Of a stretch of DNA of 53,084 nucleotides, positions 1 to 53,084 are shown piece by piece. Numbering within the stretch: position 1 is the first letter of the stretch; the number at the start of each line of letters is the position of its first letter. Under the pieces are notes generated by a model. It did not search any database and was not told where the DNA came from. It saw only the letters and a program-made list of their open reading frames with translations. The DNA comes from Deltaproteobacteria bacterium (lineage in GTDB: Bacteria > Desulfobacterota > Desulfobacteria > Desulfobacterales > Desulfosalsimonadaceae): the NCBI GenBank assembly GCA_013151835.1, contig JAADHK010000132.1, positions 1 to 53,084 on the forward strand, read 5' to 3'. The position numbers and the translations under genes were made by a program.

Positions 1-253
1 CATTTGCTTTTGCCTTAATTGCTATTCCCCGTAGTGAGGTTTGCTCGTATTGTCCCAGCCCTACTTTGTCCGGTACGAGTTTCCTTTGCGGGCTACGTAC
101 TTCCGTCAGGTCCTTCCCCGTGTAGTGGGCTTTCCCCACCTCTGAGTAGTATGCCTGATAAGACACCTCATCGGCATTTAGAGGCACGTCAGGTGTCCAA
201 CATGTCTCCCACCAGGGTTTTTGTTCCTTTGTTTCTGATGAATCAGGTTTCAC
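1..253 (-). CDS. Group II intron reverse transcriptase/maturase, N-terminal part (runs off left edge)
   Basis: The minus strand reads an open frame from a GTG at 253 to the window edge, with residues such as WWETCW, SYQAYYSEVGKAHYTGKDL and QTSLRGIAIKAKAN. These match what I know of the N-terminus of LtrA-like group II intron-encoded proteins, where QTSLRGIA-KAK precedes the reverse transcriptase fingers. The catalytic domain, maturase domain and stop lie outside the window, so intactness cannot be judged. The GTG start is a guess: the frame stays open a little further upstream but has no ATG there. The protein would promote splicing and retrohoming of the intron that encodes it. A second, decayed copy of the same kind of protein lies at 4617-5145. 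Confidence 0.7.
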   Translation of the reverse strand, partial: MKPDSSETKEQKPWWETCWTPDVPLNADEVSYQAYYSEVGKAHYTGKDLTEVRSPQRKLVPDKVGLGQYEQTSLRGIAIKAKAN

Positions 254-676
254 AGTTTCATAGTTCCTTAAACATCATCCATCCAGGACCAAATCTCCTG
301 GAACCTTTGGGGCTTCCCGAGTTCTACAGCGTATCTCTTCTCGCATGCCACGGCCTGAGGACTCCGGCGGATCTCCACATTCTCGCCATTTGTGAATGCT
401 TCTGTGTTGCCTTCGGCGCACGTTAAAACCCTCGGCATCCGCAATTGTAATTTCGAAGCTGTACCAGCACTTCAGGGTGCGCGACCACCCCTACGGCCTA
501 CAAGATTCTCTGCCTACGCTTAACCCATCTTGTTCGCTGTATTCATTCATACAACTCCGCCATGGGTCCAAGGCTCGATACGGGTGGGTGGCTAACCCTT
601 ACAGGAAATCATTACTGATCCCCTCCCGACAGGGACTTTCACCCTGCAAGATACGCCGAGCTTTGCTCGGCGCGAT
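1..676 (-). mobile_element. Group II intron, 5' domains and start of its ORF (partial)
   Basis: Read on the minus strand from about 676, the sequence opens with GCGCC and an inverted repeat (GCGCCGAGC / GCTCGGCG). A GGGTGAAAGTCCC block follows, typical of domain I of bacterial group II introns, then several hundred structured bases and the intron ORF. The stretch 396-603 is repeated almost base for base at 5155-5362, again next to reverse transcriptase sequence, which supports its being intron RNA rather than host coding sequence. The 5' boundary is estimated from the GCGCC motif, which departs from the usual GUGYG start. The 3' domains V and VI are outside the window. Confidence 0.7.
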
Positions 677-682
677 AACGCA

Positions 683-720
683 GCAAATCAGCTGATGCGT
701 CAGCGATCCGCTGAATTTGC
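683..720 (-). repeat. Imperfect palindrome abutting intron 5' end (attC-like or terminator)
   Basis: GCAAATCAGC (683-692) pairs with GCTGAATTTGC (710-720) except for one bulged base. It sits between the stop of the 733-1050 gene and the start of the group II intron. A bulged, imperfect stem just after a cassette gene's stop is what an attC site looks like, but the flanking core bases (GTTAT toward the intron) are only a partial fit. Several group II introns insert beside attC sites or terminator hairpins, and this arrangement would fit either. Confidence 0.4.
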
Positions 721-732
721 ATGGTGAGTACA

Positions 733-1050
733 TCATCCGCCAGTGATTGCTTTATCAATTTTGCCCTCGGCCAATAGCCTCTCAATTTGGCGGTGACGCC
801 GAAAATCTATTATGGCAGAACCAACGCAATAAAGACATGCCAAACAACAGAAACTGAAACTAAGCCAGTCGGACGGCTTACTAATAAAATCTATATATCC
901 GAAAACGATCATCATTACTGCGAATATAACTGCGGCTATACATCGGGCAAGCCAAGCATATTTCCCAATTGGTCTGCGACCAGCCGAATCCTCGATATAG
1001 CCCAGCACCCACCAAAGTAGTAAAACCATTGTTACAGTTATCTCAGCCAT
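733..1050 (-). CDS. Small membrane protein, unknown function (cassette-like)
   Basis: About 105 residues if started at the ATG at 1050 (MAEITVTMVLLLWW). A GTG at 1068 would add six residues. Three hydrophobic segments are visible: the N-terminal VTMVLLLWWVLGYIE, a middle stretch around CIAAVIFAVMMIVFGYI, and one near WLSFSFCCLACLYCVGSAI. A charged C-terminus (FRRHRQIERLLAEGKIDKAI) follows. It is probably an inner-membrane protein with a cytosolic C-terminal tail. I recognise no family. It is the last gene before the left group II intron and faces the same way as the other small genes of this island, as expected for an integron cassette. Confidence 0.6.
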   Translation of the reverse strand: MAEITVTMVLLLWWVLGYIEDSAGRRPIGKYAWLARCIAAVIFAVMMIVFGYIDFISKPSDWLSFSFCCLACLYCVGSAIIDFRRHRQIERLLAEGKIDKAITGG

Positions 1051-1177
1051 GCTCACGTCACCGGTCACCAGTGGCGAGAATATGATTTATATTACTGAAC
1101 CGAGAGCCTTTCAGATAGCAATAAATTCTAAAGTCCCGACTTACCGCTGTCTGCGTGCACTGGTTTGTCGATGATCT

Positions 1178-2509
1178 TCATCTCTGCCATCCTTCAATCT
1201 TGAAGATGCGTTCGGCAAGCTTACGGTCGGCTTTGCCTGAGTCTGGTTTGAACCAGACTTCAAAGCGAGCAGCATAAGGTTTACCCCAGTCACCTTCGTA
1301 AATCGTGAATCCGGCCTTTGCTCCAAACAGTTCAGAGGGGTCGGCTGACCATGTCATGCGAGTCTTCGATTTCGCTTCCAGCCTATCAACCGATAATGGC
1401 GTGCCTTTGGTGACCTCAAACGCCTTTAGATAAACTGAGCCAGGTTCGCCTGGGTTAAGCGAATAGACTACTACGTAAATACCTGGCTGCATCCCTGTAA
1501 GCAGTCGGAAGGGATGGTCATCGTCACCTGCAAGACGACTAGCCAACTGGCGGGATCTCGTTTTTGCTACTACTACTGCGTCTTCGGGGTTCTTTAAGAA
1601 CTCCGAAAACTCCTTTTCTAGAATAGTCACAGTGGCTTTGGTCACGCGCCGTTCAGGATTGCCGGATTGCTCAAAGATCTCCACCCACACTCCGCCACAC
1701 TCAATCATTACCCGACTCTCATGTAGGTTGTTACCCAAGCTCATCTCCGGCTTGACCGGCTTAGTTCCTTCATGAACATGTTGCACTGAGTATCTACTCC
1801 ACTGCTTGCGATCCAAACAGAGAAGACAGCGAGTCTGGAAGCCGGATTCGCCTCCGAATTCCGAGATGTAACCGTGCAATGTATCCCGCGGCTCCCCTCC
1901 GTAACTCCAGCGTCTAGCTGCAAAGCGATTTCCTTGCTCAATAAACACATGCCAGTCTGGAGACGCCTCGACATAGTCATAAAACGTGTCGGAGTAATCC
2001 TCCGATGCTTTGCGTAACGACGGCATGTTAGGCGTAAACTCAGTCACATCGTTGCCCGGTTCCGCCAGAGCCTTGCGGACAATGTCCTGAAATTCGTCGC
2101 TTCCTTTGGGTGGGTTTACGCCCCAAGAATCAGTTGCATCCGGATCGGGCTCGGCAATCTCAATGCCTTCAGGAATCGTCAAATTGTCTGCAAATCCGTC
2201 TTCACTCGGGCCAAACATGGTTGCGAGCATCAGAAAGCCAAAGGCGAAGACAGTGGCCGCACCACAGCCGAAAACGAAAAGAAGATTGATGACACCTGCC
2301 GCCCACCGTTTCTTAATCAAGTTCCATATTGATGCAGCAATGATTCCCAAGAATCCAAGGGCTGCAGTGCAGAACAGGACGTTGGTCAAAATGGCCAAGG
2401 GTTTCCACCGAGGGATTGCCGTAATCGTGAAGCCGCCGAGAAGGCAGATGTATGCAATCGCAGGCAACCACCAGCTATTGAAATATTGTGTCAGGATTCT
2501 CTTCATCAT
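1178..2509 (-). CDS. Membrane-anchored hypothetical protein (cassette-like)
   Basis: 443 residues. The N-terminal 110 hold three likely membrane spans (WWLPAIAYICLLGGFTITAI; LAILTNVLFCTAALGFLGII; VINLLFVFGCGAATVFAFGF). A large soluble domain of about 330 residues follows, containing a CLLCLDR motif and a PGIYVVVYSLNPGEPGSVYL stretch that looks like beta structure. There is no signal peptide beyond the first span, so the soluble part probably lies on one face of the inner membrane. No family is recognised. Start ATGATG at 2509 is preceded by GAGAG. The attC-like element at 2514-2581 lies just upstream and ends next to this start, which fits a gene at the beginning of a cassette. No clear attC was seen in the 127-bp gap after its stop. 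Confidence 0.65.
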   Translation of the reverse strand: MMKRILTQYFNSWWLPAIAYICLLGGFTITAIPRWKPLAILTNVLFCTAALGFLGIIAASIWNLIKKRWAAGVINLLFVFGCGAATVFAFGFLMLATMFGPSEDGFADNLTIPEGIEIAEPDPDATDSWGVNPPKGSDEFQDIVRKALAEPGNDVTEFTPNMPSLRKASEDYSDTFYDYVEASPDWHVFIEQGNRFAARRWSYGGEPRDTLHGYISEFGGESGFQTRCLLCLDRKQWSRYSVQHVHEGTKPVKPEMSLGNNLHESRVMIECGGVWVEIFEQSGNPERRVTKATVTILEKEFSEFLKNPEDAVVVAKTRSRQLASRLAGDDDHPFRLLTGMQPGIYVVVYSLNPGEPGSVYLKAFEVTKGTPLSVDRLEAKSKTRMTWSADPSELFGAKAGFTIYEGDWGKPYAARFEVWFKPDSGKADRKLAERIFKIEGWQR

Positions 2510-2513
2510 CTCT

Positions 2514-2581
2514 CATCGAACGTCAAAAGTGAGGCGCCGCTGACAGGGGGCGCGGCACCGATGCAAAACAGACCATCGAAC
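2514..2581 (-). other. Candidate attC recombination site
   Basis: This lies between the stop of the 2591-3169 gene and the start of the 1178-2509 gene. Its centre folds as GGTGCCGC / GCGGCGCC around CGCCCCCTGTCA, and GTTCGATG occurs at both ends as a direct repeat. Position, length and imperfect pairing fit an attC site, but the terminal GTTCGATG does not match the GTTRRRY core well, so this is the weakest of the three sites that lie between cassette genes. Confidence 0.35.
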
Positions 2582-2590
2582 TTCCAGCCA

Positions 2591-3169
2591 TCACTCAACT
2601 GCGCGGCGGGTCAGCGGTTGCCTCCACTGCCTTTCTGCATCCAAAACTGGTTGTAGTTCAATAATCAAGTCATGTTCTGATTCAATTTTTTCGATCTCTC
2701 TAAGACGAAATATCAAGTTTTGATTTTCAAATTGAGCAGGCAAATTGTCAAATGCATTTCTGAACATCTTAGAATTGTAATGCTTTGGTATTCGCCACGT
2801 CGTACCGTGTGATATTTCAGGGATGACATAAGTCATCTGAAGTTGACACAATGCATCAGCCGCTCGCTGTTGATCAAAGACTTTTGCAACAATAACGTTG
2901 TTTGGGACATGCAAGAATCTCCGATATGCCTCGAACCAATACTTAAGATCGAAAGCTGACCCCAATTTATGAACCACACCAGTCTTTCGGTCAACTAATA
3001 GCCCCGAACTCTCTACAAGTATATCTTCAAAGCGACCGGATTCATGGTGCTTCCGGACAGCAACAGCAAAATAAAATCCAAAATCACACTCTTGGGCATG
3101 GTCCTCAAGTACAAACATTTCATCTGATACATGTCTTTCGGCTAATTTTCTGGCTTCAGATATATTCAT
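2591..3169 (-). CDS. Imm35/YrhB-like domain protein (cassette-like)
   Basis: 192 residues. The first 85 (MNISEARKLAERHV, then ECDFGFYFAVAVRKH, SSGLLVDRKTGVVHKLGSAF) resemble the Imm35/YrhB family: an N-terminal helix, a D-x-G-W/F-Y-F strand, a pseudo-substrate strand with VDRKTG, and a final G-[ST]-A turn. The remaining 105 residues contain no motif I recognise. Imm35-type proteins are often found beside polymorphic toxins, but no toxin is adjacent, so immunity function is only a possibility. The gene starts shortly after the GTT of the attC-like site at 3183-3260 and is followed by another such site, giving a one-gene cassette layout. Confidence 0.6.
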   Translation of the reverse strand: MNISEARKLAERHVSDEMFVLEDHAQECDFGFYFAVAVRKHHESGRFEDILVESSGLLVDRKTGVVHKLGSAFDLKYWFEAYRRFLHVPNNVIVAKVFDQQRAADALCQLQMTYVIPEISHGTTWRIPKHYNSKMFRNAFDNLPAQFENQNLIFRLREIEKIESEHDLIIELQPVLDAERQWRQPLTRRAVE

Positions 3170-3182
3170 TTTTTATTTGCAG

Positions 3183-3260
3183 AACGCCTCGCATCACCGG
3201 CAAAATAAAGCTGCAGAGCGAAGCGGCGCAGCTTTATTTTGTCCGAGTGCATTCGTTATG
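3183..3260 (-). other. attC-like integron recombination site
   Basis: On the minus strand the site runs from CATAACGAATGCACTCGG through a long central stem (AAAATAAAGCTGC pairing with GCAGCTTTATTTT) to GGTGATGCGAGGCGTT. The outer arms pair imperfectly with unpaired bases, the inner stem is nearly perfect, and the ends carry AAC and GTT cores. It begins about a dozen bases after the stop of the VOC gene and ends 14 bp before the next ATG, as in integron cassettes. Confidence 0.65.
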
Positions 3261-3271
3261 TGTTTTTTTTG

Positions 3272-3649
3272 TCATCCCATTGGTGTACATATTTCTACTA
3301 TTGTTCCAAAATCATCTCCAACATAAGCAACAACTTGTCCCCAAGGCTTTGTTTCCGGCTTCTTGATTTCCTTTGCTCCATTCGAAAGTGCTTTCTCAAA
3401 TGCTCCCTGAACATCATCTGTCGAAAAAGCAATTCCAAAGCAATTCTTTGTACCCTTTAATGCGTCTATGCCAATATTCATTTTTAGCATTTCATTGTTC
3501 GCAAATGCCAAAGTTGTTTCTCCGCTTTCCATCTCAGCGTACATATTTGATTCGTGAATAAACTTAGTTTTCATATCAAATGCTTTTTCATAAAATTTTG
3601 TCGCTTTAACAGCGTCTTCAACATAGATGATTACATAATTTAACTTCAT
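3272..3649 (-). CDS. VOC (glyoxalase/bleomycin-resistance fold) family protein
   Basis: 125 residues, the usual size for a single VOC module of two beta-alpha-beta-beta-beta repeats. Visible hallmarks are MKLNYVIIYVEDAVKATKFY at the start, FGIAFSTDDVQGAFEKALSN beginning the second half, and the closing WGQVVAYVGDDFGTIVEIC, where the final Glu is a usual metal ligand. The usual first-position metal ligand His is replaced by Asn (KLNYV), so metal binding is uncertain. The substrate cannot be inferred. Its ATG overlaps the stop of the TfoX-domain gene by 4 bp, so the two probably form one two-gene cassette, ended by the attC-like site at 3183-3260. Confidence 0.8.
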   Translation of the reverse strand: MKLNYVIIYVEDAVKATKFYEKAFDMKTKFIHESNMYAEMESGETTLAFANNEMLKMNIGIDALKGTKNCFGIAFSTDDVQGAFEKALSNGAKEIKKPETKPWGQVVAYVGDDFGTIVEICTPMG

Positions 3650-3993
3650 CTTGATTTTTTCCTTGTTTTCTTTTTCTTGGGTTTTGGTTTGGGAGTCGGC
3701 AGTTCTTCCTCTGTTATGCTTATTAAATTGCTAATCCAATCTCTGTTTTCAATTTGATCTTCAATAAGAAAAGATGGCTTTGCTCCTTTATATGGTGGCT
3801 TTTCAACAATTTCGCCAATAAATAACTTCCCGGCTTTCGTTGGTTTCACAAAGAGTTGATTATCACACATAAGAGCTACGACTTTATCATTGCAATAGAG
3901 TGCATATTCGCCAAACATTTTTCTGTATCGGATTACCCCGGCATTTTGTATCTGCTCTACAACAAATTCGACAAAACTTAAATCTGATGCCAT
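3646..3993 (-). CDS. TfoX N-terminal domain protein
   Basis: 115 residues. It contains the hallmarks of the TfoX/Sxy N-terminal domain: FVEFVVEQIQNAG, RKMFGEYALYCNDKVVALM, LFVKPTKAGK and PPYKGAKPSFLIED. The C-terminal 20 residues are a lysine-rich tail (PKPKPKKKKTRKKSR). Stand-alone copies of this domain are common in accessory DNA and are not shown to control competence; the function here is unknown. The start ATG at 3993 has AAAAGGATACTAAA upstream, a plausible ribosome-binding site, and follows directly on the attC-like site at 4020-4076. The gene is translationally coupled to the VOC gene by a 4-bp overlap. Confidence 0.8.
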   Translation of the reverse strand: MASDLSFVEFVVEQIQNAGVIRYRKMFGEYALYCNDKVVALMCDNQLFVKPTKAGKLFIGEIVEKPPYKGAKPSFLIEDQIENRDWISNLISITEEELPTPKPKPKKKKTRKKSR

Positions 3994-4019
3994 TTTAGTA
4001 TCCTTTTCTTACATATAAT

Positions 4020-4076
4020 CATAACGATGCGCTCAGCCGCCGAGGATACGAGGTCGGCTGAAGCGGCAAGGTTATG
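4020..4076 (-). other. attC-like integron recombination site
   Basis: A 57-bp imperfect palindrome, on the minus strand CATAACCTTGCCGCTTCAGC ... GCTGAGCGCATCGTTATG. The ends CATAAC and GTTATG are exact inverses. The inner arms (CAGCCGACCTCG / CGGCGGCTG) pair with bulges, and the loop is short. It starts 5 bp after the stop of the 4081-4494 gene and ends close to the start of the TfoX gene. This is the best attC candidate in the window. Confidence 0.75.
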
Positions 4077-4080
4077 TGAT

Positions 4081-4494
4081 TTACCAATCTACCGTGAAGA
4101 CTTCACCTTTACCGTAACCTCTTTCACATGTGGCACAATATAGTTCAGAGGATAGCGGTGAATGGCACTTCTGGCAGAAAAGGACACCCGTTGTTTTATG
4201 TTTCCATACACCAGGATCGGAAATCCAATCGCATGTCTGGAAATTTATCTCTAACTTTCGTTTTTTATGGAGAATAATCAATGATAACAGGAGCACAAGC
4301 GATAGCAATAATAGTTCTATCAATGTTTTGTATAGCCACTGTTTGGGTAATGACGATACATATGAGAAAACAGGGTTTTTCTGAGAAAGAGATAGCACTG
4401 TACCAGATAGGAGCAGCCACAGTATCCATATTGTTCTCAGTGTTTTTGATTTTATCCAAAGTTCTATTATTGATTTCATGTTTTCACCACACAT
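4081..4494 (-). CDS. Membrane protein with C-terminal zinc ribbon (cassette-like)
   Basis: 137 residues from the ATG at 4494. An alternative start at the sixth residue (4479, MKSIIELW) has GGTG a few bases upstream and may be preferable. Two hydrophobic helices (TLRTIWILWLLLSGTVLSLS and TLIELLLLSLVLLLSLIIL) are followed by a positively charged stop-transfer HKKRK. The C-terminal domain has two paired cysteines, CQKCHSPL and CATCERGYG, giving a probable zinc ribbon on the cytosolic face. No family is recognised. It is the most promoter-proximal gene of the array. A TATAAT box within a palindrome lies just upstream, so this promoter may serve the whole array. Confidence 0.65.
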   Translation of the reverse strand: MCGENMKSIIELWIKSKTLRTIWILWLLLSGTVLSLSQKNPVFSYVSSLPKQWLYKTLIELLLLSLVLLLSLIILHKKRKLEINFQTCDWISDPGVWKHKTTGVLFCQKCHSPLSSELYCATCERGYGKGEVFTVDW

Positions 4495-4501
4495 AACATA
4501 G

Positions 4502-4607
4502 ATTATACGTCATGACGTAATTTTCAAAAAACAATGTTTTTTTCAACGTTGATTATTGAAAAGCCGATTAAAATCAATTAATAAGGGGATTACATCGTGA
4601 CGTATAA
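4502..4607 (-). promoter_or_regulatory. Promoter region with paired operator-like palindromes
   Basis: Two 19-bp sites, 4503-4521 and 4589-4607, match each other in inverted orientation at 17 of 19 positions. Each is itself near-palindromic (TACGTCATGACGTA at 4506-4519 is perfect). On the minus strand a perfect TATAAT (4502-4507) overlaps the promoter-proximal site and lies just before the 4494 start. No good -35 is present at 17 bp. The pair could be operator sites for a repressor of the array, integrase-binding sites of an attI region, or terminal repeats of a 105-bp foldback element. Confidence 0.4.
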
Positions 4608-4616
4608 TTAATTATG

Positions 4617-5145
4617 ATCAGCCTTTCCGGCAGAGCCTTGTAAAACCGGATAGCATCACCGCGATATTGAAACGCGCAGATAAAATCGTCTGCGTATCAC
4701 AGTATCATTGCAGCACCCATATAGTGGGGCTTCACGACCTTATCAACCCACAGATAAAGCACAAAATGCAGGTACACGTTTGCCAACGCGGGAGACACGA
4801 TTCCCCCTTGCGGTGTTCCTGTTTCAGGATGAATGATTTTGCCATCCGTATCCAGAATACCGGCTTTCAACTATTTTTGAATCAGGTTCAGAAAAGCCTC
4901 ATCGTCGATTCTTTCCTTGAGCATTCGAAGCGGCCACTTGTGATCCATATTGTCGAAAAACCCTTTAATATCGGACTCAACAATATACCCGAATTTTCCA
5001 AACGGCAAGGTTAAAGCGCAGATCATCGATCGCTTCAGTTGGGTCTGTATCCGTAGCTGCTTTCCAGAAAATCCGCTTCAAAGACTGCCGACAAAAGCCG
5101 GGCAAAGGCCAGTTGCAACAACCTGTCTTCAAGCACCGGTAGAGA
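4617..5145 (-). pseudogene. Decayed group II intron reverse transcriptase
   Basis: Minus-strand reading gives clear reverse transcriptase core pieces: FGYIVESDIKGFFDNMDH, then ETGTPQGGIVSPALANVYLH, then the catalytic YADDFICAFQYRGDA. The frame is broken by an in-frame TAG (4871-4873) before LKAGILDTDG and a TGA (4697-4699) directly before YADD. Further upstream, pieces FQDLYRCL and LEDRLLQLAFARLL are joined out of order of length and in different frames, showing internal deletions. The thumb and maturase domains are missing. It cannot make an active enzyme. It belongs to the same group II intron class as the copy at the left edge. Confidence 0.85.
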
Positions 5146-5362
5146 TCCTGAAAAATGCTTCTGTTTTGCCTTCGGCGCACGTTAAAACCCTCGGGCATCC
5201 GCAATTGCTATTTCAAAGCTGTACCAGCACTTCAGGGAGCGCGGTCTCCCCTGCGGCCTAAAAGATTCTCTGCCTACGCTTAACCCCTCTTGTTCGCTGC
5301 TCAAAATACAGGCAACTCCGTCATGGGTCCAAGGCTCGATACCAGTGGGCGGCTAAGCCTTC
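4617..5362 (-). mobile_element. Group II intron remnant
   Basis: 5155-5362 repeats, with only scattered changes, the intron 5'-domain sequence at 396-603. The match stops at both ends: the intron's first ~75 bases (the GCGCC and GTGAAAGTCC blocks of the left copy) are absent, and at 5155 the sequence jumps straight into reverse transcriptase codons. No domain V/VI is recognisable at the 4617 end. The element is therefore truncated at both ends and internally deleted. It separates the cassette-like genes from the conserved nadB region. Confidence 0.8.
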
Positions 5363-5444
5363 TAATCTCAAACAGATTGCCCGGATGATCATAGTGTCCA
5401 TGGGTAATAACAATCAAATAGAAAGGCTTTTTACGGCAACACCG
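5363..5444. other. Short spacer between intron remnant and nadB stop
   Basis: Eighty bases with no gene. The end of intron homology gives way to AT-rich sequence; the weak inverted repeat CGGTGTTGCCG followed by TAAAAAG next to the nadB stop is the only structure and is too short to call a terminator. Confidence 0.4.
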
Positions 5445-7118
5445 TCAGCCCACAAAGGGCCGCCGCAAGACAGTATCCTTTTTCCACCTCTCGTCTTTTT
5501 CCGGGTACGCGATATTGTAATGAAGCCCCCGGCTTTCCTTTCTGTGCGAGGCGCACCGGATGATCAGTTCCGCCACCAGGGCGATATTTCTTAGCTCGAT
5601 CAGGTCGGGCGTGACCTTGAAATTCCAGTAATATTCCCGTATCTCATCCGCGATAATTTCAATGCGCCGGGCTGCCCGGGCCAGACGCTTGTCCGACCGG
5701 ACGATCCCCACGTAATTCCACATGAGCATCCGTATTTCGTTCCATGTATGCGAGATGACGATGGCCTCGTCGCTGTCTGTGGCGCCGGTATCGTCCCACG
5801 GGGGGATATCTTCCTTAGACCTGGAAACGAAATCCTTTGCCTTCATCCCGGACACGATGTCGGCCGCGGCCTGGTGTGCATAGACCAGCCCTTCCAGAAG
5901 TGAGTTGGAAGCCAGACGGTTGGCGCCGTGCAGCCCGGTGCAGGCGGTCTCGCCAATGGCATATAGCCGGGAAATATTGGTCCTTCCGAAAATACCGGTC
6001 GCAACGCCCCCGGACATATAATGGGCTGCCGGGACCACGGGGATCGGGGTTTTGGTCATATCGAAACCAAAAGATAAACAATTTTCATAAAGGTACGGGA
6101 ACCTGGTCTTTATGAAATTTTCATCCTTGTGGGTGATATCGAGAAAAACCGATTCATCCCCGCTTTTCTTAAGCTCCGTGTCAATGGCCCGGGCCACCAC
6201 GTCCCGGCAGGCCAGGTCACGGTCCGGAGAGTATTGCTCCATGAATGCCCGCCCGTTTGCGTCACGCAGGATACCTCCCTCGCCCCGGACGGTTTCGGAA
6301 ATCAAAAAATTCTTTGCCTTTGGATGAAAGAGACAGGTGGGATGAAACTGCATGAACTCAAGGTTTGCGACTGACGCTCCGGCCCGGTATGCCATTGCAA
6401 TACCGTCACCCGTTGCAACGTCCGGGTTGCTGGTATAGGCGTAAACCTTCCCGCATCCACCCGTGGCAAGCACGGTAAAATCGGCGAGAAAGGTCTTGAT
6501 CTTTCCCGTAGCCCGCTCCAGAACATAGGCACCGCAGCAATAGTCCTCGTGGGTTGCAACCACGAGCCCGCGTCTCAGGCGTGTGGAACGGGTGATCAGG
6601 TCAACGGCGACATGGTCTTCATAAACACTTATATTTTCATGTTCTTTCACCCGGCGGACAAGTGCATCCTCAACAGCCCGGCCGGTTATATCATCTGAAC
6701 GAACGATGCGGTTGAAACAATGTCCCCCTTCACGGCCCATATCCAAATGCAAATCAACGTCCACATTAACACCCACATCATTGCCGGATGCGCCGTCACC
6801 ATTCGCTTCTTTCCGGTTGAACCCCACGCCCAAGTCGATCAACTCCCGTATCCTGTCGGGGGCATTTTTCACGACCATGGATACCACGCCCTCGTCGCAC
6901 AGCCCGTCCCCGGCGGCCAGGGTGTCCTTGATATGAAGGTCGAACGAGTCGTCCGGGTCCATGACGGCGGCGATACCACCCTGGGCATGGGCCGTGTTTG
7001 AATCCGCGATTTTCTTCTTTGTTACAATGGCCACGCGCCCATGGGGCGATAGCTTAAGGGCAAGGGTAAGCCCGGCAACACCGCTTCCGATAATCAGAAA
7101 ATCAAACTCCAGTTCCAT
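5445..7118 (-). CDS. nadB: L-aspartate oxidase
   Basis: 557 residues, close to the usual 530-550. It oxidises L-aspartate to iminoaspartate using FAD and oxygen or fumarate, the first step of quinolinate and NAD synthesis, in the cytosol. The Rossmann FAD motif DFLIIGSGVAGLTLALKLS is at residues 6-24. TAHAQGGIAAV, EFMQFHPTCL, SETVRGEGGILRD, HYMSGGVATG and GLHGANRLASNSLLEGLVY are flavin and substrate-site motifs shared with fumarate reductase flavoproteins. The C-terminal SRGLHYNIAYPE is typical of NadB and separates it from SdhA/FrdA. GGAG lies 8 bp before the ATG. No nadA or nadC is nearby. Upstream genes are an SH3 protein and a CooC-like ATPase, so the context is not an NAD operon. Confidence 0.95.
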   Translation of the reverse strand: MELEFDFLIIGSGVAGLTLALKLSPHGRVAIVTKKKIADSNTAHAQGGIAAVMDPDDSFDLHIKDTLAAGDGLCDEGVVSMVVKNAPDRIRELIDLGVGFNRKEANGDGASGNDVGVNVDVDLHLDMGREGGHCFNRIVRSDDITGRAVEDALVRRVKEHENISVYEDHVAVDLITRSTRLRRGLVVATHEDYCCGAYVLERATGKIKTFLADFTVLATGGCGKVYAYTSNPDVATGDGIAMAYRAGASVANLEFMQFHPTCLFHPKAKNFLISETVRGEGGILRDANGRAFMEQYSPDRDLACRDVVARAIDTELKKSGDESVFLDITHKDENFIKTRFPYLYENCLSFGFDMTKTPIPVVPAAHYMSGGVATGIFGRTNISRLYAIGETACTGLHGANRLASNSLLEGLVYAHQAAADIVSGMKAKDFVSRSKEDIPPWDDTGATDSDEAIVISHTWNEIRMLMWNYVGIVRSDKRLARAARRIEIIADEIREYYWNFKVTPDLIELRNIALVAELIIRCASHRKESRGLHYNIAYPEKDERWKKDTVLRRPFVG

Positions 7119-7174
7119 TGCCTTCTCCTTTTTTTATTGCAATACTGCGGCCGACGGGCTTTTTACGAAGCCGT

Positions 7175-7822
7175 CTATCTCAGCATGGGGCGTTTTCGCC
7201 TGGAAGACAACCCCATGAGAATACCCACTAAAAGAACGCCTGCGCCGGCCAAAAACCACTTGATGCCGGTGGATATCCACCGGCTCCGGACTTCCCGCTC
7301 AAGGACGGCGATCCTGCGGCTTTGCTTCTCAATCGTTGCCGAGCACTTATCGTATCCGGCCTTAAGCTCTAAAAACCCCTTAGATTCTTCCCGCAGGTCC
7401 GAAAGCTCGGTTGCCGTCTTTTCCAGGCGCGCCGATGTATCCGCAAGCTTTTGTTCAAGCCCCTTTTTTTCGTTGACCAGGCCGGCATTTTCGGCCAGGA
7501 GCGCATCCTGTTTTGCCGAAAGTTCATCCAGGCGGTCCCTGGTCTGCTGCGCCGCCCGGCTCGCCGGCTCCGTTTTGGTCAGGTAACGGGCAACAACCCA
7601 GCCTGTGGCGCCGTCTTTGGCCCGAACCCTTGCCCATCCTTTTTTGGACTCCAGCACCTCCACCCCGTTTCCGGACGATAAGGTGCGTATGACCTTAAAA
7701 TCACGCCCGGGCCCCAGGCGCATGGTGATTTCCATAATATCGTTTACAAAGGCGCTGTCCGCCTTGACCGTTGCAGGAACCAGCATAAAGATTATTACCG
7801 CCATGGAAAGTATGTATTTCAC
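7175..7822 (-). CDS. SH3-domain/coiled-coil membrane protein (TIGR04211/YgiM-like)
   Basis: 215 residues: signal peptide (MKYILSMAVIIFMLVPATVKA), a bacterial SH3 domain at about 25-85 (ITMRLGPGRDFKVIRTL, then GWARVRAKDGATGWVVARYL), a coiled coil at about 95-175 rich in Leu, Glu and Lys, and a C-terminal transmembrane helix (GIKWFLAGAGVLLVGILMGL) with a basic tail. This order is the TIGR04211/YgiM architecture, envelope proteins of uncertain role exposed to the periplasm. The ATG overlaps the stop of the CooC-like gene by 4 bp, so the two are translationally coupled although no functional tie is known. Confidence 0.8.
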   Translation of the reverse strand: MKYILSMAVIIFMLVPATVKADSAFVNDIMEITMRLGPGRDFKVIRTLSSGNGVEVLESKKGWARVRAKDGATGWVVARYLTKTEPASRAAQQTRDRLDELSAKQDALLAENAGLVNEKKGLEQKLADTSARLEKTATELSDLREESKGFLELKAGYDKCSATIEKQSRRIAVLEREVRSRWISTGIKWFLAGAGVLLVGILMGLSSRRKRPMLR

Positions 7823-8595
7823 AGGAGTGTCTCCACTGACCGACCCGCAAACCGGGCGATAATCTCTTTTGCGATTTCATCCATCCCGGTGTCGGGATAT
7901 TCCAGGGGCCGCCCTTCAAGGCTTGCCAGAAACAGGGAATTTGATTTAGGAATCACCCCGAGAAGCCGCGCCGGATCTATCCGGGAGCGCATGATTGCTT
8001 CTATTTCAGGCTCCGCCTTGTTTAATATGAAAAAAACATCACGATGCGCTGCCGCACCCATTTCAATTATTTTTTCAGCCAGGAGAAACGATTCGGCCGT
8101 TGGGTCGACCACACCGATCAGAAGATCGCATTGTCCGTCCACGCCCCGGCCGAAATGCTCTACTCCTGCCTCGGCATCCACGATCACGATCTCGTTTTCA
8201 CCTGTTTCAAGGCTCGAAAGGAAACGTTTCGACAATACCCCCATGGGACAGGCGCACCCCTCCCCGAAATTATGAATCTTGCCCACCGCAGTCATCAGAA
8301 TACCTCCCGCATCCACACGGCATTTTTCCGGAATGCCATCCATGCGGCGTTTTCCGCCGAATGCCGCGTCAGGCGCAAGCCCCTGGTTCAACTGTTGCTT
8401 GAAGCCTTTTTTACCGCCCAGGCTGTCCATGAGATTTTCCGGGGCATCGACCCCCAGAAGATGGGGAACCCCGAAATTGGATTCATCCGCGTCCACCAGA
8501 AGCACCCGGTATCCAAGACCGTTAAAGGCCCGGGCCAGGAGCACGGAAACCGTGCTCTTGCCGGACCCGCCTTTTCCGCAAATCAGTATTTTCAT
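7819..8595 (-). CDS. cooC: CooC-like nickel-insertion ATPase for CO dehydrogenase
   Basis: 258 residues. A deviant Walker A, GKGGSGKSTVSVLL at residues 7-20 with the signature Lys, and VLLVDADESNFGVPHLLG place it in the MinD/CooC branch of SIMIBI ATPases. EIVIVDAEAGVEHFGRG is the Walker B/switch region. GCACPMG at about 114-120 gives the C-x-C pair by which CooC dimers bind nickel. CooC hydrolyses ATP while loading nickel into the C-cluster of CODH. The CODH gene (22810-24831) is in the same window but 14 kb away. This separation is unusual, and another MinD-like target (for example AcsF-type loading of acetyl-CoA synthase) cannot be excluded. Confidence 0.85.
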   Translation of the reverse strand: MKILICGKGGSGKSTVSVLLARAFNGLGYRVLLVDADESNFGVPHLLGVDAPENLMDSLGGKKGFKQQLNQGLAPDAAFGGKRRMDGIPEKCRVDAGGILMTAVGKIHNFGEGCACPMGVLSKRFLSSLETGENEIVIVDAEAGVEHFGRGVDGQCDLLIGVVDPTAESFLLAEKIIEMGAAAHRDVFFILNKAEPEIEAIMRSRIDPARLLGVIPKSNSLFLASLEGRPLEYPDTGMDEIAKEIIARFAGRSVETLL

Positions 8596-8627
8596 TTTTT
8601 CCTCTTTTAATATGAAATTAAATAGTT

Positions 8628-8687
8628 GTCGGATTACGCGCAGCTTACCGACCTACGATTCAACATATGGTGCAATCCGGTAAGCCA
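8628..8687. repeat. Partial REP element of the RAYT family at 47-48 kb
   Basis: GTCGGATTACGCGCAGCTTA with CCGACCTACG, later GCAATCCGG and TAAGCC. This is a diverged half of the REP pairs at 47385-47468 and 48082-48166, placed between cooC and tonB. It shows that the REP family has spread beyond its transposase. Confidence 0.75.
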
Positions 8688-8693
8688 TGTTCT

Positions 8694-9422
8694 TTACCGA
8701 TTCGTAATCTCAAATTTTATAGGCACATTCACAATAAGCCCTTTTTCCGGCAATCCCTTTGGCAATGGAGGAAACGGGGATGCCGAAATTACAGCGTCCA
8801 GGGCGGCATTGTCAAGAGATGCAACCCGTGAACCGGAAACTATCTTTATATCTTCGGCCCGGCCGTCGGCGCGAATGAAAAAACGGACGAAAACCCGCCC
8901 CTCCAGATGCCGCATCCTCGCGCTCACAGGATATTGCCGCATTTTTGCTATCTTTTGCCGGACACCTGCCAGGTAAGTATTTTTCAAATCAGCCGCGCCA
9001 CCGGATATATCGGACGCATTGGAAACCTTTTCGGCCGATGCTTTGTGCCCGGCTGCGGACTTTGCCGCCCCGCCCTTCCATTTCACCACCTGCGCTTGCG
9101 GGGGGAATGCCCCGGGTGCGGCCGGAATACGCTGCTCCCGGTCTTGAGGCATATCCGGATCGGTTTCAGGCGGGACATGCTTTTGCACAACTTTTTCCTT
9201 AACTGCGGGATCATCCGATGCCAAAGGGGCCGGAGGGCGCGGTACGGCCACGGAGTCACCCGACAAGCCGGGAGCCAGCACGACCGTTACCGCACCTGTC
9301 CCGCGCGGATGAAAATCGTCCGCAAACCGCCATAAAATCAAAGCATGGATCGCGACAGACAAACAAATCAGGCTCGCAAGCATCCAGTTCAGCCCGCGAC
9401 CCCGTGTAACCCGGATACCCAT
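8694..9422 (-). CDS. tonB: TonB-like energy transducer
   Basis: 242 residues: a short cytosolic start, one transmembrane helix (LASLICLSVAIHALILW, about 15-32), a Pro/Ala-rich periplasmic linker with repeated PP and PPETDPD, and a C-terminal TonB domain from about 150 (YPVSARMRHLEGRVFVRFFI, then ADGRAEDIKIVSGS, SLDNAALDAVISASPFPPLP). The YP-x-x-A and GxVxVxF pattern is typical. TonB links the ExbBD proton motor to outer-membrane receptors. It begins 1 bp after the exbD stop and is the last gene of a six-gene coupled operon. There is no TonB-dependent receptor in the window, so the substrate is unknown. Confidence 0.85.
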   Translation of the reverse strand: MGIRVTRGRGLNWMLASLICLSVAIHALILWRFADDFHPRGTGAVTVVLAPGLSGDSVAVPRPPAPLASDDPAVKEKVVQKHVPPETDPDMPQDREQRIPAAPGAFPPQAQVVKWKGGAAKSAAGHKASAEKVSNASDISGGAADLKNTYLAGVRQKIAKMRQYPVSARMRHLEGRVFVRFFIRADGRAEDIKIVSGSRVASLDNAALDAVISASPFPPLPKGLPEKGLIVNVPIKFEITNR

Positions 9423-9423
9423 T

Positions 9424-9846
9424 CTATGGCCCCGCCGGTCCCGCGCGCTTTTCAGTGGCTAAAAAGAGCCTGGACGCACCGGCTGCCCTTGCAATATCCA
9501 TCACGTTCACCGCATCCTGCAGGGCAACGGTTCTGTCCGCACGGATAACCACGACCCGGTCCGGATCGGATGCGATCATGGTTTTCAATTTTGGAAAAAG
9601 TTCGTTGAAATCAACGGCGAGTTCCCCGATAAAAGTCCGGCCCGACGAATCGACAAACACGGTGATCTCCCTTTCGGTCTGGGGGACAGCGCCAGATGCG
9701 CTCGGAAGATGGACGTCGATTCCTGATTCAGACATGAAATTGGTGGTCAAAAGAAAATAAATCAAAAGCATGAACACAATGTCAATCAGCGAAGTTAAAG
9801 GCGCCTGGATGGCATATACCGGCCGTTTTTTACGCCTGATCAGCAT
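9424..9846 (-). CDS. exbD: Biopolymer transport protein ExbD
   Basis: 140 residues from the ATG at 9846; the frame stays open upstream, but MLIRRKKRPVYAIQAPLTSL is the natural ExbD start and its ATG overlaps the exbB stop (TAATG). One transmembrane helix, SLIDIVFMLLIYFLLTTNF, carries the essential Asp of the proton path. A periplasmic domain ends in VVIRADRTVALQDAVNVMDI, the usual ExbD/TolR closing motif. It works with ExbB to convert proton motive force into TonB motion. Confidence 0.93.
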   Translation of the reverse strand: MLIRRKKRPVYAIQAPLTSLIDIVFMLLIYFLLTTNFMSESGIDVHLPSASGAVPQTEREITVFVDSSGRTFIGELAVDFNELFPKLKTMIASDPDRVVVIRADRTVALQDAVNVMDIARAAGASRLFLATEKRAGPAGP

Positions 9847-10475
9847 TATTTCCGCTCCTGCTTGTCCTTGTTCCGGGTGGCGACGGCCGTTAAAAAGACC
9901 ACCGCGCCATGGGTAAGCCGGGCCTCGTACCTGTCCACCCTGGCCAGAAGATAGCTGTGAGCGAGCATCACCGGCAAGGCGACACTCAGGCCGAGCGCGG
10001 TCGTAATCATGGCCTCCCATATCCCCCCGGCAAGGACTGCGGAATTGACCCTGCCGCCCATATCCTGGATCACCATGAATGCCTTTATCATCCCCATGAC
10101 CGTTCCCAGCAGCCCGAGAAGAGGAGCGATATTGCCGATAGTGGCAAGAGCTTGGATATACTGGGAAAGCCCCCTGACCTCCTGATCTGTGGCATGGACG
10201 AGAACGGTTTCGAGGATCTCCCGGTCATGGCCCTTAAAGGCAATGGCGCTTTTAAGAACCCGGCCCATGGGTGAACGGCTTTGTTCGGCTATTTTTTCGG
10301 CCACGCCGTCTTCACCGGATTCAAGCGCGGCCACGACCTTTTCGGCAAGGCCCGCGCCCCGGCTTTTCATGAGCGAAAACCGTATGACCCGCTCTAAAAA
10401 AATAGCCAGGGCCAGAACGGAACAGGCAAGGATAGGTATCACCAGTATCCCGCCTTTTAATATAAATGCTATCAT
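9846..10475 (-). CDS. exbB: MotA/TolQ/ExbB proton channel protein
   Basis: 209 residues with three membrane spans: ILVIPILACSVLALAIFLER near the start, ATIGNIAPLLGLLGTVMGMI at about 118-137 and AMITTALGLSVALPVMLAHS near 165. LLGLLGTVMGMI and EAMITTALGLSVALP are the TolQ/ExbB signature. It forms the pentameric proton channel that houses ExbD. The start ATG overlaps the preceding repeat-protein stop by 4 bp and its stop overlaps exbD by 1 bp, so the three are translated together. Confidence 0.93.
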   Translation of the reverse strand: MIAFILKGGILVIPILACSVLALAIFLERVIRFSLMKSRGAGLAEKVVAALESGEDGVAEKIAEQSRSPMGRVLKSAIAFKGHDREILETVLVHATDQEVRGLSQYIQALATIGNIAPLLGLLGTVMGMIKAFMVIQDMGGRVNSAVLAGGIWEAMITTALGLSVALPVMLAHSYLLARVDRYEARLTHGAVVFLTAVATRNKDKQERK

Positions 10476-11746
10476 TTTCTATTTTCCTCACCGGTCCGCC
10501 CGGAATTACCGGCCCCGCCCGGAACCGGCTCTTCAATATCAGGAATCCCGTCGTGATTAAGATCTTTTTTCCGGCCCGTGATTTTTCCCGAATCCGAATA
10601 CGTCTCCCAGATATCGGGATGTCCGTCATGGTTGGTATCCATGCGGGCCTGTTTCAGACGGCCATGATCATAGATATACCATATATCGGTTTTGCCGTCG
10701 CCGTCACTGTCGATTTCAGCACCGGCAGGTTTACCCTCTTTGTCATAGGTCCATGCGGTCTCCATGCGACCGTCATGGTCATCGTCCGTGACAGCTGATT
10801 CCAATCTTCCCGCAGCATCATATTGCCGGATTATTTCAGGATGCCCATCACTGTCAGCATCAATGGTCTCGGAAACAATACGACCGTCTTTATATATGCT
10901 TTTTTTCTCCGCACGGCCGTCTTTGTCTTTATCAATCAAAATCGTAAATGTTTTTTTCGATATGGTTCCAGTGGTTTCAAACCGGCCGTCAAAATTGTCG
11001 TCCGATTTCCACCCCAGCGCCCGGCCGTGACCATAGTCACGTATGAAATCAATATGGCCGTCGTGGTTCCTGTCCCGCTTTTCAGTTTTTTTCCGCCCTT
11101 TGTCATAGGTGACTATAAGATCAAAATTCCCATCGTGGTTCGTGTCTGTCCGGGTGAGGCTGATCTTTCCGTCCAAGGCATATTCAGTCTCGATGTCGGG
11201 CATTCCATCCCCGTTTTCATCTGTTTTTTTTAAATCCGCAAGGCCCGGGGCCGTGTATTTGATCCAGGTGTCGATCCGGCCGTCACCATCGGTATCCGCA
11301 GTGGAAGCCACCACCTTTCCCCCCTTGCAGGAATACAGGGTATCGAACCTGCCGTCACCGGTCGTGTCTTTTGATATTGAAACCATGCGACCCGTTGAAT
11401 CATAAAAATAAACCGCAACCGCATCCCCGTGGCCCCCGAGTTCTTCATGCCGGATACGCAGACCTTTTTCAAATATATCCCGGGTGTCCGGTTTCCCGTC
11501 GCCGTCCGTATCGCGCTCGATACTTACGATCCCGCCATTTTCATAATACTGGAAGGTATCCATCCGGCCGTCACCCGTGGTATCGGCATATAACCGCACC
11601 ATGTTTCCGTCAGCATCGAAAAAACCGATTTGATCGGTTTTGCCGTCATGATCGGAATCCGTCTCCACCCGGTGAAGGTTTGCAGCCGTCACTGACACGG
11701 CAAGTAAAGAAAAAAACAGCATTAAAAAAAATATTCTATGTTTCAT
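10472..11746 (-). CDS. Secreted protein of about 16 Asp-rich (calcium-type) repeats
   Basis: 424 residues: a signal peptide (MKHRIFFLMLFFSLLAVSVTA), then about sixteen tandem units of roughly 24 residues, each beginning D-x-[DN]-x-D-G-x-x-[DE] (for example DTDGDGKPDT, DTNHDGHPDI, DADSDGHPEI) followed by a Y/F strand and a G-[RK] turn. One unit (LGGHGDAVAV) has lost most acidic ligands. These motifs resemble dockerin/thrombospondin-type calcium loops combined with YD/MORN-like strand pairs. A calcium-stabilised extended rod in the periplasm or cell surface is likely. The C-terminus is polar and Gly-rich. It is coupled by 4-bp overlaps to exbB and to the 64-residue gene, so it is probably a dedicated partner of this TonB-ExbBD set. 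The enzymatic role, if any, is unknown. Confidence 0.75.
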   Translation of the reverse strand: MKHRIFFLMLFFSLLAVSVTAANLHRVETDSDHDGKTDQIGFFDADGNMVRLYADTTGDGRMDTFQYYENGGIVSIERDTDGDGKPDTRDIFEKGLRIRHEELGGHGDAVAVYFYDSTGRMVSISKDTTGDGRFDTLYSCKGGKVVASTADTDGDGRIDTWIKYTAPGLADLKKTDENGDGMPDIETEYALDGKISLTRTDTNHDGNFDLIVTYDKGRKKTEKRDRNHDGHIDFIRDYGHGRALGWKSDDNFDGRFETTGTISKKTFTILIDKDKDGRAEKKSIYKDGRIVSETIDADSDGHPEIIRQYDAAGRLESAVTDDDHDGRMETAWTYDKEGKPAGAEIDSDGDGKTDIWYIYDHGRLKQARMDTNHDGHPDIWETYSDSGKITGRKKDLNHDGIPDIEEPVPGGAGNSGRTGEENRK

Positions 11747-11937
11747 GCGTTAGCCCCGGCCTTGTCCAGCTCGGCAAGCCGCTTTACCAGTTCATCGCGC
11801 AAGGATTCCAGTTCGTCCATAACCGCGATGTGCACGGGCTTCACCGAATGGGGCGGAATCCGCTTCTCCTGTTCGTCAATTTTTTCATCCACCGCCTTTA
11901 TGGCGGCAAGGAGTTTTTCTTTTTTTTCTTCCATCAT
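11743..11937 (-). CDS. Small coiled-coil protein of the exb operon
   Basis: 64 residues, strongly charged and helical: MMEEKKEKLLAAIKAVDEKI at the start and MDELESLRDELVKRLAELDK at the end, joined by a short Pro-containing loop (RIPPHSVKP). It has no signal peptide or membrane span, so it is cytosolic. It overlaps both neighbours by 4 bp, and this conserved spacing is the main reason to believe it is real. Function is unknown; a helical-hairpin adaptor is possible. Confidence 0.6.
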   Translation of the reverse strand: MMEEKKEKLLAAIKAVDEKIDEQEKRIPPHSVKPVHIAVMDELESLRDELVKRLAELDKAGANA

Positions 11938-13511
11938 TCACCTTTCGTGCGGACTGCGGACCGTGTCCCATTGTCTGTTGTCCATTGCTTCTCACCCTTC
12001 CAGGGCAGTCCGCACAGACCGAATGCGAATATATGGGTTGCAAGGAGCCAGCCCACACCCAGTATTATTATCCCGGAGACCGGGTACCCGCTGTACGGAG
12101 CGGAAAATTCCCTCATCATACTGGTAACCATGGCAAATCCGAGGGCCACGGGCGTGATAAACCGGATACAATACTTCCATACCTGGAGAATGACATATTT
12201 GAAAATCGCATGCTTCACTCCGGTCAGGCCCAGCCTCGATACGATATGTTGTTTAAGTTTTTCCGTCCGGTACAGCCACCCTATGATAAAGGCCTCCAGA
12301 ATCCCCACCGTGATCAGGCCGTACTGGTTTAAAAAATGGTCCACGATGTCAAGCCAGTAAAGCCCGGCCCTGGTTGTGAAAAGGAGGGAGCCGCAAAAGC
12401 CGACAATGCACAGCAGCGTGATGATCCTCTGACGGGAGATGGGAAACTTGTCCAGAATGGCGGATGTAAACGCCTCTATGATCGAAATGGAAGACGATAT
12501 CCCGGCGATGGTCAGCAAAAAGAAAAAACAGACCCCGAAAACAGCACCGAAAGGAAGCAGTGAAATCGCCTTGGGATAAACCACGAACGCGAGCCCGATA
12601 CCCGAGTCCACCACATTGGCGATGTCGGTGTGTTGTTTTAAGGCCATGTAGCCCAGGATGGCAAACACCCCTAACCCGGCGAAAATAGAGTAAAAACTGT
12701 TTGTTACTGCCACTATCAGGCTGTTTTTAAAAATATTGGCATCTTTCGGCAAATAGGAGGCATAGGCAATCATGATTCCAAATCCGAGCGAAAGGGAGAA
12801 AAAAATCTGGCCGTATGCGGATATCCATACATCCAGGTTCATGAGTTTGGAAAAGTCAGGGGTAGCATACAGCCTTATCCCCTGGCCCGCCCCTTCGAGA
12901 AACATGGACCAGATGACGATCACAAAGGTGATAACAAACAAAAGAGGCATTATTAATTTAACGGCCCTTTCGATCCCCTTTTTTATATCCTGATAGGTAA
13001 TGGCCCAGTTAATGAGCCACACAAGGGCAACGGCTCCGGCAATGCGTAAATTTAACCCGCCCAAATCCCATACGCCGGAAGACTTGTGAAGAAACGACTT
13101 AAAGAAAAAGGAGTTCGGATCACTGCCCCATTGCTGAGAAAAGGAAAATATCAGGTAATTTACACACCATCCTATGATCACGTTATAATATATGACGATC
13201 CCGAACATTACAAACGAGACCGACCACCAGCCCACCCATTCCCATTTGGGATCAATGAGATAAAACGCCCTTGGCGCGGACGAGGCTTTTTTATGACCGA
13301 GCGCGAACTCGAGCATTAGGATCGGGATGCCCGCAGTTACAAGGGCCACAATATAGGGGATGAGAAACGCCCCCCCGCCGTTCTTGTACGCGACATAGGG
13401 AAAGCGCCAGATATTGCCGAGCCCGATTGCCGACCCTATGGCCGCGAACAAAAAGCCCATCTTGCTCCCCCACTGGGGACGGCTGTTTTCTCCTCCCGTG
13501 ATTTCAGGCAC
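11934..13511 (-). CDS. Sodium:neurotransmitter-symporter family transporter
   Basis: 525 residues with about 12 hydrophobic helices. The N-terminal GFLFAAIGSAIGLGNIWRFP and NGGGAFLIPYI form the Na+ and substrate site of the NSS/SNF (LeuT) family. FFSLSLGFGIMIAYASYLP at about 235 carries the second broken helix. The bacterial members use a sodium gradient to take up amino acids or related compounds; the substrate here cannot be named. It is the first gene of a coupled operon with the repeat protein and exbB-exbD-tonB, an unusual pairing. The long C-terminus after GFGMV-type helix 12 is polar. The 24-bp palindrome at 13640-13663 lies 129 bp upstream. Confidence 0.9.
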   Translation of the reverse strand: MPEITGGENSRPQWGSKMGFLFAAIGSAIGLGNIWRFPYVAYKNGGGAFLIPYIVALVTAGIPILMLEFALGHKKASSAPRAFYLIDPKWEWVGWWSVSFVMFGIVIYYNVIIGWCVNYLIFSFSQQWGSDPNSFFFKSFLHKSSGVWDLGGLNLRIAGAVALVWLINWAITYQDIKKGIERAVKLIMPLLFVITFVIVIWSMFLEGAGQGIRLYATPDFSKLMNLDVWISAYGQIFFSLSLGFGIMIAYASYLPKDANIFKNSLIVAVTNSFYSIFAGLGVFAILGYMALKQHTDIANVVDSGIGLAFVVYPKAISLLPFGAVFGVCFFFLLTIAGISSSISIIEAFTSAILDKFPISRQRIITLLCIVGFCGSLLFTTRAGLYWLDIVDHFLNQYGLITVGILEAFIIGWLYRTEKLKQHIVSRLGLTGVKHAIFKYVILQVWKYCIRFITPVALGFAMVTSMMREFSAPYSGYPVSGIIILGVGWLLATHIFAFGLCGLPWKGEKQWTTDNGTRSAVRTKGE

Positions 13512-13807
13512 ACTTCCTCCTCAGGTTCAACAGCTTGATTTAACATGCATATTCATAAGCATTGCAAAATCAGCCACAATACTCAAATTTTTCCTATAGC
13601 ACCATTAAAACCGCCGGGCAATGGATGATTGAGGAGGGTGGATATTCGATATATCGAATATCCATGAGATGATATCTATTGTTTTATTTCCTGCCGGGTT
13701 ATGCTATCTAACGGAAAAGTAATAAGTTTAGGATAGATTTGTAAAAATCTTCATATGCAAGGTGCCCTGTCAGGAGAAAATCAGACTTTCAACTTAGAGA
13801 ATTTAAT
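13512..13807. other. Divergent intergenic region with perfect palindrome
   Basis: About 296 bp between the symporter gene (minus) and a decayed gene (plus). Nothing coding is seen. The 24-bp palindrome at 13640-13663 stands out. Around 13741-13760, AAAAATCTTCATATGCAAGG resembles the start of the foldback repeat at 45554 but is not followed by its second arm. Confidence 0.5.
13640..13663. promoter_or_regulatory. 24-bp perfect palindrome, candidate operator
   Basis: GGATATTCGATATATCGAATATCC reads the same on both strands, with core TTCGATATATCGAA. It lies between two divergent transcription units. An uninterrupted AT-rich palindrome like this is typical of a dimeric repressor operator rather than a terminator, since it would have no loop. 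It could control the symporter/exb operon or the now-decayed plus-strand gene. Confidence 0.45.
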
Positions 13808-14838
13808 ATGAATAATTTATTCTTCGAACACCCCGTCATTAACTCCCCGTATCAATATCCGGCCCGCCACTGGGAACTGGATGATCAGGGTCAGCCGACA
13901 CAAAAAATACTTGAAACCCGTCGAAGCGCAAAATTTATCACGCCGATTCCAAAGCCGAGAAAACGCAAACAAAAAGATACATACCAACAGATGCAACAAA
14001 GGGTGAAGAGTGAGGGACGAAGGGTAAAAAAAATGAAAAAAAAAGATCTGCTGGCTGAGGTCGCTTCGGGAGAAGACAGCACCCGTCAATTCAAGGCAGA
14101 CGTGCGCAACATCGATTCGCTGGCATCTGAAATTGCCGCCTTTGCCAATTCCGACGGCGGAACCATTTTTATTGGCGTGGCGGATGATGGGGCGATACTT
14201 GGGCTTCTGTCATGCGCAACCTGCACAAAGTTCAGGCCGGGCGGGGTGTCAATGCACCGGGACTGCCCGAGATTCCGGAACCGGTTTTTGAGGAACTTCT
14301 GGTCAACGCCTTGATCCATCGGGACTATCTGGTAAGCGCTCCCATCCGGATTTTCATATTTGACAACCGCATCGAGATCATAAGCCCCGGCCATTTGCCG
14401 AATAACCTGACGGTGGAACGGATTCGGGCCGGAATTTCCAATATTCGAAACCCGATTCTGGTTTCATTTGTGGCAAAGGGGCTTTTGCCTTATCACGGGC
14501 TTGGGTCCGGAATTCCGCGTGCGCTGGAAAAATGGAGCGATATTGATTTTGCAGATGATCGTGACGGCTGTCAGTTTACTGTAACGATTCACCGGAAAGC
14601 ACCAAAGTCGGATTTGCCGAAAAATTCGGGAAAAAGTTCGGGAAAAACTGAAATCCGAATTTTAAGCCTTCTTTCCGGCAATCCCAAAATGACGATTCCC
14701 GAATTGGCCCAAGAACTTGGTATCACGACCCGAGCCGTGGAAAAACAGACCGCAAATTTGCGGAAAAAAGGTGACCTGCGCCGCATCGGGCCTGCAAAGG
14801 GTGGGCATTGGGAAGTGATTGAGAAGGGTGATTCATGA
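13808..14838 (+). pseudogene. Chimeric relic: restriction-endonuclease N-terminus joined to an AlbA_2/RecG-like regulator
   Basis: Residues 1-60 of the first frame (NSPYQYPARHWELDDQGQPT, ETRRSAKFITPIPKPRKRK) look like the N-terminus of the large BPTD_3080-type/type III-like restriction subunit. After a lysine-rich joint, KKDLLAEVASGEDSTRQFKA and IAAFANSDGGTIFIGVADDG are the AlbA_2 (Schlafen-like) domain. At about 14210 the reading frame breaks and the C-terminal half continues in another frame from 14212: EPVFEELLVNALIHRDYLVS, DNRIEIISPGHLPNN and GLGSGIPRAL, the RecG-like ATPase part, ending in a winged helix (ELAQELGITTRAVEKQTANL). The middle of the AlbA_2 protein is missing. Two separate deletions are therefore visible. 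The plus orientation is unique in the window, suggesting an acquired and decaying defence or regulatory gene. Confidence 0.75.
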
Positions 14839-15233
14839 AGCTAACCAGCTCATTGCAATACTGACCACAATTATTAAAAAATAAAAACCAGCACTGTCCG
14901 GTTTATTTCTTGCTTGCTGGATGCGTTTGAACGTTTCTGCTCGAAAAAGGTCTGATTATGATCTTTAAAAAAATGGTACAAAATAAAATATTCGCACGGT
15001 CGGCGTAGCGGAAGGCTTCAGCCTTCCATATACCGATATTGCTTCCACGCAATTAAGTTAAAGGCGGCCTGAAGGCGGCCCCTACGATGGCTGTACAAGG
15101 AAAATAACAGCCTGCAAGAACCAAACCGGACACTACTGACCATAGGCAACCTATTAAAATCAAACATTAAGACATGGCGTATTATACAACTTGTCTCTAT
15201 ATCAGCCATTTTTTACCTTACGCCACCGTCAAA
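14839..15233. other. Intergenic region with short repeats, no gene
   Basis: About 395 bp without a convincing coding frame. It contains the hairpin GGAAGGCTTCAGCCTTCC (15010-15027, 8-bp arms) and, about 30 bp on, two GGCGGCC copies in AAGGCGGCCTGAAGGCGGCC. Both look like dispersed extragenic repeats. The stretch CACTGTCCGGTTT / AAACCGGACAC recurs in inverted orientation at 14894 and 15121, flanking the repeat block. Confidence 0.5.
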
Positions 15234-17258
15234 TCAACGAAATTTTTCGCATTGGTTCCGCACAACGGCTGGCGGGACAAGGCCGGGGGCCAGGGCATGT
15301 GCGTGTTCAAATTTTCCGCATGCATCGTCAAGCCGCCCCAGTTTGTAATAGGCGATCCCGAGGTTGTAAAGAGTCTGGGCATCGATCGGGTTCAGCAAAA
15401 GCGCCCGGTTGTAATGGCGGATCGCGGAGCCGGTATCCCCGGTTTTCTGGAATAAATCCCCGAGCCGGGCATGGGCCGCGCCATTGGCAGGATCGATCAA
15501 AACCGCCTTTTCAAGCAAATGTCTCGCCTCGTCCGTGAGGCCCTGTTGCAGCAAAAGGTAACCCAGATCATTTAAGGCGCCCACATTTTCCGGCGCCAGT
15601 AACAGGGCTTTTTGATATTGGAAAACCGCCTCATCCGGTTTTCCAATGTCGGCCAGAACCCCGGCAAGGTTGATTCTGATTGATGCGTCTTTGGGCGAAA
15701 GAATGACAGCCTTTTTATACTCAGCCGTAGCGGCTTCGGGCCGGCCGGTCTCCGCAAATACGTTGCCCAGATTATTGCGGGCATCGGCATTTTTCGGGTT
15801 TAAGGCCAGGGCGCGCATAAATTCCTTTTCCGCCCCGGGATAGCGCTTCAGCCTGCCGAGGCAATATCCCATATGATAATGGGTCTGGTCGAAATCGGGT
15901 TTTATCCTGTTAGCAGCCGCGAAATAGCCAAGGGCGGAAATATAATCCCGTCTTTTTTCCAGAAAGCATCCGAGATTAAAGTTGGGCCGGACTTTTCCCG
16001 GCGATTTTTTTACGCAATCGGCCCACAGTGAGACAGGATCGGCCCAGACTTTATTTCTTTGATACGTAAATATTGAAAAAAGGATAAAAACAGCGCAAAC
16101 GACCGGTATCCAGACCCGTTTGTCCCTGATTTTTCCCGCGAGTTCACGGATGATCCACAGCACTAAAAACATGGACGGCAGGTAGGTCCGGTGCTCGAAC
16201 ACCAATTCTAAGCCCACAAACGATGATTCGATAATGAGGTTTCCAAGAAACCAAAAAATTGCAAGGCCTAAAATCTTGTCTTTTCTGGCTGCATATATGC
16301 CCAGCACGACCAGCGCACAGATGGCAGTTATCGAAAGCACGGTTGTTGGCGGGTTTAAAATCGATGTTGAAACCGGGTAGGCGTAATCGAGATTCAGGCG
16401 GGACGGATAAGCAAAGAAAATGAGGCCGATATAATAGATGACGATCCGGGCCTCGGTAAAAAGCCGCTGCGAAAGATCAAACATCCGGTTGGCATATGAT
16501 CCCGTGATCCTGGCGATGGGGTGAGGCCCGAGATAAAAAAGGGCGATACCTGAAAATACGATCATACAGGCAGCGGCCGAAATCCATAATCTGCGATTGC
16601 CTTTTACCCGGTCGAAAAACAGCCATTCATAAAAAAGAATAAAAACCGGCAGGGTTGCGGCATTCTCCTTGGACATCAGGGCCAGGCAGCCCGAAAGGAC
16701 GGCCCCGGTAAAAAAAACGGCACTTTTCCATTTTTTAGCGGGCCGTTGCATCTGAATCCGCGCCTCGCCATAACACCAGAGCGAACTTACGAAAAACAGG
16801 GCGGATAGGCTCGTCATGCGCTGGCACACATATGTCACGGATTCGGTTTGAAGGGGGTGAACCATCCATATCATGGCCGCCGCAAGGGCGATGGTACGAA
16901 TTTTTTTTTCATTGCCGCCACCGGCTGGTAAGAGAAAAAGAACCTGAGTAAAAAGGAGGTAGACGAAAAACGCGGTAAAAATATGGATAGCGATATTGAC
17001 CAGATGATAGCCGAACGGCAAATACCCGCCAAAATAATAGTTTAACGCAAAACTTATCTTGGGCAGGGGACGATGGGCGGGAATTCCGGTGGTCGCCGCA
17101 GTCTTTAAGGTTGAAAAGGAAAGGTTTTTTACGTGAATTTGAGGCGCGTTTACAATGAAACTGTTATCGTCTAAAATAAACGGGGCATGTACGATGCCGG
17201 AATAAAGGATTGCGCAGATGACGGCCATTGCCCCTATGACAACGCATTGGCGTTTCAT
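15234..17258 (-). CDS. Polytopic membrane protein with C-terminal TPR array (TMTC/PMT-like)
   Basis: 674 residues from the ATG at 17258 (MKRQCVVIGAMAVIC); the upstream extension overlaps the neighbouring gene and is rejected. The first 410 residues hold about nine or ten membrane spans, with FILDDNSFIVNAP after the first span and FVYLLFTQ, WMVHPLQTESVTYVCQRMTS and FEHRTYLPSMFLVLW later. The acidic DD loop and the HPLQTE/EHRTYLPS motifs resemble DUF1736/TMTC-type glycosyltransferase-like proteins. Residues 440-670 are six or seven TPR repeats with the usual spacing (ALNPKNADARNNLGNVFAET, SPKDASIRINLAGVLADIGK). It may be an O-mannosyl-type transferase or an assembly scaffold; function is not established. 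It starts 11 bp after the DUF3786 gene stop. Confidence 0.8.
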   Translation of the reverse strand: MKRQCVVIGAMAVICAILYSGIVHAPFILDDNSFIVNAPQIHVKNLSFSTLKTAATTGIPAHRPLPKISFALNYYFGGYLPFGYHLVNIAIHIFTAFFVYLLFTQVLFLLPAGGGNEKKIRTIALAAAMIWMVHPLQTESVTYVCQRMTSLSALFFVSSLWCYGEARIQMQRPAKKWKSAVFFTGAVLSGCLALMSKENAATLPVFILFYEWLFFDRVKGNRRLWISAAACMIVFSGIALFYLGPHPIARITGSYANRMFDLSQRLFTEARIVIYYIGLIFFAYPSRLNLDYAYPVSTSILNPPTTVLSITAICALVVLGIYAARKDKILGLAIFWFLGNLIIESSFVGLELVFEHRTYLPSMFLVLWIIRELAGKIRDKRVWIPVVCAVFILFSIFTYQRNKVWADPVSLWADCVKKSPGKVRPNFNLGCFLEKRRDYISALGYFAAANRIKPDFDQTHYHMGYCLGRLKRYPGAEKEFMRALALNPKNADARNNLGNVFAETGRPEAATAEYKKAVILSPKDASIRINLAGVLADIGKPDEAVFQYQKALLLAPENVGALNDLGYLLLQQGLTDEARHLLEKAVLIDPANGAAHARLGDLFQKTGDTGSAIRHYNRALLLNPIDAQTLYNLGIAYYKLGRLDDACGKFEHAHALAPGLVPPAVVRNQCEKFR

Positions 17259-17269
17259 ATGCCATTTTC

Positions 17270-17884
17270 TCACCGGCCGAGGGCCGCAAGCCGGTAAACA
17301 ACCATGCCCGCAAGCCATGCCGCATCTTCGGGGGAAAGAAAATTTCCGGCGGTCTTGTCAAAGAGAATATTGGCCGATGCCTCGAACTCCTCGTCTCCCT
17401 CCCAGATAATTATCCGTAAAGGAACCTTGGGAAACACGGAAAACTCGAACCCTGCGTCGCCTTCCTCTATTTTTTTACCATTGATCATAGGGGCGGCGAC
17501 GTTCAAGGCCGCAATATTTTCGCCGAACACCTTTTTTGCGGGATCGGCCGCTCGTTTTACAAAGGCCGAAAAATAGAATGCCGCCCCAGGGATTTCACGG
17601 TAGGCGATCCACTTGCCGGAAGGAATGATATCCGACATGGCGGCGATATAGTGGAGGATAAGAATCTGCTCTGCAATGGGGACTTCCTTTTCCGGTTCAT
17701 CGGCGTCATTAAACACGAAATCAGGATATGACACGAAATAGGTACGGTTTAAAAACGGCACCGTCAACGTCCGGCCGTCTGTGATGGAAAATCCGCTGGT
17801 CCCGGCAATGGCCTCGAGTGATTCCAAAGCCAGAGCCTTTACCGCGATCTTTTTCGCATTTACATAATCATCCACCCGCGCCAT
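17270..17884 (-). CDS. DUF3786-like protein next to the acs cluster
   Basis: 204 residues from the ATG at 17884, chosen over one 27 bp upstream because GGAAGGGGG stands 7 bp before it. Features are DYVNAKKIAVKALA at the start, LTVPFLNRTYFVSYPDFVF, EVPIAEQILILHYIAAM, GKWIAYREIPGAAFYFSAF and, near the end, FPKVPLRIIIWEGDEEFEAS. These match my recollection of DUF3786, soluble proteins often found beside corrinoid/CODH genes in anaerobes, with unknown activity. A possible terminator hairpin separates it from acsE, so it may start its own transcript with the TPR gene. Confidence 0.65.
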   Translation of the reverse strand: MARVDDYVNAKKIAVKALALESLEAIAGTSGFSITDGRTLTVPFLNRTYFVSYPDFVFNDADEPEKEVPIAEQILILHYIAAMSDIIPSGKWIAYREIPGAAFYFSAFVKRAADPAKKVFGENIAALNVAAPMINGKKIEEGDAGFEFSVFPKVPLRIIIWEGDEEFEASANILFDKTAGNFLSPEDAAWLAGMVVYRLAALGR

Positions 17885-17911
17885 GGCATGCCCCCTTCCC
17901 GCAAACAACAA

Positions 17912-17938
17912 AGCCCCGCCCCGTTATGGGGCAGGGCT
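17912..17938 (-). terminator. Possible intrinsic terminator after acsE
   Basis: AGCCC-c-GCCCC / GGGGC-a-GGGCT forms a strong stem with a GTTAT loop and one mismatch. On the minus strand it is followed by TTTGTTGTTT. It lies between acsE and the DUF3786 gene, downstream of acsE, and would separate the two transcripts. The tail is not a clean T-run. Confidence 0.5.
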
Positions 17939-17950
17939 CATGAGCATATA

Positions 17951-17976
17951 CGTTCCCACGCCGGAGCGTGGGAACG
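17951..17976. repeat. Extragenic palindrome
   Basis: CGTTCCCACGC (17951-17961) pairs perfectly with GCGTGGGAACG (17966-17976) around the loop CGGA. This CGTTCCCACGC-type hairpin is a familiar dispersed extragenic repeat. It stands beside the terminator-like hairpin in the acsE/DUF3786 gap. Confidence 0.75.
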
Positions 17977-18077
17977 AGATCATATATTTACAATCGCCGG
18001 GTAAGAAACCCGGTCTACTATATGGACGCCGAAATTTCACGGCTCCAAAATGCCATAAAAAGCTTTTTACGGAGTCG

Positions 18078-18968
18078 TTATAGTTCGAGCCAGGAGTCGG
18101 AATAAAGCTTCCGGCCGAGAATAACATCTACGGTCTTAACGTAATCGGCCAGTTCCTTTTCCAGCTCCGACGGATCAGGAGCCGTACCGTCCATGGCCTT
18201 GTGCACTATCTCCACGATGTCAGGACGCTTGCCCTTGGCAATGGCGGTGAGTTTTTCGTCCAGGGGATCCGAAATCACGGAAAGCATGCCGTTGCGCTCA
18301 AGCATCACCATGTAGGTCTGGTTTAAGATTGGCCTAAGATATACCGGGGGACCGTTTGAAATATTTGAAAGTCCGCAGGTGCTCTTTGCGCCCGGCGCGA
18401 TATCGCCAATCATGCTCTGGAATTCAAGAAGGCTTACGCTCTGCTGCTGCTGAATGTTTACGGGCGTCACAATACCGTCGACCCATATCTTCTCATTTTC
18501 AATGCCGGCTTCGTTTGCGGCGTAAAGCAGTTCCACGCAGAGAGCGGCCCGTTCGTTTTCGTCCCGGGGCAGCCCTTCGGGCCCCCACATCAACGCGATA
18601 AAGTCCGCCTTATATTCAGCCGCAATGGGAATCATCTTTTCATACCGTGCCGGCCGGCACATGATCGAGTTGATTATCGGCGACTGTTTTGTCGGCTTGT
18701 ACACCTTAAGGCCCGCCTCGATTGCCTCGATGTTTGAGGAGTCAAGAATCAGGGGGATATCGTCCACCACTTCCTGGACGGTCTGGATAACCCACGGCAT
18801 CAGCTCGGGGCCGTCCTTTTTTGCCGGGCCCAGGTTGATGTCTATGTAATCCATGCCCTTTTCCTTCTGAAACAGGGCCTCTTCCTGGATCGGTTTGGGA
18901 TCCCGCTCCTTAAACGCCTTGCCGATCTTCGTTGACATTACATTCAGGCTTTCGCCGAAACAAAGCAT
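18078..18968 (-). CDS. acsE: Methyltetrahydrofolate:corrinoid/iron-sulfur protein methyltransferase
   Basis: 296 residues; the Moorella enzyme is about 262, and the extra length is a C-terminal helical tail (SELEKELADYVKTVDVIL). It moves the methyl group of methyl-tetrahydrofolate to cob(I)amide on AcsCD, in the cytosol. The pterin-binding TIM-barrel signature is plain: FGESLNVMSTKIGKAF at the start, GMDYIDINLGPAKKDG, PLILDSSNIEAIEAGL and STCGLSNISNGPP, whose Asn assists pterin binding. It follows acsC by 105 bp; that gap contains a 59-bp perfect palindrome. GGAGG lies 6 bp before the ATG. Confidence 0.93.
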   Translation of the reverse strand: MLCFGESLNVMSTKIGKAFKERDPKPIQEEALFQKEKGMDYIDINLGPAKKDGPELMPWVIQTVQEVVDDIPLILDSSNIEAIEAGLKVYKPTKQSPIINSIMCRPARYEKMIPIAAEYKADFIALMWGPEGLPRDENERAALCVELLYAANEAGIENEKIWVDGIVTPVNIQQQQSVSLLEFQSMIGDIAPGAKSTCGLSNISNGPPVYLRPILNQTYMVMLERNGMLSVISDPLDEKLTAIAKGKRPDIVEIVHKAMDGTAPDPSELEKELADYVKTVDVILGRKLYSDSWLEL

Positions 18969-19005
18969 ACATAACCTCCATTTGAATTTGTTATAAAAGA
19001 GGAGA

Positions 19006-19064
19006 GGGGACGTTCATGAATTAATGCGAAATTTTAAATTTCGCATTAATTCATGAACGTCCCC
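19006..19064. repeat. 59-bp near-perfect palindrome between acsC and acsE
   Basis: Arms 19006-19034 and 19036-19064 are perfect inverted repeats of 29 bp with a single central base. The outer part begins GGGGACGTTCATGAATTAAT. This sequence resembles a known dispersed palindromic element of transposase-linked REP type. In RNA it would form a very long stem between two cistrons. Confidence 0.95.
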
Positions 19065-19073
19065 ATCATCGTT

Positions 19074-20414
19074 TTATCTATTTTTAAGAACGGCCGGGAG
19101 ATGGGGCGCTTCCCTCGGCCCGACCAGAATTTTCCAGCCCGGGAGTTCCTCTTCCATTTCACCGACAATGGCGGCTGCGTAACCGGGAATAATGATCTCC
19201 TTGTTTTTGACCTTGTCGGCAATCCCGCTTTTCTTGACGAAAGTTCCAACATCATCGCCCGCGAACTTTCCGGCGGCCCAGGCCGTGAGCACGGAAAGTC
19301 CCTCGGTATCTTTTATCAAAAGCCAGGCCGGAACCTTGCTTCCTTCTATTTCACCCGATACGATAAAATAGGTCAGGGCGAAATTGGTGGTGACCAGAAC
19401 GGGTGAATTCTCATCCGGGTTATTTACCGGATAGATGCCTTCGGTAACGGTCATGGGCCGCTGCGGGTCCGTATAGATATTGAGGCGCTCGAGCAGCAGC
19501 GGGAAAAGAAGTTCTGGCGAAAAATCGGAAAAAACGGCTATTGCACCGTATTTTGCGATAAACATCGCACCGATTAAGCCTTCCATGTCCGGATTTGATG
19601 CCATCTCGCACGGAAATGTGATGGTGGGATAACCCAGAGCCCTGTTGGATGCCTTGAGGGCGGACCTTCGCATGGCCACCTGGTCGGCAAGGGCCTGCTT
19701 GATCTCCCGGGAGCCCGGATCGAGAACAAGCTGTTTCAAGCCCATGCCGGAAAGCTTTTCCGTCAGTGCTATCAGGCCATCCACGGAATCGGATTTTACC
19801 GCCAGGGGGAGATCGTTATCCCTGGCGAGCGCACCGTACTCATCGACATTATCCTTTGTCGCCGCATAGATCAGGGGCCGCTTGAATCCGCACGCCTCGA
19901 TCCCGGCCTTCATGACGTCTATATTTTCGGACACCAGGATCAGGTTGAACTCGGAGGTTTCCGCGATCGTTTTCGCCTTTGCGCCGAATGCGGCCGCATC
20001 GCCGTTTGCATCGTACAGGGCTACCATTTCCGGGCGAAGATTGAAACCAACCCGCTCATATTGAAAGGCATTCCATACTGAAAGCTTGGCGGTAAGGGCG
20101 GCATCATCAATGTCCGAGCCAATCCTGGCCGCAAGGACGGTCGGGTTGTAAAAAGTTTTTTCATGACGGTAGAGCACGGTCTCACCGCCGATGGTCCTTG
20201 CCCTGACCCCTTTTCCGATCTTTACCGGAAGAATCGGCGGCGCCGACGCCTCCGCCAGCTGCTCCCTGGCCTCGTCCGAGACATAGGGGCAGGAGTCCAG
20301 TTCCGCCTTCTTCGAGGCGAGATTCATGGCAAAGGCAAGGCAGGTGGGAACCCCGCATTCCTTGCAATTCGTCTTCGGAAGGAGCTTGAAAATCTGCATA
20401 CCGGTTAAAGCCAT
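19074..20414 (-). CDS. acsC: Corrinoid/iron-sulfur protein large (gamma) subunit
   Basis: 446 residues, as usual. The N-terminal domain carries the 4Fe-4S motif TNCKECGVPTCLAFAMNLA followed by DSCPYVS (four Cys within about 30 residues). This cluster reduces the corrinoid during reactivation. A TIM-barrel domain follows, and the C-terminal Rossmann-like domain (VLVTTNFALTYFIVSGEIEG, then IIPGYAAAIVGEMEEELPGW) binds the corrinoid and closes the protein. With AcsD it accepts the methyl group from AcsE and donates it to AcsB. The gap before it (from acsB) carries a 9-bp-arm hairpin and the gap after it a 59-bp palindrome. Confidence 0.95.
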   Translation of the reverse strand: MALTGMQIFKLLPKTNCKECGVPTCLAFAMNLASKKAELDSCPYVSDEAREQLAEASAPPILPVKIGKGVRARTIGGETVLYRHEKTFYNPTVLAARIGSDIDDAALTAKLSVWNAFQYERVGFNLRPEMVALYDANGDAAAFGAKAKTIAETSEFNLILVSENIDVMKAGIEACGFKRPLIYAATKDNVDEYGALARDNDLPLAVKSDSVDGLIALTEKLSGMGLKQLVLDPGSREIKQALADQVAMRRSALKASNRALGYPTITFPCEMASNPDMEGLIGAMFIAKYGAIAVFSDFSPELLFPLLLERLNIYTDPQRPMTVTEGIYPVNNPDENSPVLVTTNFALTYFIVSGEIEGSKVPAWLLIKDTEGLSVLTAWAAGKFAGDDVGTFVKKSGIADKVKNKEIIIPGYAAAIVGEMEEELPGWKILVGPREAPHLPAVLKNR

Positions 20415-20460
20415 TTTTTATCTCCTCGTTTTAGCTGTCCAAAAAATATCAATGTATATT

Positions 20461-20486
20461 GCCGGGGATGGAAAGCAATCCCCGGC
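20461..20486. repeat. Intercistronic hairpin between acsB and acsC
   Basis: GCCGGGGAT (20461-20469) pairs perfectly with ATCCCCGGC (20478-20486), loop of 8. No T-run follows on the minus strand, so an mRNA stability or processing role, or a dispersed repeat, is likelier than termination. Confidence 0.7.
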
Positions 20487-20507
20487 GACATTTATCCTTA
20501 ATTACGA

Positions 20508-22745
20508 TTATCCGACAATGGGAGCCATGGAAAGGGCCGGATGCCCCTTTTCCTTGAGGTAAGCCATTACCTCTTCTTCCGTGGTCCCGACGGTTTCATC
20601 GGCGATCATGTCATAGAGGTCCGGGTATCCCAGGGCCTTGCCCCGCTCGTCGATCCGCTCCTTTAATTCATCCTTGAGCATCTTGGGCATCCAGACCATC
20701 CGGAGGATGCCACCCTCCTCCACGTCCTTGGGGCCGTCGCCGCGCAGGAATTTCTTCTGGGTGACATTATACTTTGAATGGCCCAGGAAACCCGGTGAAC
20801 AGGCGCCGCCGCCCATGACGCCGGCAAGAGTCGTGAACTTCATGCCGCATGGGGTCTCACCGGGAAATTCACGGTTGACGGTCATGACGCCGTTACAGCC
20901 CGGCAGCACCGCCGCGATACATTCGCAGCACCCGCAGGTTGTCATTGGGTCGATGACGATGGAATAGAAATTATAATGATCCACGGCCCCGCGGGATGCC
21001 TTGGAGACGAACTCGTTTACGCCCTTCCACTGGCCGAGACGTTCATCAACGCATTCACCCTTTTCAATGGGCTGATTCGGTCCGGTGGGATTGATTTCAA
21101 AAGACGCCTTGCAGTCCATCCAGTTATATGCCCCGCAGAGTCCGGTCCGCTCGGGGCTTACCGAGCAGACATGGTTTGGTGCAAAAGACTGGCAAAGGGT
21201 GCATGAATAATAGGTTTCCACATCCTCGTCGCGCATTTTATCAACACGCTCGTCACGGGTCTTGTAGGCGGCCCGTGCCTCGGCCGTCAGCTTGTCCACG
21301 TCTTCCTTGTTGGTGTACAGGGTAACTTGGACCTTATCCAGAATTTTACCGAAATCCTGGTGAAGCTTTGCATGCAGGACAACGCCGATGTCCTTTAAGG
21401 TAAAGCCCTTTTCAACAGCGGCCTTGCCCACACGGACCCACGCGATATCGCGCTGTCCGATATGCATTACGCCCTGGATATAGTTTACAAGATGATGGAT
21501 CTGACGTTCGAGAATCGGCTCAAAGTCAGGCTGAAACTCACGGCCGGCCACCTGGACGAAAATGCCCAGGGGCAGGGTGTCGCCTTCGTTTAAGTCCGGG
21601 ATATCCTTTCCGATGACCTCGACCTTACCGTCTTCTATCTCCTTCATCTCGGCCGACTTGACCAGCTCGGTGCACTGGGTCTTGCCGCCGCCCATCTGGG
21701 AATGGAGATCCTTTCCGCGGACCCGCTCGCCTTCATACGCCGGGCCGAATGCACACGGAATCTTGATATCCGCGACCGTAACCTTAAGGCCGCGCACCTC
21801 GACCGAGCGCTGCACGATCTCGTCGTGGGCCACGTTGGCGACCACGTGTTCGTAGGTGCAGATACCTGTGGGAAGAATCTCCGGGATATCGGTATCGGCC
21901 AGTGTCGGGAAACCCCAGTTCACGCAACCCGCCGCAGCAGCACCCCATTCCGTGCCAATATCGCCGAGGGCGTTTACGAACGCGAAAATCCTGTCCTTGT
22001 TGTATTTGAGTATCCGCTTGTAATCTCCGGGCTGGACACCTCCGAATGACATGGCAGCGCGGTTTGCGAAACCTAGCGCGAAAACCGCAGAAGAAATATC
22101 GGGGCCGAACGGGACGATACGGGTGCCCCACCCGACCTGGACATCAAGCTCGATAAGCTGATCGATGACCGACGTTCCGTTATGTTGGGCCGCGCAGAAG
22201 ATGTAGAGATTCCGTTTCTGGTACTCTTCCACGATATTCTTTGCAATTTCAGCCGTGGGCGCCGAACCGACGATGGCGGCAAAACCCGGGGCCGAACCGT
22301 CCACGAATTCAACGCCCCGCTTCCTGAGGATGATATCATCGGCGGGACCGACCCATTTCTTACCATTTTCAAAGTCCGGTTCTTCCATGGATGCGCAGTA
22401 AAAATCCGGCTCCTTTACAATCCGAAGGGCTTCCTGGATTTCATAGGCGATGATGGCAGCCATTCCGGCGTCCAGAAGCGGCCCGAGATAAGGCAGATTA
22501 TGCTTCCCCTTGATATGCGGGGGGAGCAGCTTGCGCGCGAATTCCAATGGCGCTTTAAGGTCTTCAAGCGTTTCGACCTTCATTCCGGTAAGGGAATAGA
22601 TAACCGGCAGGAAATAACCGGTATTGGGAAATTCCACCTTTGTATCCGCGTTAAAGCTTTCAAGGGCGTTCCTGTATTCCCCTTCAACCGTTGACACTAC
22701 TTTGTAACCACCCTGAATGGCGGCAAATGCAACTAATTTTGACAT
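20508..22745 (-). CDS. acsB: Acetyl-CoA synthase (CODH/ACS beta subunit)
   Basis: 745 residues, the full bacterial length including the N-terminal domain that docks CODH and forms the CO tunnel. It joins CO, a methyl group from the corrinoid protein and CoA into acetyl-CoA at the Ni-Ni-4Fe4S A-cluster. The A-cluster ligands are visible: C515-x2-C518, C527 and C537 in YYSCTLCQSFAPNHVC and ERTGLCGAYNW, and the Cys-Gly-Cys at 604-606 in TTCGCCECIAAVLPGC. Start ATG (MSKLVAFAAIQGGYKVV) has GGAGG-type spacing upstream. The order cooS-acsB-acsC-acsE is a standard variant. Confidence 0.97.
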   Translation of the reverse strand: MSKLVAFAAIQGGYKVVSTVEGEYRNALESFNADTKVEFPNTGYFLPVIYSLTGMKVETLEDLKAPLEFARKLLPPHIKGKHNLPYLGPLLDAGMAAIIAYEIQEALRIVKEPDFYCASMEEPDFENGKKWVGPADDIILRKRGVEFVDGSAPGFAAIVGSAPTAEIAKNIVEEYQKRNLYIFCAAQHNGTSVIDQLIELDVQVGWGTRIVPFGPDISSAVFALGFANRAAMSFGGVQPGDYKRILKYNKDRIFAFVNALGDIGTEWGAAAAGCVNWGFPTLADTDIPEILPTGICTYEHVVANVAHDEIVQRSVEVRGLKVTVADIKIPCAFGPAYEGERVRGKDLHSQMGGGKTQCTELVKSAEMKEIEDGKVEVIGKDIPDLNEGDTLPLGIFVQVAGREFQPDFEPILERQIHHLVNYIQGVMHIGQRDIAWVRVGKAAVEKGFTLKDIGVVLHAKLHQDFGKILDKVQVTLYTNKEDVDKLTAEARAAYKTRDERVDKMRDEDVETYYSCTLCQSFAPNHVCSVSPERTGLCGAYNWMDCKASFEINPTGPNQPIEKGECVDERLGQWKGVNEFVSKASRGAVDHYNFYSIVIDPMTTCGCCECIAAVLPGCNGVMTVNREFPGETPCGMKFTTLAGVMGGGACSPGFLGHSKYNVTQKKFLRGDGPKDVEEGGILRMVWMPKMLKDELKERIDERGKALGYPDLYDMIADETVGTTEEEVMAYLKEKGHPALSMAPIVG

Positions 22746-22809
22746 GTTTTCCTCCTTCGTTGAGGATTTGTTTTATTTCAATTGGTAAAAAGCGTGCACT
22801 ATCCGCCCA

Positions 22810-24831
22810 TCAGGCTTCCAGAGCCTGTCGATCGGCCATGTCCATGAGGACCCGGTCGCGTGCCTTGTCAATGCCCAGGGCTTTACGTTTCTTGTCGATA
22901 TGGGCAATCATCTTTTGGGCGTGCTTGATGGGATCGGCCTCCAAGTCCCACATCCCGCCGTAGAGCTTTTCGAATTCATTGAACAGGTAATCCTGAAACA
23001 CCGGAGCCCCGGCGACCGGGAGATGAAGCCCGAATACCGTGTACACGCCGGATGCCACGAAATATTGTCCGATTGAAATGGCCTTTTCACTCATCCACTC
23101 GGGTGCGCTCCCCGCAGCCGGGAGATCGGAAATATCGTTTCCGAGTCCGCCCGCCTTGACCATCTCGGTGGCGGCCAGGAGAATCCTGCTGTTATCCACG
23201 CAGGAGCCCATGTGAAGGACCGGCGGGATACCGACTGTTTCGCAGACTTCGGCAAGGCCCGGACCACAGTAAACCGCTGCCGCCTCTGGGGTAAGCAGCC
23301 CTTCCATAGCACAGGCGATCCCGTTGCACCCGGTGGTCAGGACAAGGACGTCGTTCTTGATCAACTCCTTGACCACCTGAATATGGGCTTCATTATGCCG
23401 GGTCCGTGCGTTGTTGCACCCGACCACGCCGGCCACACCGCGGATCCTACCGTTAATGATATTGTCGTTTAAGGTATAATAGGATCCCCGGAAAGTTCCG
23501 CCGAGGTGATACTGGATCGACTCCACTCCGAAACCCGCGATCTGGGTTGCCTTCTGCTTCGGGATCATGACCTCCGCGCCACGATTCTCAAAATTATCGA
23601 TGGCCATCTTTACAATTTTCTTTGCATCTTCCAACGCATGATGTTCATCAAACTCAATATGTATGACATTATCCTGCTCCATCTTGGCGATGGGGTGGGT
23701 TGTAATCAGCTTGGTATGGAAGCATTTGGCCACATTGGCGAGGTTCTGCATGACACACTGGACGTCGACTACCATGGCGTCGCAGGCCCCGGTGATTATG
23801 GCAAGTTCCTGCTGGAGAAAGGTGCCCGCCGGCGGAACCCCGTGCCGCTGCAGGAGTTCGTTTGCAGTGCAGCAGATCCCGGAAAGCTGTATCCCCTTAG
23901 TGCCTTTTGATTTTGCGTAATCGATCATCTCCTGAGACTGGGCCACCGCAACGATCATTTCAGAAAGGACGGGCTCATGGCCGTGGATAATTATATTTAC
24001 ATGGTCGGCTTTCATAACGCCGAGGTTAACCTCGGCCTGGAGGGGATAAGGAGTGCCGAAAATAATATCCTGCATATCAGTGGCAAGCATGGAACCGCCC
24101 CAGCCGTCGGCCAGGGCCGCGCGTGTCCCCTGTTTCATGAGGTTTTTGTAGTCCTGGTCAACTCCCATGTGGGTCCGGTGCATGCTCTCGACGATTTCCC
24201 TGTCGATATTTCTCGGCACCACCCCGGCTTTCTTCCATTTTTCATAAAGGGGCGCCGGTGCACGCTTCGCATAAATAAGTTCTCCATCGGGCTTGCCCCA
24301 TTCGCTTAAGGCCTTTTCCGCCGTCTCTACCGCTATTTCATCGATGTCACGGGCTTTAACCTCGCCGTCTACCTCGACCGTGATATCCACGCCCAAGGCT
24401 TCGGCTACGGACCTTAGCTTAAAGGTATCCTTGATCTTGTAGGCTTCGGTTTCCTTGCGGGCAGCAGACATGAAGACCTCGGCCACGTTGCGGCCATGGT
24501 CCGAATGGGCGGCCGCACCGGCGGCGATCATCCTTAAAAAATTACGGGCCGCTATGGTATTGGCGGTTGCACCGCACAGGCCCTTTCTTTCATCCTTGCC
24601 CTCGATCCCGGCCTTGGGGAGCGGAAGGCGGCAGGGACCCATGGCGCAGTTCTTGCAACATGTGCCCTGTATCCCTATGTTACAGGGCTTCATCTGTTCG
24701 GCCCTGTCAAAAATTGTTTCAACTCCCAGTTCATGGGCGCGGGCGATCATCTGTTGAGATGCGACATCGATTGTCGCCGCAACAGGATCGGCCAGCTTGG
24801 GGGCCTTGGCTGCTTTCTTGATTTCTGGCAT
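22810..24831 (-). CDS. cooS: Carbon monoxide dehydrogenase catalytic subunit
   Basis: 673 residues, typical of the ACS-associated CODH (AcsA). It interconverts CO2 and CO at a Ni-Fe-S C-cluster and passes CO through a tunnel to AcsB. The N-terminal KPCNIGIQGTCCKNCAMGPC at about 49-68 holds the B and D cluster cysteines. SGICCTANELLQRHG, TGCNGIACAMEG, GVVGCNN and HMGSCVDNSR hold C-cluster ligands, including the conserved His in the INIIIHGHEP region. CooC at 7819-8595 probably supplies nickel. The gap from acsD is 142 bp and contains a 28-bp palindrome, so translation of cooS is not coupled to acsD. Confidence 0.97.
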   Translation of the reverse strand: MPEIKKAAKAPKLADPVAATIDVASQQMIARAHELGVETIFDRAEQMKPCNIGIQGTCCKNCAMGPCRLPLPKAGIEGKDERKGLCGATANTIAARNFLRMIAAGAAAHSDHGRNVAEVFMSAARKETEAYKIKDTFKLRSVAEALGVDITVEVDGEVKARDIDEIAVETAEKALSEWGKPDGELIYAKRAPAPLYEKWKKAGVVPRNIDREIVESMHRTHMGVDQDYKNLMKQGTRAALADGWGGSMLATDMQDIIFGTPYPLQAEVNLGVMKADHVNIIIHGHEPVLSEMIVAVAQSQEMIDYAKSKGTKGIQLSGICCTANELLQRHGVPPAGTFLQQELAIITGACDAMVVDVQCVMQNLANVAKCFHTKLITTHPIAKMEQDNVIHIEFDEHHALEDAKKIVKMAIDNFENRGAEVMIPKQKATQIAGFGVESIQYHLGGTFRGSYYTLNDNIINGRIRGVAGVVGCNNARTRHNEAHIQVVKELIKNDVLVLTTGCNGIACAMEGLLTPEAAAVYCGPGLAEVCETVGIPPVLHMGSCVDNSRILLAATEMVKAGGLGNDISDLPAAGSAPEWMSEKAISIGQYFVASGVYTVFGLHLPVAGAPVFQDYLFNEFEKLYGGMWDLEADPIKHAQKMIAHIDKKRKALGIDKARDRVLMDMADRQALEA

Positions 24832-24913
24832 TAGAGGTTCCTCCTCCGATTATATGTTTTATATATTAAATCTTTTCCAATATAGAATCGTCCTGCGGGG
24901 GTGTGTATATCCG

Positions 24914-24941
24914 GTAGGGGCGAAAAATTTTTCGTCCCTAC
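24914..24941. repeat. 28-bp palindrome between acsD and cooS
   Basis: GTAGGGGCGAAAAA pairs with TTTTTCGTCCCTAC, no loop and one mismatch. The GTAGGGGCGAAAAATTTTTC form is a widespread extragenic repeat in many bacterial genomes, so it is more likely a mobile-type repeat than an operator. Confidence 0.8.
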
Positions 24942-24973
24942 GGCATCAACGTGTCTATCGGCCCATACCAGGT

Positions 24974-26527
24974 CTATGCTCCCTTCCGGTGAATACGGTC
25001 AAGCCTTTCAATGATCTCGTCCAGCTCCGTTTTCTGTACGGCCGCCGGGGTCTTTGAAATCTCCGACTTTCCGGCCGCAGCCATGCGTTTTTGCGCCTGC
25101 TCTTCACGTTCTTTTGCCCGTTTCTGGCGAAGCGCATCTTCTTCCGCCTCGCGCCTGGCAAGGGCATCCGCTTCGACTTTGGCCTTTGCAGCCGCTTCAG
25201 CTTTTGCTTTTGCCTCGGCATCTGCGGCAGCCTTTGCCTCGGCATCGGCCGCAACTTTGGCCTTTGAAGCCGCTTCGGCCTCAGCGGCCGCCCTGGCAGC
25301 GGCTTCAGCCGCAGCCTTTTCAACGGCATCGTCTTTTGGAGCCGGTTTTACTTCGGGTGCGGGCGCGGATTTTGCCTCGGCAGCGGGCTTGGGTGCAGCC
25401 TTTTTTGTGGGCGCCTTCTTTTCCGGGGCCGCTTTTTTCTCGGCCGAAGGAGCGGCTTTCTTTGCCGGGGCCGCCTTTTTTTCTTCCTCAATCGTCAGAT
25501 CAGGCGCCGGCGCCATGGCTGCGTAATCTATATCAACATCATCCAGACGTTTTTCAATGGGCGCGACTTCGGCCGCACTTCCGCCGTCCATGATAAGATC
25601 GATAAACGAGCGGGCAAGACGGACCGCTTCCGGGTGACGCATAATCAGCAAATCGGAACCCGCCAGAAGATAACAGACGGCTCCCACAGCCTCCATCATG
25701 ACGGTCCGCCTTTCGGGGTCACCCAGTTCGGGGGCATCCTCGGCATTCAGGCCGGCTTCCTTGCACCTCCAAATTTCATTTCCAAGATTGTTGACAACCG
25801 GGTACTGGAGCTTATCATCTCCCTGGGCCAAGGCCGCCATGCGCAATCGCTCCATCACCGAGTACGAATACTCCATGCCGTAACCAAGGCCACCGGTGGT
25901 TGGATCAACAACAATTCTTTCCGGGGGAACGCCGAGATTTTCAAGCAGGATATTGACTTGCTTGGCCAGGTTGACGTCAATGGGAGAAGATGAAATCACG
26001 GTATGTTTGTAACCCAGGGCGCTTGCGCCGATCCCCTTGTGGTTATTATCCTCCACGGGACCGAGCACCAGATTTTCACCGTCACATACTTCCGAGACTT
26101 TCTTTAAGACCGCCTCGTCCTTCTGCCCATTTGCCGTTCCCCATATCACCAGGGGGATGTCAATGGCATCAAGGACGCTCTTGACCGTTTTTGCTACATC
26201 CTCGGGGCTGGCATCCTTATCATTGGGATCAGCGCTCTTGAGCTGTAAAACAATCAGGTCCGCCCCGTACTCCGTCTGGCATTTTTTCGCCCATGCCGCA
26301 GGATCGGACAAAACATCCTCAAACGGTTTTTTGGCCCAAGCCGGCCACTCAGTCGGTTCCATGTCCCAGACTTCCATAGCGATTTTCGGCTTATTGGGCA
26401 TGTCCCCCTCAAACAGATACATCGGGTAACAGCTCTCACCGCCCACCGTCACGGCCTTGTCGCCCTTGCCGAGCGTGATTGGCCTTACGCTGCCTGCATA
26501 TTTTTCTTTCACGATTTCGAAGCCCAA
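24974..26527 (-). CDS. acsD: Corrinoid/iron-sulfur protein small (delta) subunit with long Ala/Lys-rich tail
   Basis: 517 residues against about 310-330 for most AcsD. Residues 1-340 are the AcsD TIM barrel (KIAMEVWDMEPTEWPAWAKK, IDIPLVIWGTANGQKDEAVL, RIVVDPTTGGLGYGMEYSYS, GDPERRTVMMEAVGAVCYLL). Residues 345-500 are low-complexity: first Ala/Lys/Pro repeats (KKAAPAKKAAPSAEKKAAP), then a long charged helix of AAAEAEA type, similar to the TolA stalk. It ends in a well-formed helix TELDEIIERLDRIHRKGA. The start is TTG at 26527, seven bases after AAGGAGG. The tail might tether AcsCD to AcsB/CooS or to another partner through its terminal helix; that is inference. It is the first CODH/ACS structural gene of the cluster after the promoter-like region. 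Confidence 0.93.
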   Translation of the reverse strand: MGFEIVKEKYAGSVRPITLGKGDKAVTVGGESCYPMYLFEGDMPNKPKIAMEVWDMEPTEWPAWAKKPFEDVLSDPAAWAKKCQTEYGADLIVLQLKSADPNDKDASPEDVAKTVKSVLDAIDIPLVIWGTANGQKDEAVLKKVSEVCDGENLVLGPVEDNNHKGIGASALGYKHTVISSSPIDVNLAKQVNILLENLGVPPERIVVDPTTGGLGYGMEYSYSVMERLRMAALAQGDDKLQYPVVNNLGNEIWRCKEAGLNAEDAPELGDPERRTVMMEAVGAVCYLLAGSDLLIMRHPEAVRLARSFIDLIMDGGSAAEVAPIEKRLDDVDIDYAAMAPAPDLTIEEEKKAAPAKKAAPSAEKKAAPEKKAPTKKAAPKPAAEAKSAPAPEVKPAPKDDAVEKAAAEAAARAAAEAEAASKAKVAADAEAKAAADAEAKAKAEAAAKAKVEADALARREAEEDALRQKRAKEREEQAQKRMAAAGKSEISKTPAAVQKTELDEIIERLDRIHRKGA

Positions 26528-26595
26528 TGTTACCTCCTTATTATTATATATGTTTACAATTGAAATAAGATTGATTAAAAAATATAAAAGATAAT

Positions 26596-26624
26596 TTTAA
26601 TATCAAAAGAATTAAGTTTGTCAA
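26596..26624 (-). promoter_or_regulatory. Candidate sigma-70 promoter for acsD-cooS-acsB-acsC-acsE
   Basis: On the minus strand a perfect TTGACA (26619-26624) is followed 16-17 bp on by TATTAA/ATTAAA (26596-26602), about 70 bp before the acsD start, in a strikingly AT-rich stretch of 140 bp. The -10 match is imperfect. It would give the acs structural genes their own start apart from the activator gene upstream. Confidence 0.5.
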
Positions 26625-26670
26625 TAAATATAGCGATATTTTTTTGAACATATGCTCACCGCGTAAATAT

Positions 26671-28629
26671 TCAGCTCCCTTTGCCCCGAACTTCCCGCAT
26701 GGCTTCCATCCTTGCTTTAAGCCTTGGGAAAAGATTTAAATCGGTATGAGGGAGAAAAAGAGCCGCAATATAATTGTCCATGAACGACTTTGTTTCGGAC
26801 AGTTCAAAATTGGTCATCCTTGAAATGGTATTCCCCACGTCCCTGCGGATATGGTTGGAAAGCGAACTCATGCGAGCGCCCATGAGGGAGCCGTTTCCTA
26901 TAAAAATGACCTTTTCCGCCTCCGTCTCGGGAAGCAGCCCGATGGCCATGCTCTTTTCAAGATCAATATAACTTCCGAAACCGCCGGCGATAATGATCCT
27001 GTCCAGATCGTGGATGGTAAGCCCGACTTCGGCGAGCAAGGTCATGCAGCCGCTGTAAATGGCGCCCTTGGCCCGTATCAGATTATCGATGTCTATCTCG
27101 GTCAGGACCACGTCCCGGTCGATGCCGCTCACGTTCTCCCATGCCAGCACGTATTCCCAGACACCCTCATGTTCGCGCAATCTCGGAGTGTCCAGGTCCC
27201 GGTTGAACTTTCCCCGGCTGTCGATTATTCCCACTTCCATCATGGCGGCAACGGCGGTTATCAGCCCGGAACCGCAGATACCCATGGGTCTGACCCGGCC
27301 GATGGTGATATTCATCGGCTCCAGGGTCTGTGGGTCAATGGAAAAATCTTCTATAGCCCCCCTTGCGGCCCGCATGCCGAACTTGATACCGCCGCCCTCA
27401 AATGCAGGGCCCGCCGAACAGGCCGCACATACAAGCCATTCGTTATTACCGATCACTATCTCGGCGTTTGTGCCGATATCGATATAAAGCGTAAGTTCCT
27501 GGTCGTGGTACATGCCGGATCCCATGACGCCCGCCACGATATCCCCGCCCACATAGCTCGATACCTGGGGATAAACCAGCGCAATCACATGATCCGGCAG
27601 ATCAATGCCTATCTCGGATGCCGAAAACGGCGGATAAAGATTGGCTGCCGGCACGTAGGGAGCGCGGCGGATATAGCGGGGATTTACGGCGAGAAAAAGC
27701 TGGGTCATGGTGGTATTGCCGGCGAATGTGATGGTGGATATCTCGTCTGGAGCGACACCGGATTCTTTTATGATCCTGCCGATCACGTGGTTGATGGTTG
27801 ATACGATCTTTTCGTGAAGGAGGACAAGGCCCTCTCCCTTTTCGGAAAATACGATTCGGCTGATCACATCTTCGCCGAAACTAATCTGGCCGTTGAAATC
27901 CCCGTGCCCGGCCAGAGCCGCGCCGGTTTTAAGGTCGATGACTTCACCGAATACCGTGGTGGTCCCGATGTCAATTGCAATGGCAAAATTCCTGCCCGTG
28001 GTGTCCCCGGGCTGGATATTTATTACTCTGTTTTTCCCCTCTTCCCGCACGGCCCTTGCAATGGTGACCGTGACCGCAAAACCCGCATCCCTCAATATGT
28101 CCGGAATCTTCCGGATTACCGACAGGTCGAACTCGAGGCGGTGTTCCTCCTTTTCCATCCGAAGCTGGTTTATAAGGCGTGTGACATCGGCGATATTATC
28201 GCCGTGCACGGGCTCGGAAAGCTTTACAAAAACCTTTTCCACGGGGGGGACAAAGAGCCCCTTTTCCTTTATTTCATTTAAATCGGTCTGGTGAATCCGG
28301 GCCGTTTTTCTAGGAGAATAGGCGACGTTTAACACGCGCGTATCAATGGCCGATTCCGTAGGGATTCTGACGACGATATCGCTTTTAACGTGCGCCTGAC
28401 AGGCAAGACGATACCCTTTTTCAATATCCTCCGGGCTTAAAAATTCGGACAGCCCGCCTTCGACCTCTCCGCGCTCTATGATGACACGGCATTTCCCGCA
28501 GACACCCTCGCCGCCGCATGAGGCGTTTATGTGAACACCGGCATCCATTGCCGCAGCAATAAGCACTTCACCCTCATTAACGGAAACCTCCCGCTCGTGG
28601 GGGAGGAAATGGATTTTATATTTGGACAT
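26671..28629 (-). CDS. acsV: RACo-type corrinoid activator (2Fe-2S ferredoxin plus ASKHA ATPase, DUF4445)
   Basis: 652 residues from the ATG at 28629 (MSKYKIHFLPHEREVSVNEG). Upstream codons of the frame are not protein-like and are rejected. Residues 1-90 are a plant-type ferredoxin with CGGEGVCGKCRVIIERG and a later ACQAHV, giving the four Cys of a 2Fe-2S cluster. A linker follows, then an actin-fold ATPase (FAIAIDIGTTTVFGEVIDL; LTLYIDIGTNAEIVIGNNEW; IIIAGGFGSYIDLEKSMAIG), with CAACSAGPAFEGGGI typical of the family. It uses ATP to reduce Co(II) on the corrinoid protein back to Co(I). It sits directly before acsD, as expected. The C-terminal PHTDLNLFP is the usual DUF4445 ending. Confidence 0.88.
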   Translation of the reverse strand: MSKYKIHFLPHEREVSVNEGEVLIAAAMDAGVHINASCGGEGVCGKCRVIIERGEVEGGLSEFLSPEDIEKGYRLACQAHVKSDIVVRIPTESAIDTRVLNVAYSPRKTARIHQTDLNEIKEKGLFVPPVEKVFVKLSEPVHGDNIADVTRLINQLRMEKEEHRLEFDLSVIRKIPDILRDAGFAVTVTIARAVREEGKNRVINIQPGDTTGRNFAIAIDIGTTTVFGEVIDLKTGAALAGHGDFNGQISFGEDVISRIVFSEKGEGLVLLHEKIVSTINHVIGRIIKESGVAPDEISTITFAGNTTMTQLFLAVNPRYIRRAPYVPAANLYPPFSASEIGIDLPDHVIALVYPQVSSYVGGDIVAGVMGSGMYHDQELTLYIDIGTNAEIVIGNNEWLVCAACSAGPAFEGGGIKFGMRAARGAIEDFSIDPQTLEPMNITIGRVRPMGICGSGLITAVAAMMEVGIIDSRGKFNRDLDTPRLREHEGVWEYVLAWENVSGIDRDVVLTEIDIDNLIRAKGAIYSGCMTLLAEVGLTIHDLDRIIIAGGFGSYIDLEKSMAIGLLPETEAEKVIFIGNGSLMGARMSSLSNHIRRDVGNTISRMTNFELSETKSFMDNYIAALFLPHTDLNLFPRLKARMEAMREVRGKGS

Positions 28630-28697
28630 GAATATTCCTTTTTGGTTTACGGTTGTCAGTTGTCGGTTAACTGCTGCCTGGAAACCGGCAACCGCTT

Positions 28698-30881
28698 TTA
28701 TGCAAATCCTAAAAGCCGTCCGCCATGGTAAACAATAAAGGCCATGATCCACGCGAGCCCAGTGGAATAGGCCACGGAAAGGATCGTCCACTTCAAGGCC
28801 CCTGTTTCCCGGGTCATGACCGTCATGGTCGCAAGACAGGGCACGTAGAGCAGCACGAAAACCATCATGGCAAGGGCAGAAAGGGGCGTCATGCCCGATT
28901 TACGAAGCGCCCGGCCCAGGGCATCCGATCCCGAATCTCCGGCGGCGTACAGAACACCCATGGTGCTGACCACTACCTCCTTTGCCACAAAGCCGGTCAA
29001 CAGGGCGATGCCCCCCCTCCAGTCGATTCCGATGGGTGCAAAAACCGGTTCTATGACTTTCCCGATCCGGCCCAGGTATGAATTTTCAGCCTGTTTGAGG
29101 TCCAGTTTCGCCGCAAATGTTTTTTCCGCAACAGCCAACTCCCGGCGCAGCGCCTCTATATCAGACTTGCCGCCGGATTGTTCTGCCCTCTCAATCTTTT
29201 GAGCATAAACGGCTTTAACCCGTTTCTGCCCGGACATGTATGCTGATTCCGGCATGGTGGGAAAAGACGATAATATCCAGATCATAATAGACCCGACGAG
29301 TATCACGCCACCCATTTTCTGGAGAAACATGCGGCTTCTGTCCCACATGTGGATCAGGAGATTTTTAAGCATGGGAACCCGGTAGGGTGGAAGTTCCATG
29401 ACAAAGGGAGCGTCCTGGCCGGGAAGCAGAACCGCCCGGAAAAACCGGCCCGTCAATATGGCTACCACGATCCCGGTCAGATAGAGGCCGAAAATGACCG
29501 AACCCGCGCGGGCCGCGAAAAAAGTACCGGCAAGGACAATATAGACCGGCAGGCGGGCAGAGCAGGACATGAAAGGCGTGATCAATATGGTCAGTATACG
29601 GTCCTTGGGGCTTTCGAGGGTACGGGCCGCCATGATTGCGGGCACGTTGCAGCCGAACCCCATGAGCATGGGAATAAAGGATTTGCCGTGAAGGCCGATC
29701 ATGTGCATGATCCTGTCCATGAGAAACGCGGCCCGGGCCATGTATCCCGTATCCTCGAAAAGAGCGATGCAGAAAAAAAGAAGGGCGATATTCGGCAGGA
29801 ACACGGCCACGCTCCCGACTCCGGCCACGACCCCGTTAACGATGAAATCCTCGAAAAGACCCGGGGGGAGGAAAACACTTAAATGCCGCGAAAGGCTGTC
29901 TACCCCCGCCTGGAGCCATTGCATGGGATACTCGCCCAGGGAGAAGGTCAACTGAAACATAGCCCAGATAAAAAATATGAATATGGGAAACCCGAGAAAC
30001 CGGTTGGTCAGCACGAGATCTATGTTTCTTGAAATATCAACCCGCTGAACGGACGACGCGATCACGACTTCCTTTACGATACCGGCGATAAACCCGTATC
30101 GTTCATCGGTCATGACGATTTCCGGATCTTCGTTAAACTCCCGGGCAAGCCTTGATCTGAATTTTACCGCCGCCTCCATCAGGTCCCTGGCACCGGGCCC
30201 CGCCCGATCACTGATCCTCTCGCGAATCACGGAATCGTCTTCCAGAAGCTTCACGGAGGTCCACCGGCGATCATAGGGGAAATCAGCGGGAAGGCTCTTT
30301 GCCTCCTCCTGTAATGCCGCCACGGCAGCCTCGATATCCCTGCTGTAACGCACCTTCCGGGCATCGCTCACGGGCTTGCGGCAATCGGCAAGAGAAATGG
30401 CGGCATCCAGGAGATCGGTCACGCCCTTACCCTTGTTTCCGACCGTGAAAATCACCGGAACCCCGAGGAGTTCGGAGAGCTTGCTCCCGTCAATCTTAAA
30501 CCCGCGCGCCCTGGCGACATCGGCCATATTCAGGGCAAAAATCATGTTGCACCCGAGTTCCCGGAGCTGGATGGCCAGATAAAGGCTCCGCTCAAGATTG
30601 GATGCGTCCATGATATCAATAACAACGTCCGGTTTTTCATCCAGGATAAAATCCCTGGCCACGATTTCTTCTATGGAAAAGGGGGTCAGGCTGTATGTGC
30701 CCGGCAGGTCTATGATGTTGAGTTCGCTTCCGGCCCGGGAGACCACGCCTTCCTTTTTTTCAACGGTTACCCCGGGCCAGTTCCCCACCTTCTGGCGTGT
30801 CCCGGTGATCTGGTTGAAAATGGTGGTCTTTCCGGAATTGGGATTGCCTGCAAGGGCTATTTTAAGATTTTTACCACTCAT
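28698..30881 (-). CDS. feoB: Ferrous iron transporter FeoB
   Basis: 727 residues from the ATG at 30881, which overlaps the feoA stop by 11 bp; upstream codons are feoA sequence in another frame. The N-terminal GTPase domain has G1 ALAGNPNSGKTT, G3 IIDLPGTYSL and G4 NMAD. The GDI helices follow, then about eight membrane spans with GFGCNVPAIMAARTLES and LPVYIVLAGTFFAARAG, the Fe(II) path motifs. A charged helical insert (ERAEQSGGKSDIEALRRELA) lies in the last third, before VKEVVVSTMGVLYAAG-like sequence. FeoB imports Fe(II) across the inner membrane; this would supply the iron-rich acs enzymes encoded next door. Confidence 0.96.
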   Translation of the reverse strand: MSGKNLKIALAGNPNSGKTTIFNQITGTRQKVGNWPGVTVEKKEGVVSRAGSELNIIDLPGTYSLTPFSIEEIVARDFILDEKPDVVIDIMDASNLERSLYLAIQLRELGCNMIFALNMADVARARGFKIDGSKLSELLGVPVIFTVGNKGKGVTDLLDAAISLADCRKPVSDARKVRYSRDIEAAVAALQEEAKSLPADFPYDRRWTSVKLLEDDSVIRERISDRAGPGARDLMEAAVKFRSRLAREFNEDPEIVMTDERYGFIAGIVKEVVIASSVQRVDISRNIDLVLTNRFLGFPIFIFFIWAMFQLTFSLGEYPMQWLQAGVDSLSRHLSVFLPPGLFEDFIVNGVVAGVGSVAVFLPNIALLFFCIALFEDTGYMARAAFLMDRIMHMIGLHGKSFIPMLMGFGCNVPAIMAARTLESPKDRILTILITPFMSCSARLPVYIVLAGTFFAARAGSVIFGLYLTGIVVAILTGRFFRAVLLPGQDAPFVMELPPYRVPMLKNLLIHMWDRSRMFLQKMGGVILVGSIMIWILSSFPTMPESAYMSGQKRVKAVYAQKIERAEQSGGKSDIEALRRELAVAEKTFAAKLDLKQAENSYLGRIGKVIEPVFAPIGIDWRGGIALLTGFVAKEVVVSTMGVLYAAGDSGSDALGRALRKSGMTPLSALAMMVFVLLYVPCLATMTVMTRETGALKWTILSVAYSTGLAWIMAFIVYHGGRLLGFA

Positions 30882-31137
30882 CTTCTTCCTGCTCCGGCTC
30901 GCACTCCGGGCTGTTTCCATCATCGATCTCAATAACCGCAGCCTCGGCCACGCGCAGGGAAATATGCATCCCCTTTATGACAAGCTCCATGGGGTCTTTC
31001 AACGGCGCGTATTTTTCTATATGAAAGGGGGTTCCGCAGGTAAGCCCCATCTCCATCAGCCGGCGGCGCAGCCTCATATTACCTCCAACCCTGGAGATAA
31101 TCCCCGACGTCCCCTGTTGCAATTCGTTTAAAAACAT
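30871..31137 (-). CDS. feoA: Ferrous iron transport protein FeoA
   Basis: 88 residues. The SH3-like FeoA fold is visible in LQQGTSGIISRVGGNMRLRR, RRLMEMGLTCGTPFHIEKYA and VIKGMHISLRVAEAAVIEID. An acidic tail (PECEPEQEEDEW) is longer than usual. FeoA binds and assists FeoB at the inner membrane. It begins 2 bp after the Fur-FeoA fusion gene and overlaps feoB by 11 bp, forming a three-gene operon. Confidence 0.93.
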   Translation of the reverse strand: MFLNELQQGTSGIISRVGGNMRLRRRLMEMGLTCGTPFHIEKYAPLKDPMELVIKGMHISLRVAEAAVIEIDDGNSPECEPEQEEDEW

Positions 31138-31139
31138 GG

Positions 31140-31844
31140 CTATTTCCCGACGCCCCCTATATCTACCGGATCGGCTATTTCCACGATGATCTTCTGGGCA
31201 ATCCCCCGGCCCATGACATAACGCTGGGTGTCCATACCAACCACCACCTGGCCGTTGCCGTAGTTGTTAATGACATCTATGGCATCGCCTATCTTCAGAC
31301 CCATGCTCATGAGCCGCAGCCTGGCCTTGTTCCCACCGACCATCTCCTTTATAATAAGACGCTCTCCGGGCCTTGCCATTGAAAGCGGCATACGGGATAC
31401 ATGCTCGGAAAGACAGTCGCCGCAAATGCCGTAAATCTCCATCCTGTGCTGGAGCATATGAAAGCCGTATTCCCTGGCGATGTGAAACTGGAGCGCCTCC
31501 AACCTGTCGTTTTCAAACTCGACAATCTTTTTGCACTTGGTGCAGATCATGTGGTCATGGTGCTGGCCGAGGTGGCGGTGCTCGTATCGAAGAATGCCGT
31601 TATCGAACCGGTTCTTCTGGGCGAAACCATAGCGGCACATGAGCTCAAGGGTTTCTTCCACAAAATCGACTACATAGGCTTTCCTTGCAGCCTTCAATAT
31701 AGCGGCAAGCTCCGGCGCCGTGATATGTCCCTCGTTTGCCAGAAAGGCGTCCAGCACGGCCAGGCGCTCGTCGAGCCGGTCGATTTTCTCCTGCCGGAAG
31801 AGGGCTTCAAACTGCTTACGTTCGTATATGTGGTTCTGGTTCAT
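31140..31844 (-). CDS. Fur-family regulator fused to a FeoA domain
   Basis: 234 residues. Residues 10-140 are a Fur protein: winged helix (LDERLAVLDAFLANEGHITA, ELMCRYGFAQKNRFDNG), then RYEHRHLGQHHDHMICTKCK with the His-rich regulatory metal site and the first Cys pair, and GICGDC giving the second Cys pair of the structural zinc. Residues 150-230 are a FeoA SH3-like domain (MARPGERLIIKEMVGGNKAR, LRLMSMGLKIGDAIDVINN, GQVVVGMDTQRYVMGRGIAQ). The fusion resembles DtxR/IdeR-type repressors with a C-terminal FeoA/SH3 domain, but on a Fur core. It probably represses its own operon, fur-feoA-feoB, when Fe(II) is abundant. Confidence 0.92.
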   Translation of the reverse strand: MNQNHIYERKQFEALFRQEKIDRLDERLAVLDAFLANEGHITAPELAAILKAARKAYVVDFVEETLELMCRYGFAQKNRFDNGILRYEHRHLGQHHDHMICTKCKKIVEFENDRLEALQFHIAREYGFHMLQHRMEIYGICGDCLSEHVSRMPLSMARPGERLIIKEMVGGNKARLRLMSMGLKIGDAIDVINNYGNGQVVVGMDTQRYVMGRGIAQKIIVEIADPVDIGGVGK

Positions 31845-31967
31845 GGCTCTTCTTCCATACAGATTTTAATAAATTCCCCGGAAAACATGCCTTATTACAG
31901 GCCTGCTTCCATGTCAATGTTGCTTGAGCCTATTAATAATCCAATGTAAGCACTTGCGTGCAATAAA
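31845..31967. other. Spacer between the EPS locus and the feo operon
   Basis: About 120 bp upstream of the Fur-FeoA gene. No clear Fur box or -35/-10 pair was recognised. The region holds GTGCAATAAATCAATG and ATTAATAATCCAATG AT-rich tracts only. Confidence 0.35.
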
Positions 31968-33608
31968 TCAATGTTCGCTTTTTCCGTACGCCTTAAAAAG
32001 GATGGGAATTCCGGCCAAAAGGCCTCGCAGTACCCGTGTCGCTCTTCGGGCATACAAAAGGCTCCCGCTTTGTCGGCAACTTCCAGGATTTTCCCGGGCC
32101 AGCGCCTTTTGGGAAGGAAAAAGGGTCTGCGCGGCGAACCGCAGGACAAGCCTTTTGTCAGGCAGGCAGAAAAGCCATAAGAGATTTCCCCAATCACCCA
32201 TGGATGCGCCCGAGACCCGCAGGTTCAGCAGGGCGTTCTCAATGCGGGTGAAGCGGACAAAGGGCGGTGATATGGGAATTTCTGTCGGGTAGAGGGGCTT
32301 TTTCATGATTTTACGGGCCAGATATGATGCATAGGCAATGGGCCTCTCCTGGCCGTATGCGCGGATCATCCGGTTAAGCCGCACCAGAAAATGGAAATCC
32401 TGTTTCATCAAAAGCCGTTGGATATCTTCCAGCCAGATGAGTTTTGAAAACGAGTGCTTGACCATGTGCTGGGCTAAAATCAACACATGGTCCATGTCGG
32501 ACGGACGGCGGACGTGACTCGTACCGGGCGAAAAAGGAAGTGAGCGCTCGAAGATCGCGGAGGGTTCAAGATCAAGCAGTCCGGTCCGGGCAGCCACCCG
32601 GTCGGCGTTCAAAGGGTGGACATGCGGATCGATCGTAAGGCCGTCTTTTACAAACAGGCCTGGAAAAAACGGGTCCCGGACATACCCGGCCTGCCTCAGC
32701 ACATGGAAAAGCTCCCGTTCCTCGCCCGGCCGTGCCATGAGGTCTATATCCTCCATGGGCCGCAGCCCCGGGTCTTCATATGGGAAGCCTGTGAGCGCCG
32801 CGCCTTTGAAGACCATGGCGGATATACCCTTTGCCACGAGATAAGGATTGAGTTCCTTTATGGCATCGATCCCCCTAATGTTTTGGGCAAGGCAGGTAAA
32901 ATAGGCATTTTCGAGCTTGCGGGTCACATCCCTCGGTGCGCCCAGGGATGGAGCAACCTTAAACATGAGCCCGTGGAGGCTTTCGGCAAAAATATTTCGT
33001 AAAGCTCCCGGCCAGTCCGGAAAATACGGGGGCGTTTTTCCATTAAGCCCAAGATGGATGAAATGGAGTATATGGCGGGATTGCAATCGTGTGCGCATGC
33101 ACTTCGTCTTAGTGGATGCGTTCCCCGATTTGCAGGCCACCAGGAATCTAACGGCGTTTGAACGGGCCAGATGGTATGCACCTGTGATTCTGGAAACCTT
33201 AACTGCAAAAGGCGAATCAAAACGCCGGCGTCTCACTCCACAGGGGGATGCTTTTTCAAGGCGAACAACGCGGCCCATAATATCTTCGGCCATGACAGGG
33301 GTATCAGGAGTGTCGACAGCGTCGCCTTTTGTCAAAAAGCTCGATACACGGCCGGAATCATCCCGGATAACCCATAGGACCCGGTGGAGCGCCATCCGGT
33401 CCCCGGCCTGCCTGAAGAAGACAATGTCGCCGATGGCAACGGAATCCGGAGAGGCCGGAGATACAACCACACGATCTCCGCTCTTTATCGACGGCGCCAT
33501 GCTCGTGCCGGTCACTTCGAGTCGGACGTCCTTGCCTTCGGATAGGAGATGAAAAATCAGGCGACACCCGCTCTTTGATCCGGATACGTTGATACGCGAC
33601 AACGTCAT
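31968..33608 (-). CDS. Signal peptidase-like (S26) domain fused to NTP_transf_5 nucleotidyltransferase
   Basis: 546 residues from the ATG at 33608 (MTLSRINVSGSK). Codons upstream of it overlap the ligase gene and are rejected. Residues 25-125 resemble an S26B/archaeal-type signal peptidase: VTGTSMAPSIKSGDRVVV with the nucleophilic Ser, MALHRVL with His in place of Lys, and FLTKGDAVDTPD with a possible Asp. There is no membrane anchor. Residues 200-546 are a NTP_transf_5 protein (AMVFKGAALTGFPYEDPGLR, then MEDIDLMARPGEERELFHVL, IDPHVHPLN), with the GxA and DxD catalytic pattern of minimal nucleotidyltransferases. Stand-alone neighbours of both kinds occur in exosortase-type glycan loci; here they are one protein. 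The substrate is unknown. Confidence 0.8.
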   Translation of the reverse strand: MTLSRINVSGSKSGCRLIFHLLSEGKDVRLEVTGTSMAPSIKSGDRVVVSPASPDSVAIGDIVFFRQAGDRMALHRVLWVIRDDSGRVSSFLTKGDAVDTPDTPVMAEDIMGRVVRLEKASPCGVRRRRFDSPFAVKVSRITGAYHLARSNAVRFLVACKSGNASTKTKCMRTRLQSRHILHFIHLGLNGKTPPYFPDWPGALRNIFAESLHGLMFKVAPSLGAPRDVTRKLENAYFTCLAQNIRGIDAIKELNPYLVAKGISAMVFKGAALTGFPYEDPGLRPMEDIDLMARPGEERELFHVLRQAGYVRDPFFPGLFVKDGLTIDPHVHPLNADRVAARTGLLDLEPSAIFERSLPFSPGTSHVRRPSDMDHVLILAQHMVKHSFSKLIWLEDIQRLLMKQDFHFLVRLNRMIRAYGQERPIAYASYLARKIMKKPLYPTEIPISPPFVRFTRIENALLNLRVSGASMGDWGNLLWLFCLPDKRLVLRFAAQTLFPSQKALARENPGSCRQSGSLLYARRATRVLRGLLAGIPILFKAYGKSEH

Positions 33609-33643
33609 CGGAAATGGCCCATCTTTTCGACAAGTCCGGGGCA

Positions 33644-35059
33644 TCATCGCCCCGGCATGGGTCCGGGAGAAAAATGACGGCCAAATCGTCGGATTGGTTT
33701 TGCATCGCCATTTTCGGACTTCACGGCGGCATCCCTTTCTTCCAGCACGGGGAGCATGCAGACGATCCCGGTAAAAAACCAGAACGGCTCCATGATCCGG
33801 ACAATGATAAAGGTATTCGCCCCGATACAATGGACCACCAGGGCGATAAAGCCGGCGATATAGCCCATGGTAAGCCCCCTGGCAAAGGGTGATATTGCCC
33901 GGCGGTAATTTTCAACCGCCATGGCAAAAATGGAAAATAACAGGATCAAAAAGGAAGCAAACCCGATGAGTCCGGTCTCCACGAGAACCCTGGGGAATTG
34001 CGCGTCAATAAAATGAAATCCGGTTACCCCGAATCCGAAAACAGGGTGTTCGGGAAACCTGGTCAGGGCGTCTTCCCAGCTTTTGAGACGTGCGGACGTG
34101 GAGGTGTCGAGCCGCAGGCCGCCGACTTCGATCTGTCCGGACTCCTCGGGCTGGGCCACTGTATAGAGAATGCGCTCCTTTACCGCTTGCGGCAGAATAA
34201 GCGGGCTTATGATCAGTATCGCAGCCATGAGGCCGAAAATGATAACCCGGTTTTTCATCATCACCCCCAGGGCGACCGCCATGGGGATAAAGGCCAGAAA
34301 AGACGATCTTGATCCGGTAAACAGAAACGGCGGTATAATCGCGGCCATAAGGAGCAGAAGCAGATTCCGGGTTTTCGTATCCCTTATGTGATAGAAAAGC
34401 CCGGCCGCAATGGCCAGCATGAAGACGAGATATCCCCCAAAGGTGTTCGGCTCGCCCACCTTCCCCTCAAAAGGCGCGCTCACCCGCTGGCCCGAGGGTA
34501 TCTGCAGCATGCCCATGATTGATACGATAAAGCAGGTGAGAAACAGGAAAAATACGAATCGCTTTGCCTGATCCGTGTCTTTCATATGGTTTGCCACCAT
34601 GAAAAATACAATGAAATACTCAATATATTTCAGCACATAAAAAAAACCGACCTCAAGATCGACCCTGCCGGCCATGGCCCCGAGACCGGTGGCCACGATA
34701 TTTGCAATAATATAAAAGAAAATGGGACGGTTTATGGGCGTTTTAAAAAAAAGGCCGATATCCTTGAAAATGGCGTTCCTGGCAAACCAGGAAAGCGCGA
34801 TAACCAGCAAAAGGAGGTCATCGATGCGCAGGGTCACCCCCCGGTGGACCGTCCCTGCAGCGCCCCCCCCGAACATGAACTCCGGGGAAAGAAGCATGGA
34901 AAAAATCAGCAGGTAAAGCCCGACTTCGGTCTTGATCAGGACCAGGATAAAAATCAGAGATGCGCCCGTGGCCATGAAAAGCATCCGCTCGGGGAAATGG
35001 GACACGGCAATCGCTGCAAGGATTACGATACTCCCTATGATAAAGAAGAAAAATCGCAT
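33644..35059 (-). CDS. O-antigen ligase/polymerase-like membrane protein
   Basis: 471 residues, about 12 hydrophobic helices (IIGSIVILAAIAVSHF, FIYYIIANIVATGLGAM-like and FLLTCFIVSIMGMLQIPSG). The large loop near residue 300 holds FGFGVTGFHFIDAQFPRVLV, the periplasmic segment with conserved Arg and His of Wzy/WaaL-type proteins. It either polymerises repeat units or ligates the glycan to its carrier. Its ATG overlaps the stop of the BY-kinase gene (35059), so the two are coupled. It ends with a basic cytosolic tail (PIRRFGRHFSPGPMPGR). Confidence 0.82.
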   Translation of the reverse strand: MRFFFFIIGSIVILAAIAVSHFPERMLFMATGASLIFILVLIKTEVGLYLLIFSMLLSPEFMFGGGAAGTVHRGVTLRIDDLLLLVIALSWFARNAIFKDIGLFFKTPINRPIFFYIIANIVATGLGAMAGRVDLEVGFFYVLKYIEYFIVFFMVANHMKDTDQAKRFVFFLFLTCFIVSIMGMLQIPSGQRVSAPFEGKVGEPNTFGGYLVFMLAIAAGLFYHIRDTKTRNLLLLLMAAIIPPFLFTGSRSSFLAFIPMAVALGVMMKNRVIIFGLMAAILIISPLILPQAVKERILYTVAQPEESGQIEVGGLRLDTSTSARLKSWEDALTRFPEHPVFGFGVTGFHFIDAQFPRVLVETGLIGFASFLILLFSIFAMAVENYRRAISPFARGLTMGYIAGFIALVVHCIGANTFIIVRIMEPFWFFTGIVCMLPVLEERDAAVKSENGDAKPIRRFGRHFSPGPMPGR

Positions 35060-37335
35060 TAAAAAGTCAGATATAGACCGATGATTAATAGAATAAGAGA
35101 AGAGATAAAGACGAACACACCGAACCTGTGCTCGAAAACGTACTGGCTCAGGACTTTTTGAATCTCTTTTTCAGGCTCTTTTTTCGCCTGTTCCCTGGCG
35201 CGGTCTCCGTAGTAGTAGTGGGTATGGTACCGGAAGTAATCGGGCCCCACATTCGGCTTGACATTATTTAAAATCACGCCCACCACGTTGGCCTCGATGT
35301 TGTCAAGCGTCGACTTGGCCCGGCTCAATACACCCCGGCCGATCCGGCCCACCATGTAGACCATGATAACCCCGTCCATGTATGGCGCGATCTCGCTTGG
35401 GTCCGCCACCGGCAGCACCGGCGGCGAGTCAACCAGAATATAGCTGTATTCGTTGTAGGCTTCCGTTAAAAGATTTCTGAACCGCTTTGAATTCAGAATT
35501 TCAGTGGGATTCGGGGGTTTGATCCCGGCATTAATAATATGGAGGTTATCAAGACCCGGAGAATTGAGGATATCATCCATCTCGAAATCCCCCAGCATGA
35601 CATCCGTGATGGTGTTTACCACGTCGCGCCACTCATAGTTGCCCAATACGTAATCTGTCAGGCCCGGCTCCCGGGAAAGCCCGAATCGCTTGTATACGCT
35701 CGCCCTTCGAAGGTCTGCGTCGATCAGGAGGACTTTCTCCCCTGTCTGGGCCAGACTCAACGCCAGGTTAACGGCGTTTATGGACTTTCCTTCCTGCACG
35801 AACGTTGAAGTCACGAGAAAAGACTTGCTTTTCTTCTCCAGACGGATGAACTGGAGATTGGTGCGAAGGGACCTGAATGCCTCGGAGGCAAGCGACGTCG
35901 GCGCATAATGGGTGATCAGACCCTGGGAGCGCATGTCCCCATTGATTTTCTGTTCGGTTTTCTGGCCGGGGCCTTCCATGTCGAGCTGGGGTATGACTCC
36001 CAGCACGGGAACGTTCAGGGACGCTTCCACATCCTCTATGGTTCCCATGGAGGTATCAAACATCTCGACGCCAAAGGCAAAAACAATCCCTATGATAAGG
36101 CCCAGGATAAGCCCTGAAATGATGATCGCCCAGTTGGACGGGATGTTAAAAGGCCGCACGGGAGCCAAGGCGGGCCTGACGAGCGTAACATTCTCCATCT
36201 TGCCCGACTCCTGGATCAAGGCCTCCTGGTGCTTTTTCTCAAGCTCGGTATAGAGCTTATCCTGGAGATCCACGGCACGGGTCAGGCGCGATAGTTCCTG
36301 GGTTTTCTTCGGCAGGCCGTTTAATTCTCCTTCCAAGCTTGAAATCCGGGTTTTCAGCTTTTCTTCATTCCCGGCCAGAGTCTTTGCCATAAGGCGCAAA
36401 TCGCTTTGAGTATCGCGCGTAATCATCTTGATCTGATTTTCCACTGCAACAACACTAGGATGCTTTTCAGTATACATGGATAAAAGCCTCTGCCGCTGGA
36501 GGAGCAGACTTTCCAGCTGAGACCTTGATCTGTTAAGACTGCTGTTTTTCTCAGAAAACAATAGCTGTTTCGCCGAAAGATCGGGAATCCCTGAAATCCT
36601 GCCCGAGGTAAAAAGCTTAAGTTTTCCTTCTGCCCGACTTCTGTCTTCCCGGGCCTTTTGATACTCGTCCCTGACTTTGGATATACGTCTCAATAATTCT
36701 CTGTTTTTCTCACCAATGGAGACAAGCCCGTTTTTTTCCGTGTAGTCCTGCAGATCTTTTTCGGCTGTCTTGAGCCTGGCAAGCGTTACTTCAAGCTGTT
36801 TTTCTATAAATGTCCGAATTTCCGAAATACGCTTGCTGTTAGAATCTATATTATACTGCCTGTATGCCCGGGCAATCGTATTGGCTACCTTCTCGGCCTC
36901 GTCCGGAGTCCGGGCCGTAACTGTTAAATTGATTATATTGGTACGCTCCTCCACCTCTGTTTTTATCATGGACTTGAGCCGCGCGATCTCCCCGAGATAT
37001 TTCCGGTTCCGGTTTATCTCCCCGTCCGGAGCGGCTTTAGGAATGCGGCCCATCATTTCCGCTGTTTTTTTCAATACAGGAAAACTCGTAATCGTATACC
37101 CGTGTGTGGTCATGCTCTCCTGGAGGTTCCAGAACCCGCCTGAGAGCATGCCTGCCATGTTGGCCTTCTGCTCGATCTTGATGGCCGCCGTGGCCCGGTA
37201 AAGGGGCACAGGTTCCTTTATCTTTGAAAAAACCATGCTGCACAGGCCCACAAAGATGGTCATCAGGATAATAACGCCCTTGCGTTTCCGGATTATCCTG
37301 AAATATTCCCTTAAATCAACGTCATATTGTGCCAT
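35059..37335 (-). CDS. Chain-length determinant/BY-type tyrosine kinase (Wzz-Wzc-like)
   Basis: 758 residues. The N-terminal Wzz region has a membrane span near ILMTIFVGLCSMVFSKI and a large periplasmic coiled coil (about 60-400), ending in LAPVRPFNIPSNWAIIISGL and a second span. The cytosolic kinase has Walker A-like STFVQEGKSINAV (a Gly of the usual P-loop is Gln), Walker A' VLLIDADLRRASV and Walker B YILVDSPPVLPVA. A Tyr cluster YFRYHTHYYYG at about 685 is the autophosphorylation zone. A further C-terminal membrane span (FGVFVFISSLILLIIGLYLT) is unusual for Wzc. It sets glycan chain length and drives assembly with the Wza-type exporter encoded next to it. Confidence 0.9.
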   Translation of the reverse strand: MAQYDVDLREYFRIIRKRKGVIILMTIFVGLCSMVFSKIKEPVPLYRATAAIKIEQKANMAGMLSGGFWNLQESMTTHGYTITSFPVLKKTAEMMGRIPKAAPDGEINRNRKYLGEIARLKSMIKTEVEERTNIINLTVTARTPDEAEKVANTIARAYRQYNIDSNSKRISEIRTFIEKQLEVTLARLKTAEKDLQDYTEKNGLVSIGEKNRELLRRISKVRDEYQKAREDRSRAEGKLKLFTSGRISGIPDLSAKQLLFSEKNSSLNRSRSQLESLLLQRQRLLSMYTEKHPSVVAVENQIKMITRDTQSDLRLMAKTLAGNEEKLKTRISSLEGELNGLPKKTQELSRLTRAVDLQDKLYTELEKKHQEALIQESGKMENVTLVRPALAPVRPFNIPSNWAIIISGLILGLIIGIVFAFGVEMFDTSMGTIEDVEASLNVPVLGVIPQLDMEGPGQKTEQKINGDMRSQGLITHYAPTSLASEAFRSLRTNLQFIRLEKKSKSFLVTSTFVQEGKSINAVNLALSLAQTGEKVLLIDADLRRASVYKRFGLSREPGLTDYVLGNYEWRDVVNTITDVMLGDFEMDDILNSPGLDNLHIINAGIKPPNPTEILNSKRFRNLLTEAYNEYSYILVDSPPVLPVADPSEIAPYMDGVIMVYMVGRIGRGVLSRAKSTLDNIEANVVGVILNNVKPNVGPDYFRYHTHYYYGDRAREQAKKEPEKEIQKVLSQYVFEHRFGVFVFISSLILLIIGLYLTF

Positions 37336-37392
37336 TAAATTTTTCTCCGGTCTTGTTGATGCCTTGCGCCTCTTTAATATACGGCGACATTG

Positions 37393-39573
37393 CTATCGAG
37401 TCCTGTTATAACTTCCGTTTACAGGTAAATATTGGATATTATATCCCGGCAGGATCGCCAATTCCACAATTGGCCTTATCCTGCTGACAAACTGATTTAC
37501 ATCCCCTATGGCGGACCGCGGCACAAAGAGCAGGTCACCGTCCTTTAAAGACAGGTTCTGGGATTGATCCCCGGTCTCGATCAGCTTTTGAAGATTAACG
37601 GGTATGATTTCCGGGTTGGCGATATCGCCCCGGACAATCCTGGCATATTGCGGTTTTGCAAAAATCGTGGGACCGCCGGCCGCAGAAATTGCGTCGAACA
37701 TCTGCATCTGGGAACCGGTAAAGGAATAAACGCCCGGCTGGTTAACCTCGCCGAAAATAAAGACCCGGTTCCCTTCCTTGGAGATGAGCGGAAGATAAAT
37801 GACATCACCATCATCTAAAATAATATCCTGGGTCTTGTCCCCCATTGTCATGGCCTTGTAGAGGTTGAGCTTCAGGGTACGGCCGTTTTTTCTCCTGACC
37901 TTGACCTCCCGGAGGTTGGCATCGGGTCGGGCCGAGTGTGTTCTGGACAGCATCTCCACAAGCGACACCTTCCCTTCGAGATAAAAGCCTGTATTACCGC
38001 CGCGATTACCGCCTGCGCCATAGCCACCCCCGCTCTGATGACTTCTTCCCGGCCCCATGATCGAAACCTTTTTGCTCATGTAATAGGAAACCCGCACATC
38101 GATGCGTGGATCCTTGATATAATCCTTCAAATACCGGGTAAGCTCCTTGTCGATTTCCCTCAACGTCATCCCTTTTACCGGAAGATCCTGGACAAAGCTG
38201 AAGGAAAGCGTGCCGTCGGCCATTATCTCCACCTCCTGCTTGGTCACCTTGTCGGGTTCCCACATGGTGATCTCCAGCGTGTCCCTCGGCCCTACCTTAT
38301 ATTCGATAAAGCCGTTTTCAGAGGTAAAAATCGAATTTTCGGTCACATCCCGGTTTGTATCGGTTTTATCCCCGGACAGGCTGTCGACCACGGACAAAAA
38401 GGAGCGACCGGCAAAGGGAATTGAGCTGCCCGACATTATTTTTACGCCTTCCCCGTACCCGGCATAAACGAGTTCATCATGGCCGTCGCCGTCAAGATCG
38501 GCCGCGACAAGGTCATAGTCGTTTCCAATGGTGGGAAAAACTCCCTCGGCCTCCTCCCATCCGTCCTTTTCACGGTTCAGCCATGCTGAAATTCCGTGTC
38601 CGTCCACCGACCCGGAGACGATATCAACGACTTTATCCGAGTTCAGGTCCGTGCCGATCACCTTCCAGAAGCTCCCCGTATCCACGGGACCGGAAGATAC
38701 ATCAAAAGCGCCGCCTCCCCTGGACGTTAGAATAATAATCCCTTTTTTATAGGTACCGGCCAGGAGGTCGGTCTTCCCGTCCCCGTTAATATCGCAACGG
38801 CTCAGGCCGTAAAAATTGCCGGCGCAAACCGGCGCCATGGGAGACCAGTTGCCCGTGCCGTCTCCCAGCCAGACCCTGACGGCCCCATAGGCCCCCCAGG
38901 AGGCGCCCGCTATATCGATATTGCCGTCGTCGTTAAAATCGCCCACCTCCACGTCCATGTACCGGCCGTTTACCGTGGGACCAACTTCCGCACGCCATCC
39001 GCCCCTGCCGTCCCCCAGCCAGACCTGAATTCCCCCTGAGTCTTCGGAGGTTCCATTGGCCGCCACAATATCGCTGTAACCGTCGTTATTCACGTCCGCC
39101 AGGCGGATGCCTTCGTAATTATGGACCTCGACCGGCACTATCCCGCGTTCCCAGTTCCGGCCGCCCTCGTTCATCCAGACCATGATCCCGGAAGCCTCGC
39201 GCTGCACGCTCATGACCAGGTCGGACCTGCCGTCCCCGTTCAAATCACCTGCCGCGATTGAATGGACATCGGCCTTAAATGGCAGAAAAAACGGGGTGGT
39301 CAAGTTCCCGGCGCCGTCCCCGTACCATATGGCGGCGTTGCCGGGCTCATAGGAGCCCGCGACAATATCCTTCCGGGCATCGTTATCCAGATCCGCGACG
39401 ATTACGCACCGGTATTTGCCGGAACTGATAGTGCCCGAGCTTTTGGTCCATGAAACCGCCTGCAAGCCGGGCGTATGCTTTGCACATCCGATAAAACCGG
39501 CTGAAAGCAGAATCATAAGAACAGCGGCCAGGCCGTTAAACGCGATTGTCTCTCTTCTTGTGAGCATGTCCAT
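37393..39573 (-). CDS. Wza-type polysaccharide export lipoprotein with N-terminal FG-GAP/VCBS propeller
   Basis: 726 residues; ordinary Wza proteins are 250-400. A lipoprotein signal (ILLSAGFIGC, lipobox Cys at about 30) anchors it in the outer membrane. Residues 50-385 are about seven FG-GAP/VCBS-like blades: VIVADLDNDARKDIVAGSYE, AGDLNGDGRSDLVMS, GDFNDDGNIDIAGASW, DINGDGKTDLLAGTY and DLDGDGHDELVYAGYGE. Each has a D-x-[DN]-x-D calcium loop. Residues 425-515 are the polysaccharide export domain (YKVGPRDTLEITMWEPDKVT, FVQDLPVKGMTLREIDKELT), followed by SLBB domains (VFIFGEVNQPGVYSFTGSQM). The fusion puts a calcium-binding propeller on the export channel. It follows the ExeA-like ATPase and precedes the BY-kinase. 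Confidence 0.88.
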   Translation of the reverse strand: MDMLTRRETIAFNGLAAVLMILLSAGFIGCAKHTPGLQAVSWTKSSGTISSGKYRCVIVADLDNDARKDIVAGSYEPGNAAIWYGDGAGNLTTPFFLPFKADVHSIAAGDLNGDGRSDLVMSVQREASGIMVWMNEGGRNWERGIVPVEVHNYEGIRLADVNNDGYSDIVAANGTSEDSGGIQVWLGDGRGGWRAEVGPTVNGRYMDVEVGDFNDDGNIDIAGASWGAYGAVRVWLGDGTGNWSPMAPVCAGNFYGLSRCDINGDGKTDLLAGTYKKGIIILTSRGGGAFDVSSGPVDTGSFWKVIGTDLNSDKVVDIVSGSVDGHGISAWLNREKDGWEEAEGVFPTIGNDYDLVAADLDGDGHDELVYAGYGEGVKIMSGSSIPFAGRSFLSVVDSLSGDKTDTNRDVTENSIFTSENGFIEYKVGPRDTLEITMWEPDKVTKQEVEIMADGTLSFSFVQDLPVKGMTLREIDKELTRYLKDYIKDPRIDVRVSYYMSKKVSIMGPGRSHQSGGGYGAGGNRGGNTGFYLEGKVSLVEMLSRTHSARPDANLREVKVRRKNGRTLKLNLYKAMTMGDKTQDIILDDGDVIYLPLISKEGNRVFIFGEVNQPGVYSFTGSQMQMFDAISAAGGPTIFAKPQYARIVRGDIANPEIIPVNLQKLIETGDQSQNLSLKDGDLLFVPRSAIGDVNQFVSRIRPIVELAILPGYNIQYLPVNGSYNRTR

Positions 39574-39640
39574 ATTATTCCTTTTTCGATAATTTCACAC
39601 CCGGACCCTTTTATCCCGGATTTGCTTATCCCAAATTCAC

Positions 39641-40453
39641 TTATCCGAGATCCGCCAGGGCCTTATTCACAATTTTTTGCGTAACAAGCCGGGTCTTATC
39701 CATGAGACCGATCAGCAGGCTCCGGTCACAGATATTGTTAATCCGAAGCGGGAGGCCGCCCGATGCCTTGTAAACGGCCCAGGCGGCCTCCCGCGTAAAA
39801 ACCGGCTTTTCAAGCCCGGCCCGTTGCAGCCGGAATCGCATATATTTCCCGGTATTGACGAAATCGAGCGGTTCGATACTGATTCTCATGCCGATCCGCT
39901 CATTTAACGGATGAAGCCTTGTAATCTTTGCAAACAACGGCGGCTGGCCCACGAGAATAAGGGTAATCAAAAAGCCGTTATCAGACTGGATGTTTAAAAG
40001 CATCCTGAGTTCATCCAGCGCGGCCCGGTCCTTTATGACATGGGACTCGTCAATGACAATGACCGTTTCAACACCTTGCCCGGCCCGGACCATGACCTCG
40101 TTTTTAATCCGGTCGATAATCACCGCCTTGGACCGGGTATTGCTTTTAACCTCGAGGCTAAGACCAATGGCCCGTACAAGGTCTTCCGGCTCCAGGGCCG
40201 GGTTAAAAATCAGATGAACCGAAAATTGTCCTTCCGGCAGAAAAGCAGGCAGGTTTTTTACCAGCGTGGTTTTGCCGCATCCCACCTCCCCGGTAATCAT
40301 CACACCGCCCTTGCGGTATTGAACTGCGTAGAGCAGCCTGTTTAATGCCTCCTCATGCTGGGGCGAACGGAAAAAATTCTCGCCACCCACCCCGTTTGAA
40401 GCCGGTGCGTTTGAAAAAGGGGGACGTTTAAACCCCCAGTGCCTGAGGTACAC
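39641..40453 (-). CDS. ExeA/GspA-like AAA ATPase of the EPS locus
   Basis: 270 residues. MYLRHWGFKRPPFSNAPASN is the typical start. Walker A ITGEVGCGKTTLVKNL at about 53-68, Walker B TVIVIDESHVI, and sensor FLITLILVGQPPLF follow. The C-terminal helical lid (GGLPLRINNICDRSLLIGLM) completes the ExeA/XrtA-associated ATPase pattern, although the C-terminal peptidoglycan-binding domain of ExeA is absent. Such ATPases sit beside Wza/BY-kinase genes in exosortase-type loci. It lies 5 bp after HD-GYP and probably works in the cytosol. Confidence 0.85.
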   Translation of the reverse strand: MYLRHWGFKRPPFSNAPASNGVGGENFFRSPQHEEALNRLLYAVQYRKGGVMITGEVGCGKTTLVKNLPAFLPEGQFSVHLIFNPALEPEDLVRAIGLSLEVKSNTRSKAVIIDRIKNEVMVRAGQGVETVIVIDESHVIKDRAALDELRMLLNIQSDNGFLITLILVGQPPLFAKITRLHPLNERIGMRISIEPLDFVNTGKYMRFRLQRAGLEKPVFTREAAWAVYKASGGLPLRINNICDRSLLIGLMDKTRLVTQKIVNKALADLG

Positions 40454-40458
40454 GGTCT

Positions 40459-41565
40459 TTATCCCCCGGCCGCTTCAAGCTCGCCGGCTTCAAACGAATC
40501 GACGATGTTAAGCAGGGGATGATCCGGCAGATCGACTATCCGCTCGGTGTGGAGCGCCTTCCTGCGTGAATCATAAAGTATCGTAAGCTTCGGCCGCAAA
40601 GGATGATCCGGATGAGTGCCGATGACTCTTCCGATGGCGCCTGAATTCAATTTTATATAGCTGTAGAGCGGGAAAATGGAAAAAATGTTAACAAGGGCCT
40701 TTAAATAGCGACGGGCGAATTTTTCCTTTCCGGTCTTTATTATCTCCTTTATGGCCGAAAAATGCAGGAAGCGCTCGCGCTGAGGCCGTGAATGAATCAT
40801 TGCCTCATATACATCAACCAGCCCTATGATCCGGGCGTATTCATTGATCTCGTCATCCCGCAGGCCGTGCGGGTAACCCGAGCCGTCTATCCGTTCGTAT
40901 ACCTGCAATGCCGTTTCGTAAAGCATGCGGTATGTGCCGCCGAATCGCTTGAGTATCTCGTGGCCGTAAACCGGGCGCTGCCGCAGGATTCCCATTTCCT
41001 TTTTGGTGAGCCCGCCTTTTTTATAAATAATATCATCGGCTATCCTTGCGGTGCCGACATCATGCAAAAGAGCGGCCAGGCCCAGTTCCTTCATGCGATT
41101 TTTGTCAAATCCAAGATTTTCGGCAAGCCGTATGGAAAATATGGCCACGTTCACCGCATGGCTGCTCAAATAACGTTCCCGGTAATCCTTGTGAAGCGCA
41201 AGGACATACAGGGTATCCTGATCCGGGCCGATTTCCACGATCCTGTCGATTATGGCCTCGCCTTTTTCAAGGGAAAATTCCTCACCGGCTCCGACCAGGT
41301 CATAGACATGATCAAGATAATCCAGCGCCTCCCCGTAAAGCGACTTAAACTCCTCCACGTCCGTGTTATCCTCGGCCGGCAGACCGGAGCCATCATCGCT
41401 GGAAACCGATGCGGCATCAGTGCCCAGGCTCCGGGATAAACCATTCCACCCGGAAGAGGCGGGGTCGTCCACCCCTCCTTTATTTTCATTTACAAGCCGG
41501 GTAAAGCTGACCCCCTCCTTGTTTGTCCGGGATTCATCCCGGCCTTCCCCTTTTATGTCTGGCAT
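40459..41565 (-). CDS. HD-GYP domain c-di-GMP phosphodiesterase-like protein
   Basis: 368 residues. The C-terminal half is the HD-GYP domain: YLSSHAVNVAIFSIRLAENL, LGLAALLHDVGTARIADDII with the HD pair, QRPVYGHEILKRFGG and ERIDGSGYPHGLRDDEINEY with the GYP triad, ending in LVDVYEAMIHSRPQRE. HD-GYP enzymes hydrolyse c-di-GMP. The N-terminal 90 residues are acidic and without a domain I can name. No receiver domain is present. Its place between WecA-like and ATPase genes suggests it tunes local c-di-GMP control of glycan production. Confidence 0.88.
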   Translation of the reverse strand: MPDIKGEGRDESRTNKEGVSFTRLVNENKGGVDDPASSGWNGLSRSLGTDAASVSSDDGSGLPAEDNTDVEEFKSLYGEALDYLDHVYDLVGAGEEFSLEKGEAIIDRIVEIGPDQDTLYVLALHKDYRERYLSSHAVNVAIFSIRLAENLGFDKNRMKELGLAALLHDVGTARIADDIIYKKGGLTKKEMGILRQRPVYGHEILKRFGGTYRMLYETALQVYERIDGSGYPHGLRDDEINEYARIIGLVDVYEAMIHSRPQRERFLHFSAIKEIIKTGKEKFARRYLKALVNIFSIFPLYSYIKLNSGAIGRVIGTHPDHPLRPKLTILYDSRRKALHTERIVDLPDHPLLNIVDSFEAGELEAAGG

Positions 41566-41693
41566 TTAATGTTCCTCTTTATTTCGCCCGGCCTGCTGAA
41601 TACAGACCGCTACATTGTGTAACTAACTATAAAAATAAAAAAGCTCAACAATTAAATCGCCCCCCCCGAAAAACCGCTCTTACGCATATAACA

Positions 41694-41715
41694 GGGCAGG
41701 CACAGGGGCCTGCCC
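41694..41715. repeat. Hairpin after the WecA-like gene
   Basis: GGGCAGGC (41694-41701) pairs perfectly with GCCTGCCC (41708-41715). It begins 3 bp past the stop of the glycosyltransferase gene on the minus strand, but no T-run follows, so it is a common extragenic repeat or a weak terminator. A run of eight C (41660-41667) lies beyond it. Confidence 0.55.
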
Positions 41716-41718
41716 CTA

Positions 41719-42939
41719 CTATCCTGTTTCTTGTCTCTTGTTTCTTGTCTCTTGTTTCCTGTCTCTTGTTTCCTGTTTCTTGTCTCTTGTTTCCTGTCTC
41801 CCGTATCGTTCAAGCACTGAAATCAAGCCCACCAGTATTACAGCCTGAAGCACCAGCAGGAGCGCGTCCCCAGGGGAGGCATTGCGCAGAACCAGGGCGG
41901 AAATCCCCATGCAGGCCGTCATCATGTAAATAAAAACAACGCTTTTCTTCTTGCTACCGATCACGTCGGCCAGCCTGTGATGGAGATGGTCCCGTCCCAC
42001 ATACTCGAGCCATTCCCGCACGGTGGCAACCTTGCCGGCGTAAATCCGGTCAACGGTAATATAGACCATATCGAAAACAAGAACCCAGAAAATCAGAAGG
42101 GGCGATACCAGGGCCACCACCGCGTTATGCTCGGCCCATTTCCCATATACCGCGATACATGCCAGCACGAATCCAATGACGGTGCTCCCGCCGTCCCCGA
42201 GAAAAATCGAAGCCCTGCCTCTTGCCTTGAGATTATGGGGAAGAAATCCCAGGCAGCTCCCCATAACGGCAACCGAGATCCATCCCAGAAAAGGCTGATC
42301 GGTCTGAAGGGCGATGACCCCGAGGAAAAAGGCGATCATGGCGCCGAGGCCGGCAGCCAAACCGTCCATGCCATCGAAAAAATTCATGGCATTGGTGATC
42401 CCTATGATCCAGGTCATTGTCAGAACCCAATTGCCCATAATGGAAAATATGCCGTAACAATCGGGCAAAACCCGAAGCACGATTCCGCCGCTCATGACGA
42501 AAACAGCGGCAAGAAATTGTGCGGCCATTTTATACCTTACCCGGACCTCGCGGATGTCATCCGCCGCGCCCACGATAAAGAGAATGGCCGAGCCTGCCAG
42601 AATCCGGCTTATACCCGGCGCCCAGATCCCGTTTAAAGCCACGGCCCCGATCAGAGCTAAAAACACGGCCCCGCCGCCCAGAAGCGGCGTCGCCTCTGAA
42701 TGCGCCTTCCGGGCGTCGGGCATGTCCATGATATTAAATTTCCGGGCAATGGCGGCAAAAACAGGAGTTAAACAAAAAGCGACAGAAAAGGAAAAAACCA
42801 GCATGAAAAGCCATCTCAGACCGGCTTCGGTAAACTCGCACCTGACCTTCGGCGCCAGGAGCAGGCACAAAAAAACAAAAACCGTCACTTGAAGGAAAAG
42901 CCAGCGGCCGTACCCGGCATTCTTTTTCGTCGGATTCAT
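41719..42939 (-). CDS. Undecaprenyl-phosphate sugar-1-phosphate transferase (WecA/MraY family)
   Basis: 406 residues, about 11 membrane spans. It is expected to transfer GlcNAc-1-P or a related sugar-1-P to undecaprenyl phosphate and so start glycan assembly. Motifs: ALNGIWAPGISRIL, VGAADDIREVRVRYKMAAQF (DD magnesium site), GITNAMNFFDGMDGLAAGLG, GDGGSTVIGF and the cytosolic His box EYVGRDHLHHRLADVIGSKK. The last 25 residues are encoded by a heptanucleotide repeat and are highly charged. Its start overlaps the aminotransferase stop by 4 bp. Confidence 0.92.
   Translation of the reverse strand: MNPTKKNAGYGRWLFLQVTVFVFLCLLLAPKVRCEFTEAGLRWLFMLVFSFSVAFCLTPVFAAIARKFNIMDMPDARKAHSEATPLLGGGAVFLALIGAVALNGIWAPGISRILAGSAILFIVGAADDIREVRVRYKMAAQFLAAVFVMSGGIVLRVLPDCYGIFSIMGNWVLTMTWIIGITNAMNFFDGMDGLAAGLGAMIAFFLGVIALQTDQPFLGWISVAVMGSCLGFLPHNLKARGRASIFLGDGGSTVIGFVLACIAVYGKWAEHNAVVALVSPLLIFWVLVFDMVYITVDRIYAGKVATVREWLEYVGRDHLHHRLADVIGSKKKSVVFIYMMTACMGISALVLRNASPGDALLLVLQAVILVGLISVLERYGRQETRDKKQETRDRKQETRNKRQETG
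41724..41802 (-). repeat. Heptanucleotide tandem repeat in the 3' end of the WecA-like gene
   Basis: About eleven units of YTGTYTC on the plus strand (TTGTCTC, TTGTTTC, CTGTCTC and so on). On the minus strand, three units encode seven residues, giving the tail QETRDKK-QETRDRK-QETRNKR-QETG. Because 7 is not a multiple of 3, gain or loss of a unit would shift the frame of the tail. Confidence 0.93.
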
Positions 42940-44015
42940 GCCGCCTCCCTGGAGGTTTTTCTCACCGCATCGATTACCCTGTCAACCTCCCGGTCCGTCA
43001 TGGCCGGGTAAACTGGTATGGAGACAAGCCGGTTCCACGCGCTTTCGCTATTCCCATAACCGGAAATTCCAAGCATCCTGTGAATGGGCGCAAATACGGG
43101 CTTCGCACATGCAATGCCGTAATCCGCCATCTTTTTGATCCATGATTCCACGCTATGATCTTTTCTCAATCCTATCACATACCTGAACCATATCCGGCCG
43201 GGAGCTTGGAAAGGAAGTTCCACATCCAGGCCGGCAAAGGCCGCTGTGTACCGTTCGGCAATCTCTTTTCTCCGGTTGATAAATTCTCCGAGACGATTAA
43301 ATTGCGTTTGCGCGATGGCTGCCTGAATATCGGTCATCTTGTAATTCCAGCGCGTCGTGTCGTCTGCATGATTGTCGTAATCCCTCAGGTCACGAGCCCT
43401 GTCCGCCGCCTTTCCGGACGAAAAGAGCGCCAGCCCCCCTTCCCCGCAGGTGATCACCTTGGTTGCATAAAAGGAAAAAACCGATGCATGGCCGATTCCG
43501 CCCAGGGGCCGGCCATCGATAGTTGCCCCGACCGACTGGGCGCAGTCTTCAATAACCGGCACCTTCCTCTGCATGCCAATGGACATCAGTGCGTTCATGT
43601 CTGCGGGCATGCCGAAAAGATGAACCGCGATTATGGCTTTTGTCTTCTCCGTTATCCGGCGGGTAACATCTTTTGGGTCCATGTTCAGGGTTTTCGGGTC
43701 AATATCCGCCGGCACCGGCCGCGCACCTGCATGACGCACGGCGTTTAAAAGCGCGGTACAGACAAAATCGGAAATGATAACCTCGTCACCTTTGCCTGTC
43801 CCCATGGCGGCAAGCGTAAGGTGAAGGGCCGCCGTGCCGGAATTTACGGCAACCGCGCCAGCCGGACGGCCGCAAAACCGGGCAAAAGAATTCTCAAGGG
43901 CGGCAACGCGCTTAGCCTGGGCTATTTGGCCCGAGCGTATCACCACGGCAGCGGCGGCGGCCTCTTCTTCTCCGAGGCAAGGTTTTGAATGGGGAATATG
44001 CGGGGCCGTATTCAT
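42936..44015 (-). CDS. DegT/DnrJ/EryC1/StrS family aminotransferase
   Basis: 359 residues. A PLP enzyme that aminates keto-sugars for glycan synthesis. IPHSKPCLGEEEAAAAAVVI at the start, SGTAALHLTLAAMG, VIEDCAQSVGATIDGRPLGG and ASVFSFYATKVITCGEGGLA, which holds the PLP-binding Lys, are the family signatures. Further on, DDTTRWNYKMTDIQAAIAQ is also conserved. It has an ATG at 44015, a sigma-54-like promoter at 44084-44099, and 4-bp coupling to the initiating transferase gene. Confidence 0.92.
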   Translation of the reverse strand: MNTAPHIPHSKPCLGEEEAAAAAVVIRSGQIAQAKRVAALENSFARFCGRPAGAVAVNSGTAALHLTLAAMGTGKGDEVIISDFVCTALLNAVRHAGARPVPADIDPKTLNMDPKDVTRRITEKTKAIIAVHLFGMPADMNALMSIGMQRKVPVIEDCAQSVGATIDGRPLGGIGHASVFSFYATKVITCGEGGLALFSSGKAADRARDLRDYDNHADDTTRWNYKMTDIQAAIAQTQFNRLGEFINRRKEIAERYTAAFAGLDVELPFQAPGRIWFRYVIGLRKDHSVESWIKKMADYGIACAKPVFAPIHRMLGISGYGNSESAWNRLVSIPVYPAMTDREVDRVIDAVRKTSREAA

Positions 44016-44083
44016 ATGGATTGGTAAGTCCGTTTAAATTTGTCAGATCGATAATGGCTTTTACCACAACACGCCAATACATT

Positions 44084-44099
44084 TGCAAAAACCATGCCA
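44084..44099 (-). promoter_or_regulatory. Candidate sigma-54 (-24/-12) promoter
   Basis: On the minus strand TGGCATG-GTTT-TTGCA matches TGGCACG-N4-TTGCW in all but one base, with the required spacing of GG and GC. It lies about 70 bp upstream of the aminotransferase start. Sigma-54 promoters regulated by PrsR-like activators are known in exosortase/PEP-CTERM glycan loci. Confidence 0.65.
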
Positions 44100-44141
44100 C
44101 ATGCCAAAAGCAGAAGAATCCCGTCTCAATCTTACCAAAAA

Positions 44142-44155
44142 TGTCTCATGAGACA
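44142..44155. promoter_or_regulatory. TGTCTCATGAGACA palindrome, candidate activator site
   Basis: A 14-bp perfect palindrome 43 bp upstream of the sigma-54-like promoter, in A-rich surroundings. The spacing suits a bound enhancer-binding protein, though enhancers usually stand 80-150 bp away. The PIG-L gene ends 15 bp further on. Confidence 0.45.
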
Positions 44156-44169
44156 AAAATGCATTATGT

Positions 44170-44799
44170 TTAAATGCCCGTATCCAAGAATAGACGCCAG
44201 GCAAAAAAGGCCTCGGCATACCGGACCCGCCCCTGTACCCCCCTGAAATTGGCGGTGGAATGGGCCATCTCGATGATTGAAACATCTTCTATATTGGTTC
44301 TCGCGACCTGCGACTTATGGGCCAGGAGCGCCTTGACCTTTGTGGTGAGGGTCGGGACGATGTCGACATAGACCTGAGGCGCGAACCTTTCGGTGGTGGG
44401 TCCCTCGTAAAACAGGACGTTTCGGATATAGCGCGTGGCTGAAATGGTCATCTGGGCAAGGTGGCGGTGATCCTGGTGGGTATCTTCGGGAAAATGGCAA
44501 AAAATCATGTCGGGTGATACTTTTTCTATCACCTTCTCTATATCCGAGATGACCCGGCTCGATATCACTATTTTCGTGTCGGAAAGCCCCCCCCAGTATA
44601 TATCCTTTATCCCTATGATACGGGCCGCCTCCTCCTGTTCCACAGCCCTCGTCCCGGGCTTGCCGCCCATGTCCCCTTTTGTCATCACCAGGATAAATAT
44701 TTCATGCCCCTGTTCGGCGTAGCTCACCAGCGTTGCTCCGCAACCGAACTCGATGTCGTCCGGATGGGAACCGATTGCCAGTATCCTTTTTTTTGCCAT
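44170..44799 (-). CDS. PIG-L family deacetylase
   Basis: 209 residues. The zinc site AIGSHPDDIEFGCGATLVSY at about 9-28 and FPEDTHQDHRHLAQMTISA near 105 are the PHPDD and H-x-D-H motifs of LmbE/PIG-L enzymes. They remove an acetyl group from GlcNAc-containing compounds. Within this locus it probably deacetylates a glycan precursor or lipid-linked sugar. Start ATG (MAKKRILAIGSHPDD) at 44799 has AGGAGG a few bases upstream. Confidence 0.93.
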   Translation of the reverse strand: MAKKRILAIGSHPDDIEFGCGATLVSYAEQGHEIFILVMTKGDMGGKPGTRAVEQEEAARIIGIKDIYWGGLSDTKIVISSRVISDIEKVIEKVSPDMIFCHFPEDTHQDHRHLAQMTISATRYIRNVLFYEGPTTERFAPQVYVDIVPTLTTKVKALLAHKSQVARTNIEDVSIIEMAHSTANFRGVQGRVRYAEAFFAWRLFLDTGI

Positions 44800-44819
44800 T
44801 ATACTCCTCCTGCGGCAGA

Positions 44820-45506
44820 TCAGTTACGGGTCGACCGTATTATATCCATGCTGTGATCTCCGCAATTCATAAGAAGATCCACGATTGAAAGATGCGAGAT
44901 AAACTGCCCGAAACGCTGGGGATATTCCGGGTGATCAAAGGACTGGAAAATCACCTTGATACCCGCCTCGCAAAACCGCTCGGTTTCCATGTATGCGGCG
45001 CCACCCGCACCGGCAAGATAGGTATTCGCCGACAGCCTTTTGCATATCCCTATGAGCCGCTCAGTGGGATCATCCGCATCCGCTGTCTGAGAAGCGGTAA
45101 CGGTCCTGATGTGTGAAAGCCCCAGGATTTCCCGCAATCCCTCGGTTACGGCCATATTTAATTCGCAGATCCCTTCCCAGGGCCGCAGGAGCATGTCGCG
45201 GAAAAACCCGATGTACCGGTCAAAATACGGGGCTTTCGCATAGTTTGCAACAAGTGCGTTTATATGCTTTTTCCCCCAGTTCGTCCTTTGGTCAATGCCA
45301 ACTTCCAATATCTTCTCGCCAAACCCGTATGTCACCGGCACGGTGAGCCACTGGGGCCCCGCCGGCGTCTTTATCCGGTTCCGGTTCTGCCACTCGTTCT
45401 TCTTGTACTGAACATTATCCAGATAGCAGAATACATCGGCCACATCCATCTTGTCGAAATACCCGAGCCACGGGAGGTACTGGGGCTGGTGTACGGCTAA
45501 AATCAA
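44820..45506 (-). CDS. WbqC family protein
   Basis: 228 residues. Characteristic start ILAVHQPQYLPWLGYFDKMD and LDNVQYKKNEWQNRNRIKTP, then QRTNWGKKHINALVANYAKA. WbqC-like proteins occur in O-antigen and exopolysaccharide clusters; the precise activity is not established, though a role in forming or attaching an amino-sugar or amide is often assumed. The start codon is the TTG at 45506 (TTTTTGATTTTAGCC), with AAAGGAGC upstream. Gap to PIG-L is 20 bp. Confidence 0.9.
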   Translation of the reverse strand: MILAVHQPQYLPWLGYFDKMDVADVFCYLDNVQYKKNEWQNRNRIKTPAGPQWLTVPVTYGFGEKILEVGIDQRTNWGKKHINALVANYAKAPYFDRYIGFFRDMLLRPWEGICELNMAVTEGLREILGLSHIRTVTASQTADADDPTERLIGICKRLSANTYLAGAGGAAYMETERFCEAGIKVIFQSFDHPEYPQRFGQFISHLSIVDLLMNCGDHSMDIIRSTRN

Positions 45507-45553
45507 AAACTGTGCTCCTTTGATGATATTTACGGCCTATCAAGCTTCAAGGG

Positions 45554-45667
45554 CTCGTAAAAAGCTCCATATGCAAGGCGCACGAGCCGGGAAATGGCGA
45601 AGGCGTACTTTTTGTACGTTGAGGCCTTTCACGGCTCGCGCAACGCCGCAGATGGACTTTTTCCGAG
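45554..45667. repeat. 114-bp foldback repeat that overlaps the end of the PHP gene
   Basis: CTCGTAAAAAGCTCCATATG at one end mirrors CATCTGCGG...CTTTTT...CGAG at the other. The arms pair imperfectly over about 36 bases (CACGAGCCG / CGGCTCGCG inside), with TACTTTTTGTACG as an inner hairpin. It covers the last codons of the PHP gene. The same type of GTACTTTTTGTACG-bearing repeat is a familiar dispersed element in Desulfobacterota genomes. Confidence 0.85.
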
Positions 45668-47119
45668 TCCGTTAAGTTTAACAAAAACAGGGTTTGAAAG
45701 CAAGCGTCCTAATGCCGGACTTTCGGCATCCAGGCGGCAAAATGCAAGGGGTTGCCCGGTAGTTTTCGGAAACAGCGTGGAAAAGACCACGGGAGTCTCA
45801 TCGCTTATCTCCCGGACTACCCGGCCGTCACACACAAGGCGCAGCCGAATTGGATATCGCCCGTTATCCGAAGCCGAAATCCGTCCGGAAATTACCGATC
45901 CGCCAACGGCGGTCAGGATCTGGCCCATGACTGCGGTCCTGCCGCTTTTTTCATCCGCAAGCCCGAACCGGTCAAGAACCATGCACGCGCCTTTTTTTTT
46001 GAACAGGGCGTAACACCTGCCCCGGGCAAGGGAATCAAGGATTTGGCGCGCACTCTTTTCATGGACCAGACAAACGGTCTGATAGGTATCCAGTTTCTCG
46101 CCGCCATATTCCATATGAAAATCCGCGCCTGCGATTCCCACGGGCGGTCTTTTACGCTCCCCTCTGCAAAACGCCGCAAGCAATTGATCCCATCCGGCCC
46201 CGGGCGTGGTAAAAGTAATTTCATCGCCGTAAATCGCGGAAAAGCCTGTATAGTTATCCGAATCAAACAGCGCATCCGTGTAAGGAGGGGTTTCAAGGCG
46301 GATCGGGCCGAAACTGCGGCCTTTGGGTGAATAATTAGACTCCGGATGCGCCCAGAATACAAGCCCGCCATGTTGGTTTGCATAATCGATCTCCTCCTGA
46401 AAGGGCGCAATCCCACGGTCTCCGTGATACGCGTCATATAATGAACTTTTAAACGGCAGATTATCGATCATTAACAAAAAAGAAAAAACGGCCAGAACCA
46501 TCCCGAACCTCCCGGCATGGCCCGGGTAGCGCGACAAAAGGAGAAACCCGGCAAATGCCGCAGCAAATGCGAGAAAACCGGGCAGAAGCTCCATGGTATA
46601 CCGGAGCGAAGGGCCGTTGTTCATGATGGGAAGGCCCCTGTAATCTCCCGGGCTGTCCATGCCCAAGATCAAAAGCTCTTTTCTGAAATCGTGCGCGGTA
46701 AGCTTCCCGGGAAGCGGGATGCCGGTCCAATAGTAGAAGGGCGAGGACTGGACACCGGGGATGACAAGCACGTTTTTCTGCCTGGCGTTGACCGTAAAAA
46801 TTGCATCAAGATATTTACCGGCCCCGGCCGAAAGCACGGACGGGCGGCTCTCCCATGCCTTGACAATGTTTCTGAACGGAAACAGGCCGTATTCCATTTC
46901 CACCCGGTCATGATCCGTCAGTACAAGGCATCCGATCCCTTCGGCCGCCGCTTTTTCAACCAGTTCGTCAATGGTGTAACTTCCGGAACTGAAGGTCGTG
47001 TGGATATGGATTACGGCCGGGACCTGGATAAAGTCCGCACTTAGCGCGGGCATGGACGGGCCGCAGACAGCCGCGATAATAAAAACAACCGCGATAACAG
47101 GGCCAACAGCATGCTTCAT
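45629..47119 (-). CDS. PHP-domain metal-dependent phosphoesterase, membrane-linked
   Basis: 496 residues. Signal or anchor helix (VGPVIAVVFIIAAVCGPSMP), then a PHP domain: VPAVIHIHTTFSSGSYTIDE with the metal His pair, IGCLVLTDHDRVEMEYG and, later, HGGLVFWAHPESNYSPKGRS and GIAGADFHM. Two or more membrane spans interrupt it (LLPGFLAFAAAFAGFLLLSR; FGMVLAVFSFLLMIDNLPF). The last 14 residues (NGLGKSPSAALREP) are encoded by the foldback repeat, so the native C-terminus has been replaced. Its ATG overlaps the 79-residue gene by 4 bp. Substrate unknown. Confidence 0.85.
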   Translation of the reverse strand: MKHAVGPVIAVVFIIAAVCGPSMPALSADFIQVPAVIHIHTTFSSGSYTIDELVEKAAAEGIGCLVLTDHDRVEMEYGLFPFRNIVKAWESRPSVLSAGAGKYLDAIFTVNARQKNVLVIPGVQSSPFYYWTGIPLPGKLTAHDFRKELLILGMDSPGDYRGLPIMNNGPSLRYTMELLPGFLAFAAAFAGFLLLSRYPGHAGRFGMVLAVFSFLLMIDNLPFKSSLYDAYHGDRGIAPFQEEIDYANQHGGLVFWAHPESNYSPKGRSFGPIRLETPPYTDALFDSDNYTGFSAIYGDEITFTTPGAGWDQLLAAFCRGERKRPPVGIAGADFHMEYGGEKLDTYQTVCLVHEKSARQILDSLARGRCYALFKKKGACMVLDRFGLADEKSGRTAVMGQILTAVGGSVISGRISASDNGRYPIRLRLVCDGRVVREISDETPVVFSTLFPKTTGQPLAFCRLDAESPALGRLLSNPVFVKLNGLGKSPSAALREP

Positions 47120-47355
47120 CTGGCTTCAGGTTCCGGCTTTTCGTGTTGAGCTTGAACATCAAGTGGTTGATGATAAGCCAGGGGGCAGGGGCTGTTCCCC
47201 GAATCAAAGTTCAGCGCCACATACTGGATCATCTCCTTGACTTCCTGCTTGACGCCAACGGCCGTGATGGAAAAAACCGCGACAAAGACAAGTCCCCAGG
47301 CCATGGCCATGGCAAGATGACGTTTAAATGTCGCAAAAAAAACCTGGTCGCTCAT
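47116..47355 (-). CDS. Small membrane protein, unknown function
   Basis: 79 residues: cytosolic start (MSDQVFFATFKRHLA), one membrane helix (MAMAWGLVFVAVFSITAVGV), then a periplasmic tail (VKEMIQYVALNFDSGN) with a polar, Pro-rich end. GGAGG is 6 bp before the ATG. It is coupled to the PHP gene by a 4-bp overlap, which is the chief reason to accept it. No family is recognised. Confidence 0.6.
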   Translation of the reverse strand: MSDQVFFATFKRHLAMAMAWGLVFVAVFSITAVGVKQEVKEMIQYVALNFDSGNSPCPLAYHQPLDVQAQHEKPEPEAR

Positions 47356-47384
47356 ATGTTCCTCCTTTTTAAATATGGTTTGTC

Positions 47385-47468
47385 GTCGGATTACGCGTAG
47401 CTTACCGACCTACGAAAGGCCTCTGCAATCCGGGAGGCGTAGGTCGGATTAGCGCAGCGTAATCCGAC
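47385..47468. repeat. REP pair (BIME-like), left of RAYT
   Basis: GTCGGATTACGCGTAGCTTA...CCTACGAAAGG, spacer CTCTGCAATCCGGGAGG, then CGTAGGTCGGATTAGCGCAG with TAATCCGAC at the end. Two hairpins in inverted orientation, nearly identical to the copy at 48082-48166. Confidence 0.92.
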
Positions 47469-47502
47469 ATTTTAACAAAATACAATCCCGCGAAAACAAA
47501 TA

Positions 47503-48042
47503 TTACTCGCTCCCGATATTATCCTTAAACTCAATCCCGCCTGCCCCCCAGTTTTCAGGGTAAAGCCCCTTTTTCACATACCGGCTGAAACTCGAACAGG
47601 CCCAGCCTCCCGGGCTATCAGCATATCCGTGTTTGACTGGATTATAATGTATATATTCAACATGATATCGAAAATCCTCATCATCACGCAACATATGTTC
47701 CCAAAAACGATGTTGCCAAACAGATTGCCTTCTTTTCATGGGATTGCCATCTTCCAGTGCTGATGGATGAATACCATAATAATCTTTTGTGAAAAATGTT
47801 TTAATCAATCGCCAGCGAACAGAAAAATCATGATCACCGGGCGGAAGCGACCAGATGCAATGGAGATGATCCGGAAGCACAACTGCGGCATCAATGGAAA
47901 AAGGCCATTTGTTCCTTACCCTGCGAAAAGCCTCGCGCAATGCTCCTATCGATTCATTGTCATTAAAAATTTTACGCCGTTTTCCGGTTACAACTGTGAA
48001 AAAATATCTGCCCCCGGGAACAAAGGCACGGCGGTATTGCAT
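47503..48042 (-). CDS. REP-associated tyrosine transposase (RAYT)
   Basis: 179 residues, the usual size. A Y1/HUH single-strand transposase: MQYRRAFVPGGRYFFTVVTG at the start, AAVVLPDHLHCIWSLPPGD with the HUH-type His pair, QHRFWEHMLRDDEDFRYHVE and the catalytic Tyr in YIHYNPVKHGYADSPGGW. RAYTs nick and move REP sequences. It is intact and sits alone between two REP pairs, so this is a complete REPtron inserted between the PHP/small-protein operon and the GT4 gene. Confidence 0.95.
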   Translation of the reverse strand: MQYRRAFVPGGRYFFTVVTGKRRKIFNDNESIGALREAFRRVRNKWPFSIDAAVVLPDHLHCIWSLPPGDHDFSVRWRLIKTFFTKDYYGIHPSALEDGNPMKRRQSVWQHRFWEHMLRDDEDFRYHVEYIHYNPVKHGYADSPGGWACSSFSRYVKKGLYPENWGAGGIEFKDNIGSE

Positions 48043-48081
48043 GGTATTTTTCCCTTTGACCGTGAAAGATTTTTTGATTAT

Positions 48082-48166
48082 GTCGGATTACGCTACGCTA
48101 ATCCGACCTACGAAAGGTCTCTGCAATCCGGGAGGAGTAGGTCGGATTAGCGTAGCGTAATCCGAC
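48082..48166. repeat. REP pair (BIME-like), right of RAYT
   Basis: GTCGGATTACGCTACGCTAA with TCCGACCTACGAAAGG, spacer TCTCTGCAATCCGGGAGG, then GTAGGTCGGATTAGCGTAGC ending TAATCCGAC. Each half has a 9-bp perfect stem (GTCGGATTA / TAATCCGAC). It ends only 4 bp before the stop of the GT4 gene. Confidence 0.93.
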
Positions 48167-48170
48167 AATT

Positions 48171-49364
48171 TCAAGAATTTACCACAACCTCTTGATACAA
48201 CACATCCAGCTTTTCAACCATGCTTGAAATATCATAGGACGGGGCCAGGCGTTTGCCTGCCGCGCCCATGGCGTTTCGCAACTCAGGATCGGCGGCAAGA
48301 CGCAGAATCTCCTCTCCAAGAGCCTCCGGGTCTTCCGGGGGAACGAGGAATCCGTTTACCCCGTGTTTAACAAGATCGGGGATACCACCGACCCTGCTTG
48401 CCACAACCGGTTTTCCCGCCGCCATGGCCTCGACGATCACCCGCCCCATACCCTCATTTCTCGAAGAAAGGACAAAAATATCAAAAGCGGACAGGACATC
48501 CGCGACATCCTTGCGCCACCCGGCAAACACGACCTTTTGGCAAACGCCTGTCTTTTGGGCACGGCCGCGCAGTATTGGTTCGAGTTCCCCCTTGCCGACG
48601 TAGACCAGATAAATATCCTCCCGGGATTTCCACACCTTCTCCATGGCCGACATGAGGATATCCGGCCCCTTGATGGGCAAAAGCCAGCCGACCGTGCCTA
48701 CCACCAGGGCGTTTGCGGGCAAACCGAGCGCCTCCCTGGCCGAAGACGGGTCTGTCCGTCGGGCCGAAAAATCCGCCACATCCACCCCGCTGTGAATCAC
48801 GCGCATCTTTTCAGGCGCCGTGAGCGAAAGGCTCAAATAATCGGCCATCTCTCCATTTGTAAGAGCTACGATGCAATCGGTTGCAGGTTCAACGATCTTT
48901 TCGGCCATTAAAAAAAATCTTGAAGCCTGCGTCCCGAAATGCCCGAAAAAAACATGCCCGTGAGGGGTGTGTATAATCTGGGGAACCCTGGCCGCCCGGG
49001 CCGCCAGGCGGCCTATAATCCCGGCCTTTGACGTGTGGGTATGGACTATATCCGGCCTGTGCCGTCGCATCAGCCGGAAAAGAGAAAAGAATGCAAGCAT
49101 ATCCTTTACAGGGTCTATGCGTCGAACAAGGCAATCGAGGCGCACGGTCACGACGCCTTTATCCCTTGCAAGGCTCAGTCCCTGTTCGACACGATTGCGC
49201 TCATCGTCCGTCATTGCGGACTCTTTTGAGCCGCCGAAAACGAGCATGATCCTGCATTTCCCCGCAAGCCCGATGCACGATAAGAGCGTGTTCTGAGCCG
49301 ATCCGCCCATGTCCATGCGGGTTATGACGTGCATTACACGTATTTTATTGGAAATTTCTGTCAT
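48171..49364 (-). CDS. Glycosyltransferase family 4 protein
   Basis: 397 residues, GT-B fold. IRVMHVITRMDMGGSAQNTL at the start, RPDIVHTHTSKAGIIGRLAA and HGHVFFGHFGTQASRFFL in the N-terminal half, VVGTVGWLLPIKGPDILMSA in the linker, and SSRNEGMGRVIVEAMAAGKP (E-x7-E nucleotide-sugar site) in the C-terminal half. It adds a sugar from a nucleotide donor to the growing glycan. The first ATG at 49364 overlaps the asnB-like stop by 20 bp; a later ATG (residue 11) would avoid this but lose the conserved KIRV strand. Confidence 0.93.
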   Translation of the reverse strand: MTEISNKIRVMHVITRMDMGGSAQNTLLSCIGLAGKCRIMLVFGGSKESAMTDDERNRVEQGLSLARDKGVVTVRLDCLVRRIDPVKDMLAFFSLFRLMRRHRPDIVHTHTSKAGIIGRLAARAARVPQIIHTPHGHVFFGHFGTQASRFFLMAEKIVEPATDCIVALTNGEMADYLSLSLTAPEKMRVIHSGVDVADFSARRTDPSSAREALGLPANALVVGTVGWLLPIKGPDILMSAMEKVWKSREDIYLVYVGKGELEPILRGRAQKTGVCQKVVFAGWRKDVADVLSAFDIFVLSSRNEGMGRVIVEAMAAGKPVVASRVGGIPDLVKHGVNGFLVPPEDPEALGEEILRLAADPELRNAMGAAGKRLAPSYDISSMVEKLDVLYQEVVVNS

Positions 49365-51294
49365 ACCAGTGCTCGAACACGATGAGGTTCCAGAGCATCC
49401 AGGAGGTGTCGGCCCGGCTTTTGAACAGATCGTCCCGAAGACCTTCTATGACAGCATAATCAAAAATGCCCTGTGAGTCTATCCTGTTTTTCCCCAGATA
49501 ATCGTCGATTAAAAAGCTCAAATCGCCTTTCAGCCACATGCCTATGGGGATTTCAAACCCGGCTTTGGGCCGGTGGAGGAGGCTTTTCGGAAGCATGTGC
49601 GCAAAGGCTTTTTTAAGAATATACTTTGTACTCATGCCCCGGATTTTAAACTTTGCCGGAATGGAAAAGGCCAGCTCCACCATATTATGATCCAGAAAAG
49701 GTGTCCTGACCTCCAGGGCGTGGGCCATGCTCGTAATATCCACCTTTGTGAGCATGTCGCAGGGGAGGGAATCGATAAGATCGGTGTAGAGCATCCTGTT
49801 TATTGGGTCAAGACCCAGGTCCGAGGCCAGGGCCACAAGGCGGGACACATGGTCGTGGGGACTCTGCCCGCAGGTGTTTCCGATTCCTGCCGCCTTGCCC
49901 AAAAGAGCGCTCCTCACATGTGCCGGAAACACGCGCTTAAGTTTTAAAAGCCGCTGCTCGTACGTTCCGGTTGCGGCGTTTACAAACTTTTTGATCCTGC
50001 GGGCATATTCCATCCACCTGACATCCCTGGAATCGGGAAGCCTCGCGGCATGGGTTTCCATTAAGCGGCGCAATAAAAAAGGGAACTTTTCATAAAACGG
50101 GTGCCAGTATTCGCCGAGATACGACCTGTAGCCCGCGAAAAGCTCGTCCCCGCCGTCTCCGGAAAGGGCCACGGTCACATGCTTTTTCGTATGCATGGAG
50201 ACGATATACGAGGGGATCGCCGACGAGTCGGCAAAGGGTTCGTCAAAGGCGGCCAGCACATCTTCCAGAACCACCAGCATATCGGTTTCCGTTAATTTAA
50301 ATTCGTGGTGATCGGTCTGGTAGAGATGGGCCACTTGTCTGGCATAGCGGGTTTCGTCAAAAAGGGCGGCATCCGAAAATCCGATGGAAAACGTCTTTAC
50401 GGGTTGTGAAGAATTACGGGCCATGAGCGCCACGACAATGCTCGAATCAATGCCGCCGCTTAAAAACGCACCAAGCGGGACATCCGATATCATCCGTGAG
50501 GTTACGGCGTTTGTCATGGTTTCGACAATACGGCGCTTGTATCCGGCGAATTCGTGCCCGGTTATGCGGGCAGGTGCGGCCGGGTCGCAGGCTCCGGAAA
50601 GTGACCAGTATGCAGACACCTCAGCCTTATCCCCCCGGAGCACCAGGCTATGGGCCGGTTCCAGTTTTTTTATACCCTCAAACATTGTGTAAGGGGCCGG
50701 GACGTAATTGAAGGCAAGATAGAGGTCCAGGGCGTTTCTGTCCAGCGTGCGGGAAATTTCGGGCAGGGTGAGCAGGGCCTTTATCTCGGACGCAAAGACT
50801 ATCATGTTTTTGTCCATAAAATAGACAAGCGGCTTTATGCCGATCCTGTCCCGGCAGAGCCAGACACGGCCGATGTTCAAATCGAGGATGGCAAAGGCGA
50901 ACATTCCGTTTAAATGACAAACCGCATCCGTCCCTTCTTCCTCGTAGAGGTGGAGGACGACCTCGGTGTCCGTGTTGCTTTTAAATACATGCCCTTTTTT
51001 TTCAAGCTCTTTTCGCAATGTCCGGAAATTGTATGTCTCGCCGTTGTATATGATCCATATTGTCCCGTCTTCGTTACACATTGGCTGATGGCCCGAGGCG
51101 GAAAGATCGATAACCGAAAGACGGCAATGGCCTAATCCGACATTATAGACCCGGCCGGATTCATCACGCACCTCGTGTACGCAGATACCGGAATCATCCG
51201 GCCCCCTGTGGGTAATGGCTGAACCCATCCGGCCGACTTCATTTTCACCCACGGGTTTGCCGTCAAACCTCACTATTCCACAGATTCCGCACAT
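49345..51294 (-). CDS. asnB: Glutamine-hydrolysing asparagine synthase-like amidotransferase
   Basis: 649 residues. MCGICGIVRFDGKP has the catalytic Cys2 of class II glutamine amidotransferases. SAITHRGPDDSGI, GHCRLSVIDLSASGHQPMCN and IIYNGETYNF follow. The synthetase half has the ATP pyrophosphatase loop GAFLSGGIDSSIVVALMARN and VALSGDGGDELFAGYRSYLG. Copies in glycan loci, often called XrtA-linked amidotransferases, probably amidate a sugar acid rather than make free asparagine. It lies in the middle of GT genes, which supports that. Confidence 0.92.
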   Translation of the reverse strand: MCGICGIVRFDGKPVGENEVGRMGSAITHRGPDDSGICVHEVRDESGRVYNVGLGHCRLSVIDLSASGHQPMCNEDGTIWIIYNGETYNFRTLRKELEKKGHVFKSNTDTEVVLHLYEEEGTDAVCHLNGMFAFAILDLNIGRVWLCRDRIGIKPLVYFMDKNMIVFASEIKALLTLPEISRTLDRNALDLYLAFNYVPAPYTMFEGIKKLEPAHSLVLRGDKAEVSAYWSLSGACDPAAPARITGHEFAGYKRRIVETMTNAVTSRMISDVPLGAFLSGGIDSSIVVALMARNSSQPVKTFSIGFSDAALFDETRYARQVAHLYQTDHHEFKLTETDMLVVLEDVLAAFDEPFADSSAIPSYIVSMHTKKHVTVALSGDGGDELFAGYRSYLGEYWHPFYEKFPFLLRRLMETHAARLPDSRDVRWMEYARRIKKFVNAATGTYEQRLLKLKRVFPAHVRSALLGKAAGIGNTCGQSPHDHVSRLVALASDLGLDPINRMLYTDLIDSLPCDMLTKVDITSMAHALEVRTPFLDHNMVELAFSIPAKFKIRGMSTKYILKKAFAHMLPKSLLHRPKAGFEIPIGMWLKGDLSFLIDDYLGKNRIDSQGIFDYAVIEGLRDDLFKSRADTSWMLWNLIVFEHWYDRNFQ

Positions 51295-51305
51295 ACTCCC
51301 CCGCC

Positions 51306-51325
51306 TTTGCCGAATTTACGGCAAA
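51306..51325. promoter_or_regulatory. Inverted repeat upstream of the asparagine synthase-like gene
   Basis: TTTGCCG (51306-51312) and CGGCAAA (51319-51325) form perfect 7-bp arms around AATTTA, 12 bp before the ATG (51294) on the minus strand. It may hinder or regulate ribosome access, or be an operator. Confidence 0.4.
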
Positions 51326-51357
51326 TAGTTGCATTTACGTTATGTTTTGATCGTAGA

Positions 51358-52590
51358 TTATGCTAAAAAAGGTGGTTTTGTGAAATAACTCCCTGCCAGC
51401 AAACGCTCAAGCGCGGATACATTTGCATCCCACGAATAACGATCTTCAACAAACCGGCGGCATCTTTGGGATATCTTTTCCCATCCGCCCGGATCGGCCA
51501 TGATCATACGGCATAATTCGCCAAGGCGATCCGCGATTGATTCCGCGCCCGTATCCGCAAACAAAAATCGTTTATCAAACCCGGAAAGGATCTCCGCCGT
51601 GCCGCCCACGGGTGTGCCCGCAACCGGGGTGCCGCATGCCATGGCCTCTATGGTGACAAGCCCGAAGCCTTCTAGTTCCCTTGTGGGAAGGACAAAAAGA
51701 TCGGCGGCCCGGTAATAATCGGAAAGCCTTTTTTCGGGGATAAATCCCTCGAAGCGGACGCAGTCCGTGATATGCAACTCCCGGGCAAGGGACTCAAGCT
51801 TCCCGCGCAGCACCCCTGCACCCCCTATGACAAGAAATATCTCAGGTATTTTCCTTTTGACAATTACCACGGCTTTTAAAAGGTTCTCAATCCCCATGCG
51901 GGAAACCAGATTACGAACGGTCAAAAGCAGGAAGCCCGCAGCCGGGAGATCAAGCGACCGCCTTACAGCCGCCCTGTCCCGCGCAGGAGAAAACCTTCGC
52001 AAATCAACGCCTCCAGGAATAACGACGGTCTTTTTTCGTGAAATCCCGTGAGCGTGTTCAAGTTTTTCACCGGTATACCGGCTTAATACAAGGATCCGGC
52101 CCACACGCTTCAGCACGTATCTTTCAATATACCGCCGGCCAAAAATGTTTAAAAAGTAAAAAAGACGACCGGAAGGGCCGGGGGACGCCGGATTCCTGGA
52201 AACATATTCCTCAAACGAAAGTGAATGGCAGGTATAAATCTTTTTAATGTTCCGGCAAAGCGGGGACCGGCAGACCGCAAAGGCGGAAAAAGGCTGATGA
52301 AAATTGATAACGTCAAAACAATATTTTTTGCACAGGGACTCAAAAAGCCGGCCTCCATTTCTGATGGTCGAAAAAATAAAAGCCGCCGGATTTTTCTGGT
52401 TTACATCATACCTGAATTCCTTTATCAGACCAAGCTGTTCCTGATATTTTGCGCATCCCTCCGGCATCCGCGTCATGACAAAAACCTGATGCCCATGTTG
52501 CGCCAGGGCCGCACTCTGGCCGGAAAGAAACCGCTCGGCGCCTCCTGCCACCCTGGAAACAGAAACATCGGCCACCTGAAGTATCTTCAT
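51358..52590 (-). CDS. Glycosyltransferase family 4 protein
   Basis: 410 residues. [20 protein letters not shown] and [20 protein letters not shown] in the N-terminal domain, [20 protein letters not shown] at the linker, and [20 protein letters not shown] with the E-x7-E pattern. It is one of three GT4 enzymes in the locus. Its ATG overlaps the stop of the preceding GT4 gene by 4 bp (ATGA), so they are coupled. The gap to the asparagine synthase-like gene is 63 bp. Confidence 0.93.
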
Positions 52591-53084
52591 TTCCCCTCCA
52601 TGCGGGATGCCCGGGCCACGGAGCGGTATATCCCCTCTATGCGCGAAACCGTTTTGGAGACATCAAATTCATGGGCAACCATTTTACGGGCCGAGGCGGA
52701 GAGTTCGCCCCTCATGGCCGGGGATTTTATAAGTTCCGCCACGGCTGCGGCCAGAGCCCCGGAATCATCCGCGGGCGGCACGAGAATCCCGTTTTTCCCG
52801 GATTTTATAAAATCGGGCGGACCGCCGGCATCCGTGGCTACGACAGGGATTCCGCAGGCCATGGCTTCGAGAAGCACAAGTCCGAATGGTTCACGCAGCG
52901 ACGGAAGCACGAAGATGTCCATCAAAGGATAGATTTCATCCATCCGCTGATGGGTTCCCGCAAAAACGCAGATATCAAAAACGCCATTATCGGCCGCCCG
53001 TTTTTTCAAAAAGGAAAGCAAAGGGCCGTCTCCCACAAAAAGGCAGGTAATATCCGGGAATCTCCGCATAAGTTCCGGCAGGGC
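52587..53084 (-). CDS. Glycosyltransferase family 4 protein, C-terminal part (runs off right edge)
   Basis: The open frame covers the last 165 residues and continues past the window. [40 protein letters not shown] and [20 protein letters not shown] give the nucleotide-sugar-binding half of a GT4 enzyme with the E-x7-E motif. The N-terminal acceptor domain and start are not visible. Confidence 0.9.

Follow-up and report, generated by a model that had tools for sequence, protein, structure and literature searches.

A group II intron family outside the group IIC-attC lineage that probably favours the sense strand of integron attC sites

To our knowledge, introns in integrons are known almost solely as antisense group IIC elements that part the cassettes from their promoter. 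These group IIC-attC introns (S.ma.I2 and its relatives) insert beside the attC hairpin and have no endonuclease domain, as is the case for the family described here. Unlike this family, they use the other strand, enter at TTGT|T in the R'' box, lie antisense and belong to another RNA family and another reverse transcriptase class. Introns on the same strand as the cassettes were found, in the literature searched, only in one paper and in a case cited there. UHB.I2 is a group IIB1/CL1 intron in an integron array from a soda-lake metagenome (Sonbol and Siam 2021, PMC7923331). Compared by its published description, it resembles our family in lying in cassette sense directly after an attC, in standing outside group IIC and in its endonuclease-less protein. 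It differs in being one case, for which the authors report a poorly conserved 5' exon and call the role of the hairpin speculative (PMC7923331). A further likeness is its unusual 5' end, UUGCG; introns of our family start with UCGCG, GCGCG or GAGCG. The case cited in that paper also uses the top strand of an attC in the orientation of the cassettes but, as far as it is summarised there, is described as a group IIC intron with a single unusual target. In Halorhodospira halochloris, a CALIN contains H.ha.F1 and H.ha.F2, two truncated group IIB introns of class E (PMC7923331). They are alike in being non-IIC introns in a CALIN, with an attC-like structure upstream and decayed copies, but are 5'-truncated, so that their insertion point is undefined. 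In the literature searched, which covered few subscription journals, we found neither a conserved CGTTA target nor an intron family of this kind described. A sense intron in an array has been sighted before; what is new is a rule for the whole family, its exact site and the matching EBS1.

The window, that is the whole stretch of DNA analysed (53,084 nucleotides), is one contig (C16) of a 3.3 Mb genome in 147 contigs. Read on the minus strand from nadB (5445-7118), it carries a decayed group II intron, six ORFs and then an intron that extends from 675 onward off the contig. The six same-strand genes of the original prediction were all recovered as minus-strand ORFs. The first, at 4081-4494, encodes a 137-aa membrane or zinc-ribbon-like protein (ORF list and Pfam search). 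It is followed by a 115-aa TfoX N-terminal domain protein at 3646-3993 (PF04993, E 1e-10) and a 125-aa protein of the glyoxalase/bleomycin-resistance fold at 3272-3649 (PF00903, E 3e-15). These two genes overlap by 4 bases and were therefore taken as one unit. Next come a 192-aa protein at 2591-3169 with a weak Imm35-like match (E 2e-4, below the cut-off), a 443-aa protein at 1178-2509 and a 111-aa membrane-like protein at 733-1068, the stop of which lies just before an attC-like hairpin. The last two were assigned to no family by the ORF list and family searches. Such a content (glyoxalase fold, TfoX N-terminal domain, a weak Imm35-like match and three unknowns) is ordinary for cassettes.

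Sites of the attC type were sought with a covariance model and with a structural scan. To build the model, attC of annotated class 1 integrons were combined with those found in relatives' integrons, and the sites of the window were left out; model R1 comprised 16 sites with a shortened loop and is weak for long-loop attC. The scan used R'' and R' boxes and a long hairpin, with a paired fraction of at least 0.67 and an energy of at most -0.40 per base. A site of 59 bases at 4019-4077 (minus strand; R'' ACATAAC, R' GTTATGA) was detected by both methods and was the top covariance-model match in the 53-kb window (18.6 bits, E 0.035). The 83-base site at 3179-3261 (minus strand; R'' ACATAAC, R' GTTCTGC) was found by the structural scan and is missed by the model because of its long loop. 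Within 1-5400, solely these two passed both thresholds. At the same thresholds, the scan gave zero sites in the other 47.7 kb and zero in 40 shuffles of the 5.4 kb. Boxes, spacer, stem and extrahelical base of both sites agree with attC. They start no more than about 10 bases past a stop and end ahead of the next gene, the placement that had been predicted for the palindromes.

A third hairpin, at 676-731 (minus strand), bears the intron in its R' box, with CGTTA at 676-680. Its inner stem (CAAAT(T)CAGC / GCTGATTTG) is present, the R'' box is degenerate and the covariance model gave only 2.9 bits. The arms are those of attC sites on two other contigs of the same genome, C19 and C50 (GCAAATTCAGC ... 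GCTGATTTG ... CGTTA). Hence, it is probably an attC damaged in R''. As the covariance model misses both this hairpin and the site at 3179-3261, the evidence for these two comes from the structural scan and from comparison. The original prediction had palindromes separating the genes, which was true only in part. Beside the two canonical sites, no attC was found in the gene gap 1068-1178, and at 3646/3649 the genes overlap. The gap at 2510-2590 was considered as a further attC; it holds a hairpin only and was left unproven. An AT-rich inverted repeat at 4490-4617 (minus strand), ending GTTATGTG and adjoining the first cassette gene, is a weak candidate of unproven attC status. Its arms, ATTATACGTCA...TGACGTATAAT, could form a long-stem attC or belong to another element.

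The two gene gaps without attC would agree with a plain operon in which the palindromes serve as terminators or are repeats that arose by chance. This explanation is highly improbable given the close fit of the two sites to attC and their position between genes, the lack of any site as good in the 47.7 kb or in the shuffles, and the presence of an integron integrase and canonical attC elsewhere in the genome. With at least two attC in one orientation (3179-3261 and 4019-4077, plus the hairpin at 676-731), the segment 676-4617 is an integrase-less, CALIN-like cassette cluster.

The cluster had originally been described as lacking an integrase. This holds for the window, in which no integron integrase was found and where the contig ends inside the intron, but not for the genome. 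A complete integron integrase is encoded on another contig (G000:C21:371-1315; 438 bits against a cut-off of 265) and is about 46% identical to IntI1. The array of this integrase is unreadable because C21 reaches only some 330 bases upstream of the gene. The upstream stretch (G000:C21:1-328) holds an ORF fragment, cut by the contig end, which we take to resemble part of an NhaA-type antiporter. Elsewhere in the genome, on contigs C5, C19 and C50, the same covariance model picked out three canonical attC with 25.8-29.1 bits. Since an intact integrase lies on another contig, the locus is probably a local CALIN and not an integron without an integrase.

The intron at the contig end occupies 1-675 of the minus strand. 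It represents the 5' part (domain I to IV) of a group II intron, starts with TCGCGCCGAGC and has a 5' edge common to its relatives. The predicted group II nature was borne out by RF02005, which matched with 101 bits at 352-615 of the minus strand. An intron had been placed directly beyond a palindrome at 683-720; it sits in the R' box of the hairpin with the degenerate R''. The 3' end of the intron, including domains V/VI, lies off the contig. At 2-253 (minus strand), an N-terminal remnant of an intron-encoded reverse transcriptase is open at the contig end; it shares a motif with the N-terminal region of the intron-encoded proteins of relatives (e.g. L091), and a Pfam search of it gave zero matches. 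The intron shares 94% identity with a copy in another genome (G283) that is about 763 bases long and has no ORF; it is therefore probably ORF-less and shortened itself. On the other side of the cluster, the decayed intron of the same class was found as predicted. It extends over about 4607-5376 (minus strand) and consists of the 5' part, with the first ~75 bases and the 3' end missing, and a broken reverse transcriptase at 4619-4987. RF02005 matched this remnant at 5126-5376 with 45 bits, just under the family cut-off, and it is 88% identical to the left intron across 208 bases. When the same genome was searched for an intact reverse transcriptase of the intron family, the broken one was the sole match. 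Judged by these sequences, the introns in the window have probably lost self-mobility; an assembly gap could hide a helper.

Within the order, BLAST detected the intron in 21 of 291 genomes, and in nearly all copies the similarity stops at one point near window 676-680. Presence of an integrase showed a weak trend with presence of the intron across the 291 genomes (14/21 vs 128/270, p 0.07). A pattern of 34 conserved bases near the 5' end was run once over 84,980 species genomes and gave 42 stretches. They derive from Desulfobacterota (Desulfosarcina, Desulfoluna, Desulfobacter, Desulfatibia), Gammaproteobacteria (Thiodiazotropha, Chromatiaceae) and Nitrosomonas marina. A plasmid search with the reverse transcriptase of the family returned only distant proteins (<60% identity). 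Conserved ribozyme domains of a group II intron were recognised: RF02005 matched the window copy and relatives, and RF00029 (domains V/VI) matched the full-length copies L103, L105 and L128. The reverse transcriptase/maturase is present in relatives (TIGR04416 over the cut-off, PF00078, PF08388) and lacks an endonuclease. Copies of about 700-760 bases that have lost the reverse transcriptase ORF were seen at L095, L096, L107, L108 and L152. At L122 (JAHXIV010000077.1, 3579-3709), the 3' end of one intron (CCTACCGTGAGA) abuts the first base of another (TCGCGCC), head-to-tail and without an exon. At L150 (JAESPE010000201.1), a second intron copy is carried by an attC-like hairpin that follows immediately on the 3' end of a decayed intron.

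Insertion sites were compared in a set of 51 distinct upstream exons, mostly from Desulfobacterota and Gammaproteobacteria, that combined the pattern stretches with earlier loci. Positions -5 to -1 of the 5' exon read CGTTA (C 45, G 47, T 46, T 49 and A 49 of 51; relatedness uncorrected). Two kinds of intron 3' end were seen in full or ORF-less copies, ...CCTACCACGAC| in one lineage and ...CCTACCG(C/T)GAGA| in the other; they were taken from the alignment by eye, so that a one-base shift is possible in single copies. The 3' exon then gives GGC, TGC, GAC or AGC in many copies, which restores an R' box GTTARRY. From the 5' exon, the 3' exon and the downstream orientation, we place the insertion point within the R' box, at GTTA|RRY on the strand that is sense for the cassettes. 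The next downstream ORF was sense to the intron in 20 cases and antisense in 2 (p 1e-4; relatedness uncorrected); for upstream ORFs the ratio was 27 sense to 11 antisense. Intron and cassettes of the window also point the same way, as had been noted. This orientation was originally regarded as unusual. It is opposite to that of IIC-attC introns, yet it is no oddity of the locus but a rule of the intron family.

Many upstream exons are textbook attC in cassette sense (e.g. L103, L092, L119, L132 and L144). An attC-like hairpin was present upstream of 23/40 GTTA sites vs 86/381 control CGTTA from the same loci (p 8e-6; relatedness uncorrected). Hairpin and R'' box together were found at 11/40 insertions vs 23/381 controls (p 8e-5; relatedness likewise uncorrected), and hairpin enrichment by another measure gave p 2e-7. 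About half of the insertion sites show no clear hairpin by the measures used, and L152, L125 and L126 seem to be ordinary sequence with CGTTA. Thus attC is a preference and not a rule.

The loop of a domain I hairpin reads UUUUAACGU and contains UAACG, the predicted EBS1 (421-425 of the window, minus strand). It complements CGTTA perfectly in 23 of the 37 copies with an alignable loop; several decayed copies have fewer pairs. Two copies carry matching changes on both sides, a CGCTA exon with a UAGCG loop (L115) and, in Nitrosomonas marina, a CATTA exon with a UAATG loop (L142). A third (L102) forms four of five pairs to GGGAA. All three are at non-attC sites, and we read them as compensatory evidence for the predicted EBS1-IBS1 pairing. 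Complementarity of UAACG to the CGTTA of the R' box would account for the preference of the family for attC. The intron could also be an ordinary homing-type group II intron with a short target containing CGTTA, which hits attC since the R' box has CGTTA and attC are frequent, the hairpin playing no part. EBS1 complementarity alone accounts for the exon consensus, the retargeted copies follow their EBS1, and several insertions are found at a CGTTA that has no hairpin. However, attC-like hairpins are 2.5-fold commoner upstream of insertions than upstream of control CGTTA in the same loci, even though further attC of the arrays may be among these controls. A homing-type intron indifferent to the hairpin is therefore unlikely.

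Plasmid integrons served for comparison with the known lineage. The IIC-attC intron ORFs of L162, L164 and L166 are antisense to the cassettes. In the clearest case, L162, the intron is preceded by the aadA1 attC in its bottom strand, ...GAACGAATTGT|. One could suppose that our family is a member of this lineage that has turned to the other strand, as the general target (attC, after the hairpin) and the endonuclease-less protein are alike. However, the plasmid introns match RF02001 and RF01998, whereas the window family matches RF02005. The reverse transcriptases of the family are 28-34% identical to those of class C and IIC-attC introns, while the plasmid IIC-attC protein shares at least ~43% with class C members. 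Finally, the insertions are at CGTTA|RRY in sense and not at the TTGT|T of the bottom strand in antisense. Because of the different RNA family and the low reverse transcriptase identity, the window family is not IIC-attC, and a mere change of strand is hardly credible.

We consider it likely that a group II intron family outside class C entered the cassette array and that this family favours sense-strand attC through EBS1/CGTTA pairing, probably helped by the hairpin. The insertion point, the strand, the complementarity of EBS1, the common orientation and the decayed and ORF-less copies can be read directly from the sequences, whereas reverse splicing, reverse transcription and splicing in the cell are inferred. 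The excised intron RNA and the endonuclease-less reverse transcriptase/maturase would recognise the attC strand that reads like the cassette genes. Its EBS1 would pair with the last base before the R' box and the first four bases of the box, the hairpin just upstream probably aiding recognition. Reverse splicing would then occur between GTTA and RRY. By analogy with endonuclease-less group II introns in general, it may use single-stranded or hairpin attC during replication and be followed by replication-primed reverse transcription. The ORF-less copies would need protein in trans, and the window copy is probably one of them; the many short ORF-less copies suggest such movement. After insertion, the intron would precede the next cassette as a leader in sense direction. 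Should it splice in the cell, the transcript would regain GTTARRY and the next gene would be read normally. The integron integrase cuts attC at G|TT of R'. An intron at GTTA| would thus fall within the next cassette and could be moved together with it.

The intron family is widespread and little described, and it repeatedly lands at one exact spot of attC. Tentatively, it may represent a separate group II lineage outside IIC-attC, specialised on the attC sense strand by retaining an EBS1 that reads the R' box. Being spliceable and placed just within the start of the next cassette, it would leave the array unsilenced and could be carried along when the integron integrase moves that cassette. 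If this is true, cassette arrays would have a spliceable passenger in a second lineage, on the other strand and in sense, and attC would have been adopted as an intron target more than once. It would also offer, at cassette junctions, a natural case of target changes that follow changes of EBS1, and the published same-orientation intron UHB.I2 might fall under a testable rule.
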